From Betaproteobacteria bacterium (GTDB lineage Bacteria; Pseudomonadota; Gammaproteobacteria; Burkholderiales; Burkholderiaceae_D), in NCBI GenBank assembly GCA_016868055.1, contig VGHX01000013.1, positions 1-47,573 of the forward strand: 47,573 nt of DNA. Reading direction: 5' to 3'. The translations under genes were made by a program, and so were the position numbers. Below the pieces are notes generated by a model. It was not told where the DNA came from and did not search any database. It worked only from the letters and a program-made list of their open reading frames with translations. Of the stretch, positions 1-47,573 are shown one piece after another; the first letter of the stretch is position 1, and every line of letters begins with the position of its first letter.

Positions 1-406
1 AACCAGCCACACGCTTAGGTACAAAGGCAGGATTGAGTATGCGCCGTTGTCTTTTCCAATCCGCGCCATGTGCCGTGAGTACATTCATGCCTTGCGCGAT
101 TTTGAAAACAGCAACTTGTCGATTCTCTTTGGTAAATTCTTGCTCATCTTGCATGAGTACTGCTCGTATGAGTGCAGGATGAAACAAGAAATGTACGACA
201 CGTCCCAGCATATTGATACGAACAGCATCGCCATAAGTATGGATATGTGCCCATGTTGCAAGAGTGTTGTGTTCCAAATTTTGCAGCAGAGACCATCCTA
301 ATTGCGGCACGCGAGGATGTGCTGAAGAAAATTGATCGCACAATGCATCAACCTCCACATCGACAGAAGTAAGGGCTACCTGTTGTGAGTTTATGGTGTT
401 TTTCAT
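1..406 (-). CDS. Cytochrome P450, N-terminal part (runs off the left edge)
   Basis: The minus strand is open from an ATG at 406 to the window edge, giving 135 codons with no stop. Near the visible end is WKRQRRILNPAF, the C-helix WxxxR motif of cytochrome P450s, where Trp and Arg contact heme propionates. Before it, a stretch with VLMQDEQEFTKENR fits the B-helix region of the family. A TATAAT-like box lies upstream at 435-440. The heme-binding cysteine loop and I-helix lie outside the window, so substrate and intactness cannot be judged. P450s are monooxygenases that need a redox partner; none is visible nearby. Confidence 0.8.
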   Translation of the reverse strand, partial: MKNTINSQQVALTSVDVEVDALCDQFSSAHPRVPQLGWSLLQNLEHNTLATWAHIHTYGDAVRINMLGRVVHFLFHPALIRAVLMQDEQEFTKENRQVAVFKIAQGMNVLTAHGADWKRQRRILNPAFVPKRVAG

Positions 407-810
407 TGTTCTGCCGTCAGTTTAAGAGCATAAAATTATAGAGCGCTCGATCATAAATTATTGCACTGATACTTTACGTTTTGAAATTAATCAATCCTCT
501 AATCTATCCCTTGTTTTAATTTTACAAAATCGTTCGTGCAGATCTATGTGCAACTAGCCCGCGATGGTACCAAATCAAAAATCGGGGGGTGGGGGTACGG
601 TGGGGTCTATCTGGCAGAAATTTGATGGGGGTACCCGACAGCATTGACTGGAGACTACCAAACAAGAACCGAAAGACTTTAAATCATGATGTACACTTTT
701 GACGGCAGGAAGTTCTGTCCAATTGCTGTCCAAATTCAACCCAACAGGAATGACAAGCCAGATTCCTATGCACGTTCTAACTCATTGATTTTCCTCACGC
801 CGCACGTTGA
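407..810. other. Intergenic, AT-rich, no intact gene
   Basis: This stretch holds the presumed promoter side of the P450 gene (TATAAT-like box on the minus strand at 435-440). It then has a G-rich segment with the 8-mer GGGGGTAC at 591-598 and again at 627-634. No open frame with family resemblance was found on either strand. The G-rich repeats resemble the kind of sequence seen beside integrase genes, but that is a weak impression. Confidence 0.4.
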
Positions 811-921
811 TTTCTTTTGATCTACGATATGTGCAAAGCGATTGATCGCGGCATGGTGATGTCGGATATCCGCGTGATGGAAAAGCACGGCGGGAAGTCG
901 GGAAGTTGGAAGGTGGAATAG
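811..921 (+). pseudogene. moaC remnant (C-terminal tail only)
   Basis: The frame 811-921, after an in-frame TGA at 808-810, encodes 36 residues including [10 protein letters not shown] and [10 protein letters not shown] followed by TAG. This is the C-terminal end of MoaC, cyclic pyranopterin monophosphate synthase of molybdenum cofactor synthesis, where YDMCKA and the KxGGKSG motif are near-invariant. The preceding ~120 codons of the normal ~160-residue protein are missing, and there is no start codon or ribosome binding site for the full protein. It is a dead fragment left by a deletion or rearrangement. Confidence 0.8.
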
Positions 922-1257
922 TGGGTGCAGATTAGCTCATTAATGAGTTTAAGAAACGTCTATAACGATCCTTGTGATTTCCACAAACGTGGTCTGTTAC
1001 GCTGGGCTTTTTTCGTTTAACAACTATTTTTTCGAGCGAATACGATCACAGCACCGGCTGCCCCAGCTTCATTTTTATCGGGTGGCCCGCAGAATCCAAA
1101 TAATGCAATACGACTAACCTTACCAATTATTTCCAGCGCGGCACTGTTAGTCAACCGAATCGGCGTAACAAGCCTGGTTAGTAACGGTATCACCTATGAG
1201 CCGCGGACAGGTTAACTATAGCCGCTCTAACGCTTTTGCGATAAATATTCTTTCGTC
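922..1257. other. Intergenic, possible further gene debris
   Basis: No intact gene. One plus-strand frame is open from about 1018 to a TAA at 1213-1215 (about 65 codons) but has no credible start or ribosome binding site and no recognised domain. It may be the tail of another lost gene. A short C-A-C / G-T-G hairpin near 981-993 has no clear terminator T-tract directly behind it. Confidence 0.3.
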
Positions 1258-2313
1258 ATGACCTATTCCGTCACCACTCCATTTGATGAAATCAATAACG
1301 TTAGTGCGAGCCCAAGACCCATATCCAAATCTGCTGTATTCATAAATTCAGCATCTTCAGCAACGTATGTCGCGGGTAATGTTGCGGGTGAATCCGGGCG
1401 TTTATTTGATGTCGAGCTATGGGGAAGCTAAACATATTCAAATCCTAAACTGACGCTGAATGATGTATCTGGCTATTTCACACGCTTTAAGCTGAGTTTT
1501 CAAGGAACGTTGTTCTCCGATGAAATTTATTAAGATGGTTACGCGATATCGCAGTTTTTAAACCCTGAAAACCATGCTTATAACTTGACTCTTCTGGGTG
1601 GCAACGATCGTTTTGAGGGCAGCAACGTCGCGAACGGCGTTGATATGACAATAGGGCTTGGCGGTAATGATCTTTTTATCGGTAACAAAGGTGATGACTA
1701 CTTCGATGGCGTCACTGGAATCGACGTGATGAAATTCAATGGACCCAGGGCTCAGTATACGAACAACTTAAATACCGATATTGAGAGCAAGAGTATCAAA
1801 GGTAAGATCTTAAAGGGTGTGGCAGTGTCTGATACCGCCTCGGGAAGAGACGGGGTAGATTCAGCGATTGACGTAGAGCGGTTTTTGTTTAGTGACATAA
1901 CACTGGCCCTTGATACAGCCGGCAACGCAGGCAAAGCCTTTCGCGTCTATAAGGCAGCGTTTACGCGTAACCCAATGGCCGGCGACCAAGCTGGCTTGGG
2001 CTATTGGATCAACAGTATCGACAAAGGCATGGACATGGTCGAGATTGCTGCACGCTTTATCGATTCGCCAGAATTCCGGACGCTGTATGGCCAGAACCCC
2101 TCAAACGCGGAGTTTTTGACGAAGGTGTACACCAATGTCTTGGGTCGCACGCCGGATCAAGGCGGGTACAGTTGGTGGCTGAATCAACTGAATACCAACC
2201 CGGAAAAGACACGCCCCAAAGTACTGGCCGATTTCTCTGAATCACAAGAGAACAAAGATTCAGTCGCAACCTTGATTGGTAATGGCATTCAATATATTGA
2301 CTACGTTAGTTGA
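1258..2313 (+). pseudogene. DUF4214 / RTX-like surface protein, two in-frame stops
   Basis: One reading frame runs from ATG 1258 to TGA 2311-2313, broken by TAA at 1429-1431 and TAA at 1531-1533. Read through, it gives about 351 residues. The N-terminal part lacks a recognised fold. The middle has RTX-like glycine/aspartate repeats (LGGNDRF, LGGNDLF). The C-terminal ~130 residues hold two DUF4214-type repeats (VYKAAFTRNP..., VYTNVLGRTPDQGG). DUF4214 occurs in secreted, calcium-binding S-layer or adhesin-like proteins exported by type I systems. A TTG at 1585 could start a truncated product but has no ribosome binding site. Frame integrity on both sides of the stops points to recent nonsense mutations rather than frameshift. 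Confidence 0.75.
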
Positions 2314-2416
2314 GTACCTGGGCAGCGCCTTCCCGCCAGAGCAAACACTGCGGGGATCTGATAATCATCCTGGCCTAGGTACTTAACATTCCGTAGCGAT
2401 TGATTCTGCTTGATAC

Positions 2417-3238
2417 TCAACGACTGGCGTTATTCCAAACTAAAACACGCTGTTGGTCACATTTCACGCTACGGTGAAAATTGCTGGAGAAATTCTTTAT
2501 TAATCTGAATAGCATGCGCAGTGGCACGCCATGTTGATAAGGGAACGGCTTCTCCATCAGGATAAAGGGCCAGTCGTCGTCATCCTCAACGGCGCGAACC
2601 GGGTGCAATGGATAACGCTGCGTCGAGAGTTGCACAATCTGTTCGATATCATCCAACGATGAGTTATCAACCGATACCGCCTTTCCAATCAAGACGATTG
2701 ACTTATCCTTATTACGAATCTTGACCGTGACCGGTATTTCTAAACCCGCATCAATCAACACCTCGTTTTTGCCAACAGTTTTAGCTTCAAATTTGAATCG
2801 CTTGAATACCTGAAGCAATCCTTCCGGCGTGACATCCTCCATCTTTAGAGTCATCATCATGGTGTCGCTGAATTGAGCACGCGACTCTTCCACGATTTCT
2901 AAAATTTCATAAGAAAGTCGCGCTAAATCATCTTCGTGAATTTCTTGCGCCTGCAATGTTTGCAGCAGGACCTTGTGAACTTCTTCGAACACGAATGAGC
3001 TCACCTGAATCGTTGGCATCGAGCTTTTTTGCGCGTTGAGCGGCTCCCGGTAATAGCTGTCCGGATGCGGCATGACAAAATGACTGAAGCGGTGCACGTC
3101 TTGCGTCAGCGCCTCAAGCGACACGCTGATGAAATAGTGGGCGATCGCTGGATTCGATTTGACCTGCTCAAATAGCGACTGAACGATGAGGTTCAGCTTA
3201 AGCGGCGGGTTCTTGTATTTTTCTAGTTGCTGGAACAT
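2417..3238 (-). CDS. Unknown protein; possible truncated-globin-like plus YbjN-like halves
   Basis: A 273-residue cytoplasmic protein with no signal peptide or membrane segment. ATG 3238 is chosen because a strong Shine-Dalgarno (GAGGGGG, about 3244-3250) sits six bases upstream; the in-frame GTG at 3244 overlaps it. Residues about 10-125 follow the helical pattern of group I truncated hemoglobins (FEQVKSNPAIAHYF, then PxxYYREPL), but the proximal histidine expected around residues 70-77 is not present (sequence QKSSMPTIQ). Residues about 137-255 (LLQVFKRFKF..., then an acidic run DDDDWP and a hydrophobic helix) resemble YbjN-type sensory regulators with a chaperone-like fold. Both assignments are by eye and tentative. 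It stands alone between a dead gene and a divergent small membrane protein. Confidence 0.6.
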   Translation of the reverse strand: MFQQLEKYKNPPLKLNLIVQSLFEQVKSNPAIAHYFISVSLEALTQDVHRFSHFVMPHPDSYYREPLNAQKSSMPTIQVSSFVFEEVHKVLLQTLQAQEIHEDDLARLSYEILEIVEESRAQFSDTMMMTLKMEDVTPEGLLQVFKRFKFEAKTVGKNEVLIDAGLEIPVTVKIRNKDKSIVLIGKAVSVDNSSLDDIEQIVQLSTQRYPLHPVRAVEDDDDWPFILMEKPFPYQHGVPLRMLFRLIKNFSSNFHRSVKCDQQRVLVWNNASR

Positions 3239-3382
3239 GCACACCCCCTCGACAAGCCGTATTTTCTTACCTTTATAGTATTTTTTGACTCAAGAATCGC
3301 CGTCCGCCGCCGATATTACTGCCAATGAAGACAGGCCCGGCGGCTCATTATGGCCGCCATATTCGCCGAGGATAGCGCCATC

Positions 3383-3664
3383 ATGAGCCGAACCACCCAT
3401 TCGTATTCGACCGTCAGCAATGACGCCGTGAGTGAGCCAGTTGCTCATGATTTGATCGGTTCGGGCGTCTGGATTGTTGCATTAGTCATCGCGACGCTGC
3501 TGGTTTATATGGAATTCAAAAAAAGCGCTGCTCGCGGAAAGATCGCGCTGGCGCTGCTGATGTTCACTGGGTTCATGATTATTTTATTGCCGCCATTCGG
3601 ATCACTGATCCTGCTGCTCACCATGTTTGCGATTATCGTCACCAGCCTCGAGCGTATGCATTAA
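3383..3664 (+). CDS. Small inner-membrane protein, unknown function
   Basis: A 93-residue protein starting at ATG 3383 (GAGGA at 3368-3372 upstream); an in-frame ATG at 3350 would add 11 residues but has no ribosome binding site. It has a polar N-terminus of about 28 residues, then one hydrophobic helix (GVWIVALVIATLLVYMEF), a short basic loop (KKSAARGK), then a long hydrophobic stretch with a central PP that can form one or two further helices. No family is recognised. It is transcribed away from the 2417-3238 gene. Confidence 0.55.
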   Translation: MSRTTHSYSTVSNDAVSEPVAHDLIGSGVWIVALVIATLLVYMEFKKSAARGKIALALLMFTGFMIILLPPFGSLILLLTMFAIIVTSLERMH

Positions 3665-3678
3665 CAGTGTTATCGGCT

Positions 3679-4089
3679 TTATCGCATAATGCGGCGGCAA
3701 GCGTAGTCGATTAAGCTATCAGTAATGTCGCCGGGCTGCGTAGACACCCACTGCGGGTTAGCAACCGCGTTTGAGCCGAGTGAGGCACCGCCCTCATTAA
3801 CATCAGCATACCGAGTGATCCACATCGTGCGCGCGCGTCGAAACCGGCAATCAAATTCTACTTGGCTACGGATTGATTGCGCGCCCTCGGGATCAACTTG
3901 AGTCAGATTTTGTGACTGCCAGACATACACCAGATAGCCCTTGCGCGTCATACCTGCGGTATCGAAAAAATAGGCGTTACCCTGCGCATCTGTGGTGACT
4001 AGCTCAAGCTCGCCCGCTTGCGCCATTAGCGGGCCGCCGACCACTACGAGTAGGGACCAGAGCTGACAACGCAGTAGCCGTGCTTTCAT
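3679..4089 (-). CDS. Surface-adhesin protein E-like exported protein
   Basis: A 136-residue protein with a signal peptide (basic start, hydrophobic LLVVVGGPLMAQA, cleavage after AQA). The mature part matches the pattern of the surface-adhesin protein E family: a Tyr/Phe-Phe-Asp segment near residue 40, a Tyr-Leu-Val-Tyr-Val-Trp strand, FDCRFRRAR, WVSTQPGD and a closing Cys-Arg. Two cysteines (in FDC and YAC) could form the family's disulfide. In Haemophilus, protein E binds host matrix proteins, but most homologues in environmental proteobacteria have no tested role, so only location and fold are inferred. The gene ends close to the 3' end of the convergent membrane protein gene and lies 15 bp downstream of the 4105-4701 gene. 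Confidence 0.7.
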   Translation of the reverse strand: MKARLLRCQLWSLLVVVGGPLMAQAGELELVTTDAQGNAYFFDTAGMTRKGYLVYVWQSQNLTQVDPEGAQSIRSQVEFDCRFRRARTMWITRYADVNEGGASLGSNAVANPQWVSTQPGDITDSLIDYACRRIMR

Positions 4090-4104
4090 AGCGGTGCGAT
4101 CAAA

Positions 4105-4701
4105 TCATTTCAGCGGTAACGACAGCTGCAGCATCAAGCCTGCGAATCCAAGCATATTGGCTTGCACTTCAAATCCATCGCCCAAATCCCAGCCAAGCGC
4201 AGGTACCACACCCGGCGAAAATCCGTTCGTATTGAACGGGACCTTGTTTTGGTATTTACCGGTGTAGCCATACAGCAGACCCGTAGTCAGCTTAGCATAT
4301 AGCTGCGGATTCCCACCTAAATTCCGATAAACCATACCCCACGGATAATAATAAAGTGATGGCTGCCCGAATGAATTGGTAAAAAATGCAGCGCCAGCGA
4401 CCAGGCCGTTTTCGCGCTCGCGCTCCAGACCAACCAGCCAGACATGCTCATGCTCAGGGCTAGGGCTGAAATGCCGCGTATACGGCGAAAAAATTAGCGC
4501 GCGCCGGTCACCGGGTTCAGGCCGAAGTGAAAAACCGTCGGTCCAGGCATCAGCGGCCGAGCAAGTAGTTGCGCACAGCGTGGTGGACAGCAGAGCGTTG
4601 CGCACCAAATTAAGCAATAAGCCGTAGTTCACCATAACGAGGGATAGCCGGAGGTTGATGCAGTTAAAGGGGGTAATGGATTTTGCGCCGGACATTATCA
4701 T
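4105..4701 (-). CDS. Predicted outer-membrane beta-barrel protein
   Basis: A 198-residue protein with a hydrophobic export signal around residues 25-48 (ending TCSA) and a mature part of alternating aromatic and polar strands (YSPYTRHFSP-like opening, EHVWLVGLE, GAAFFTNSFGQPSLYYYPWG, LYAKLTTGLLYGYTGKY) ending in a hydrophobic LMLQLSLPLK. The layout suits a small outer-membrane barrel related to proteins of betaproteobacteria loosely likened to PagP. PagP catalytic residues cannot be confirmed here. The start is uncertain: ATGs at 4701, 4695 and 4635 are in frame and none has a good ribosome binding site; 4635 gives the more normal signal peptide. Probably cotranscribed with the adhesin-E-like gene. 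Confidence 0.65.
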   Translation of the reverse strand: MIMSGAKSITPFNCINLRLSLVMVNYGLLLNLVRNALLSTTLCATTCSAADAWTDGFSLRPEPGDRRALIFSPYTRHFSPSPEHEHVWLVGLERERENGLVAGAAFFTNSFGQPSLYYYPWGMVYRNLGGNPQLYAKLTTGLLYGYTGKYQNKVPFNTNGFSPGVVPALGWDLGDGFEVQANMLGFAGLMLQLSLPLK

Positions 4702-4814
4702 TTAAGCCAGCAGGCTTCAACTAAAATACCATTGTTTGGACGTGACCCGCGTCCTTGGGCCTTATCTTTTTAACATACCGCCTTGTTGTGTCACCGACCC
4801 CAACTGAAGCATTA

Positions 4815-6410
4815 ATGAAAAAGAGCTTTTTGCTGCTGCTGCTGATCAGCACGGTGGTCAAGCTCTGGTTTGCGGCGTTTTTCCCGTTTACCGGTGATGA
4901 AGCCTATTTTTATCAGTGGGGCGCGCACCCCGACTGGGGTGGTTTTTACGACCACCCGCCGATGGTCGGTTGGTGGCTATGGGCTCTACAGCAAATATCC
5001 TCGCACACGCTAGTGCTGCGTTTACCCGCGGTATTACTGTGGATTGCCGTTGTGTTTGGCATGATGAGTCTATACGGTCATCTGCTCCCGCACCAAACAG
5101 AGCGGCGTTGGCTGCTCGGTAGCTTGTTTCTGTCACTACCATTTACTTGGGCATTTAATCTCATTACTACGGATACGCCGCTGGTCTTGTTTTTGTTTTT
5201 TTCAGGCTACGCTTTTGTCCGGGCTGAATTAGAGAATCGATGGCATTGGTATTCTGCCAGCGGTGTATTGCTAGGACTCGCATTACTGTCGAAATACTTC
5301 GCTGGCTTGTTGGCCATTACTTACGCGATCTATCTATTACCCAGGCGGGGGGGTATTGCGCGGCTATTCCTGGTGGCGGTCTGCGCGCTTCCATTCATGT
5401 TGCTAAATATGATGTGGAATGCGACGCACTGCTGGAACAATATTTTGTTCAATCTGATTAATCGTAATCAAGGCGCACATTTTTCGACAGCACAGGTTTT
5501 ATTGTATGTCGTGATGCTGCTGTACCTGATGACACCTTGGGTATTCGTTGCGCTGTGGCGCCGCTTCAAGCAGGGTGGCAAGTCTAGTCATGATGATATT
5601 GTTGCTACGCCCATCGAAAAGCAGAACAGCTCTGATGCGGAGGGCTTTCACGTCGCCGTCAAAACCAATGGGATAAGTCAATCTTCAGTAGGCGCACACG
5701 GTAGTGATATTGTGATCGCCGCACTCTTTGTCGTTCCCTTTGGACTTTTCCTGCTGCTCTCGTTTTACAAGCAGATCGGGTTGCACTGGCTGCTGGCTTT
5801 TATATCGTTTGTATTTTTGTTTGCAGCAGTGCGACTACCCAATAGTGTTCTTTATCAGTTGAGACGATGGAACCTGTGGTTCGGACTACCCCATCTGCTT
5901 CTTTTGCTCGCGCTGATGTATCTACCCATAGACGTATTCAAACCCTACCGCATCCAGCCGGATATCGTTCTGCATCGCGATGGTAGAGACGTTGTATACG
6001 CCCTGAAACAAGATATGGCGGACGATGCTGTATTGATGACACGATCATATAGCCAATCATCATTACTGGCATATCACGCACAAGCATACATACCGGTATT
6101 CGGATTCGGCAGCTTTCATGCGCGGTTTGATGACGCAATTACTGACTTTCGTCAGCTGGATGGCAAAAACATACGAATCGCCAGCACCAGTGAGATCGAA
6201 GTAGATAGCTTGCGGGCGTATTTTAGTCACGTAAGTGTTCAGGACCGCATGATCAACGGCGCACGGTTTTGGATCGCAGATGGAGAGGGCTTCCGGTTTG
6301 AGCCCTATCGAGCCCAAGTGCTGAGTGCAGTCGCTGAGCGTTATTACAAGGCGCCCTCTTGGCTACCCGTCTATGGCTGCCGCTTTCTTGAAACGTACGG
6401 ATTTATTTAA
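4815..6410 (+). CDS. GT39/ArnT-like integral-membrane glycosyltransferase (GT-C)
   Basis: A 531-residue polytopic membrane protein. ATG 4815 is chosen over an upstream in-frame TTG because the hydrophobic first helix (MKKSFLLLLLISTVVK) begins there. Directly after helix 1 comes FTGDEAYFYQWG, with the Asp-Glu pair that in ArnT, Pmt and Emb-type GT-C enzymes sits in the first periplasmic loop and serves catalysis, followed by the YDHPPM motif of GT39. About 11-12 hydrophobic helices follow; the C-terminal ~130 residues are soluble and periplasmic. Such enzymes take a sugar from a polyprenyl-phosphate donor on the periplasmic side. It converges on, and overlaps by 8 bp, the gtrA-like gene that ends a polyprenyl-phosphoryl-pentose operon, which makes that lipid its likely donor. 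The acceptor is unknown. Confidence 0.85.
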   Translation: MKKSFLLLLLISTVVKLWFAAFFPFTGDEAYFYQWGAHPDWGGFYDHPPMVGWWLWALQQISSHTLVLRLPAVLLWIAVVFGMMSLYGHLLPHQTERRWLLGSLFLSLPFTWAFNLITTDTPLVLFLFFSGYAFVRAELENRWHWYSASGVLLGLALLSKYFAGLLAITYAIYLLPRRGGIARLFLVAVCALPFMLLNMMWNATHCWNNILFNLINRNQGAHFSTAQVLLYVVMLLYLMTPWVFVALWRRFKQGGKSSHDDIVATPIEKQNSSDAEGFHVAVKTNGISQSSVGAHGSDIVIAALFVVPFGLFLLLSFYKQIGLHWLLAFISFVFLFAAVRLPNSVLYQLRRWNLWFGLPHLLLLLALMYLPIDVFKPYRIQPDIVLHRDGRDVVYALKQDMADDAVLMTRSYSQSSLLAYHAQAYIPVFGFGSFHARFDDAITDFRQLDGKNIRIASTSEIEVDSLRAYFSHVSVQDRMINGARFWIADGEGFRFEPYRAQVLSAVAERYYKAPSWLPVYGCRFLETYGFI

Positions 6411-6801
6411 AAGAAAAACGTTTATGCCCGAGGTAACTGGTGAACACCGGGACAACAATACCAACAGCATGAGCGATTTCCGGCACCCAGCGCGTGACAC
6501 CTGCCATTGGCAGCAAATAATAGAGCGCCATACTAATGACCCAAGTCTGTAGTACGGCAACGCCGTTGACCATCACAAAAAACAGCGCGCTGCGTTGAAC
6601 CGATTGGCTACCCTGCGTGAACACAAAGCGACGCGCAAGAATAAAGGCCGTCACCATCCCGGTAAGATAAGCCAGCACCACCGCGCTGGAAAAATCTAAC
6701 CAGCGGTTATATACAATACGCGATCCGAAGTTAACTGCAGCGGCTACCCCACCGGTGAGCAAGAAAGTGAGAAACTCACGACTCACAAAGCTGCGCATCA
6801 T
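6403..6801 (-). CDS. GtrA family membrane protein (polyprenyl-P-sugar flippase-like)
   Basis: A 132-residue protein with four hydrophobic helices, starting FLLTGGVAAAVNFGSR and ending with the family's basic tail SYLGHKRFSFK. GtrA proteins move or hand over polyprenyl-phosphate-linked sugars across the inner membrane; one, Rv3789 of Mycobacterium tuberculosis, lies beside dprE1/dprE2 and works in arabinan assembly. Its ATG overlaps the stop of the preceding FAD-oxidoreductase gene (TAATG), so translation is coupled. It is the last gene of the operon that starts at 12520. Confidence 0.88.
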   Translation of the reverse strand: MMRSFVSREFLTFLLTGGVAAAVNFGSRIVYNRWLDFSSAVVLAYLTGMVTAFILARRFVFTQGSQSVQRSALFFVMVNGVAVLQTWVISMALYYLLPMAGVTRWVPEIAHAVGIVVPVFTSYLGHKRFSFK

Positions 6802-8114
6802 TAAAGCTGACCTCGCGCAGCGTCACGTGCCATTTGGCGACCAAAACCGATACTTTCTGAGATACCACGATCTTCCGGATAGTAGTAAGACGTATCGGCT
6901 ACCCACAGTCCACGTACCGGCAACGCCACCGGCGGTAAGCGATTAAGATAACCCGGCTCACAGATCGGCTGCGCGTGGCGGTAGCGACTGGCGCGAATAT
7001 CAATAAAGTCATCATCCTGCAACGCAGGATTAATAGTTTGCAGATAGCGCTTCACCTTGCCGATAAATACCTCATCCGGTTCGGCATAGTTCGGATGCTC
7101 GCCGGGCATATAAAACGGCACATAAACAATCGCATGATCGAGCGGACGCAAGTTCGAGTACTCGACTAATCCCGGAATATCCATCTCGGGATCATTCACG
7201 TTCAGCCAGAAATTTTCAGTCAGGCGCTGGCGTAGCTTGGCGATAATGCACACCACGGCGATATTTTTTAAGGCAGTGAATTTCTGCGCTACTTCTGGCG
7301 GCAAGTCGGGAATAAGGCGCGTCACGAACGGCAGCGGTACCGTGCTGATCACCTTGTCAAAGTCTTCGACGCCTGATGATGCTTCAACACCTGTAACACG
7401 CCCTTGTGTGATGTTGACACGGCGCGCTGGTGAGCTCAGCCTGATCTCACCACCGTGCTGCTCGATATCGATTTTGATCGCATTCAGCAAAGTGCTGGAC
7501 CCGCCTTCCAGATAGCCCAGCTTCTCACGAAACAAGTTGTAGCGAGAGCGTCCGATTCGCCGAATGCGGCTCCAGATCCAAGCTGCTGACAGGTTGTTGG
7601 CGTAGTCGTAGAACTTGTAATCAAACAGTCGTCGCCACAATACTTCCCATGCTTCATTTCCCACCCAGCGCTTGATCCAGCGACTCGCTTCGACATGATC
7701 TAATAGTCGCCAGTCATCACGCTTGGTGCATAAAAAAGCATGCAAGCCATAACGAAATTTCGCTATCAAAGACAAGCCCTGAAATCCCAGCAAGGCGAAC
7801 GGATTCCCCCAAGGCTGCAAGCGGCGCTGATACCAGTAACCCATTTTCGTCTCGACCCAACGCATCTTATGGGCGATACCAATCTCATCAAGTATTTGCA
7901 AAAAGGCGTGATCGGAAGTGCAATGGAAATGATAATAGCGCTCGATCTGAAGTCCGTTGAAATCGAAGCAGGCGGTCATGCCACCGACCCGGTCATCGGC
8001 CTCAAATACGACCGGGTGATGACCATCACGCGCTAATTGATACGCAACAGCCAGCCCCATCGGGCCGGCACCCAGCACGGCGATTCGCTGCCTACTCGGT
8101 TTGTCAGACGTCAT
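6801..8114 (-). CDS. FAD-dependent amine-oxidase/protoporphyrinogen-oxidase-like protein
   Basis: A 437-residue flavoprotein. Residues 11-40 carry the dinucleotide-binding motif [13 protein letters not shown] with the distal acidic FEADDRVGG; the C-terminus has the second FAD motif, [16 protein letters not shown] followed by a helix. This is the architecture of the flavin amine oxidase, protoporphyrinogen oxidase and UDP-galactopyranose mutase superfamily. No signal peptide, so cytoplasmic. It overlaps gtrA by one base and follows the epimerase-like gene by 2 bp. Homologues recur in bacterial sugar-lipid clusters without a defined reaction; here it could alter the lipid-linked sugar or its nucleotide precursor. 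Heme synthesis is unlikely given the context. Confidence 0.8.
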
Positions 8115-8116
8115 GC

Positions 8117-9067
8117 TTAAAACTCCAGTACCACGGCGCTGTAACGCGGATCACAAAACGTCTCATGGATCGCATCGGCAAATCGGGTCGATGGCACGCC
8201 AAAGATAGATGGCCAATCGATCACCTCGAACTCATCTTTAGCGACCAGTGCAACCAGCTGCTGCGTTGTAAACGGCGGATTGCGATCGAACTGTCCCCAA
8301 ACCCATAGCAAGGCATAAAACAGGCTATAGGGTATTTTCAGGATCAGCGCGCCAGCACGGGTTGCGCGCTTGATCTCGCGAATGATATCGATATAGTCAA
8401 TGCCTTCATGACCCGAGATATTGAATACACCCTCGGTGATGCGCTGCTCGATGCAGCTGATAATGATCTGGCAAAAATCACCAACATACAAAGGTTGTCG
8501 AAGGAAGCGCCCATCACCGGGCACTGGAAACACGGGTACTTTTTTCATGAAACGCGACAACCAGCCCAAGTGTTTGCGATCAAACCAGCCAAACATCAAG
8601 GTAGGACGCAGAATCGGACAGCAGATTCCACTCTCCAGCACCATCTGCTCCTGCGCTTTTTTGGTATTGGTGTAAAAGTCGTCAGCGACAGAGGTCACAA
8701 CCGATGAGCTGATATGCACTAGCTGAAGGTCCTTGCCGCCCTTGATCACATCAAGCAAGTTGCGCGTGGCAATCAGATTATTACACTCAAAATCGACATA
8801 ATCATTACCGCCAATTTGCGCCTGCAGCATCACTACCGTAGCCGCTTGACTGAAATGTCGCTCCCAGTCGCCACGCTCTGCCAGATCGGCGTACTCGGTG
8901 GTCATCTCGGGGTGCAGGGATCGCAGCACCGCCAGATTGGCGCGATGCTTATCCAGCACCACGATGTCGCGGTAACCGCGTGCCTTCAGCCTGACGATCA
9001 AATTCTGGCCGACCAGCCCGGCGCCACCGGGCAGAATAATTTTCTGCAAGTGGTTTGCGTTAGTCAT
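8117..9067 (-). CDS. NAD-dependent epimerase/dehydratase (extended SDR)
   Basis: A 316-residue extended short-chain dehydrogenase/reductase. The Rossmann motif [10 protein letters not shown] is at residues 14-23, the acidic NAD-specificity residue in VVLDKH, and the catalytic Ser-Tyr-Lys triad reads SSS ... YTNTK around residues 130-145. The C-terminal half is the variable substrate domain of nucleotide-sugar epimerases, and [10 protein letters not shown] is typical of them. The ATG follows directly on the TGA of the upstream SDR gene. The substrate is not evident; a nucleotide- or lipid-linked sugar is likely from the operon. Confidence 0.82.
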
Positions 9068-9805
9068 TCAAATATTCAGCTTGTGAAAAATCCAGCGCGG
9101 TAAGTGCTGAACGATGAGCATGATGACTTGCCATTTCGCAGGTACATACGCGACCGGTTTACCCGCTTCAATGGCTTTCACGATCGCGTGCGCTACCTGT
9201 TCAACTTTAGCTAACCCGGCAGGCGCTAAATGCGCTGTCATGGGCGTTGCGGTCGGGCCCGGCTTGATCAGCAATATGTTTACACCGGTGCTGGCAAAGC
9301 GATGCTGCAGCCCCTGCGCGTAGCGCTCGACCATGCCCTTACCTGCGCCATAAACATAATTTGCTTTGCGACCACGGTCTCCCGCCACCGAACCAATCAA
9401 TGCGATCGTTCCGTGCCCTTGCCGGGCGAGCTGCTTGGCAAAGGCTTCGGCAAACAAGGCCGGCGAAACACCATTGATCTGTAAAGCAGCCTGCGCCAGA
9501 TGAATATCCTGCTCGCAGGAGACTTGCTGCGGCAAATCGCCGTGTGCAATCAAAACAATATCGATTCCTAATTGTGCGGCCTGCTCTGCAAGCACCGAAA
9601 TTGCATCAGCACTCAAAAAATCAATATCTACCGTTTGAATAGCCGACTGTGGGCTGCGAACTCGCAGATCATCTGCGATGCGTTGAACACGCGCCAGATC
9701 CCGGCCGACCAGTAAAAAATCGGCTGCCTCGCGCGTCCACAACCGCGCACAATGCTCTGCGATCGCGGAGCTGGCGCCAATAATCACGATCCGCTTTTTG
9801 CTCAA
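9068..9805 (-). CDS. DprE2-like short-chain dehydrogenase (keto-sugar reductase)
   Basis: A 245-residue classical SDR. The frame is open far upstream inside the dprE1-like gene, but the family match starts at a TTG at 9805 (LSKKRIVIIGASSAIAEHCA), one base after that gene's stop, with GGGGA upstream as ribosome binding site. It has the NAD(P) motif GASSAIA, the catalytic Ser of IGSVAG, and Tyr-x-x-x-Lys in YVYGAGK. The C-terminus is hydrophobic and basic (IMLIVQHLPRWIFHKLNI), suited to membrane association with a lipid substrate. Sequence type and its place directly after a DprE1-like oxidase match DprE2, which reduces polyprenyl-phosphoryl-2-keto-erythro-pentofuranose to the arabinose form. 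Confidence 0.82.
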   Translation of the reverse strand: MSKKRIVIIGASSAIAEHCARLWTREAADFLLVGRDLARVQRIADDLRVRSPQSAIQTVDIDFLSADAISVLAEQAAQLGIDIVLIAHGDLPQQVSCEQDIHLAQAALQINGVSPALFAEAFAKQLARQGHGTIALIGSVAGDRGRKANYVYGAGKGMVERYAQGLQHRFASTGVNILLIKPGPTATPMTAHLAPAGLAKVEQVAHAIVKAIEAGKPVAYVPAKWQVIMLIVQHLPRWIFHKLNI

Positions 9806-9806
9806 A

Positions 9807-11093
9807 TTAATTCCCCAACAAACGGCGCGACATCGCCGAGCTAATGCCTGCATCTCGCAGCGGTAAAAATTCTTGTAAGCGCGGGTATCCTGCTTCGAAT
9901 AAGGCACGCGGCATACGCGCATCTTTTGCGGGGTATAAGCGGCCACCCGCCTCCAGCACGATCGCATCGAGCCGCTCGAACAACGCCAGCGTTGGCGCAC
10001 CGGCATTCGGGAAGTCAAGCGCCAGGGTGACCCCGGGACGAGCAAAACTCAACATGCCAACCGCATCGCGCTGACCAAAGGTTTTAAGCACAGCGAGAAA
10101 AGAGCCCATACCCGCACGCCGAATCGTTTTCAACATAGCTTGGATACCTGTAGCGCCTGCTTCGCGCGGCAACACACATTGGTACTGATAAAACCCATGC
10201 GGTCCATACATTCGGTTCCAGTCTTGTATACGGTCCAGGGGATGAAAAAACTGCACATAGTGCTGCAGGCTGCGGGGCTGTGTTTTTTTGAGGTGATAGT
10301 ACATCGCGTTGAACGATCGCAGCGATAGACGATTCACCAGTGACGTCGGCGGTACGAACGGAAAACGCACATCAGCGCGCGATGGCGGCTCGGGCTGATC
10401 AGCAGCGACTGAATTCGCGCGCATGAATATGCCGCGTCCTGACGGGTGCAGGCAATCGATCCACGATACCGTGTGCTCCCAATCGGGTTCCGAGGCATCT
10501 GCCAGCGTGAAGAACTGTTGGAGATCTTGATACGGCAATGTTTCAACATCCAGCCACGGGCCCGGTACGCGACGTAGCTGCAGCTCGGCTTCGACAATCA
10601 CGCCAGTCAGACCCAGGCCACCGACGGTGGCTGCAAACATCGTATCGCCGGGTAGGCAGCTAAGCACTTCACCGCTGGTGCGTGCGAGGGTGAGCTGTGT
10701 GACATGGTCGCCAAAGCAGCCATAGCGGTGATGATTTTTTCCATGAACATCGTTGGCAATGGCGCCGCCTACCGTGACATATTGTGTACCCGGCACCACC
10801 GGCAGCATCCAGCCCCGAGTCACACCGAAACGCTGAATCTCGCGCAGTAATGTTCCCGACTCACACCGCAAACGACCGGTCTGCTCATCAAATGCAATAA
10901 AGCGGTCGAGTGATCGCAGGTCCCACAAGGTACCACCTGGGTTCAGACAAACATCACCGTAGCTGCGGCCCATACCAAACGCGAGGCCTTGGCGCTGGCC
11001 GGAGATATCACCATGTACGCGAGCCCTATCGGCGAGTAACTGCATGCGGTGGTCATGAATACCAAGTCGCCCCCAGGAGCCGACCGCTACCAT
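9807..11093 (-). CDS. DprE1-like FAD oxidase (polyprenyl-phosphoryl-ribose 2'-epimerase subunit)
   Basis: A 428-residue vanillyl-alcohol-oxidase-type flavoprotein. It carries GRSYGD, the PGT...VTVGGAIA FAD-binding stretch, and HGKNHH (His about 117), a set characteristic of DprE1. ATVGGLGLTG follows the DprE1 ATVGGNGLTG motif. Toward the C-terminus TLALDFP matches the mycobacterial NICVDFP motif, and YPAKDAR keeps the active-site lysine. At the position of the benzothiazinone-reactive cysteine of M. tuberculosis DprE1 there is Ala (about residue 358). DprE1 oxidises the C2 hydroxyl of polyprenyl-phosphoryl-ribose. ATG 11093 is chosen since GAGGA lies 5 bases upstream; ATG 11099 is also possible. 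Overlaps the HAD-UbiA gene. Confidence 0.85.
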   Translation of the reverse strand: MVAVGSWGRLGIHDHRMQLLADRARVHGDISGQRQGLAFGMGRSYGDVCLNPGGTLWDLRSLDRFIAFDEQTGRLRCESGTLLREIQRFGVTRGWMLPVVPGTQYVTVGGAIANDVHGKNHHRYGCFGDHVTQLTLARTSGEVLSCLPGDTMFAATVGGLGLTGVIVEAELQLRRVPGPWLDVETLPYQDLQQFFTLADASEPDWEHTVSWIDCLHPSGRGIFMRANSVAADQPEPPSRADVRFPFVPPTSLVNRLSLRSFNAMYYHLKKTQPRSLQHYVQFFHPLDRIQDWNRMYGPHGFYQYQCVLPREAGATGIQAMLKTIRRAGMGSFLAVLKTFGQRDAVGMLSFARPGVTLALDFPNAGAPTLALFERLDAIVLEAGGRLYPAKDARMPRALFEAGYPRLQEFLPLRDAGISSAMSRRLLGN

Positions 11094-12520
11094 GTCCATC
11101 CTCGTGAGCCGACTAGCAGAACGCCGAAGAAAACTACGCCTGATATCAGACCAACCCGATCGCGCAGAGCGAATACCAAGGGGTCATCATGCATCTCGCC
11201 GCGATGCGCTTTCATCCATATGCGACTAATCCAATACAGCAGCACCGGCACTGCTGCCCAGATCAGTTCTGGCGAGCGATACAAGCGGACGACTGCTTCA
11301 CTGTTCAGATAGAGCGCTAACACCAGCACGGAAGCATAGCCAGACATCAGACCAAGCATCTGCACCAGTGACGCATCCGACGTCAGATAGCCACGTCCAT
11401 GTGCCCGTTCGCTGCCCGATTTAACTTGCACATCAAGCTCGGCATAGCGCTTGACGAACGCCAAGGACAAAAAGAAGAACGCAGAAAAAGCCAATAACCA
11501 GAACGAGAGCGGTATACCCAGCGCCGCAGCGCCTGCAATGACACGCAGTGTGTAAAGCATGGCCAGCGCGAGGCAATCAATAATCACTAGCCGCTTCAGT
11601 ACCAGCGAGTAGGCGCACGTCAGTACAAAATAAAACAACAGCCAACCACTAAATGCCCAGCCTACGGGTACCGCACACAGCAAAGCGCACACCAGCAATA
11701 CTGGCACCAGCGCGACACCCAGCGCGACTGGTATCTGCCCTGCAGCAAACGGCCGATTGCGCTTGCGCGGGTGCTGTCGGTCACTATCAAGATCCAGCAG
11801 ATCATTCGCTACATACACTGCAGAAGCGCACAAACTGAAAGCGACGAAAGCCAGCAACAAGCGCGGTAACGTCTCGCCATCAGGAATCATGTGCGCCGCC
11901 ATCGGCGCCATGAATAATAAAAAATTCTTGGCCCATTGATGCGGCCGCAGCTCACCAATCAAAGCTTCAACAAATCGGTGGTTGGTCTCGAACACCTGAT
12001 CAATCTCGGCGATAGTTTTTGCTTTTCTGGTGACATCAGCCGACGCATTGACGACGACTGCCTTGCGTGCGCGCTGCCAGACCTGCAGATCGACCGCGGC
12101 ATTACCCGCATAGTCAAAGCCCCCGGCGCCAAACAGTCGCTCGAGTGCATTGGCTTTTTTTGCACCGCCGAGATTGGTATTGCCGTCGCTGGCAATAACC
12201 GCATCAAAGAGTCCCAAGTGCTCGGAGATGGCAATGGCAATGCTGTGATCTGCTGCAGTACACAGCACCAACTTGCGACCCTGTGCGCGTTGCTCGGTCA
12301 GCCAGGTGATGAGCGGCTGGTGGTAGGGCAGCGTGGCGGGGTCGAATCGCGACAACGCTGCCAGCCGCTGCTTCAGCACCGCCTTGCCCTGTAACAGCCA
12401 GAACGGCAGCTTGAGCAACGCCAACGGATGCTCCCGCAGCGCGCGCAAGGCGGCTTCATGCAAAGTGTCCGAGCGGACCAGCGTGCCGTCGAGATCGACA
12501 GCGAGCGGGATGGCGTTCAA
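11087..12520 (-). CDS. HAD phosphatase-UbiA fusion (polyprenyl-phosphate phosphoribosyltransferase)
   Basis: A 477-residue fusion. Residues 1-185 are a HAD hydrolase (nucleophile motif DLDGT at 9-13, LCTAAD, and GNAAVDLQVW). Residues 186-477 are a UbiA prenyltransferase with LRPHQWAKNF, the Asp-rich motif NDLLDLDSD (239-247) and HPRKRNRP, the signature of decaprenyl-phosphate 5-phosphoribosyltransferase (Rv3806c type), and about eight membrane helices. Predicted chemistry: PRPP plus polyprenyl phosphate to polyprenyl-phosphoryl-5-phosphoribose, then dephosphorylation by the HAD domain. HAD-UbiA fusions with dprE1-type genes are known, for example in the Azorhizobium noe genes for Nod-factor arabinosylation. 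Start is TTG 12520 with AAGGA 7 bases upstream. First gene of the operon. Confidence 0.85.
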   Translation of the reverse strand: MNAIPLAVDLDGTLVRSDTLHEAALRALREHPLALLKLPFWLLQGKAVLKQRLAALSRFDPATLPYHQPLITWLTEQRAQGRKLVLCTAADHSIAIAISEHLGLFDAVIASDGNTNLGGAKKANALERLFGAGGFDYAGNAAVDLQVWQRARKAVVVNASADVTRKAKTIAEIDQVFETNHRFVEALIGELRPHQWAKNFLLFMAPMAAHMIPDGETLPRLLLAFVAFSLCASAVYVANDLLDLDSDRQHPRKRNRPFAAGQIPVALGVALVPVLLVCALLCAVPVGWAFSGWLLFYFVLTCAYSLVLKRLVIIDCLALAMLYTLRVIAGAAALGIPLSFWLLAFSAFFFLSLAFVKRYAELDVQVKSGSERAHGRGYLTSDASLVQMLGLMSGYASVLVLALYLNSEAVVRLYRSPELIWAAVPVLLYWISRIWMKAHRGEMHDDPLVFALRDRVGLISGVVFFGVLLVGSRGWTW

Positions 12521-12536
12521 AGGCGTGTCCTTGTGT

Positions 12537-12545
12537 GGGGGGGGG
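12537..12545 (-). repeat. C9 homopolymer upstream of the lipid-pentose operon
   Basis: Nine consecutive G on the plus strand (C9 in the sense of the operon) between the maeB stop and the TTG start of the HAD-UbiA gene, about 4 bases upstream of its Shine-Dalgarno. Tracts of this length in promoter or leader regions can change length by slippage and alter expression. Only one length is seen here, so variability is untested. Confidence 0.7.
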
Positions 12546-12572
12546 AGCGACAGCCGGCGCTAGCGAGAGTTC

Positions 12573-14879
12573 TTACCGCTGAACCGCGTCAACCACGGCC
12601 AACGCCGTCATGTTCACGATACGACGCACCGTCGCCGAGGGTGTCAGGATATGCACCGCGCGCGCGCAACCGAGGAGTACAGGCCCAATCGCAATGCCGC
12701 CACCGGCGGTCATCTTCAGCAGGTTGTACGCGATATTGGCTGCGTCAATGTTCGGCAGTACCAGCAAATTTGCGTCACCTTTGAGCAGGGTGTCGGGCAT
12801 GACCGACTTCAACAGGTGCGCATCAAGCGCAGTGTCGCCATGCATCTCGCCATCCACCTCAAGATCAGGCGCACGCTCGCGAATCAGCGCTAGTGCTTCA
12901 CGCATCTTGACTGCCGACTCACTATGACTACTACCGAAATTGGAGTGCGATAGCAGTGCTGCTCGCGGGTATAGCCCAAAGCGCCGCATTTCTTCCGCAG
13001 CCATGATGGTGATTTCCGCAATCTGCTCGGCATTCGGATTTTCATTGACGTGGGTATCGACCAACACAATTTGTCGGTCATGCAGCACCAGGGCATTCAT
13101 CGCGGCATAGGTGTTCACACCAGCGCGCTTACCCAGAATCATGTCGATGTAATGCAAATGCAAATCGGTATTGCCGTAGGTACCGCAGATCATGCCGTCG
13201 GCATCCCCCTTGTGGATAGCCATTGAGCCGATGAGGGTGTGACGGCGGCGCATTTCTAACTTTGCCCACTGCTCGGTCACGCCTTTACGACGGGTCATGG
13301 ACAGGAACGTTTCCCAATACGAGCGATAGCGCTCATCGCGCTCAGGATTGATCACTTCGAAGTCGTGCTCGGGACGGATACGCAAACCATAGCGCTGTAT
13401 GCGTTGCTCAAGAACTGCAGGCCGGCCCACCAAAATCGGCTTGGCTAAATCTTCATCAATCACGACCTGCACCGCACGCAGCACGCGCTCTTCTTCGCCC
13501 TCGGCGAATACGATGCGCTTTTTCTCGGGCGGGGCTTTCTTGGCGATAGCAAACACCGGCTTCATCACCGTGCCGCTGTGGTAAACAAACTGCTGCAACC
13601 TATCGGTGTACGCTGCCATGTCCTTGATCGGACGCGCAGCAACACCGGCCTTTTCCGCAGCCACGGCCACCGCAGGCGCAATCTTCAGCATCAGGCGCGG
13701 ATCAAATGGTTTCGGAATGAGATAGTCGGGGCCAAACGAAAGATTAGTCACGCCATACGTCGTTGCTACAACGTCTGATTGCTCTGCCTGTGCTAACTCA
13801 GCGACAGCGTGTACGGTAGCAATCTCCATGCTGCGAGTGATGGTGGTGGCACCACAATCTAGCGCACCCCGAAAAATATACGGGAAGCACAGCACGTTAT
13901 TCACTTGATTCGGATAATCAGAGCGACCGGTTGCGATCACGGCATCATCGCGCACCGCGCGCACTTCTTCGGGCAGTATCTCTGGCGTAGGGTTGGCCAA
14001 AGCCAGTACCAGTGGCTTGGGTGCCATTTGCCGCACCATGTCCTGCTTGAGCACACCACCGGCAGACAAGCCCAAGAAAATATCCGCGCCAGGCATCACT
14101 TCTGCAAGCGTACGCTGCTTGATGTCTTGCGCGAAGCGTTCCTTGTCAGGGTCCATCAACTCAGTCCGGCCCTTGTAGACCACACCAGCCAAGTCGGTCA
14201 CGATGATGTTCTCGATCGGGAAGCCGAGGTCGACAATCAGATCGAGGCAAGCAAGCGCCGCCGCACCCGCACCTGACACCACCATCTTGCAGTGTTTGAT
14301 GTCTTTGCCGACGACTTTCAAACCATTCAGGATGGCGGCACCGACAATGATCGCCGTACCGTGCTGATCATCATGAAACACGGGTATCTTCATCCGGCTG
14401 CGTAGCTTGCGCTCGACATAAAAACACTCAGGTGCTTTGATGTCTTCCAGATTGATGCCACCAAATGTCGGCTCAAGTGCAGCAATGATGTCGCACAGTT
14501 TGTCCGGGTCAGTTTCGTTTACCTCGATATCGAAGACATCGATACCGGCAAATTTCTTGAACAGTACACCCTTACCTTCCATCACCGGCTTGGCCGCCAA
14601 CGGGCCGATGTTGCCAAGGCCTAGCACCGCAGTACCGTTGGTGATCACCGCGACCAAGTTGCCGCGCGCGGTATAGCGAAACGCATTGGCAGGCTCCGCG
14701 GCAATTTCCTCGCAAGCAGCTGCTACGCCGGGAGAATAAGCCAGCGCCAGATCGCGCTGGTTGGTAAGCTGTTTGGTCGGGGTAACGGCGATTTTGCCGG
14801 GAGAGGGAAATTCGTGATACTCGAGTGCCGCCTGGCGAAATTGCTGGCGCGCTTGCGAAGGGGTGTCGTGGGAATCCAT
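12573..14879 (-). CDS. maeB: NADP-dependent malic enzyme with phosphotransacetylase-like domain (MaeB)
   Basis: A 768-residue two-domain protein. Residues 1-~420 are the malic enzyme: [37 protein letters not shown] with the catalytic Tyr/Lys region, FHDDQHGTA metal site and the NADP motif [12 protein letters not shown]. Residues ~430-768 are a phosphate acetyltransferase-like regulatory domain ([31 protein letters not shown]). It decarboxylates malate to pyruvate and supplies NADPH; in E. coli MaeB the C-terminal domain is needed for acetyl-CoA control rather than catalysis. ATG 14879 is chosen (GAGAG nine bases upstream) over an in-frame TTG at 14888. Divergent from thiL, a usual Burkholderiales neighbour. 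Confidence 0.95.
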
Positions 14880-15042
14880 GCGGGGCAACTCTCTGGATGC
14901 TGTCTAATCGATGAATCGATTCTAGCAGACCGAGCTATCCAAAACTTTGCTGAGGGTGATTGTCGGCAGGCGAAGATCCTGCCTCGACGGGCCGGTCGCA
15001 GCTCAATGCGATGATGCAGAGCGCTTCTGTACAATCGGCGTC

Positions 15043-16011
15043 ATGCCTTCGGAATTTGATCTGATCACGCGTTTTTTCACCCGCCCCGCTCAAGGTGAAG
15101 GTGCGGTGCAGCTCGGTGTGGGGGATGATTGCGCGCTGATTGCGCCGCCTCCGCATGAGTCATTGGCTGTATCGAGCGACATGCTGGTTGAGGGCCGACA
15201 TTTTTTGCCTGGTGCCGATCCGAAGCTGCTCGGACATAAAGCTCTGGCAGTAAATTTGTCCGATCTCGCAGCGATGGGCGCCAAGCCGATCTGCTTCACC
15301 TTGGCACTGTCGCTACCCGCTGTTGATGATGCATGGTTAGCGGCATTTGCTGATGGATTATTTGCACTGGCCGACGCTGAGCAGATCGTCTTGATCGGTG
15401 GCGACACCACGCGCGGACCCTTGACGATATGCATCACGGTACTTGGTCATGTGCCATTCCATGCTGCACTCCGTCGGGATGGCGCACATGTTGGTGACGA
15501 TATCTGGGTTTCGGGAAATTTAGGCGATGCACGACTCGGCTTGGAGCTATTGACTCACCATCGCTCGCTAGCTGCTCACCATGCTGACAGCGCATTACTT
15601 CGGCTGCATTGCCCGACACCGCGTGTGTCGCTCGGGTTGGCGTTGCGTGGTATTGCCAGTGCAGCGATTGATATTTCTGATGGCCTGATGGGTGACCTGG
15701 GACATATTTTGCAGCGCTCAGCACTCGGCGCCAGCATCGAGGCTGACGCATTACCCATTGGCACGGCGCTGCGCTCACAAGACCGCCAACTACAGCTGGA
15801 GTTTGCGCTGAATGGTGGTGATGACTACGAATTGTGTTTCTGCGCGTCGCCGTCGCAGCGAGAAAAAGTATTGGCGGCTTCAAGCACTGCTGGGGTGGCG
15901 GTAACGCGCATAGGCACGATAGAGCCAATAGCCGGACTACGAATTATTGATCTCGACGGCACGCAGCTACCGATTCGCTCTCACTCTTTTGACCATTTTG
16001 CGCTGTCATGA
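15043..16011 (+). CDS. thiL: Thiamine-monophosphate kinase
   Basis: A 322-residue AIR-synthase-fold kinase making thiamine diphosphate from thiamine phosphate and ATP. It starts at ATG 15043 (MPSEFDLITRFF), the conserved start; an upstream in-frame start inside the maeB leader has no support. Visible motifs: GVGDDCALI near residue 22, SSDMLVEGRHF, VNLSDLAAMGAKP, the GGDTTRGP loop, and DISDGLMGDLGHI, which bind Mg2+ and the nucleotide. The stop overlaps the pgpA start in ATGATGA, so the two genes are cotranslated; thiL-pgpA coupling is widespread in Proteobacteria. No TPP riboswitch is evident upstream. Confidence 0.95.
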   Translation: MPSEFDLITRFFTRPAQGEGAVQLGVGDDCALIAPPPHESLAVSSDMLVEGRHFLPGADPKLLGHKALAVNLSDLAAMGAKPICFTLALSLPAVDDAWLAAFADGLFALADAEQIVLIGGDTTRGPLTICITVLGHVPFHAALRRDGAHVGDDIWVSGNLGDARLGLELLTHHRSLAAHHADSALLRLHCPTPRVSLGLALRGIASAAIDISDGLMGDLGHILQRSALGASIEADALPIGTALRSQDRQLQLEFALNGGDDYELCFCASPSQREKVLAASSTAGVAVTRIGTIEPIAGLRIIDLDGTQLPIRSHSFDHFALS

Positions 16012-16577
16012 TGATCACGCCTACTGAACCGGACGAAACAACGGAGGTCGCGGCGCCAGCCCGGAAAACTGAGCCCGTTCGCTGGTTCTCGAAGCGACCC
16101 AGTGTCAGATTCATGGTGAGCGATCCTGCACATTTTTTAGCGCTTGGCCTCGGAAGTGGTTTGTCGCCGATCATGCCAGGTACTGCTGGCACGCTGTTTG
16201 GGTGGCTTTGCTTCCGTGTTCTGACCGATCAATGGCCAGCGATTTTCACGCAGGGCATGTGGGCGGTCATTATTGTGGTTGGCTTTTTGCTTGGGGTATT
16301 TGTCTGCGACAGGGCGGGACGCGCTCTGGGTGTGCCTGATCATGGCGCGATTGTGTGGGACGAGATAATCGCGATCTGGTTGGTACTGCTGCTGGTGACA
16401 CCGTGCAGCTTTAAAGCCGAGCTGATTGCGGTAATACTGTTCAGATTATTTGATATGGTCAAGCCACCACCGATACGACAAATTGAGCGCAGATACAAAG
16501 GTGGATTTGGTGTGATGATTGACGATATCCTTGCCGCATTTTTTACATTATTGGTGATCGCCTTATGGCGATTCTGA
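16008..16577 (+). CDS. pgpA: Phosphatidylglycerophosphatase A
   Basis: A 189-residue membrane protein of phosphatidylglycerol synthesis that removes phosphate from phosphatidylglycerophosphate. About 40 residues of polar N-terminus precede the family body: GLGSGLSPIMPGTAGTLFGW, then DHGAIVWDEIIA, ILFRLFDMVKPPPI and GGFGVMIDDILAA, which contain the acidic and Arg residues of PgpA active sites. Four hydrophobic helices. Overlaps thiL by 4 bp. The second Met (ATG 16011) could also start it. Confidence 0.93.
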   Translation: MMITPTEPDETTEVAAPARKTEPVRWFSKRPSVRFMVSDPAHFLALGLGSGLSPIMPGTAGTLFGWLCFRVLTDQWPAIFTQGMWAVIIVVGFLLGVFVCDRAGRALGVPDHGAIVWDEIIAIWLVLLLVTPCSFKAELIAVILFRLFDMVKPPPIRQIERRYKGGFGVMIDDILAAFFTLLVIALWRF

Positions 16578-16650
16578 TCGACCATAACGCCATCCTATCG
16601 AGTAACTCCATCAGATAGTTTCAAGTACACAGGCTAGGTAGCATTCGATC

Positions 16651-17148
16651 ATGAGCTATTCCGAACAATCCTTGCATACACTTGCCGAACACATCGGTGA
16701 GGCGCTTAAACAAAAGCGCTGGATGCTGACGACTGCTGAGTCGATCACTGGCGGTAGCATTTCACAGTGCGTCACCGATATTGCCGGATCATCGGAATGG
16801 TTTGATTGCGGCTTGGTGACTTATTCCAACGCCTCGAAGACAAATTTTCTGGAAGTCCCGGATGCATTAATCGCGCAGTTTGGCGCAGTGAGCGAAGAAG
16901 TCGCCGCCGCTATGGCAACTGGCGCGCTCGCCAATAGTGCCGCTGATGTGGCGCTCTCCACCACCGGCATCGCTGGCCCGACCGGCGCTGTCCCTGGCAA
17001 ACCAATAGGTACGGTGTGCTTCGCATGGGCCACTAGTAGCACCGTGGTGACCGAGCGGCGTTTGTTTCAGGGTGACCGGCAGTCTGTTCGTGCGCAAACA
17101 ACCCGACATGCGTTGCAAGGCTTACTTAAGCTTTTGCAAGGACACTGA
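16651..17148 (+). CDS. pncC: Nicotinamide-nucleotide amidase (CinA C-terminal domain type)
   Basis: A 165-residue stand-alone CinA C-terminal domain, deamidating NMN to nicotinate mononucleotide in the pyridine nucleotide salvage cycle. Motifs: TTAESITGGSISQCVTDIAGSS near residue 30 (catalytic Ser and binding loop), GLVTYSNASK, and TTGIAGPTGA. It lies 73 bp downstream of pgpA in the usual thiL-pgpA-pncC order and ends 6 bp from the convergent pyrF stop. Confidence 0.93.
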   Translation: MSYSEQSLHTLAEHIGEALKQKRWMLTTAESITGGSISQCVTDIAGSSEWFDCGLVTYSNASKTNFLEVPDALIAQFGAVSEEVAAAMATGALANSAADVALSTTGIAGPTGAVPGKPIGTVCFAWATSSTVVTERRLFQGDRQSVRAQTTRHALQGLLKLLQGH

Positions 17149-17154
17149 GATTCC

Positions 17155-17979
17155 TTATCGGTTGCGATAAGCATTAATCGCATCACGCGTTGCCATCGCC
17201 ACCCGTGCAGCAGCATCGGCAAAACCCTCACCATCAGCGGGTTTGGCATACAAAATCGCACGCGATGAATTGATCATCATGCCGGTGCCATCACGGGTCT
17301 GCCCTGCCAGCACAGTCGCCTCGATATCTCCACCTTGCGCACCGATACCCGGCACCAGTAACGGCATCTCACCAACGATTTTTCGGACTTCAGCAATCTC
17401 TTCCGGAAAGGTGGCGCCCACAACAAGGGCGCATTGCCCATGCCGATTCCATTGCTGCGCCACTATACGCGCGACATGTTGATACAGCGGCACGCCATCC
17501 ACTTTCAAAAACTGTAAATCAGAGCCGCCGGGGTTTGAGGTACGGCACAATACAATCACACCCTTCTCGCTCCACTGCAAATAGGGTTCGATCGAATCAA
17601 ACCCCATGTAGGGATTGACCGTTACTGCGTCAGCCTTGTAACGCTCAAATGCTTCTCGGGCATACTGCTGAGCGGTTGCACCGATATCACCGCGCTTGGC
17701 ATCCAAGATAATCGGGATTTGCGGGTAGCGCTGATTCAGATAATCACAAATTACTTGTAATTGATCTTCAGCAGCCAATGCAGCGAAATACGCTATTTGC
17801 GGCTTGAAGGCACAGACATATGACGCAGTCGCGTCAATGATAGCGCGGCAGAATTCAAACACTGCATCCGACCGGCCTTTGAGTACACCGGGAAACCGAG
17901 CGATATCCGGGTCGAGCCCGACACACAGCAGCGAGTCATGCTGGCGGATGGCGTTGGCAAGTTTATCGATGAAATTCAC
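17155..17979 (-). CDS. pyrF: Orotidine 5'-phosphate decarboxylase
   Basis: A 274-residue TIM-barrel enzyme of the long (subfamily 2) PyrF type: LLCVGLDPD near residue 17, AFKPQIAYF, and the catalytic [12 protein letters not shown] with the Asp-Lys-Asp array, then GIGAQGGD. It decarboxylates OMP to UMP, the last step of pyrimidine synthesis. ATG 17979 gives the normal N-terminus ([15 protein letters not shown]). Convergent with pncC. Confidence 0.95.
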
Positions 17980-18042
17980 AATGTCGCATCATTGAGCTAA
18001 GGCGGAACAACATTGTAGCCTGCCGTGTTATCGTGCCGCCCC

Positions 18043-18930
18043 ATGCATCAACTGACCCGTAAAGATCTCGTCCTGCTTGGATTCCTGATTCTGTTCTGGG
18101 GCCTGAACTGGCCTGTCATGAAGGCCAGCGTTCGTGATTTTCCACCCCTCAGTTTCCGCAGCTTGTCGATGATCGGTGGACTAGCGGCGATTGCCTTGAT
18201 CGCCAAATTTCAGCGGGCATCGCTGCGCATCCCGTCCGGTCAGGTCATGACCGTGGTCAAGCTGGCGATTCCGAATATGCTGATCTGGCACTCGTGCATC
18301 ATCATCGGCGTGAAAATGTTGTCCTCGGGGCGTGCCGCGATTCTGGGTTACACCATGCCGGTGTGGGCGGTGCTATCTGGCTTGCTGTTTTTTGGTGACC
18401 GCATTCACCGGCGCGCCCTGCTGGGTATCTTGCTGGCGATGCTCGGCGCGGGCTTGTTGCTCTCAAGCGAATTTGCGCATATCGCTGGTCAGCCGGTGGG
18501 GACTTTGTTCGCACTCACTGCTGCTGCAGCCTGGGGATTTGGTACGGTGCTGATGAAGCGTACCCAGCTCGATATGCCCACCATCTCACTTACCTTCTGG
18601 ATGCTGACACTGACGACAACCGTGATGTCGTTGCTCTCGTTGCTGCTAGAACGTGCCGAGTGGCATGCGCCAAATGCCGTGACCTGGGCCGGCATTATTT
18701 ATAACGCCGTGATTATCTTTGCTTATGCGCATGTCGTCTGGTTCCGGCTTGCGCGTTTGCTGCCACCAGTCGTCTCCAGCCTGTCGGTGATGCTGATCCC
18801 TGTGCTGGGCACCTTCTCCGGCGCATGGATGTTGGGTGAGACGCCGCAGTGGCAAGACTACGTGGCAATGCTGCTCATTCTCGCCGCGATGTCGACCGTG
18901 ATGCTCACGCCCGCCAAGCAAGATCAGTAG
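18043..18930 (+). CDS. EamA/DMT-family inner-membrane transporter
   Basis: A 295-residue protein with ten predicted helices in two five-helix EamA repeats; the first repeat starts LLGFLILFWGLNWPVMKASV and the second TLFALTAAAAWGFGTVLMKRT. Family members export or import small metabolites such as amino acids and nucleobases; the substrate cannot be read from sequence. ATG 18043 is chosen over an upstream GTG as it precedes the polar MHQLTRKD lead-in; no good ribosome binding site is visible. Its 3' end overlaps dacB by 7 bp tail to tail. Confidence 0.85.
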   Translation: MHQLTRKDLVLLGFLILFWGLNWPVMKASVRDFPPLSFRSLSMIGGLAAIALIAKFQRASLRIPSGQVMTVVKLAIPNMLIWHSCIIIGVKMLSSGRAAILGYTMPVWAVLSGLLFFGDRIHRRALLGILLAMLGAGLLLSSEFAHIAGQPVGTLFALTAAAAWGFGTVLMKRTQLDMPTISLTFWMLTLTTTVMSLLSLLLERAEWHAPNAVTWAGIIYNAVIIFAYAHVVWFRLARLLPPVVSSLSVMLIPVLGTFSGAWMLGETPQWQDYVAMLLILAAMSTVMLTPAKQDQ

Positions 18931-20324
18931 TGTTCGTATACCCAGCTCAATAACTGGTCAAACGCTGCGCGCGCCTCATTGGCTTTGGGATGATTGATCA
19001 TCGCGACAACAGCGATTCTTTTACCTGAGCGCGCAGTCACAAAGCCCGCAATGCTGGCGACATCGTCCAGGCTGCCGGTTTTGATGTGCGCCCGGCCTTT
19101 CAAGGGCGAGTTATCGAAACGCTTTGCCATGGTGCCGTCGACACCGGCCACCGGTAACGAGGCCACAAACTCCGGCATGGTGGGGTGCTGCCAGGCGCGC
19201 TGTAATAGCGCAGCCAGCGCAGAGGCTGATAACTTTTCTTCGCGCGCCAGTCCAGAGCCATTGTGTAACACCAGTGTGCTGCTATCGAGCCCGGCGGTTT
19301 TCATCCACTCGACCACGCGAATCACGGCAGCCGATGAAGACGCCGGCACATCACCACGCCGCACAGCCATACTCAGCAGCAGATTACGCGCCATCACATT
19401 GTTGCTGAACTTATTGATATCGCGTAGTTGCGAAGCCAGCGGTGCGGATACCCACTGCGTGAGCTCACGCGCATCACTACGAAGCTCGCCATCAATCACA
19501 CTGCCACTCAAGGTGCCACCGAGTTGCGACCACAGCGACCGAAACACTGCGCCAAAGTACTGTCGATGATCGAGGGTATACAAATGAAAACTGAGTTCAC
19601 GCTCGCCGCAGCTTGCAGGTAGGCCGCCCCCAAAGCGAAGACCTTGCGCGCTGAATTTTGGTTGTAACTGATCGCGCACACCATTACATGGGCCATCAAC
19701 CGTCATCGGTGGCTCGACAATAAAACCGGCCAGCACAGGCTCGCTGGCGACTTGTGCAGTTTGTCCAACCGCGCGAGGTTGCAGCAATAGCGTGAGTGCT
19801 TTTGCATCGAGCAGCAGTGCATCGGGGCTGGCGTTGTAGGCGCGTTCCGGGCGTCCGTCGAAAGCGGCAGGGTCTTGCGGCTCCATACGAAACAGACGCC
19901 GATCTAACACCAGATTGCCACGAATCTCGCGCAAGCCCATGGCCCGCAAGCGCGTCAGTAGCCGCCACAGATCTTCATGCGCGAAACGCGGGTCACCAGC
20001 ACCCTCAACCAACAGATCTCCGCGCAGCACATCGGCTTCCATCGCCCCTTGTGCATAGACCCGCGTGATCCAACGATAGTCAGGCCCGAGTAACTCCAGT
20101 GCGGCTTGAGTCGTTAGCAGCTTCATCACCGACGCCGGCTTGAAGGCGCGCGCGTTGTTGACGGCCAGTAGTGGCTTACCGCCCTCCACAGCGCGCACAT
20201 CAATCGCAATCGATTCAATGGGTATGCCGGAGCGACGCAGTTCACTCAACACAGCAGGCGGCGGACTACCCACTGCGCGGGCGACTTGGCAGACCAACAA
20301 AAAGAGCAGCGGCAGGTAACGCAT
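18924..20324 (-). CDS. dacB: D-alanyl-D-alanine carboxypeptidase/endopeptidase (PBP4)
   Basis: About 466 residues, periplasmic, with signal peptide MRYLPLLFLLVCQVARA. It has the three penicillin-binding motifs: Ser-x-x-Lys in KPASVMKLLT near residue 60, Ser-x-Asn in FSNNVMARN, and Lys-Thr-Gly in HIKTGSLDD, with the large insertion typical of PBP4 between the first two. It trims pentapeptides and cleaves crosslinks in peptidoglycan. In-frame ATGs at 20336 and 20324 both keep the signal peptide and neither has a clear ribosome binding site; 20324 is used. The divergent neighbour's possible long form overlaps its start. Confidence 0.9.
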   Translation of the reverse strand: MRYLPLLFLLVCQVARAVGSPPPAVLSELRRSGIPIESIAIDVRAVEGGKPLLAVNNARAFKPASVMKLLTTQAALELLGPDYRWITRVYAQGAMEADVLRGDLLVEGAGDPRFAHEDLWRLLTRLRAMGLREIRGNLVLDRRLFRMEPQDPAAFDGRPERAYNASPDALLLDAKALTLLLQPRAVGQTAQVASEPVLAGFIVEPPMTVDGPCNGVRDQLQPKFSAQGLRFGGGLPASCGERELSFHLYTLDHRQYFGAVFRSLWSQLGGTLSGSVIDGELRSDARELTQWVSAPLASQLRDINKFSNNVMARNLLLSMAVRRGDVPASSSAAVIRVVEWMKTAGLDSSTLVLHNGSGLAREEKLSASALAALLQRAWQHPTMPEFVASLPVAGVDGTMAKRFDNSPLKGRAHIKTGSLDDVASIAGFVTARSGKRIAVVAMINHPKANEARAAFDQLLSWVYEHY

Positions 20325-20372
20325 GGGAATGTGCATAGGCGAGCGATAAATTATCCCATGCGTTTGAATCAC

Positions 20373-20456
20373 GGTTGGGTTGACGGTTTGATGGAGGGGT
20401 TGATTGAGGGGGTGATTGAGGGTTGGATTGAGGGTTGGATTGATGGTTTGATTGAC
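20373..20456 (+). repeat. 12-bp minisatellite, seven imperfect units
   Basis: Seven 12-bp units, pattern GG(T/G)-(T/G)(T/G)G-(A/G)T(T/G)-GA(G/C/T). All units stay in one frame and would encode GWVD, GLME, GLIE, GVIE, GWIE, GWID, GLID. The array lies between the divergent dacB and ornithine-cyclodeaminase-family genes, in frame with the latter but upstream of its family-conserved start. It is either an untranslated leader/promoter repeat or an unusual N-terminal extension. Confidence 0.85.
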
Positions 20457-20489
20457 GTTGAGTGCTGCTTTGCCCTACGCTGCGCTGCC

Positions 20490-21482
20490 ATGGCCGCTAC
20501 TCACATCATTCCGAGTCACACGATTCCCTACGTCACTGCAGACCAAGTGCGAGCAGCGCTGCCGTACCCAACGCTGATGGATGCCTTGCGCATTGCCTTT
20601 GCCGAAGCCGATCAGGTACAGGTACCCCGCCGGCACGCGCATACCTTGCCGGATGATGCAACGCTATTATTGATGCCGGCCTGGCGCGCGCAGCGGCAGC
20701 TTGGCATCAAGCTGGTGACCGTCACCCCGGGCAATCGTGAGCGAGATCTGCCCACCGTGCATGCTCTCTATGTGTTGTCGGATACAGATTCCGGTGTGCC
20801 GCTGGCTATTATTGATGGTGAGGTACTCACGCTGCGTCGAACAGCCGCTGTTTCCGCTATGGCGTCGGGTTTTCTATCGCGCGCTGATAGCCGGTCGCTG
20901 CTCATGGTAGGCACCGGTCGTCTTGCACCTGAGATGGTGGTTGCGCACTGCGTCGCGCGGGATATTCAACGTGTGATGGTGTGGGGGCGCGACGAACGCA
21001 AAACTCAAGAGAGTATTGGACGTATCAGGCAGGCGGGTTTATCGAATCAAGTCAGCATCGAGTCCGTTGCAGGTTTGTCGGGCGCGTGCGCTGAAGCAGA
21101 CATTATCTGCTGCGCGACCACCAGTACCGAACCGCTGCTCCACGCAGAGTGGATCAAGCCGGGGACCCATATTGATCTGGTCGGTGGATTTCGCCCGAAC
21201 ATGCGCGAAGCGGACGATGCCCTGATGAGTACTGCCGCGCTATTTGTTGACACGCTCGAAGGTGCGTTGGCTGAGGCCGGCGATCTGGTGCAACCGATGC
21301 AAGCAGGTTTGCTGCGAGCTGCCGATATTGTTTCAGACCTTGGCGCGCTGGCTCGCGCGACGCATCCCGGGCGTCGATCGGCTGACCAAATCACCCTATT
21401 TAAGTCGGTCGGCAGTGCCTTGGCCGACTTGTCCGCAGCAGGCTTGGTCCATCAGCAGTCGGGGCCAATGAACGCCGTTTAA
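20490..21482 (+). CDS. Ornithine cyclodeaminase / mu-crystallin family protein
   Basis: A 330-residue NAD(P)-dependent enzyme from ATG 20490 (MAATHIIPSHTIPYVTADQVRAAL), where family similarity begins. Motifs: ALYVLSDTDSGVPLAIIDGEVLTLRRTAA, the Rossmann loop MVGTGRLAPEMV, TTSTEPLL, and DLVGGFRPNMREAD containing the Asp of the family. Members include ornithine cyclodeaminase, alanine dehydrogenase and cyclic imino-acid (pyrroline/piperideine-2-carboxylate) reductases; the specific reaction is not evident. The frame is open upstream through the 12-bp repeats to 20286; ATG 20358 would place the repeats in the protein. No ribosome binding site resolves this. Confidence 0.85.
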   Translation: MAATHIIPSHTIPYVTADQVRAALPYPTLMDALRIAFAEADQVQVPRRHAHTLPDDATLLLMPAWRAQRQLGIKLVTVTPGNRERDLPTVHALYVLSDTDSGVPLAIIDGEVLTLRRTAAVSAMASGFLSRADSRSLLMVGTGRLAPEMVVAHCVARDIQRVMVWGRDERKTQESIGRIRQAGLSNQVSIESVAGLSGACAEADIICCATTSTEPLLHAEWIKPGTHIDLVGGFRPNMREADDALMSTAALFVDTLEGALAEAGDLVQPMQAGLLRAADIVSDLGALARATHPGRRSADQITLFKSVGSALADLSAAGLVHQQSGPMNAV

Positions 21483-21632
21483 ACCATCGTGTCGGGCGGC
21501 CCGGCATCCCAAGGCTTGATTTTGCGTAGACGCGACCTTGCGCTTAGCAGCGAAATTTAGATAACTCAAGCCATTATCATTATCAAATCAATAAGCCAAT
21601 CAAGCTCTTGCTGTAATTTACAGCCGGGATTC

Positions 21633-21661
21633 TTGAAAAACCAATCACGCGTCCTTATACT
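21633..21661 (+). promoter_or_regulatory. groESL promoter (sigma70-type)
   Basis: TTGAAA at 21633-21638 and TATACT at 21656-21661 are separated by 17 bases, a near-consensus sigma70 pair. The -35 in the longer form CTTGAAA also matches the sigma32 -35, but no CCCCAT-type sigma32 -10 is seen. The -10 abuts the CIRCE operator, so HrcA binding would block it. Confidence 0.7.
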
Positions 21662-21687
21662 TGGCACTCGTTGAAGGAGAGTGCTAA
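21661..21687 (+). promoter_or_regulatory. CIRCE operator (HrcA binding site)
   Basis: TTGGCACTC, nine bases, GAGTGCTAA: one arm exact to the CIRCE consensus TTAGCACTC-N9-GAGTGCTAA and the other with a single change. The repressor HrcA binds this to hold chaperonin genes down until GroEL is titrated by unfolded protein. hrcA itself is not in the window. Confidence 0.95.
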
Positions 21688-21791
21688 CAATTCTCCGGAA
21701 AACTGTGTTGTCCTAACCGGTCGCAGGCGGGCTGAGGCCCGAACCGGCGACCTAAAATAACTGTAACCCACTGTTTTTAAAAGGAGCTTTC

Positions 21792-22079
21792 ATGAGCCTT
21801 CGTCCCCTCCACGACCGCGTGATCGTCGAGCGCCAGGAACAGGAAACAAAAACCGCTTCAGGCATCGTGCTGCCCGATGCTGCCGCCGAAAAGCCGGACA
21901 TGGGCAAAGTGATCGCCGTCGGTAACGGCAAGATCCTGGAAGACGGCAAGGTACGTCCATTGGACGTCAAAGTCGGCGACACCATTCTGTTCGGCAAATA
22001 CTCAGGCCAGACTGTCAAAGTCGATGGCAAAGAAGTGCTGGTCATGCGCGAAGACGACATCATGGCGGTGGTCGCCTGA
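21792..22079 (+). CDS. groES: Co-chaperonin GroES
   Basis: 95 residues: [15 protein letters not shown] at the start, the mobile loop around residues 20-30 ([10 protein letters not shown]) that docks on GroEL, and [21 protein letters not shown]. Strong ribosome binding site AAGGAG before ATG 21792. It caps the GroEL folding chamber as a heptamer. First gene of the CIRCE-controlled operon. Confidence 0.98.
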
Positions 22080-22199
22080 TTAAAAACGTCTTGAGGATGT
22101 GGGTCGTTGCGTCTGATACCCCCTCGGTACACACGCGATTCACCCGCCCCGAAACATCCTGATGACGGCTTCGCATTACCGAACCCATTGAATATTTAA

Positions 22200-23855
<1,656 letters not shown>

Positions 23856-23875
23856 TTCATCCCCGCATCACCGAA

Positions 23876-23903
23876 AAGGCCTGCAGCGATGCAGGCCTTT
23901 TTT
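23876..23903 (+). terminator. Rho-independent terminator of groESL
   Basis: A 10-bp perfect GC-rich stem, AAGGCCTGCA paired with TGCAGGCCTT, around a GCGA tetraloop, then a T-rich run. It starts 20 bases after the groEL stop. Confidence 0.93.
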
Positions 23904-24079
23904 ATTACGACTCCGAAATTGTTGTGTATCGATAGCTTGTCATCGATCGCATCAACAGCGCAACCAGCCAAAAGCTACCGATCAAGTGAACATTTGTTCG
24001 GTTACTGAAACCCACTGAGTGCTGTTAGTTAGTTTATGAATAACAAGTTATTCAAACAAACGATGTCGGAGGTGACACC

Positions 24080-25249
24080 ATGCTCAGGCTATCACGACGG
24101 ACCGGCGACTCCCGCCGCTATCTACCCCACCGAAACTATCACTCCCCAACCGCGCTGGTTGGAGAAGACTCGCGAATATCCACTCTGAAAATGCGCATAC
24201 GCGAAGTAGCGCGATCGGGCAGCAAGACAGACTTACTTGCACTGCGGAACTCTGAGCTTTATCAGGAATGCTATGAGTGGGGAAGGCGACAAGCTATCGC
24301 GGCATCCCAAACGATGGGTGGAAGCCAACTCAGCAGCGCGCGCAACGCAGCAGCAATCCATACCATCTGCTACGCACTCGACGCTTACACCGGATTTATA
24401 GAACGATACACACACGCACCGATGGCAGCTACGCCGCAGACCCCGCTGAATCACTCGACGCTTGAACAAGCATTCCTTGGTCAGATAAAACCCACGCACC
24501 GGAATAATCTGCTTGAGCAGTTCCACGCGACATTTCAGGCAAATAATGATAGGCGAAAAGGCGCACTACTGTCAGCGCTTGATTCAGATCTACGTGCCAA
24601 GTTGTTGGCAGACGGTGTGATTCGCAACGCAAGTGTGCCAGTGCCGGCTAATCGCGCGGACACAGACACAAAACCAACCGGCATCAACGAAGCCGAGTTA
24701 CTTGCGCTTCTTGATTATCTAAGCTCGGCCACCGGCACATTTAATGTAGTGAATGGCGCAGCGATGGCACTATCGTATTACGGTGAGACCTCCTTGCAAT
24801 CTTGCGTAAACGTGTTCAGTGCAGCGCTATCAAGCGGCATTAACAAACTCTGTGATCACCCCTGGTTCGGGCGTAGCGACAGTATTGTTTATAAAGGCAT
24901 CAGACTGAGCACGCTGGATGAGCCTTTCAGGATCGCGATGTTGAACGAGGCGTATAAGCGCAAAGGATTAGTGAGTTTTCCGAGCGTGCTGTCGGCGAGT
25001 TGCGATCCGAATAATAGTTATGCGCGCACAAAGTTCTCAGAGGGTTATAGCATCGAGTGCGTGATCACCATGCGCCGAGGTTTTTACGCTGACCCGTTTC
25101 ATGACACCCAAACTATGGGTGAGCATGAAATCCTCGGACCCGCCGGCCAGCGCTTCCGAGTTATGGGGAAAGATACGCTTGAGATCGGTAATCCCGAATT
25201 AGGTAGTCGGGTCGAGATAGAGCGATATCAAATGGACCCCGTGGATTAA
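24080..25249 (+). CDS. Probable ADP-ribosyltransferase toxin/effector (R-S-ExE type)
   Basis: A 389-residue protein with no signal peptide or membrane helix and a textbook Shine-Dalgarno, GGAGGTGA, 4 bases before the ATG. Residues ~200-375 look like the ADP-ribosyltransferase fold of Vip2, SpvB and HopU1-like toxins. They show an ELLALLDYLSSATGTFNVVNGA opening helix, IVYKGIRL (arginine strand), FPSVLSASCDP (Ser-Thr-Ser-like motif, Ser305/Ser307), and GEHEILGPAGQRFRV (Glu348-x-Glu350, the catalytic ExE before the usual PPGxxFxV). The usual YRG arginine is Lys272 here, with Arg275 three residues on, so activity is not assured. The N-terminal 200 residues are basic then helical and may serve delivery or target binding. 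Base use and motifs differ from its housekeeping neighbours, suggesting acquisition. No immunity gene is evident beside it. Confidence 0.68.
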   Translation: MLRLSRRTGDSRRYLPHRNYHSPTALVGEDSRISTLKMRIREVARSGSKTDLLALRNSELYQECYEWGRRQAIAASQTMGGSQLSSARNAAAIHTICYALDAYTGFIERYTHAPMAATPQTPLNHSTLEQAFLGQIKPTHRNNLLEQFHATFQANNDRRKGALLSALDSDLRAKLLADGVIRNASVPVPANRADTDTKPTGINEAELLALLDYLSSATGTFNVVNGAAMALSYYGETSLQSCVNVFSAALSSGINKLCDHPWFGRSDSIVYKGIRLSTLDEPFRIAMLNEAYKRKGLVSFPSVLSASCDPNNSYARTKFSEGYSIECVITMRRGFYADPFHDTQTMGEHEILGPAGQRFRVMGKDTLEIGNPELGSRVEIERYQMDPVD

Positions 25250-25381
25250 ACGTACACCGCCCGGAGAAACATCTCACGCTCGTCATGGCTGGTATATCTA
25301 CCTGAGTGAACAACACCACGCTATCACGAGCGAGACCGGGCGAGTGGGCTTGGGAGATTACAGGCAGACAATGATGAATAA
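25250..25381. other. Short intergenic region, nothing recognised
   Basis: 132 bases between the convergent ADP-ribosyltransferase-like and enoyl-CoA hydratase genes. No repeat, hairpin with T-tract, or credible small gene was found. Confidence 0.4.
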
Positions 25382-26179
25382 TCAACGACGCCAAGAAGGT
25401 GATCGTTTATCAATGAATGCCTGGACACCTTCTAACGCGCAGTCATGCATCATGTTGCAAGCCATAGTCTCACCCGCTAACTGATACGCAGCAGCTATTC
25501 CCATCTCATCCTGCTGATAAAACATTTTTTTTCCCATCGCGATCGCCGCAGCGGGCTTGGCCAGAATCGAGGTGGTTAGTCGCGCCACTTCCTGATCTAA
25601 TTGCTCGGGCGCGACCGCACGGTTGACCAGCCCCCGGGCCATTGCCTCATGGGCATCAATAAAATCACCCGTGAGTAGCATCTCCATTGCCTGCTTGCGC
25701 AGCACATTGCGCGACAAGGGTACGGCGGGCGTTGAACAGAACAAGCCGTAATTCACACCCGATGCAGCAAAGCTCGCATCGGTAGAAGCCACCGCTAAAT
25801 CACAGGTTGCAACCAACTGGCAACCCGCTGCAGTAGCTAGCCCATGTACACGTGCAATCACGGGCTGTGGCAGACGCTGCAGCGATAGCATCAAATGGCT
25901 GCATTGCTTGAATAGCCTCTGGTAATAGTCCAGCGATGGCTGAGCGCGCATCTGCTTTAGATCATGTCCAGCGCAAAACGCCTTGCCTTCACCCGCCAAC
26001 ACCACGACCCGAACGCGGCTGTCAGCCGCAATCGCGTCTATCTCCTTCTGCAGCAACGTCATCATCGCCTCGGACAAGGGATTCAGCCGATCACCACGAT
26101 TCAGCGTCAGTGTCGTTACGCCGTGATCATCACGACGCAAAAGATAAGGTGGATCTTCATTCATCAGCGGCTGCGCCAT
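25382..26179 (-). CDS. Enoyl-CoA hydratase/isomerase family protein
   Basis: A 265-residue crotonase-fold protein. ATG 26179 has GGAGAG upstream; the longer in-frame start at 26233 lies inside ylqF and lacks support. Motifs: AGEGKAFCAGHDLKQMR (oxyanion-hole and CoA-binding segment) near residue 62, and VHGLATAAGCQLVATCDLAVA near residue 110. In the usual catalytic glutamate positions the second segment reads FAASGVNYGLFCSTP, so the chemistry may differ from true hydratases. Many such proteins are annotated enoyl-CoA hydratase without tests. Downstream of ylqF by 19 bp, same strand. Confidence 0.88.
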   Translation of the reverse strand: MAQPLMNEDPPYLLRRDDHGVTTLTLNRGDRLNPLSEAMMTLLQKEIDAIAADSRVRVVVLAGEGKAFCAGHDLKQMRAQPSLDYYQRLFKQCSHLMLSLQRLPQPVIARVHGLATAAGCQLVATCDLAVASTDASFAASGVNYGLFCSTPAVPLSRNVLRKQAMEMLLTGDFIDAHEAMARGLVNRAVAPEQLDQEVARLTTSILAKPAAAIAMGKKMFYQQDEMGIAAAYQLAGETMACNMMHDCALEGVQAFIDKRSPSWRR

Positions 26180-26198
26180 GGTCTCTCCTGATTTTTGA

Positions 26199-27107
26199 TT
26201 ATTCAGCTTCTTGCACTTCCTGTGGCAATGCATCGCTTGGCGCTACGACATAGCTCGCCAGTAGCGCAGCGCGGCTTTCTGGTGTTTCCAAGCTAATGCG
26301 GCCAAGTGCGCCGCTACGGTAATCTTGTAACAAGGTATGCGCTGCTTTCTCAAGATCGAGATCGCCACCTTTGACGCGGTAGCCGCGTGCCCGTGCGATC
26401 GTCTCGATCACTCCCGGGCCGTCAATCACGGCCGGTGACGAACCGTAACGCTTTAACAGGAGCTGAGGATAATGTACCAGCAACTGCTCAGCCAAGAAGT
26501 TGGCGACCTCGTCTTCAATAACGGCATTGACGCCGATGGCATGACTAGCCGCCAGCATCAAACCGTCAGAGGGATGATCGATTTTTGGCCACATCAAGCC
26601 CGGGGTATCGATCAGCACCATATTATTGCCGAGCAGCAGCCGCTGCTGTGTTTTGGTGACCGCCGGCTCATCACCCACCTTGGCGACGCGCTTTTTCAGT
26701 AGCGCATTCATCAGGGTCGATTTACCGACGTTGGGTATGCCCATGATCATCATTCGCAAGGGCTTCAGCACGGTGCCTCTGTGTGGGGCTAGCTTGAGAC
26801 ATAGCGCGGGCAACTTGGCAACTTCGGCCGGCTTACGGCACGACAGCGCAACAGCGCTGACCTGTGGCTGAGCGCTATAGTGCGCCAGCCAGGCCTTGGT
26901 AGCAGCGGGATCAGCAAGATCACTCTTGTTGAGGATTTTCAGGCACGGTCGCTGGCGCGCTTGGCGCAGAGACGCGATCATTGGATTACTGCTCGCCTGG
27001 GGCAGGCGCGCGTCTAGCACCTCGATCACAAGGTCGACCTTTTCCATAGACTCTGCTGCCTTTTTGCGGGCAGCGTTCATGTGACCGGGGAACCATTGTA
27101 TGGACAT
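26199..27107 (-). CDS. ylqF: Ribosome biogenesis GTPase YlqF/RbgA
   Basis: A 302-residue circularly permuted GTPase: G4 NKSD comes first (about residue 60), then G1 GIPNVGKST (about 126), a G2 threonine in KTQQ, and G3 DTPG in LIDTPGLMWPK. The N-terminus MSIQWFPGHMNAARK is characteristic of the YlqF/RbgA family, which matures the large ribosomal subunit in Bacillus. Upstream of the enoyl-CoA hydratase gene in a two-gene unit. Confidence 0.93.
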   Translation of the reverse strand: MSIQWFPGHMNAARKKAAESMEKVDLVIEVLDARLPQASSNPMIASLRQARQRPCLKILNKSDLADPAATKAWLAHYSAQPQVSAVALSCRKPAEVAKLPALCLKLAPHRGTVLKPLRMMIMGIPNVGKSTLMNALLKKRVAKVGDEPAVTKTQQRLLLGNNMVLIDTPGLMWPKIDHPSDGLMLAASHAIGVNAVIEDEVANFLAEQLLVHYPQLLLKRYGSSPAVIDGPGVIETIARARGYRVKGGDLDLEKAAHTLLQDYRSGALGRISLETPESRAALLASYVVAPSDALPQEVQEAE

Positions 27108-27296
27108 GCGTCTCTCTGCTCTTAAGCGTATTTGTCTATTCTATCCCCAGACTATGCCTACCTTGGCAGCGTGGATACCCCCAATTAAACATCATTACAG
27201 CAGGACGCATGTCATGGGGGTTTTCATTGGTATATCTGGTGGTTTGATGCTCTATACTCTGCTTGCCTGTTGCAGTTTGACTCTCATTGCCATTTC

Positions 27297-28442
27297 ATGA
27301 AAAAACTTTTCACACTCCTGTTTGCTGTCCTAACCTGTACTCTTTTATCGTGCCCGGCCGCATACGCCGCACAACACACTAGTACCAAGAAAAAGCCGGC
27401 AACGAAAGCCAATATAGTCAAGAACAAAACGAAAGCAGCACGTAAAACCCGAGCGAATAGTAAATCGATCAGCACATCACCTGCGCCTGAATTTGCTAAT
27501 TTCACGCAGTGGCAGGCAGTCGAGGGATTTATCGAGGAGATGGTGAACGAGTACGGCTTTGAACGTGACGCGCTACGTGGGGTATTTAGCCAGGTTCATT
27601 ACCTGGATAGTGTGGTTAAGCTGATTAATCCCCCGCCGGTAGGTACGGTAAAAAACTGGAGCGCCTACCGCGCGCGCTTTATTGAGCCACGGCGTCTTCA
27701 GGCAGGCACAAAATTCTGGAGCCGTTATCAGACCGAGCTGGAGCGTGCTCAGCAGGAGTTTGGCGTGCCGGCTGAAGTTATTGTTGGCGTGCTTGGTGTC
27801 GAGACAATGTATGGCCAGGCGGCCGGTAAATTTCGTGTGCTCGATTCACTCACCACACTGGCTTTTGCTTACCCCGAAACGGCTAATCGCGAGACGCGTA
27901 TGGCGTATTTTCGAAGTGAATTGAAACAGGCACTTCTGTACACGCGCGAAAGCCAAATCGATCCTTTGTCATTGCACGGGTCATTCGCCGGTGCGATCGG
28001 ATGGCCGCAATTCATGCCAGGCAGCATACGACGCTATGCGGTGGATTTTGATGGTGATGGCAAGATCGATTTACGTAATTCGGCAATTGATGCGATCGGC
28101 AGTATTGCCAGTTTCCTCTCGCAACACGGCTGGCAACGCGATCAGCCACTGGTTTTCCCTGTCACTGTTACGCCGCACATGCCGTGGCCGACATTGATCG
28201 GCAAACGCCTGGAAGCAGATACTAGCCGCGATGACTTGCGACTGGCCGGTGTAATCATTCCAGATGAGGTACCGGTGTCTTATCTGTACGGACTGATCGA
28301 TCTTGAGGATGGCACTCACCCCACCCGCTACTTGCTAGCAACCCAAAACTTTTTCGCCATCACCCACTACAACCGCAGCTTCTACTACGCAATGGCGGTC
28401 ATCGAACTAGGACACGCCATCAGTCGTCATCGCGTGCGATAG
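27297..28442 (+). CDS. mltB: Membrane-bound lytic murein transglycosylase B
   Basis: A 381-residue periplasmic enzyme. ATG 27297 begins a signal sequence (MKKLFTLLFAVLTCTLLSC) whose LLSC could be a lipobox, as MltB of E. coli is a lipoprotein. After a Lys/Thr-rich linker, GVLGVETMYGQAAGKF holds the catalytic Glu, and GAIGWPQFMPGS and VDFDGDGKIDL (calcium-binding loop) follow, all typical of family GH103. It cleaves peptidoglycan glycan strands to 1,6-anhydromuropeptides. mltB next to cysM is common in Burkholderiales. Confidence 0.93.
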   Translation: MKKLFTLLFAVLTCTLLSCPAAYAAQHTSTKKKPATKANIVKNKTKAARKTRANSKSISTSPAPEFANFTQWQAVEGFIEEMVNEYGFERDALRGVFSQVHYLDSVVKLINPPPVGTVKNWSAYRARFIEPRRLQAGTKFWSRYQTELERAQQEFGVPAEVIVGVLGVETMYGQAAGKFRVLDSLTTLAFAYPETANRETRMAYFRSELKQALLYTRESQIDPLSLHGSFAGAIGWPQFMPGSIRRYAVDFDGDGKIDLRNSAIDAIGSIASFLSQHGWQRDQPLVFPVTVTPHMPWPTLIGKRLEADTSRDDLRLAGVIIPDEVPVSYLYGLIDLEDGTHPTRYLLATQNFFAITHYNRSFYYAMAVIELGHAISRHRVR

Positions 28443-28677
28443 CGGGAATACGCGTCATCGAGTTCGTTTAACGATCCAAATATCAACTGATCGCACCAAT
28501 TGCAAAAATGTTTACAGCATGACTAACAACCCATAGAATCTGCTGTCATTTGTAAAATTCGATCGCATATCGGCTGCGATGGTTGGTGCGACCTTTCGGG
28601 CAAACAAACCGATGAGCCCTGCTGCGTCCCGCGACCGCCGCCTTTAATTCACCCGACTTACTCGGAACCCCGACGCT

Positions 28678-28995
28678 ATGAGCACTCCGTCTGATCATCA
28701 GGATAGCCACCGACTCGCAGACCAAATCGCCTACGATCCCAACAACTTGTTGGACTCGCTGATCGAGAAGCTGCATTTAAAAAATGATGCTGCGTTATCG
28801 CGAGCGCCAGAGGTGGCGCCACCCGTGATCAGTAAAATTCGTCATCGTCGCTTACCGGTCGGTGCATCACTCTTAATTCGCATGCACGAGGTCAGTGATC
28901 TCTCAATACGAGAGTTGCGGGTACTGATGGGAGATCGCTGCGAAAAATTTCGCATTAGCGACAAGCAATTCAAGCCAAAACCTGCAACCCACTAA
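28678..28995 (+). CDS. Small conserved helix-turn-helix-like protein
   Basis: A 105-residue cytoplasmic protein. The central part, LLDSLIEKLHLKNDAALSRAPEVAPPVISKIRHRRLPVG, has the length and residue pattern of a Cro/CI-type helix-turn-helix with APPVISKIRHRRL as recognition helix, followed by LSIRELRVLMGDR. Similar proteins occur in Burkholderiales; no target is known to me. Only a weak ribosome binding site (GGAA) is visible. Its 3' end abuts the 105-bp repeat array. Confidence 0.68.
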   Translation: MSTPSDHQDSHRLADQIAYDPNNLLDSLIEKLHLKNDAALSRAPEVAPPVISKIRHRRLPVGASLLIRMHEVSDLSIRELRVLMGDRCEKFRISDKQFKPKPATH

Positions 28996-29009
28996 ATTTG
29001 GTGGGCGAT

Positions 29010-29300
29010 GGCTAGGTGGGGCTGACGAAGACAGTACTCGACGGACGGCGAGGCAGCACCAACAACGCCAGCGAGTTTCTGAATCGACGTCGGAGCGGCG
29101 AAGCAACAGGATGATTACTGCGTAGGACTGACGAAGATAGCAATCGACGTACGGCGCGGCAGCACCAACACGGCAGCGAGTTTCTGAATCGACGTCGGAG
29201 CGGCGTAGCAAAAGGGCGCTGGCTAGGCGGGGCTGACGAAGACAGTACTCGACGTACGGCGAGGCAGCACCAACAACGCCAGCGCCCTTTTGCTACGTCG
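29010..29300. repeat. Tandem array, 2.7 copies of a ~105-bp unit
   Basis: Three successive copies start near 29012, 29118 and 29223, with spacing of 106 and 105 bases measured on CTGACGAAG (29022, 29128, 29233). Each copy has an imperfect palindrome (CTGACGAAGACAG ... GTAC ... GGCAGCACC). Copies 1 and 2 also share GAGTTTCTGAATCGACGTCG; copy 3 lacks it. The array fills the space between the HTH-like gene and cysM. A minus-strand frame across it only reflects the repeats. Confidence 0.9.
29204..29297. repeat. 20-bp perfect inverted repeat, 54-bp spacer
   Basis: The arm at 29204-29223 is the exact reverse complement of 29278-29297. The spacer is the third copy of the palindromic core. The right arm ends 5 bases from the cysM stop, so the RNA of cysM would end in a large hairpin; no T-tract follows, so a simple terminator is doubtful. 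Confidence 0.9.
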
Positions 29301-29301
29301 A

Positions 29302-30204
29302 TTACGCTGGGAAGACGCCGGTGGAGAGATACCTATCCCCCCGATCACACACGATAAACACAATCACCGCGTTCTCAACCGTCATTGCAATACGCAGCGC
29401 AACTTCGCACGCGCCTGCAGCAGATATTCCTGCGAAAATTCCCTCTTCAATCGCCATCCGACGCGCCATCTGCTCGGCGACTGCCTGACTCACACTCTCG
29501 ACCTGGTCTACTCGGGTGCGATCAAAAATTTTGGGTAAATACGCCTCTGGCCATTTGCGGATGCCGGGAATTTGAGAGCCATCTTCGGGCTGCGCGCCTA
29601 TGATGCGAATCGCCGGATTTTTTTCTTTCAAATAGCTTGAGACACCCATGATGGTGCCGGTGGTGCCCATGGCGCTGACAAAATGTGTCACCTTGCCTTC
29701 GGTGTCTCGCCATATCTCAGGGCCGGTGGTCTCGTAGTGAGCGCGTGGGTTATCGGGGTTAGCGAACTGATCGAGGATTTTTCCTTTGCCCTCGCGCTGC
29801 ATCTGATCGGCTAGATCACGCGCATATTCCATACCGCCGGTTTTCGGCGTGAGCACGATCTCAGCGCCGTAGGCTGCCATGCTTTGGCGGCGCTCAAGGC
29901 TCAGATTTTCTGGCATCAGCAAAATCATGCGATAACCCTTCATCGCTGCTGCCATCGCAAGCGCAATACCTGTATTGCCGCTGGTCGCTTCGATCAGCGT
30001 GTCGCCTGGCTTGATCTCACCGCGCTCTTCGGCGCCGCGAATCATTGCAAGCGCTGGACGGTCTTTCACCGAACCTGCCGGGTTATTACCTTCGAGCTTG
30101 CCCAGGATGATGTTGTTACGCCGCGCGATTTCTTCACCCGGCAAGCGCCTGAGCTGCGCCAGCGGCGTGTTACCTACGAGATCTTCGATCGATTGAAATG
30201 ACAT
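29302..30204 (-). CDS. cysM: Cysteine synthase B (O-acetylserine sulfhydrylase B)
   Basis: A 300-residue PLP enzyme: EGNNPAGSVKDR with the PLP-binding Lys near residue 46, TSGNTGIALAM, and the phosphate-binding SAMGTTGTIMG. GAQPEDGSQIPGIRKWPEAYLP matches CysM rather than CysK, and CysM can use thiosulfate. ATG 30204 gives MSFQSIEDLVGNTPL, the normal start. Confidence 0.95.
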   Translation of the reverse strand: MSFQSIEDLVGNTPLAQLRRLPGEEIARRNNIILGKLEGNNPAGSVKDRPALAMIRGAEERGEIKPGDTLIEATSGNTGIALAMAAAMKGYRMILLMPENLSLERRQSMAAYGAEIVLTPKTGGMEYARDLADQMQREGKGKILDQFANPDNPRAHYETTGPEIWRDTEGKVTHFVSAMGTTGTIMGVSSYLKEKNPAIRIIGAQPEDGSQIPGIRKWPEAYLPKIFDRTRVDQVESVSQAVAEQMARRMAIEEGIFAGISAAGACEVALRIAMTVENAVIVFIVCDRGDRYLSTGVFPA

Positions 30205-30295
30205 GGCGATAGTTTGCTGACAGCAAAGTAAACCGCCATTGTAGTGGAAACACCCATTTTGCTGCGGCTACCGAGGGTAGCCGCGCACTACGCGA

Positions 30296-30700
30296 CTACT
30301 TGCCGGTTGCAGGCTTTTCGGTAGCTTTATCAGTAGCTTTGTCAGCAGCCTTATCCTCTGCCTTGTCAGCCGATTTAACCGTGCCCTTGTCACCTGATTT
30401 ACCGGCTTTAGCAGCTGCAGATGCGCCTTCATAGCTCTTGCCATTGACGGTTAGACCGGCTGCGGAGAGCTTGACTGCATTACGCGAACCCACCCCTTTC
30501 ACGCGACGCTCGAGGTCGGCCCAATCCTTGAAGTTTCCGTCTTTTTCACGCTCAGCAAGAATTGCTTTCGAGGTAGCGGGTCCCACACCGGTGATACTGT
30601 CAAGGGCCGCCTGATCGGCGCTATTGACATCGACCGCTGCGAACACCGAACCTGCAAACATCAGCAGCGCAAGCGTTGGTAACCAGAATTTTTTCAGCAT
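30296..30700 (-). CDS. ComEA-like helix-hairpin-helix exported protein
   Basis: A 134-residue protein: signal peptide to about residue 21 (LLMFAGSVFA), then the ComEA helix-hairpin-helix unit VDVNSADQAALDSITGVGPATSKAILAER, a second hairpin RRVKGVGSRNAVKLSAAG, and a low-complexity tail of DKA(A/T)DK-type repeats. ComEA-type domains bind DNA in the periplasm during natural transformation, but many short homologues are untested. The Lys/Asp/Ala tail may be a DNA- or envelope-interacting extension. Located between lapB and cysM as in Burkholderiales. Confidence 0.88.
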   Translation of the reverse strand: MLKKFWLPTLALLMFAGSVFAAVDVNSADQAALDSITGVGPATSKAILAEREKDGNFKDWADLERRVKGVGSRNAVKLSAAGLTVNGKSYEGASAAAKAGKSGDKGTVKSADKAEDKAADKATDKATEKPATGK

Positions 30701-30829
30701 GAGTGACTCCGCGTTAAGTTGAATAAAGATGCAGTCGAGAAGTCTCTCGACCGCGGCAACATTAAACGCGAGGAATGCGGAATAAAACGTGAAAGACAGG
30801 ATGATTATTTTGCATTGTGCGGTGATAGG

Positions 30830-32011
30830 TCATGCCTGACCCATCACCGACAAATCTTCGGTACGCCTGGGCGCGTAACTCGCCCACTGACTGCAGCCTG
30901 GGCAGTGCCAGTAAAACTGTCTTGACTTAAAGCCACAATAGCCGCACTGATACCGGCCCAGCTTTTGTGCATAGCCGCCGACGAGACTTTTTACGAGCGA
31001 CAACTCAGCCAATCGCTCAGGCGGCGCATGCATTAGTCGTGCTTCGATCAATTTATCAAGACCGAGAAGGGTTGGTGTACGACGCAACTCATCACTGACT
31101 AATTGATTTGCCGCGTCGGCACCGTCGAGTTCGAGTACAGCGCGGAACACCACCTCGAGCAAATCCATCGACGGGGCCTCAAGAAGATAACCGCGAAGCA
31201 GGTTAAGACCTTCACGTACACGGCCGACGCTACGAAAACCCTGCAGCAACCGCTGCGCTACTAAACCGACGTGCGCAGCGCTCTGCTGCTCGACCCGGCG
31301 CCACGTGCGTAATGCAGCCTCCGTGTCGCCCTTAGCCAGCAAGGCATCGCCGTACAACAAGGTGGCACGTACATTATTGCGGTCATAGGCCAGTGCCTTA
31401 TCCAAGGTAGCCAACGCCGCATCAGGATTAACATGCACAAGCTCATCCTGTGCTATTTCACAGTGAAACTGTGCGATCTCTTTTTGGTAGGCACCTGCAC
31501 CCGATGTTTGCAGCACCAGTGCGGCGTCGATCGCGCGACGCCATTCCTTCTCGCGCTGATAAATCTCCAAGAGCGCGCGGCTGGCTTGGGGTGAAAATTG
31601 TGTTCCTGTCAGCTGATGAAAGGTTTCTTCGGCTCGGTCAAGCAGTCCGGCTTTGAGATAGTCCTGACCAAGCTCGAAACGCGCTTGTGCACTCATCTCT
31701 GAAGACAGATCTGCACGCGCTAGTAGGTTTTGATGCACTCGTACCGCGCGCTCAATATCACCTCGCCGACGAAACAATTTACCGAGGGCGAAATGCAGCT
31801 CAGCAGTTTCCGGGTCTAGCCGAGCAATCTCGACAAACGCGTCAATCGCTTTATCGGGATCGTCATCAAGCAAGGCATTCAGTCCTTGATAGTAGCTTCG
31901 CGGCAACCGACGCGACTCTGAGATCACATGACGAATGTCAACGCGCGCAGCGATCCAACCAAGCGCAAAAAAGAAAGGGATGGAGACCAGCCACCAGACT
32001 TCGAATTCCAT
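30830..32011 (-). CDS. lapB: Lipopolysaccharide assembly protein B
   Basis: A 393-residue protein: one N-terminal membrane helix (WWLVSIPFFFALGWIAARV), about nine tetratricopeptide-like repeats (for example AELHFALGKLFRRRGDIERAVRVHQNLL), and a C-terminal rubredoxin-type metal site CGYCGFKSRQFYWHCPGC. LapB (YciM) adjusts LPS synthesis by presenting LpxC to FtsH for degradation. It follows lapA by 12 bp. Confidence 0.95.
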   Translation of the reverse strand: MEFEVWWLVSIPFFFALGWIAARVDIRHVISESRRLPRSYYQGLNALLDDDPDKAIDAFVEIARLDPETAELHFALGKLFRRRGDIERAVRVHQNLLARADLSSEMSAQARFELGQDYLKAGLLDRAEETFHQLTGTQFSPQASRALLEIYQREKEWRRAIDAALVLQTSGAGAYQKEIAQFHCEIAQDELVHVNPDAALATLDKALAYDRNNVRATLLYGDALLAKGDTEAALRTWRRVEQQSAAHVGLVAQRLLQGFRSVGRVREGLNLLRGYLLEAPSMDLLEVVFRAVLELDGADAANQLVSDELRRTPTLLGLDKLIEARLMHAPPERLAELSLVKSLVGGYAQKLGRYQCGYCGFKSRQFYWHCPGCSQWASYAPRRTEDLSVMGQA

Positions 32012-32023
32012 TCTGGCTCCTGA

Positions 32024-32347
32024 TCAGAGACCTACCTGCTCGATCAAGCTCTCCGGCGCAGGGGGCTGGCTACGCGCTTTGGCGATCTCGGCAGCAGTTT
32101 GCTTTTGCTGTTCGGCTTCGCGCCGCAGCACCAGCAGCTCGCGGCGGTAACGCAACACCGTACCGGTCATGGCAAGCACACCCATCACCAAGCCCAACAA
32201 CAGAAAACCCAGCAGCAGGAGTATCAAAGGCGAACTAGCTTTGGCGTTCCAGAACAGATTGAGCACAACCTCATCGGTATTCTTCAATGCAAAATCAAAG
32301 AACACAATGAAGAGCGCGATCGACAGCACTCGACCCAAGAGTTTCAT
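32024..32347 (-). CDS. lapA: Lipopolysaccharide assembly protein A (DUF1049)
   Basis: A 107-residue inner-membrane protein with two helices (VLSIALFIVFFDFALKN and LILLLLGFLLLGLVMGVLAM) and a cytoplasmic coiled tail (RYRRELLVLRREAEQQKQ). Typical LapA, partner of LapB. ATG 32347 has GGAGCG upstream. Confidence 0.93.
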   Translation of the reverse strand: MKLLGRVLSIALFIVFFDFALKNTDEVVLNLFWNAKASSPLILLLLGFLLLGLVMGVLAMTGTVLRYRRELLVLRREAEQQKQTAAEIAKARSQPPAPESLIEQVGL

Positions 32348-32379
32348 CGTCGCGCTCCTTGTGCCAATAAATACGCTGA

Positions 32380-32685
32380 TCAGTCGTCATGGATCGGTTG
32401 CCCGACCATAGCATCGACTCGCTCGCGCAACTCCTTGCCCGCCTTGAAATGCGGCACTCGTTTACCCGGCACCACCACCGTTTCGCCAGACTTCGGGTTA
32501 CGCCCGATGCGTGGCGGACGGCTGTTGGTCGCAAAGCTGCCGAAACCACGAATCTCGATACGCTGACCCGCGATCAGCGCATCGGTCATCGCGTCCAGCA
32601 GCGTCTTGACCGTGAAATCCGCATCCTTGGCTACCAGTTGCGGATAACGCTCGGCCAGACGGGCGATCAGCTCCGACTTGGTCAT
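32380..32685 (-). CDS. ihfB: Integration host factor subunit beta
   Basis: A 101-residue HU/IHF-fold protein: [24 protein letters not shown], and the DNA-binding arm [22 protein letters not shown]. It bends DNA as a heterodimer with IhfA. ATG 32685 is the family start; an in-frame TTG lies two codons upstream. Follows rpsA by 13 bp, the conserved rpsA-ihfB-lapA-lapB order. Confidence 0.95.
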
Positions 32686-32698
32686 CGGCAAGGCCTAC

Positions 32699-34405
32699 TT
32701 AGCTCTTGGTGTCGAGCTTGGCTTTCAGCAGCGCACCCAGGCTGGTGGTGCCCGATGCGGCAGCGGAGTCGCTGGACATCTTCTGCATCGCATCCTGCGT
32801 CTCTGCGTTGTCTTTCGCCTTGATCGAGAGCTGGATACTGCGCGCCTTACGATCAATATTTATCACCATGGCCTCGACCGTATCACCGACCTTCAAGTGG
32901 GTGCTGGCATCTTCCACGCGGTCACGCGAGATTTCTGACGCACGCAGATAGCCCTCGACCTCTTCCGCCAGGTTGATCACAGCGCCTTTTGGCTCAACCG
33001 CTTTCACCACGCCGTGCACCAGCGCGCCCTTGTCGTTCATCGCGCAGTAGTTGTTGAATGGGTCACCTTCGAGCTGCTTGACACCCAGCGAGACACGCTC
33101 GCGCTCGACATCAATCGCCAGCACAACCGCCTCGAGCTCGTCACCCTTCTTGAAACGGCGCACCGCTTCTTCGCCCGTCTCGCTCCATGAGAGATCAGAC
33201 AGGTGAACGAGACCATCAATGTTGCCCGCCAGTCCGATGAATACGCCAAAGTCGGTGATCGACTTGATAGCGCCTCTGACCTTATCGCCCTTCTTGTGCG
33301 ACATGGCAAAGTCATCCCAAGGATTAGCCTTGCACTGCTTCATACCGAGACTGATACGGCGGCGATCTTCGTCGATCTCCAGCACCATGACTTCGACCTC
33401 GTCACCCAGCTGCACCACTTTTGAAGGTGCAACGTTTTTGTTGGTCCAATCCATCTCGGAGACGTGTACCAGACCTTCGATACCCTGCTCGACTTCAACG
33501 AATGCGCCGTAGTCGGTGAGGTTAGTGACTTTGCCGAACAGGCGTGTGCCTTGCGGGTAGCGACGTGACAGGCCAGTCCAAGGGTCGTCGCCGAGCTGCT
33601 TGACGCCCAGCGAAACACGGTTCTTTTCCTGATCGTACTTGAGCACTTTGGCGGTGATTTCCTGGCCAACAGTGAGTACCTCGGAAGGATGACGCACACG
33701 ACGCCATGCCAGATCGGTGATGTGCAGCAGACCATCGATACCGCCCAGGTCCACGAACGCGCCGTAGTCGGTGATGTTCTTCACTACGCCGTTGACGATG
33801 GTGCCCTCTTTCAGAGTTTCCATCAGCTTGGCGCGCTCTTCGCCCATCGAGGCCTCAACTACTGCACGACGCGACAGCACGACGTTGTTGCGCTTGCGGT
33901 CGAGCTTGATGACCTTGAACTCCATGGTCTTGCCTTCGTACGGCGTGGTGTCTTTGATCGGACGTGTATCGACCAGTGAGCCGGGCAAGAAGGCACGGAT
34001 GCCGTTGGTAAGCACGGTGAGACCGCCTTTGACCTTGCCACTGACAGTGCCCGTGACGAGTTCGCCAGATTCCATCGCTTTCTCAAGCGCGAGCCACGAG
34101 GCGAGGCGCTTGGCCTTGTCACGCGAGAGGATGGTATCGCCGAAACCGTTTTCCAGCGACTCGATGGCAACGGAGACGAAATCGCCTACATTGACTTCGA
34201 TCTCGCCGCTGTCATTTTTGAATTCATCGATCGGAATAAATGCTTCAGACTTCAAGCCTGCGTTCACGATCACAAAGTTATGGTCAATGCGGACGACTTC
34301 CGCAGAGATGACCTCTCCCGAGCGCATATCCTGGCGGGTCAAAGATTCCTGAAATAGTGCAGCAAAGCTTTCGCCGGACACGGGAGTTTGGGTAGCAGTA
34401 GACAT
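32699..34405 (-). CDS. rpsA: 30S ribosomal protein S1
   Basis: 568 residues with six S1 RNA-binding repeats, seen in the recurring G-x-V-x-x-I-T-D-Y/F-G-A/V-F-V/I strands (for example [45 protein letters not shown]). Repeats 1-2 dock on the ribosome, 3-6 bind mRNA. Its 130-base leader after cmk is where S1 autoregulation acts in other bacteria; the sequence there is not diagnostic. Confidence 0.97.
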
Positions 34406-34535
34406 AGATAATGAGTGTTAACCAACCGGGTGAAACCCAAGCTGGGTTAGGTTTTTCAACGCCCCGCTCTGCGTTGCGCAGTGCGAGACACCAAGTAGGA
34501 GGCCGGATTGGCGGTTTGCCGCGCGACCTTCCTTG

Positions 34536-35210
34536 TTACGTACCAGCCCGGTGATGCCACCAGTCCAGCACCTGCGCCACTGACTGCTCGATCGTTAGTT
34601 CCGACGTCTCCAGCCAGTGGGCATCCTCGGCGGGCTTCAAAGGCGCTACGGCGCGCTCGGTATCGCGCGCGTCACGTTCCTTCAAATCCTGCGAAAGGGC
34701 GAACATGTTAGCAGGAAATCCTTTTTCAATCAATTGCTTATACCTTCGCTCCGCGCGTGCCTGGACGCTCGCCGTCAGGAACACCTTGAGCGTCGCATCC
34801 GGGAAGATCACCGTGCCCATGTCGCGGCCATCCGCCACCAAGCCAGGCGGCTGCCGAAACCCATGCTGCAACTCAACCAAGGCTGCGCGCACTGCCGGCA
34901 GCGCCGCGATTTTGGAGGCGGCGTTGCCAATGGCTTCCTGCCGGATAGCGTCTTGGACTGCTCGGCCTGCCAGCAGAATCCGCTCGCCTTCAAATTTCAC
35001 CGGCAGCGACCGTGCCAATGTGGCAATGGCACCGGCGTCGTCCAGCGCCAGTTCAGCTTCCAGTGCAGACAAGGCGGTCAGGCGGTACAGCGCACCCGAA
35101 TCCAGCAAGGCGAATCCCAGCGCTTCGGCCACCCGGCTCGCCACGGTGCCCTTGCCGGAGGCGGTCGGGCCATCAATCGTGATTACCGGAATCAAGCTGG
35201 TCTCAGTCAC
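34536..35210 (-). CDS. cmk: Cytidylate kinase
   Basis: A 224-residue P-loop kinase: [11 protein letters not shown] near residue 15, [23 protein letters not shown], and the lid arginines in [13 protein letters not shown]. It phosphorylates CMP and dCMP. The start is a GTG at 35210, six bases after the aroA stop, so it is coupled to aroA; no better start keeps the P-loop strand. Confidence 0.95.
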
Positions 35211-35216
35211 ACTGTT

Positions 35217-36536
35217 TCAGTCACGCTGCGCGATACGCGCGAACGCGTCGAAGTAATCCGGGAACGTTTTGGCAACGCACTGCGGGTCGTTAATGCGCAC
35301 CGTGGTGCCATCGCGCAGCGCGCCGTTCAATGAGGCCAGCGAAAAGCACATCGCCATGCGGTGATCATCATAGGTGTCGATCGCGGCAGGCTGTAATACG
35401 ATCGGCGGCGTTACCCGCAGATAGTCTTCGCCCTCCTCAATCAGCGCGCCCAGCTTGCGCAGCTCGGTCGCCATCGCTGTCAATCGATCGGTTTCTTTCA
35501 CTCGCCAACTCGCAATATTGCGCAGCGTGCTGGTACCGTCAGCGTAGAGCGCAGCAACCGCGATTGTCATCGCTGCATCGGGAATGTGATTGAAGTCGGC
35601 ATCAATCGCTTTCAATACACCGGTTGATTTTGTTTCGATCCAGTTGTCACCCATGGTCACCTCAGCCCCCATCTGCTGCAAGGCCTCGACAAATCGCACG
35701 TCACCTTGGATGCTGGCGCGCCCCACGCCCTCGACACGCACCGGGCCACCCGCAATTGCACCGGCTGCTAGAAAATAAGAGGCAGATGAAGCGTCACCTT
35801 CAACATGAATCACACCCGGACTTTGAAACATCTGGCCGGCGGCAATGTTGAACGCGGCCCAGCCCTCTCGCTCAACCTGAATACCAAATCGCGCCAGCAA
35901 ATTGAGCGTGATTTCAATGTACGGCTTGGATATCAATTCGCCGATCACCTCGATCGTCAAAGACTGCTCGCGAGCGATGAGGGGGGACGCCATCAATAGC
36001 GCGGTCAGGAACTGGCTGGAGACATTGCCGCGAACTTGCATATGCTGCGGGCGACAATGACCACGATGAATATGCAGCGGCGGGAAACCCGGGTTACCGG
36101 TGTAATCAATGCGCGCACCTGCAGCGTTCAGCGCATCCACCAGATCACCAATCGGTCGCTCATGCATGCGCGCCACGCCATGCACCGTGTAATCGCCACC
36201 AATCGCGGCGAGCGCCGCAGTCAGGGGACGAATTGCGGTGCCCGCATTGCCCATGAACAGATCTGCCGAGTACACCGGCAGTGTGCCGGCGGTACCGGTG
36301 ACTGAAAAATCCTGGCTCTCACCCTGCTGCACCCAACGCACACCCAGTTTTTGTAGTGCCGTCAGCATGACATGCGTGTCGTCGGAGGCCAGCAACGATT
36401 TGATCTCGGTCGTGCCTTCAGCCAGTGCAGCCAGCAGCAAAATCCGGTTCGAGATGCTCTTTGAACCCGGCAGCTTGACAACCCCATGCGCGCGCTGGAT
36501 CGGCTGCAAATCAAGATGATGTGGGTAGTGCCTCAT
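35217..36536 (-). CDS. aroA: 3-phosphoshikimate 1-carboxyvinyltransferase (EPSP synthase)
   Basis: 439 residues: [20 protein letters not shown] near residue 22 (phosphoenolpyruvate and shikimate-phosphate binding) and [17 protein letters not shown], the class I loop with Gly and Pro as in E. coli AroA. It makes EPSP in the shikimate pathway. Its ATG overlaps the tyrA stop by one base (TAATG). Confidence 0.97.
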
Positions 36537-37477
36537 TAGTCGCCACCTTGCTCATAGGTACGCACCTGCTCAGCAGCTTCGATCGCAGCAATCCAGGCTT
36601 GCCTGGCCGATTGTGCGCGCGCATAGACCTGCTCCAACGCGGCGCCATCCGCTGCTACGAGCAGTGCGCGTAATGACGATAACTGTGCGGCGTAGGCGTC
36701 CAGCTCTGCCAGTAATGCCGTTCTGTTTGCCAATGAAATATCGCGCCACATTTCGGGCGAAGAACCTGCAATTCGCGTGAAGTCACGAAAACCGCTGGCC
36801 GCATATTGAAACAGCCGATCTGCATTTTTGCGCGCGGCAATGTCATCGACTAATGCATAGGCAAGCAGATGCGGTAGATGGCTCACTGCGGCGAACACTG
36901 CATCATGTTCATCGGCACTCAGATGATGAACATGCGCGCCACAAAGTTGCCAGGCGCTAGCCACCATCGCAACGCTTTCAGGAGCGTTTTCGGGCAATGC
37001 AGTCAACACGACTTTCTTGCCTTGGTAGAGCTCGGACAACGCAGCCTCGGGGCCATTTTGTTCACGCCCAGCGATCGGATGACCCGGTACAAATTGCGCA
37101 ATCTTGTCACCGAGCGCTGGACGCGCTGCTTGCACCACATCGCTTTTGGTACTACCGGCATCGGTGACCACCGTTCCGGCTTTTAGGTGCGGCGCGAGTT
37201 CGCGCAACAATGCCTCGGTCTGTGCCACCGGCGCTGCGATCAGAACCAGATCAGCACCCGCCACTGAAGACGCATCACCAATTGCGTCAATGATGCCAAG
37301 TGATTGCGCGCGCCGTAAAGTCTCCGCACGCCGGCCCACGCCGATCACCTGCTTGACGGCATTCGCCCGCTTCAAGGCAAGTGCAAACGAGCCGCCAATC
37401 AAACCGACACCGAAGATAACAATGCGATTCAAAGACGGCACGGAAGTTGGTAAGGAGCTTTGCATCGACAATGCCAT
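36536..37477 (-). CDS. tyrA: Prephenate dehydrogenase
   Basis: 313 residues: NAD motif [14 protein letters not shown] near residue 23, [10 protein letters not shown], and the GHPIAGRE prephenate-binding segment. It oxidises prephenate to 4-hydroxyphenylpyruvate for tyrosine. Monofunctional, with no chorismate mutase domain; chorismate mutase is on PheA here. Second of the overlapping hisC-tyrA-aroA-cmk run. Confidence 0.95.
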
Positions 37478-37488
37478 TTAACCCGGTA

Positions 37489-38592
37489 TCAGCCGAGTAC
37501 GGTCTTTAGCGCATCAATAAAAGCCACATTCTCATTTGGCAGGCCGATGGAAACCCGCAACCACTGCGGCAAGCCATAGTTACCAACGGGACGCACGATG
37601 ACGCCTTTTTTCAGCAGCTCAAGGTTGACACGCGCACCCGCGCCGTCATCATCACCGGCGCGGAATAAAACAAAGTTGCCATACGAGGGCACATATTCAA
37701 TACCCATCTGAGTGAATGCCTCAGTGAGCTGGCGGTAACCATCTGCATTGAGCCGTGCGCTTTTCTGCAAATAGGCATCGTCGTTCAACACCGCAACCGC
37801 AGCCGCTTGCGCCAGCGAGTTCACATTGAACGGCTGACGAATACGATTAAGCAGATCGGTCAGCCCGGGTTGCGCGATACCGAACCCGACACGCAAACCG
37901 GCCAACCCATAGGCTTTTGAAAAAGTGCGCGAAACAATCAGGTTCGGGTATTGCCGCACCCACGCCAGCGCATCGTAACGAAGCTCAGCGGGAAGGTATT
38001 CGGTATACGCCTCATCCAGCACCACCACTACCGATGCAGGCACTCGCTTGAGTAGCGTAGCGATCTGCTCACCGCCGACGATGGTACCGGTCGGGTTATT
38101 GGGATTAGCGACGAACAGTAACTTCGTGTCGGGCGCGATCGCATTAGCCATCGCATCAAGGTCATGCCCGAAATTTTTCGCTGGCACGACGATAGCGTGC
38201 GCGCCGACGGCTTGTGTCGCCAACGGGTACACAGCGAAAGAGTACTGTGAGTACACCACTGATTGACCCGGCTGTACCAGCGCGCGCGCTGCCAGCTCAA
38301 GGATATCGTTGCTGCCGTTGCCGAGCGTGATCCAATCGGTTGGCACATCGAATTTTTTCGAAATCGCGCCTTTGAGATCAAAGCCATTCGAGTCCGGGTA
38401 GCGGGCCAGTTCCGCAAAGGCCTGTTGCATGGCACACTGCGATGATTCAGGAATACCGAGCGGGTTCTCGTTGGAAGCCAACTTGACGATAGCAGCTTCA
38501 TCGAGGCCGAATTCGCGCGCAACTTCGGCGATGGGCTTACCGCCTTGGTAAGGCGCAATCGCGCGAACATAATCTGGGCCAAAGTTGGTCAT
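37489..38592 (-). CDS. hisC: Histidinol-phosphate aminotransferase (aromatic-operon HisC)
   Basis: 367 residues, PLP class II fold: KLASNENPLG near residue 38, PNNPTG, DEAYTEY, and SRTFSKAYGLAGLRVGF with the PLP lysine. Placed between pheA and tyrA it is the copy that in relatives can also transaminate aromatic keto acids; substrate range cannot be read from sequence. Confidence 0.93.
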   Translation of the reverse strand: MTNFGPDYVRAIAPYQGGKPIAEVAREFGLDEAAIVKLASNENPLGIPESSQCAMQQAFAELARYPDSNGFDLKGAISKKFDVPTDWITLGNGSNDILELAARALVQPGQSVVYSQYSFAVYPLATQAVGAHAIVVPAKNFGHDLDAMANAIAPDTKLLFVANPNNPTGTIVGGEQIATLLKRVPASVVVVLDEAYTEYLPAELRYDALAWVRQYPNLIVSRTFSKAYGLAGLRVGFGIAQPGLTDLLNRIRQPFNVNSLAQAAAVAVLNDDAYLQKSARLNADGYRQLTEAFTQMGIEYVPSYGNFVLFRAGDDDGAGARVNLELLKKGVIVRPVGNYGLPQWLRVSIGLPNENVAFIDALKTVLG

Positions 38593-38612
38593 GGCAAAAT
38601 CATCCGGTGAAT

Positions 38613-39686
38613 TCAGGCAGCGTGTGGGTAGGAACCCAACACTTTGAAGAATGCGGCTTGCGTCTGCAGCTCGGCAAGAGCCTCAGCCACTTTGAAGTCG
38701 TGGGCATGGCCCTCGATATCAACAAAGAAGAAATATTCCCAACGACCTGTGCGCGCTGGACGCGACTCAAATCGCGTCATTGACACACCATGCCGCGCGA
38801 GCGGTGCAAGAAGCTCATACACCGCACCAGATTTATTCGGTACGGACAACAGCAGCGAGGTTTGATCGCGACCGGATGGCCCAGGCTGCAAAGTGCCAAC
38901 GACAAAAAAGCGGGTGCGGTTATGCGGATCATCCTGAATGTGCGCATGGGCGATGGCGAGGCTATAGCGACGCGCTGCCATGTCGCCTGCAATCGCCGCA
39001 ACGCCGACTTCTTCGCTGGCCATGCGCGCTGCCTCACCGTTCGAGGCGACAGCGCGTCGTTCGAGTTGGGGATAGTGCTCGTTCAGCCAAGCCTGACACT
39101 GCGCCAGTGCTTGCGAGTGCGCGCAGATACGCGTGATGCCATCCATGGTACCCGTGCGCGTCATTAAGCTATGTTGTACCGGCAGCGCCACCTCGCCGCT
39201 GATACTGAGCGTCGTGCGCATCAATAAATCCAGCGTACGGTTAACTGCACCCTCGGTTGAGTTCTCAACCGGTACCACACCAAATTCTGCGGTACCCGCC
39301 TCCACCGAACGAAAAATCTCGTCAATCGACACACACGGCAAACCGTCCACCGCTTGCCCGAACTGCTGCCACACTGCTTGCTCGCTGTAGGTTCCAGCCG
39401 GGCCTAAATAAGCAACCGTGATGCGCTTTTCAAGCGCGCGGCACGCCGACATTACCTCACGAAAAATCGACTGCAAATCAGACGATGCGAGCGGACCCTG
39501 ATTACGCTCAGCGACACGCGCCAGCACCTGCGCCTCGCGCTCCGGACGAAACACCGGGGCATTGGTCTCGGCTTTGATATGACCGACCTGCTGCGCAACA
39601 CCTGCGCGCTGGTTCAGCAGCGCGATCAGTTGCGCATCAATCGCGTCAATCTGATCTCGTAGCGGTTTCAGCTTGTCATCGCTCAT
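38613..39686 (-). CDS. pheA: Bifunctional chorismate mutase / prephenate dehydratase
   Basis: 357 residues: an AroQ-type chorismate mutase (residues 1-~90, LRDQIDAIDAQLIALLNQRA), prephenate dehydratase (VAYLGPAGTYSEQA to NRTRFFVVG), and a C-terminal ACT domain with TRFESRPARTGRWEYFFFVD for phenylalanine feedback. First gene after gyrA in this direction; serC, often between them in Burkholderiales, is absent. Confidence 0.96.
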   Translation of the reverse strand: MSDDKLKPLRDQIDAIDAQLIALLNQRAGVAQQVGHIKAETNAPVFRPEREAQVLARVAERNQGPLASSDLQSIFREVMSACRALEKRITVAYLGPAGTYSEQAVWQQFGQAVDGLPCVSIDEIFRSVEAGTAEFGVVPVENSTEGAVNRTLDLLMRTTLSISGEVALPVQHSLMTRTGTMDGITRICAHSQALAQCQAWLNEHYPQLERRAVASNGEAARMASEEVGVAAIAGDMAARRYSLAIAHAHIQDDPHNRTRFFVVGTLQPGPSGRDQTSLLLSVPNKSGAVYELLAPLARHGVSMTRFESRPARTGRWEYFFFVDIEGHAHDFKVAEALAELQTQAAFFKVLGSYPHAA

Positions 39687-39746
39687 CTCGCCCTTGGTCC
39701 TTGTTATCTTTATCGTGGGCCCGTCTCGGGAAATGGTTTAAAGGAT

Positions 39747-42362
39747 TCAGCTGGCCGGGGTCTCGTCCGCGCCGCTGTCTTCGTCCGCATCTGCCTCGAC
39801 AATACGCTGCAGCCCGGACAGCGTCTCGCCTTGCTCAACCGCGATCAGCGTTACGCCCTGCGTCGCACGCCCCATCTCGCGAATCCCGGATACACGGGTA
39901 CGAATCAACACACCACCGGTCGTGATCATCATAATCTCGTCGGTAGCATCAACCAGTGTCGCTGCGACCACTTTGCCATTACGCTCAGAGGTCTGAATGG
40001 CAATCATGCCCTTGGTACCGCGACCATGACGCGTGTATTCAGTGATCGGGGTGCGCTTACCAAAGCCGTTCTCGGTGGCCGTCAGCACCGACTGCTGCTC
40101 GTTACCGGCGACTAGTAGTGCAATCACTTGCTGGCCATCTTCCAGGTTCATACCACGCACACCGCGCGCGGTGCGGCCCATCGGGCGAACATCATTTTCA
40201 TCGAAGCGCACCGCTTTGCCTGCGTCGGAGAACAGCATGACATCGTGCTTGCCGTCGGTGAGCGCTGCGCCGATCAGGAAATCACCGTCGTCAAGATCCA
40301 CCGCAATGATGCCGGCTTTGCGCGGATTGCTGAATTCGGACAACGCGGTCTTTTTCACCGTACCGAGCGATGTCGCCATGAACACATAACGATCATCCGG
40401 AAAGCTGCTGTTCTCGCCGGATAGCGGCAGCACCAGCGTGATTTTCTCGCCATCGTGCAGCGGGAACATATTCACAATCGGCTTGCCGCGCGCATTACGC
40501 GAGCCCTGCGGTACCTCCCACACCTTCAGCCAGTACATGCGACCACGATTGGAAAAGCACAGGATGTAATCGTGCGTGTTCGCGATGAAGAGCTGCTCGA
40601 TCCAATCGTCTTCTTTGGTGGCAGTCGCCTGCTTGCCTCGGCCACCACGCTTCTGCGATCGATATTCGGAAAGCGGCTGCGACTTCATGTAACCGGTGTG
40701 CGATAGCGTGACCACCATGTCCTGCGGCGCGATCAGGTCTTCGGTACCAAGATCGGCGACATTCAGCTCGATCGTCGAGCGACGACAATCCTTATTGCCG
40801 TGTCCATACTCATTCCTTGCAGCGGTCAGCTCATCTGTAATGATGGTCTTCACGCGCTCGGGTCGCGCGAGAATATCGAGCAAATCAGCGATTTGCGTCA
40901 TGACCTCTTTGTACTCGTTGACGATTTTGTCTTGCTCGAGACCCGTGAGCCGTTGCAAGCGCATTTGCAAGATCTCTTGTGCCTGATCGTCTGATAATTT
41001 GTACAAACCATCACTTTGCAAGCCGTAATGACGGGGCAGGCTCTCCGGACGGAACGCATCGATACCGCCCGACGCCGCCATCTCAGTACGCGACAACATC
41101 TCGCGTACCACCGATGAGTCCCACGCGCGCGTCATCAGCTCTGCTTTGGCAACAGGGGGCGTAGGTGCTGCTTTAATAATTGCAATGAACTCGTCGATAT
41201 TGGCGAGCGCCACTGCAAGGCCTTCCAGCACATGGCCACGATCACGTGCCTTGCGCAACTCGAATACGGTACGTCGTGTGACGACCTCGCGCCGGTGCGA
41301 GAGGAAGCACTCGAGCATTTGCTTCAGGTTGAGCAGTCGGGGCTGACCATCCACCAGCGCGACCATATTCATGCCGAAGGTGTCTTGCAGTTGCGTCTGC
41401 TTGAATAAATTGTTCAGTACGACATCGGGCAACTCACCGCGCTTCAACTCAATCACGACGCGCATGCCGGATTTATCGGATTCATCGCGAATATCCGAAA
41501 TACCTTCCAGCTTTTTGTCACGCACCAACTCAGCGATGCGCTCGAGCAGCGATTTCTTGTTGACCTGGTACGGCAACTCATCAACGATGATTGCGGCGCG
41601 ACCATCACGAATATCTTCGAAATGCGTCTTCGCCCGCATGACTACGCGACCGCGCCCGGTACGGTAGCCATCGCGTACGCCAGCCACGCCGTAGATAATC
41701 CCGGCGGTAGGGAAATCCGGCGCCGGAATCAGTTCGATCAGCTCTTCAATTTTGCAATCAGGTGCGCTGAGTAAATGCAACGCACCGTTAATTACCTCGG
41801 TGATATTGTGCGGCGGGATATTGGTAGCCATACCCACTGCGATGCCAGAGGAACCATTGATCAGCAGGTTAGGAATACGTGTTGGCAGTACCGATGGCTC
41901 TTTTTCTTTACCATCATAGTTAGGCACGAAATCAACCGTGTCTTTGTCTATATCCGCCAGTAGCTCTTGCGATATTTTGTCCAGACGGCACTCGGTATAG
42001 CGCATCGCCGCAGCATTGTCGCCATCGATCGAACCGAAATTGCCCTGCCCATCCACCAGCGTGTAGCGCAACGAGAAATCTTGCGCCATTCGTACCAAGG
42101 TGTCGTAGATCGCCTGATCACCATGCGGGTGGTACTTACCCATGACTTCACCGACCACACGCGCGCATTTCACGTAGGGTCGGTTCCAAACGTTATTGGT
42201 CTCGTGCATCGCATACAAGACGCGTCGGTGTACGGGCTTCAGACCATCACGTACATCGGGCAGCGCACGCCCCACGATGACGCTCATCGCGTAATCAAGG
42301 TAGCTTTTGCGCATCTCCTCTTCTAGCGAAATCGGGATGGTTTCTTTAGCAAATTGATCCAT
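39747..42362 (-). CDS. gyrA: DNA gyrase subunit A
   Basis: 871 residues: the breakage-reunion domain with catalytic Tyr in [11 protein letters not shown], the GyrA-box QKRGGRGK near residue 560, and six C-terminal beta-pinwheel blades ([16 protein letters not shown] at the end). In the quinolone pocket residue 83 is Gln (HGDQAIYD) where E. coli has Ser, while Asp87 is kept. It introduces negative supercoils together with GyrB. Divergent from ompA across a 261-bp region. Confidence 0.97.
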
Positions 42363-42623
42363 GGAATCGGCAGGCGCAGCAGGAAGATTTTCAGTTTCGG
42401 TGAGCCCGCAAAAAATAGCGCGCGCGCTCTGTCAAAAAGCCCTCAAGTTTACCATGCCGACCCTCAAAAACTGGGACCAAAAGCAAGACCTAAGGCGGGT
42501 AGGCGCGCGTCCGATTCTCGGTTAAAATGATGCTTTATTAGCATGCAAAACCAGCAAGCGCTGGCTGGCGCCAGTTGTTCCAATCTCGGCGGCATCAGCC
42601 GCAACTTTTAATCGGGATCGCAC
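42363..42623. other. Divergent gyrA/ompA regulatory region
   Basis: Non-coding 261 bases between the gyrA start and the ompA start. A TAAAAT-like -10 lies near 42521-42528 on the plus strand upstream of ompA; no convincing -35 is seen. No ribosome binding site stronger than GGGA precedes the ompA ATG. Confidence 0.45.
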
Positions 42624-43349
42624 ATGAAATCTTTTTTGCGCATAGCGCTCATCATTAGTTTGTTTGCTCTGGGTAGCTCCGCTTTGGCCGCAGGCGGTAG
42701 CAAGAAAGGCTACTTGGTAGACAGCCAAAACGATGTGGTTCGCAGCGGCTTCGGTCTCTGTTGGCACACCGGCTTCTGGACACCTGCTGACGCGATTGAA
42801 GAGTGCGATGGCGCCATCTCGAAGCCGGCTGCTGCTGCGCCCGCTCCAAGCCCGGCACCTGCGCCAACGCAAAAACTCGCGGCAGAACCTGAGCCCGACG
42901 CAGTCGTTTATGCAGAAGAGGAAACGGTACTTGCTGAGGACGAGCCTGATATGCCGGCACCCGCCCCAGCTGCAGCCGCTGCGGCCGCTCCCACTGCTGA
43001 AAAGGTAACCTTCTCAGCAGATGCCTTCTTCGATTTCGATAAGTCTGTGTTGAAGCCCGAAGGCAAGACCACATTACAAAATCTAGTGGCACAGCTGAAG
43101 AACACTGATATCGAGGTGGTCGTCGCGACAGGCCACACGGACTGGACAGGGTCTGATGCCTACAATATGAAGCTGTCGATGCGGCGTGCGAAAGCGGTCA
43201 AGGCATTTTTGGTATCGCGAGGTATTCCGGAAGCGAGGGTATTCGTGGAAGGTAAAGGTGAAAGAAATCCAATTGCTGATAACCATACCAAGGACGGCCG
43301 CGCCAAGAACCGCCGCGTCGATATCGAAGTAGTCGGTACGAAAAAGTAA
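42624..43349 (+). CDS. ompA: OmpA-family outer-membrane protein (short, no barrel)
   Basis: A 241-residue exported protein: signal peptide MKSFLRIALIISLFALGSSALA, a conserved beta-proteobacterial segment RSGFGLCWHTGFWTPADAIEECD, a Pro/Ala/Glu-rich linker, and an OmpA C-terminal peptidoglycan-binding domain (FDFDKSVLKPEG, ATGHTDWTGSDAYN, AKNRRVDIEV) with the Asp and Arg that bind diaminopimelate. The N-terminal transmembrane barrel of E. coli OmpA is missing, as is normal for this ompA in Burkholderiales. Confidence 0.92.
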   Translation: MKSFLRIALIISLFALGSSALAAGGSKKGYLVDSQNDVVRSGFGLCWHTGFWTPADAIEECDGAISKPAAAAPAPSPAPAPTQKLAAEPEPDAVVYAEEETVLAEDEPDMPAPAPAAAAAAAPTAEKVTFSADAFFDFDKSVLKPEGKTTLQNLVAQLKNTDIEVVVATGHTDWTGSDAYNMKLSMRRAKAVKAFLVSRGIPEARVFVEGKGERNPIADNHTKDGRAKNRRVDIEVVGTKK

Positions 43350-43418
43350 ATACGAACCATGAACAGTGTTAGTTTGGCTAGTCAGTAACCAAGCCAGCTA
43401 ACACGACGTACTAGAAAG

Positions 43419-43443
43419 AGCCGCTCACCCAGCGGCTTTTTTC
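43419..43443 (+). terminator. Rho-independent terminator after ompA
   Basis: A 7-bp perfect stem AGCCGCT / AGCGGCT with loop CACCC, followed by TTTTTTCTTT. It separates ompA from ubiG. Confidence 0.93.
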
Positions 43444-43474
43444 TTTGTAGAGCCATTTCCGCTATCATTCGGCC

Positions 43475-44170
43475 ATGAACGCCGATCCAGCAGAGCTTCA
43501 AAAATTTAGTGAGCTCGCCCACCGATGGTGGGACCCGCAATCCGAATTCCGTCCATTGCACGAGATTAATCCGCTTCGCTTAGAGTGGATTAATGCTCGC
43601 GCACCGCTAAACTCGAAGCGAGCGCTGGATGTGGGTTGTGGCGGTGGCATACTCGCCGAGGCGATGGCGAAAAAAGGTGCAAATGTCACCGGCATCGATC
43701 TATCTGAGAAAGCGCTAAAAGTCGCGGAGCTCCATAGCCTTGAGTCCGGCGTCTCTGTCCGTTATGAGTACATCTCGGCAGAAGATCTCGCCGCGCGTGA
43801 ATCTGAACAGTTTGATGTTGTCACCTGCATGGAGATGCTGGAACACGTTCCTGATCCTGCTGCTGTCGTCCGAGCCTGCGCCAGCCTGGCAAAACCCGGT
43901 GGCCATGTTTTTTTCTCTACCATCAACCGCAACTTAAAGGCCTATCTCTTTGCCGTGATTGGTGCTGAGTATGTTCTGCGTTTGCTACCCAAAGGCACCC
44001 ACGACTACGCAAAGTTCATCACACCGGCAGAGCTTTCACAGTTTGCTCGTAGTGCCGGGCTTGAAGTCGATGCACTGAAGGGTATGACCTACAACCCCAT
44101 CACCAAAATTTACTCACTCAATCAGGACACGGACGTCAATTACCTGATTGCCTGCCGTAAGCCGCACTAA
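43475..44170 (+). CDS. ubiG: Ubiquinone biosynthesis O-methyltransferase
   Basis: A 231-residue SAM-dependent methyltransferase: [23 protein letters not shown] at the start, SAM motif [27 protein letters not shown], and the [13 protein letters not shown] stretch typical of UbiG. It carries out both O-methylations of the ubiquinone ring. The gene gph follows after 4 bases. Confidence 0.96.
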
Positions 44171-44174
44171 GCAC

Positions 44175-44843
44175 ATGCGACATCGACCTCCTGTGCCACG
44201 CGCCGTGCTGTTTGATCTGGATGGCACGCTGGCTGACACCGCGCCTGATCTCGCACATGCAGTTAATAAAATGCGCCTCGATCGCGGCATGGATGCCACG
44301 CCGTACGAACTGCTGCGGCCGATGGCGTCTGCGGGTGCGCGTGGATTGATCGGGGTGGCGTTTGGTATTCAACCGGGTGACGCCGAATTCGAAGCGATGC
44401 GCATTGAGTTTCTTGCAAATTACGAAGCGCAAATTGCTGACCAAACCATACTGTTTGAAGACATCGTTGCGCTACTGGCAAAGATAGCGTCAAACAATCA
44501 GCAATGGGGTATCGTAACTAACAAGCCGTTGCGTTATACGGATGCGCTTTTACCCCTGATCGGGCTCGCGCATGCAGCCTGCTCCATATCCGGCGATACT
44601 ACGCCGCACGCGAAGCCACATCCCGAGCCACTCTTCGAAGCGGCGCGTCGGCTACAACTAGCGCCTGAGCAATGCTGGTATGTGGGTGATGATTTGCGCG
44701 ACATACAAGCGGGTAAGGCAGCCGGTATGCCAACGATTGCTGCAGGCTGGGGCTACTGCGGCGTCACCGAGCCCGCGAACTGGAACGCCGACTTTGTCGC
44801 CGGTAACCCGCGAGAGATCATCGAGCTTCTGTCAGACTCCTGA
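44175..44843 (+). CDS. gph: Phosphoglycolate phosphatase (HAD family)
   Basis: A 222-residue HAD hydrolase: DLDGTLADTAPDLAHA near residue 14, TNKPLRYT (motif II/III), HAKPHPEPL and VGDDLRDIQAGKAAGMP (motif IV). In the ubiG-gph order it is called Gph, removing phosphate from 2-phosphoglycolate. ATG 44175 follows the ubiG stop; the in-frame TTG 44148 lies inside ubiG and is unlikely. Confidence 0.9.
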   Translation: MRHRPPVPRAVLFDLDGTLADTAPDLAHAVNKMRLDRGMDATPYELLRPMASAGARGLIGVAFGIQPGDAEFEAMRIEFLANYEAQIADQTILFEDIVALLAKIASNNQQWGIVTNKPLRYTDALLPLIGLAHAACSISGDTTPHAKPHPEPLFEAARRLQLAPEQCWYVGDDLRDIQAGKAAGMPTIAAGWGYCGVTEPANWNADFVAGNPREIIELLSDS

Positions 44844-44850
44844 ATTTTTC

Positions 44851-44879
44851 TGTCTTCATCCCATCTGATCCGCTAGAAT
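44851..44879 (+). promoter_or_regulatory. Probable ssrA promoter
   Basis: TAGAAT at 44874-44879 is a good -10 placed 14 bases before the mature tmRNA 5' end, which fits a short processed leader. The -35 position 17 bases upstream reads TGTCTT, a weak match. Confidence 0.55.
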
Positions 44880-44892
44880 GGTGTTACTGCTT

Positions 44893-45253
44893 GGGGGTGA
44901 CCTGGTTTCGACAGGGGTTGCGAAGCAGCGTAGGGCATGCCGAGGACTGGTGACCTCGTAAATCCAGCCGGAAATCAATAACTGCAAACGATCACTCGTA
45001 CGCAGTAGCCGCTTAATTGCGGCTTCCCTCACACCGCTTCGTCCCTGGGGCGGGCCAGCAATGGCACGTGAGGTCATATACAGGGAATCGCGTTATGCCG
45101 GGTCACTTGGTATGGCGTTAAATTTAGGTGACTCGCCTTGTCGCAGCGTGTGCGTCCGCGTCGTCAGGGTCAAAATCAAACGACAACACTAAGCATGTAG
45201 AACTGCCTGTAGAGGGCTTTTGGACGCGGGTTCGATTCCCGCCGCCTCCACCA
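44893..45253 (+). ncRNA. ssrA: Transfer-messenger RNA (tmRNA)
   Basis: 361 nt. The 5' end GGGGGTG pairs with CGCCTCC before the 3' ACCA, including a G3-U pair, the alanine identity element. The D-like CCTGGTTTCGAC and the T-arm GGGTTCGATTCCC are present. The resume codon GCA starts the tag frame: Ala-Asn-Asp-His-Ser-Tyr-Ala-Val-Ala-Ala, stop TAA in the loop of the GCCGC/GCGGC hairpin. It rescues stalled ribosomes with SmpB and marks products for ClpXP. The tag departs from the usual betaproteobacterial ANDERFALAA/ANDETYALAA forms. Confidence 0.96.
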
Positions 45254-45255
45254 AC
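45233..45255 (+). repeat. attL-like copy within the tmRNA 3' end
   Basis: 23 bases (CGATTCCCGCCGCC... to CCAAC) covering the T-loop and acceptor end of ssrA. An exact second copy lies at 45405-45427. Repeats of the tmRNA 3' end mark tyrosine-recombinase integration sites. Confidence 0.85.
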
Positions 45256-45290
45256 TAAAAGACCACCCTTGCGGTGGTTTTTTAGTTGGT
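45250..45290 (+). terminator. Long hairpin terminator of ssrA, overlapping its ACCA end
   Basis: Arms of 18 bases (ACCAACTAAAAGACCACC and its complement with one G-T wobble position) around CTTGC, with an internal T-run in the right arm. The inner ACCACC/GGTGGT stem plus TTTTTTAG is a typical terminator. The outer stem includes the mature 3' ACCA. Confidence 0.85.
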
Positions 45291-45404
45291 GGATTTGAGT
45301 GGTACTAACCCGCGTCCACGCGGGGCGAGGACAGGGTTTCGTCAAGCAACGCTTGACGCTGACCGAGCGGGCGAGCGATGCAACGCGAGCCCCGGCTTAC
45401 GAGC

Positions 45405-45427
45405 CGATTCCCGCCGCCTCCACCAAC
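45405..45427 (+). repeat. Second att-like copy of the tmRNA 3' end
   Basis: Exact 23-base copy of 45233-45255, 172 bases downstream (start to start). The sequence in between is GC-rich with no gene; it may be the scar of an excised element, or this copy may be the inner edge of an island that runs past the window. Confidence 0.85.
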
Positions 45428-45515
45428 CATCATTTGTTAATAACGTTCCACAACAACCCTCAGGTGTTCGCAGGTGGCAATAACGCTCCTCGAGGCTCCT
45501 GAGGGTTGCTGCTAA
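45428..45515. other. Intergenic, nothing recognised
   Basis: About 90 bases between the att-like repeat and the end of the broken HTH gene. A short inverted pair (CCTCAGG...CCTGAGG) lies near 45458-45505; no gene seen. Confidence 0.35.
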
Positions 45516-45734
45516 TTAGCCGCGGTCGCTGGGTGCTGGTGCGCGAACAGACGTGCTAATGCGAAGACAATCCTGCTCAAAAGCGCTAATGTCGCTTAAA
45601 CGATATCGATCGTGCCCCATGAGCTTGAGGTAGATGGGGCCAATACCCTCAGAACGCTAGCGTTCCAGTGTTCCCTCCGACACTTGCCAGTGCTTAGCCA
45701 ATTGAGCTTGGCTCCAATGAATATTTGCGATCAT
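45516..45734 (-). pseudogene. AlpA/excisionase-like HTH gene with internal TAG
   Basis: From ATG 45734 (GGGAG upstream) to TAA at 45516-45518 the frame gives 72 codons with one TAG at 45657-45659. Around it: HWSQAQLAKHWQVSEGTLER-stop-RSEGIGPIYLKLMGHDRYRLSDISAFEQ. This is the short MerR/AlpA-type helix-turn-helix of mobile-element regulators, where the stop replaces the near-invariant Trp of LERWRSEG (TGG to TAG, one base). Likely a former excisionase or repressor of the island inserted at ssrA. Confidence 0.8.
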
Positions 45735-45960
45735 GACAACTCCCTAGGTTGAGCTGCAACTTTGCAGCGGCCTAGGATCGGCTATTCACGTTGGTTGGAT
45801 CGCTGTGGTGCAACCATGGCTCTGTCATCGGGCAATGTCGATCTTGCAATGAGTTTCGGCATCCGAATCAAAAAATGGATTCCGAAGCCTTACCAAAGAT
45901 GGCTAGTTACAGTCGGGTATGCTAAGGTAATACCTTGAGATACTTCCAGCGGAAGCTACT
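45735..45960. promoter_or_regulatory. Toxin-antitoxin promoter region with palindrome
   Basis: Contains a perfect 13-base palindrome AAGGTA-A-TACCTT at 45924-45936, a likely autoregulatory operator for the antitoxin, and a small hairpin CTTCC-AGC-GGAAG at 45943-45955 whose right arm is the only ribosome binding site before ATG 45961. No clear -35/-10 pair could be fixed. Confidence 0.6.
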
Positions 45961-46251
45961 ATGACAGCTACGACCATTCGCCCGGTGGCGATCAAGATTG
46001 ACGAAGACACCAAAGCTCGTCTGAAACGCTTAGCCGAAGCGCGCCAGCGTACCTCGCATTGGTTGATGCGAGAGGCGATTACTCAGTACGTTGATCGCGA
46101 GGAGAAGCGAGAGGTGTTCCGCCAAGAGACAATGAAAGCTTGGGAGACCTTCCGTGAAAACGGCTTGCATCTGACCGCCAATGAGGCCGATGCCTGGATG
46201 GCACAGCTCGAACAGGGCAATGACATTGATCCTCCTGAATGTCACGCCTGA
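45961..46251 (+). CDS. Ribbon-helix-helix (CopG/ParD-like) antitoxin
   Basis: A 96-residue protein. Residues 5-45 form a ribbon-helix-helix: IRPVAIKIDEDTKARLKRLAEARQRTSHWLMREAITQYVDREE. The C-terminal half is acidic and probably unfolded until it binds toxin. It neutralises the toxin encoded next and should repress its own promoter with it. Overlaps the toxin gene by 13 bases. Confidence 0.88.
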   Translation: MTATTIRPVAIKIDEDTKARLKRLAEARQRTSHWLMREAITQYVDREEKREVFRQETMKAWETFRENGLHLTANEADAWMAQLEQGNDIDPPECHA

Positions 46252-46529
46252 TTTGGTCTCCTTTGGCACTGCTGGATGTGCAGCGCCTTTACCGCTTTCT
46301 CGCGCCCAAGAATCCTGACGCTGCAAAACGTGCTGTTCAGGCGATTCGACAAGGCGTCAAAGTACTAGAGCAACAGCCCGGCCTCGGACGACTCGTTCAT
46401 GACATGGATGATGCGTTTCGAGACTGGATTATCGACTTCGGTGACGCTGGATATGTGGTTCGCTACCGAATTAACCATCAGCACGTGATGATTTTGGCAG
46501 TACGCCACCAGAAGGAAGTGGGCTTTTGA
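46239..46529 (+). CDS. RelE/ParE-superfamily toxin
   Basis: A 96-residue basic protein with the ParE/RelE pattern: IWSPLALLDVQRLYRFLAPKNPDAAKRAVQAI, then PGLGR, FRDWIIDFGDAGYVVRYRI and a C-terminal VMILAVRHQKE strand. ParE members poison gyrase, RelE members cut mRNA at the ribosome; the FGDAGYVVRYR and HQKE ends favour the ParE branch by pattern only. Its start lies inside the antitoxin gene. Confidence 0.88.
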   Translation: MSRLIWSPLALLDVQRLYRFLAPKNPDAAKRAVQAIRQGVKVLEQQPGLGRLVHDMDDAFRDWIIDFGDAGYVVRYRINHQHVMILAVRHQKEVGF

Positions 46530-46680
46530 ACTTGTTAGATGAACCTGAAATTCATCATCAACGTCTATTGGTGCGCGCGAGCAGAATGATTGCTACACAA
46601 GCGTTGGTTACTGGATCGCATAAAACTTCGCCTCGAGCACACAACCTTTTTAAATCAACCTAAAGTAAAGGAAATGCAGA

Positions 46681-46902
46681 ATGAAACCGAAAGGCACGCC
46701 ACGCAATCCCTATGTGGCTCTGGCAAAATTTCGCAAAGCCGGATCTCATACCAAGCCAGCGAAATCCTTGCGCCGGCATGAGAAACAAGCTCTGGCCAAG
46801 GCAGCCAAACAATCGCCGGAATCATGGCACAAGCGTAATTCAACTGAGAACGCTTGTGCCATGATTCCGGCAAATTTAATTTCCATTCGCTCACTGTACT
46901 AA
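46681..46902 (+). CDS. Small basic conserved protein, C-terminus altered by an inverted repeat
   Basis: 73 residues. The first ~40 (MKPKGTPRNPYVALAKFRKAG, then KSLRRHEKQALAK) are rich in Lys/Arg and resemble short proteins found in mobile regions of Burkholderiales and pseudomonads. The last ~30 come from a perfect inverted repeat (46815-46871) and are unlikely to be native. AAAGGA lies 8 bases before the ATG. Function unknown; basic enough to bind nucleic acid. Confidence 0.55.
   Translation: MKPKGTPRNPYVALAKFRKAGSHTKPAKSLRRHEKQALAKAAKQSPESWHKRNSTENACAMIPANLISIRSLY
46815..46871. repeat. 21-bp perfect inverted repeat with 15-base loop
   Basis: 46815-46835 is the exact reverse complement of 46851-46871. 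The right arm is followed by CAAATTTAATTT, AT-rich but not a T-tract. The arms lie in the 3' end of the small basic protein gene. It could be a terminator-like hairpin, a recombination site or the trace of a small mobile repeat. Confidence 0.93.
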
Positions 46903-46957
46903 AACTAGTACCTCAATTTACGCTGCATGCTTTCCTGCCACTATTTCTTCATTTGGG

Positions 46958-47446
46958 ATGCTGATCCTTCAATGCACAAAAAAACTGCTTGATCGCATCA
47001 AACCCGCGATCGTCTTGCCACATCTGGACACAAGCATTCTCGGTAACTGGCACGCCACAGTCTTGTTTTGGAAACCGCAGCTGGCTCTCTTGGTCAACGA
47101 TCGAACGCTATTGCCCGCACTATTACCGCTAGCTCCAGCGTCAACGCTTGGATTACGGTCTCCCGCTGCTATAAAAAACGTCTTAGTTACGCTGGGAGTG
47201 ACCAACGAATTTATTCACACCGAAATGTCGGGTATGGGCGATGTTTGCTTTGCTAAAACTTCCAATCGCAGCGTTTTAGGTGTGATGAAAGAGTTTGTCT
47301 ACTTGGCTGAAGGCTACCGTGATTACCACAAATTGAACGATCCACTGGCACTGTCCCTGAAATTATCAGAGACGCCCTGCGGCCCGTTATACAAAGGGCC
47401 GGTCTTTCCAAGCAAGGCAGTGCGCGAATTGGCTGATAGCGGTTGA
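46958..47446 (+). CDS. DUF6933-type protein, unknown function
   Basis: A 162-residue cytoplasmic protein: MLILQCTKKLLDRI, LGNWHATVLFWKPQLALLVNDRTLLPALLPL, SNRSVLGVMKEFVYLAEGY and LSLKLSETPCGPL. These match the pattern I know as DUF6933, found across bacteria and often in accessory DNA, with no assigned role. No good ribosome binding site is seen before ATG 46958. It sits between the inverted repeat and a likely insertion sequence. Confidence 0.72.
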   Translation: MLILQCTKKLLDRIKPAIVLPHLDTSILGNWHATVLFWKPQLALLVNDRTLLPALLPLAPASTLGLRSPAAIKNVLVTLGVTNEFIHTEMSGMGDVCFAKTSNRSVLGVMKEFVYLAEGYRDYHKLNDPLALSLKLSETPCGPLYKGPVFPSKAVRELADSG

Positions 47447-47537
47447 GCTGTGTTTAATGGAACTGACCTGCGTTTAAAAACTGATCCAGATTGAGTGAGA
47501 ATAATATTGCTTTTTTATTATTCAAAAGGAGTCAGTG
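47447..47537. mobile_element. Possible insertion-sequence left end
   Basis: Just after the DUF6933 stop there is an imperfect direct repeat (GTTTAATGGAACTGACC, then GTTTAAAAACTGATCC), of the kind seen in multiple terminal repeats of some insertion sequences such as the IS21 group. It leads straight into an ORF with a strong ribosome binding site. The right end is outside the window, so the element is not proven. Confidence 0.4.
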
Positions 47538-47573
47538 ATGCCCAAAGGAGTTCGATTAATGCCCGAGCAGATC
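47538..47573 (+). CDS. Start of a possible transposase ORF (runs off the right edge)
   Basis: ATG 47538 with AAAAGGAG upstream, twelve codons visible (MPKGVRLMPEQI). The opening resembles IS3-type OrfA proteins (MPK..R...EQI), but twelve residues are too few to assign a family, and the flanking repeats hint at a different one. Partial. Confidence 0.4.
   Translation, partial: MPKGVRLMPEQI

Follow-up and report, generated by a model that had tools for sequence, protein, structure and literature searches.

A proteobacterial gene cassette predicted to make a lipid-linked pentofuranose, with a redox gene pair tied to DprE1 homologues

Which lipid-linked sugar is made by a cluster of seven genes in a Betaproteobacteria genome, and what is contributed by two redox genes, termed epi and fad, that it carries? 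Mycobacterial arabinan is the best-known product of lipid-linked pentofuranose donors, and tuberculosis bacteria use arabinose bound to a membrane lipid for their cell wall. Such donors have lately been shown also for Gram-negative O antigens (PMC11127046). The cluster lies in a stretch of 47,573 nucleotides, the whole of which was analyzed and is here called the window. The reading proposed, to which a probability of about two in three is assigned, is that the cassette makes a polyprenyl-phosphate-linked pentofuranose, subjects it to a second redox step through epi and fad, and passes it on to a periplasmic glycosyltransferase that is itself exchangeable. Judging from their sequences, six of the genes very probably build membrane-lipid-bound arabinose.

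Organization and recurrence of the cluster

Six overlapping or abutting genes occupy positions 12520-6403 of the minus strand, in the order HAD-UbiA, DprE1-like, DprE2-like, the SDR epi, the flavoprotein fad and GtrA; the gaps between them are, in order, -13, +1, 0, +2 and -1 bases. A GT-C gene on the plus strand (4815-6410) converges with this set, its 3' end overlapping that of gtrA, tail to tail, by 8 bases. The Pfam domains found, in gene order, are HAD and UbiA, FAD_binding_4, adh_short, Epimerase, Amino_oxidase, GtrA_DPMS_TM and PMT_2. For the dprE2-like gene, a TTG at 9805 was chosen by the analyst as start, while the longest frame begins at 10045; for the GT-C gene the start at 4815 was used, the longest frame beginning at 4755. 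Promoter-like and terminator-like signals were at background level (7 against 7.7 expected, and 13 against 12.6, respectively). The position, overlaps and domain calls of a preliminary description of the locus hold for all seven genes, and its recognition of a HAD-UbiA fusion, a DprE1-like protein with an HGKNHH motif, a DprE2-like SDR, a GtrA protein and a converging GT-C is borne out by Pfam, PDB and conserved residues.

The survey of gene order suggested in that description gave a positive answer: the same order recurs in dozens of loci from beta-, gamma- and alphaproteobacteria, and is therefore not a chance arrangement. The cluster had been called betaproteobacterial; it is present here, but is not special to that group. 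The six-gene order is also found on plasmids of Burkholderia and of alphaproteobacteria. Environmental carriers include Janthinobacterium, Massilia and Duganella. A search of phages returned one record, with a partial UbiA match at 37.8%.

Predicted pentose-lipid enzymes and the epi-fad pair

The first gene (12520-11087, minus strand, 477 aa) encodes a HAD phosphatase domain fused to a UbiA-type polyprenyl-phosphate phosphoribosyltransferase (PPPRS). It matches NF006088 over its full length (residues 2-471; 661.5 bits, cut-off 351), a family presumably corresponding to the PPPRS of PMC11127046. It scores 177.3 bits with the model of decaprenyl-phosphate phosphoribosyltransferase and 39.3 with ubiA_proteo; three other genes of the source genome outscore it on Pfam UbiA. 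At E 0.001, its PDB relatives are two entries only, both decaprenyl-phosphate phosphoribosyltransferases (one of them 8j8j, E 5.6e-32). By sequence likeness, then, the UbiA domain belongs with these enzymes and not with the ubiquinone ones, and a ubiquinone-type grouping, named beforehand as the outcome that would speak against a sugar pathway, was rejected on the scores. N239, D240, D243, D247, R358 and E361 are found in 34 of 34 alignment rows, D9 and D11 of the HAD domain in 33, the remaining row having a gap. Their spacing is that of N247, D248, D251, D255, R366 and E369 of Citrobacter youngae ORF15, reported as catalytic together with HAD D18, although variants R366A and E369A retained activity (PMC11127046); the equivalence, in which D18 corresponds to D9, was drawn from motif spacing and the published residues, with ORF15 itself outside the alignment.

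The second gene (11099-9807, minus strand, 430 aa) encodes a DprE1-like FAD oxidase, predicted to act on a lipid-linked pentose, with DprE1 as its best PDB match (4aut, E 6.6e-70). Its score with the equivalog NF053785 is below the cut-off (335.7 against 500 bits), and the protein is therefore termed a homologue, not DprE1. Within HGKNHH, H119, K121 and H124 are present in 104 of 104 rows, and H123 in 103; K392, the lysine of the AKD stretch, is present in 102, the other two having gaps. Motif and lysine are taken by us to serve flavin linkage and catalysis. The third product, a DprE2-like SDR reductase (9805-9068, minus strand, 245 aa), has DprE2 as best PDB match (21gq chain C, E 4.7e-28); it scores below cut-off with the equivalog NF053786 (153.7 against 250 bits) and narrowly misses NF005489 (251.2 against 267). 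Ser139, Tyr152 and Lys156 are conserved in all 102 rows.

The two following genes complete the redox set. The epi product (9067-8117, minus strand, 316 aa) is an extended SDR of the Pfam Epimerase family, with GxxGxxG, Ser and YxxxK conserved throughout the 43 rows aligned, and is predicted to reduce or epimerize the lipid-linked pentose. The fad product (8114-6801, minus strand, 437 aa), a PRK07233-type flavoprotein and predicted oxidase acting with epi, matches NF005560 (563.8 bits, cut-off 252) and Pfam Amino_oxidase, and falls in the amine-oxidase/phytoene-desaturase superfamily. The best PDB profile matches are dTDP-glucose dehydratase and NDUFA9-type proteins for epi, and a phytoene desaturase for fad; no solved close relative telling the substrate of either was found in these searches. 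The family NF005560 is wider than the pathway: it is over cut-off in two genomes without PPPRS or DprE1 matches (G006 and G024) and in two archaeal control genomes, and has no match in the Corynebacterium glutamicum control. Distant fad paralogues adjoin either a GT2 gene, or an LPG_synthase_TM protein gene with those of a nucleotidyltransferase and a large protein.

The distribution of the two genes was followed in four sets; counts are raw, with phylogeny ignored. Even samples of the class (114 genomes) and of the order (130 genomes) contain 9 different genomes with epi, and all nine also have fad, a DprE1 homologue and a PPPRS-type UbiA. In the class sample 6 genomes contain epi, and all of them have fad, PPPRS and dprE1; the only other fad matches are two paralogues at 27-29%. 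In one of the six (G032) the four genes sit on four contigs, yet all are present. The order sample has epi in 4 genomes and fad in 3: in the remaining one (G153) a fad at 26% and a UbiA at 35%, both divergent and below the search thresholds, stand with dprE1 and dprE2 next to epi. Among 72,556 plasmid records, fad at 44% or above and epi at 50% or above pick out the same 7.

The fourth set comprises 119 ubiA loci, 80 chosen by HAD-UbiA likeness (the best 80 of 166 from a scan of genome contigs) and 39 from searches for ubiA, fad, epi or GT-C. Both genes are present in 73 and neither in 27, while 19 are cut by contig ends. Thus no locus out of the 100 allowing a verdict has only one of them; two of the cut ones show one. 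All 73 loci with the pair contain dprE1. Eleven of the "neither" loci lack it, a verdict given per locus and not per genome: the genomes of L101, L105 and L109 carry dprE1 elsewhere. In two close relatives, L005 and L006, epi and fad are the only genes missing, from the locus as well as from the remainder of the assemblies, and the other cassette genes are kept. Both relatives nest among carriers of the pair in a quick tree with many long branches (built from the window plus 98 loci, after removal of two short rows from the 100), from which only this nesting is used. Where present, the pair lies mostly within the operon, flanked by dprE2 and gtrA. Co-occurrence across class, order, plasmid and locus sets led to the rejection of epi and fad as chance neighbours.

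GtrA, the exchangeable slot and the acceptor

The sixth gene (6801-6403, minus strand, 132 aa) encodes a small membrane protein of the GtrA family (PF04138, 56.2 bits, cut-off 26.1), the predicted flippase of the lipid-linked sugar; gtrA is present in 68 of the 73 loci with epi and fad. The converging gene (4815-6410, plus strand) encodes a 531 aa GT-C glycosyltransferase, predicted to transfer the lipid-linked pentose. It is assigned to PMT_2 (PF13231, 61.7 bits, cut-off 26.1), which upholds the earlier GT-C call; GT39, also named there, is a putative CAZy family for it. A PPPRS, a predicted flippase and a predicted GT-C transferase share this one stretch. Homologues of this GT-C were matched in 17 genomes, and in 8 of the 10 contexts inspected they are co-located with a PPPRS-type UbiA.

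The GT-C of the cassette is exchangeable. The window type is found in 9 of 71 loci, and these 9 lack any large polytopic gene within the cluster; such a gene is present in 49 of the 62 others, and 13 of the 71 have neither. The same slot is filled, from locus to locus, by polytopic proteins of at least five groups that BLAST does not join, the window GT-C not counted. When the profile of the largest slot family was set against that of the window GT-C, the probability was 0.4%, and with neither profile did a PDB search at E 1 return a match. Among ten related-locus proteins scanned by Pfam, seven of slot type and L025:17980-20241 match nothing, while the remaining two, whose genes lie elsewhere than in the slot, belong to MBOAT (L031) and LPG_synthase_TM (L020). 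In L093, too, the protein of the slot has no Pfam match. The slot proteins may lead to glycosyltransferase families that Pfam does not yet model.

No acceptor for the pentose was found; the preliminary description had placed it outside the window. Nine of ten flanking proteins, hand-picked from five loci, belong to sugar-nucleotide, sugar-phosphate, glycosyltransferase, flippase or methyltransferase families, which suggests polysaccharide acceptors.

Proposed pathway, alternatives and known systems

In the proposed pathway, the UbiA domain would convert PRPP into polyprenyl-P-ribose, the fused HAD domain would take off the 5-phosphate, and the DprE1-like and DprE2-like proteins would invert C2, giving polyprenyl-P-D-arabinofuranose. 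We infer these three steps from homology and conserved catalytic residues. The existence of a fourth, and its dependence on DprE1, is deduced from co-occurrence and block loss: epi and fad would act as a second pair of flavoenzyme and SDR on the arabino-configured lipid or its 2-keto intermediate, most probably oxidizing a different carbon and reducing it again. The lipid may then be flipped by GtrA, and the pentose moved by the GT-C enzyme onto an extracytoplasmic glycan. The lipid-linked D-pentofuranose anticipated earlier is well supported, and the grouping of the UbiA domain speaks in its favour. The two redox genes, given no role at that time, form a pair tied to DprE1; for this reason, the product is probably not plain arabinofuranose. 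In a tentative and rather doubtful version of step four, fad oxidizes and epi reduces, forming a second "DprE-like" redox epimerase after DprE1/E2, and the pentofuranose is not ribo-, arabino- or xylo-configured; if true, inverting C3 of the arabino lipid would yield polyprenyl-P-D-lyxofuranose.

An unlikely alternative is that the pathway ends at plain polyprenyl-P-D-arabinofuranose, with epi and fad acting elsewhere, for example on the acceptor glycan or on the polyprenyl chain. The top PDB match of fad, the neighbourhoods of its distant paralogues and the otherwise complete pathway of L005 and L006 are consistent with it, whereas the constant presence of dprE1 beside the pair argues against it, as does the pair's usual place within the operon while GT-C candidates, and hence presumably acceptors, differ among loci. 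It is equally improbable that epi alone is a C3 epimerase, yielding lipid-linked lyxofuranose with DprE1/E2, and that fad has a separate role: ORF13 of Citrobacter, which turns a Ribf side chain into Xylf, is a GalE-like SDR of such a pathway (PMC11127046), and the motifs of epi are of the same kind, a likeness drawn from the published description and not from alignment; yet the absence of epi without fad from uncut loci makes a stand-alone epimerase less likely. A change of ring size by fad, in the manner of UDP-galactopyranose mutase, would suit a flavoprotein within a sugar pathway; it is very improbable, with no mutase among the best 60 of the 113 matches that the fad profile has in PDB, its Pfam families or the 25 of 36 NCBIfam families listed. 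As to HAD-UbiA being a quinone-type prenyltransferase, and the cluster no sugar pathway, the common fold is all that speaks for it, and the bit scores, the three better-scoring UbiA genes of the genome and the DprE1/E2 homologues of the same operon leave it a practically negligible chance. The preferred reading, a second redox step on the lipid-linked pentose, leads to a direct prediction, two genes changing one lipid-linked sugar; a widely conserved redox pair, seen only together with DprE1, is a sign that many proteobacteria make a sugar donor not yet described.

With the mycobacterial decaprenyl-phosphoryl-arabinose pathway (Rv3806c, Rv3807c, DprE1, DprE2, Rv3789) the cassette shares homologous transferase, oxidase and reductase; it differs by its phosphatase, here a fused HAD domain, by the extra epi and fad, and by the absence of Emb or Aft from the ten window proteins scanned by Pfam. 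Rv3789 is a GtrA-type protein. It is termed SMR-family in PMC11127046. The same paper describes arabinosylation of Pseudomonas type IV pilin (PSPA7_6246), for which an undecaprenyl-P-arabinofuranose donor from a PPPRS was proposed; the P. aeruginosa enzyme, however, reportedly has no HAD fusion, and no pilin family is found among the ten window proteins.

The cassette is absent from the literature searched on lyxofuranose, D-Araf O-polysaccharides, PRK07233/PRK08238, and DprE1/DprE2 with betaproteobacteria; passages of PMC10412643 and PMC12826051 have no bearing on the locus, and the kind of system is treated in PMC11127046 only. This kind is known since 2024: Kelly et al. (2024, PMC11127046) described "three-component" HAD-UbiA pentofuranose systems, which include DprE1/E2 homologues when arabinofuranose is the sugar, and mentioned that some systems in Xanthomonas and Bacillus have more than one candidate epimerase or GT-C. 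Among the closest is that of Citrobacter youngae O1/O2 (ORF12-ORF15), where a HAD and UbiA fusion leads to polyprenyl-P-ribofuranose, followed by a flippase and a GT-C. There the flippase is of MATE type, here predicted to be of GtrA type; GT136 is the GT-C family of the three-component systems, and the window GT-C matches PMT_2. Unlike the Citrobacter system, the cassette contains epi and fad, which are probably a new element.

Gene layout and predicted core pathway

All seven genes of the cluster put forward in the preliminary description are found in the window, at the positions it assigned: ubiA, dprE1, dprE2, epi, fad and gtrA on the minus strand (12520-6403), and a GT-C gene on the plus strand (4815-6410). 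Successive minus-strand genes are spaced by -13, +1, 0, +2 and -1 bases; gtrA and the GT-C gene converge, with an 8-base overlap. The source assembly measures 2.7 Mb (completeness 99%, contamination 2.24%). Among the 80 HAD-UbiA relatives retained out of 166, the nearest ones named are Oxalobacteraceae and Burkholderiaceae MAGs. The window also contains a tmRNA gene (44893-45253, plus strand; tag peptide ANDHSYAVAA) and a 198-aa protein (4105-4701) with no Pfam match, which by eye looks like a small outer-membrane protein, and is also found near the GT-C gene in seven related loci (L005, L006, L008, L017, L027, L049, L051).

The first cassette protein is, by Pfam, a fusion of HAD and UbiA domains. 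It scores 661.5 bits against the polyprenyl-phosphoribose synthase (PPPRS) model NF006088 (cut-off 351), 177.3 bits against the decaprenyl-phosphate phosphoribosyltransferase model, under the cut-off of 207, and 39.3 bits against the ubiquinone UbiA model. In the PDB, no relatives other than 8j8j and 8j8k, both decaprenyl-phosphate phosphoribosyltransferase entries, emerge at E 0.001. Three further UbiA-fold genes in the genome each outscore it on the Pfam UbiA model, so that a quinone role for it is unneeded. According to Kelly et al. 2024 (PMC11127046), a Citrobacter protein of the same architecture converts PRPP to polyprenyl-P-ribofuranose, with farnesyl phosphate as acceptor. By motif spacing, counterparts of the residues reported there as mutated are present in 34 of 34 aligned rows for the UbiA domain, and in 33, with one gap, for the HAD aspartate.

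UbiA proteins from five loci (L105, L128, L129, L130, L132) form a separate group, on a long branch of the HAD-UbiA tree: in four of them the match to NF006088 is confined to its UbiA half, and all five loci feature a homologue of the window GT-C. HAD-UbiA relatives are found in 102 records of the plasmid collection, 36 of them from Rhizobium; a phage record from human faeces (MT837543.1) encodes a partial UbiA-like segment, aligned across 34% of the query at 37.8% identity.

The second and third cassette proteins have DprE1 and DprE2, respectively, as best PDB relatives, and keep the characteristic motifs; both score under the NCBIfam equivalog cut-offs, and are therefore regarded as homologues, not certified members. 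In the DprE1-like protein (9807-11099), Ala replaces the Cys of the VCVDFP stretch of mycobacterial 4aut, a residue known as the benzothiazinone target. Candidate systems with arabinofuranose glycans contain DprE1/E2 homologues, as stated in PMC11127046; this precedent, together with the HAD-UbiA and DprE1/E2 homologies, makes polyprenyl-P-D-arabinofuranose a likely pathway intermediate. The first three predicted steps (transfer from PRPP by the UbiA domain, dephosphorylation by the HAD domain, C2 inversion by the DprE1-like and DprE2-like proteins) follow established logic. The earlier proposal of a lipid-linked D-pentofuranose is well supported by this core homology; the interpretation put forward with it is supported in part.

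Distribution of the epi-fad pair

The pair is formed by epi (8117-9067, minus strand), an extended SDR in which all 43 aligned rows keep the GxxGxxG, Ser and YxxxK residues, and fad (6801-8114, minus strand), a flavoprotein of the PRK07233 type (563.8 bits against a cut-off of 252). Of 119 ubiA loci, 73 contain both genes and 27 neither; 17 more have neither but are cut, and two (L053, L016), cut by contig ends, have one. dprE1 is present in all 73 loci with the pair, and in 16 of the 27 without it, being absent at the locus in 11: the pair is thus optional for the DprE pathway, while DprE1 accompanies it each time. This one-way dependence suggests that the pair may work on an arabino-configured lipid or on a 2-keto intermediate.

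The related loci L005 and L006 (HAD-UbiA 92% identical) retain ubiA, dprE1, dprE2, gtrA and GT-C, with gtrA starting immediately after the dprE2 stop codon; no fad or epi is found elsewhere in their assemblies, whose completeness is not given. L049, likewise a close relative, has both genes. Since L005 and L006 nest among pair carriers in the HAD-UbiA tree, and their pathway is otherwise intact, the pair looks to have been lost as one block. Mean column identity between loci is 74% for fad, 77% for epi and 69% for HAD-UbiA, in alignments that differ in make-up.

Among 114 evenly sampled genomes of the class, 23 have PPPRS (NF006088, E 1e-60) and 25 have DprE1 (E 1e-50), none of the latter above the curated cut-off; fad (NF005560, E 1e-60) is present in 8, and 6 have epi (E 1e-30). 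All six epi genomes also have fad, PPPRS and DprE1; in one (G032) each of these genes is on a contig of its own, four in all, indicating more than operon hitch-hiking. The two fad matches without epi are 27-29% paralogues in different surroundings. Those of L091 and L092 adjoin a GT2 gene, or an LPG_synthase_TM protein, a nucleotidyltransferase and a 655-aa protein, and are perhaps part of another lipid-sugar pathway. NF005560 also matches 2 of 14 control genomes, both archaea: the fad family at large is broader than this pathway. Among 130 genomes of the order (all at E 1e-60), PPPRS is found in 16, epi in 4 and fad in 3; G153, the remaining epi genome, has divergent versions of fad (26%) and UbiA (35%) next to epi, dprE1 and dprE2. 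When both samples are pooled, fad, a DprE1 homologue and a PPPRS-type UbiA are present in 9 of 9 distinct epi genomes, UbiA and fad being divergent in G153.

On plasmids, fad matches 11 records and epi 81 at any level. Seven reach at least 44% identity for fad, and exactly those seven reach at least 50% for epi. Annotation in five of them gives the order ubiA, FAD-binding oxidoreductase, SDR, epi, fad, gtrA; the other two, without annotation, score positive for ubiA, dprE1, epi and fad. Three of the five annotated clusters lie near polysaccharide genes, e.g. rfbA and rhamnan synthesis, or pseudaminic acid genes.

Proposed exchange of transferases

The window GT-C matches Pfam PMT_2, and has relatives in 17 of the 130 order genomes. 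Eight of ten contexts inspected have a PPPRS-type UbiA within about 7 kb; of the remaining two, G189 has ubiA on a different contig and G146 has none in the vicinity. Clusters with this GT-C feature dprE genes in L127, L129 and L130, and no visible ones in L098 (PPPRS, an EamA/SMR-type small transporter and GT-C), L126, L128 and L132. By gene content, the family therefore goes with both ribose-type and arabinose-type donors, recalling the donor promiscuity of Citrobacter ORF12 described in PMC11127046.

Most other epi-fad clusters contain instead a polytopic "slot" protein, mostly between dprE2 and epi. These proteins fall into at least five groups unjoined by BLAST, and representatives gave no match in a Pfam scan; mutually unlike groups without Pfam match are those of L012, L020, L022, L028, L041 and L052. 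Of 71 loci with ubiA, dprE1, dprE2 and gtrA, 9 have only the window-type GT-C, 49 only a slot gene, 13 neither and none both (Fisher p 6.7e-6, phylogeny ignored). Our interpretation is a single donor cassette that works with interchangeable transferases; the conserved chemistry would then lie with the donor, and the variable part with the acceptor. The slot proteins are candidates for undescribed glycosyltransferase families and may be GT-C enzymes; a profile comparison of the largest slot protein family with the window GT-C was negative.

Possible chemistry of the pair and known systems

A second flavin oxidase and SDR reductase would be the simplest parallel to DprE1 and DprE2. With ORF13, described in PMC11127046 as an epimerase changing the pentose to xylofuranose, as precedent for such an enzyme, the product could be a lyxofuranose. 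The nearest solved relatives of fad, however, give no pointer to sugar: among the 60 of 113 PDB matches listed, the closest belong to phytoene desaturase, protoporphyrinogen oxidase and amine oxidases. The arabinofuranose-lipid intermediate is not new in kind, this kind of system being known since 2024; the epi-fad pair is a new extension of the known system, with a testable prediction.
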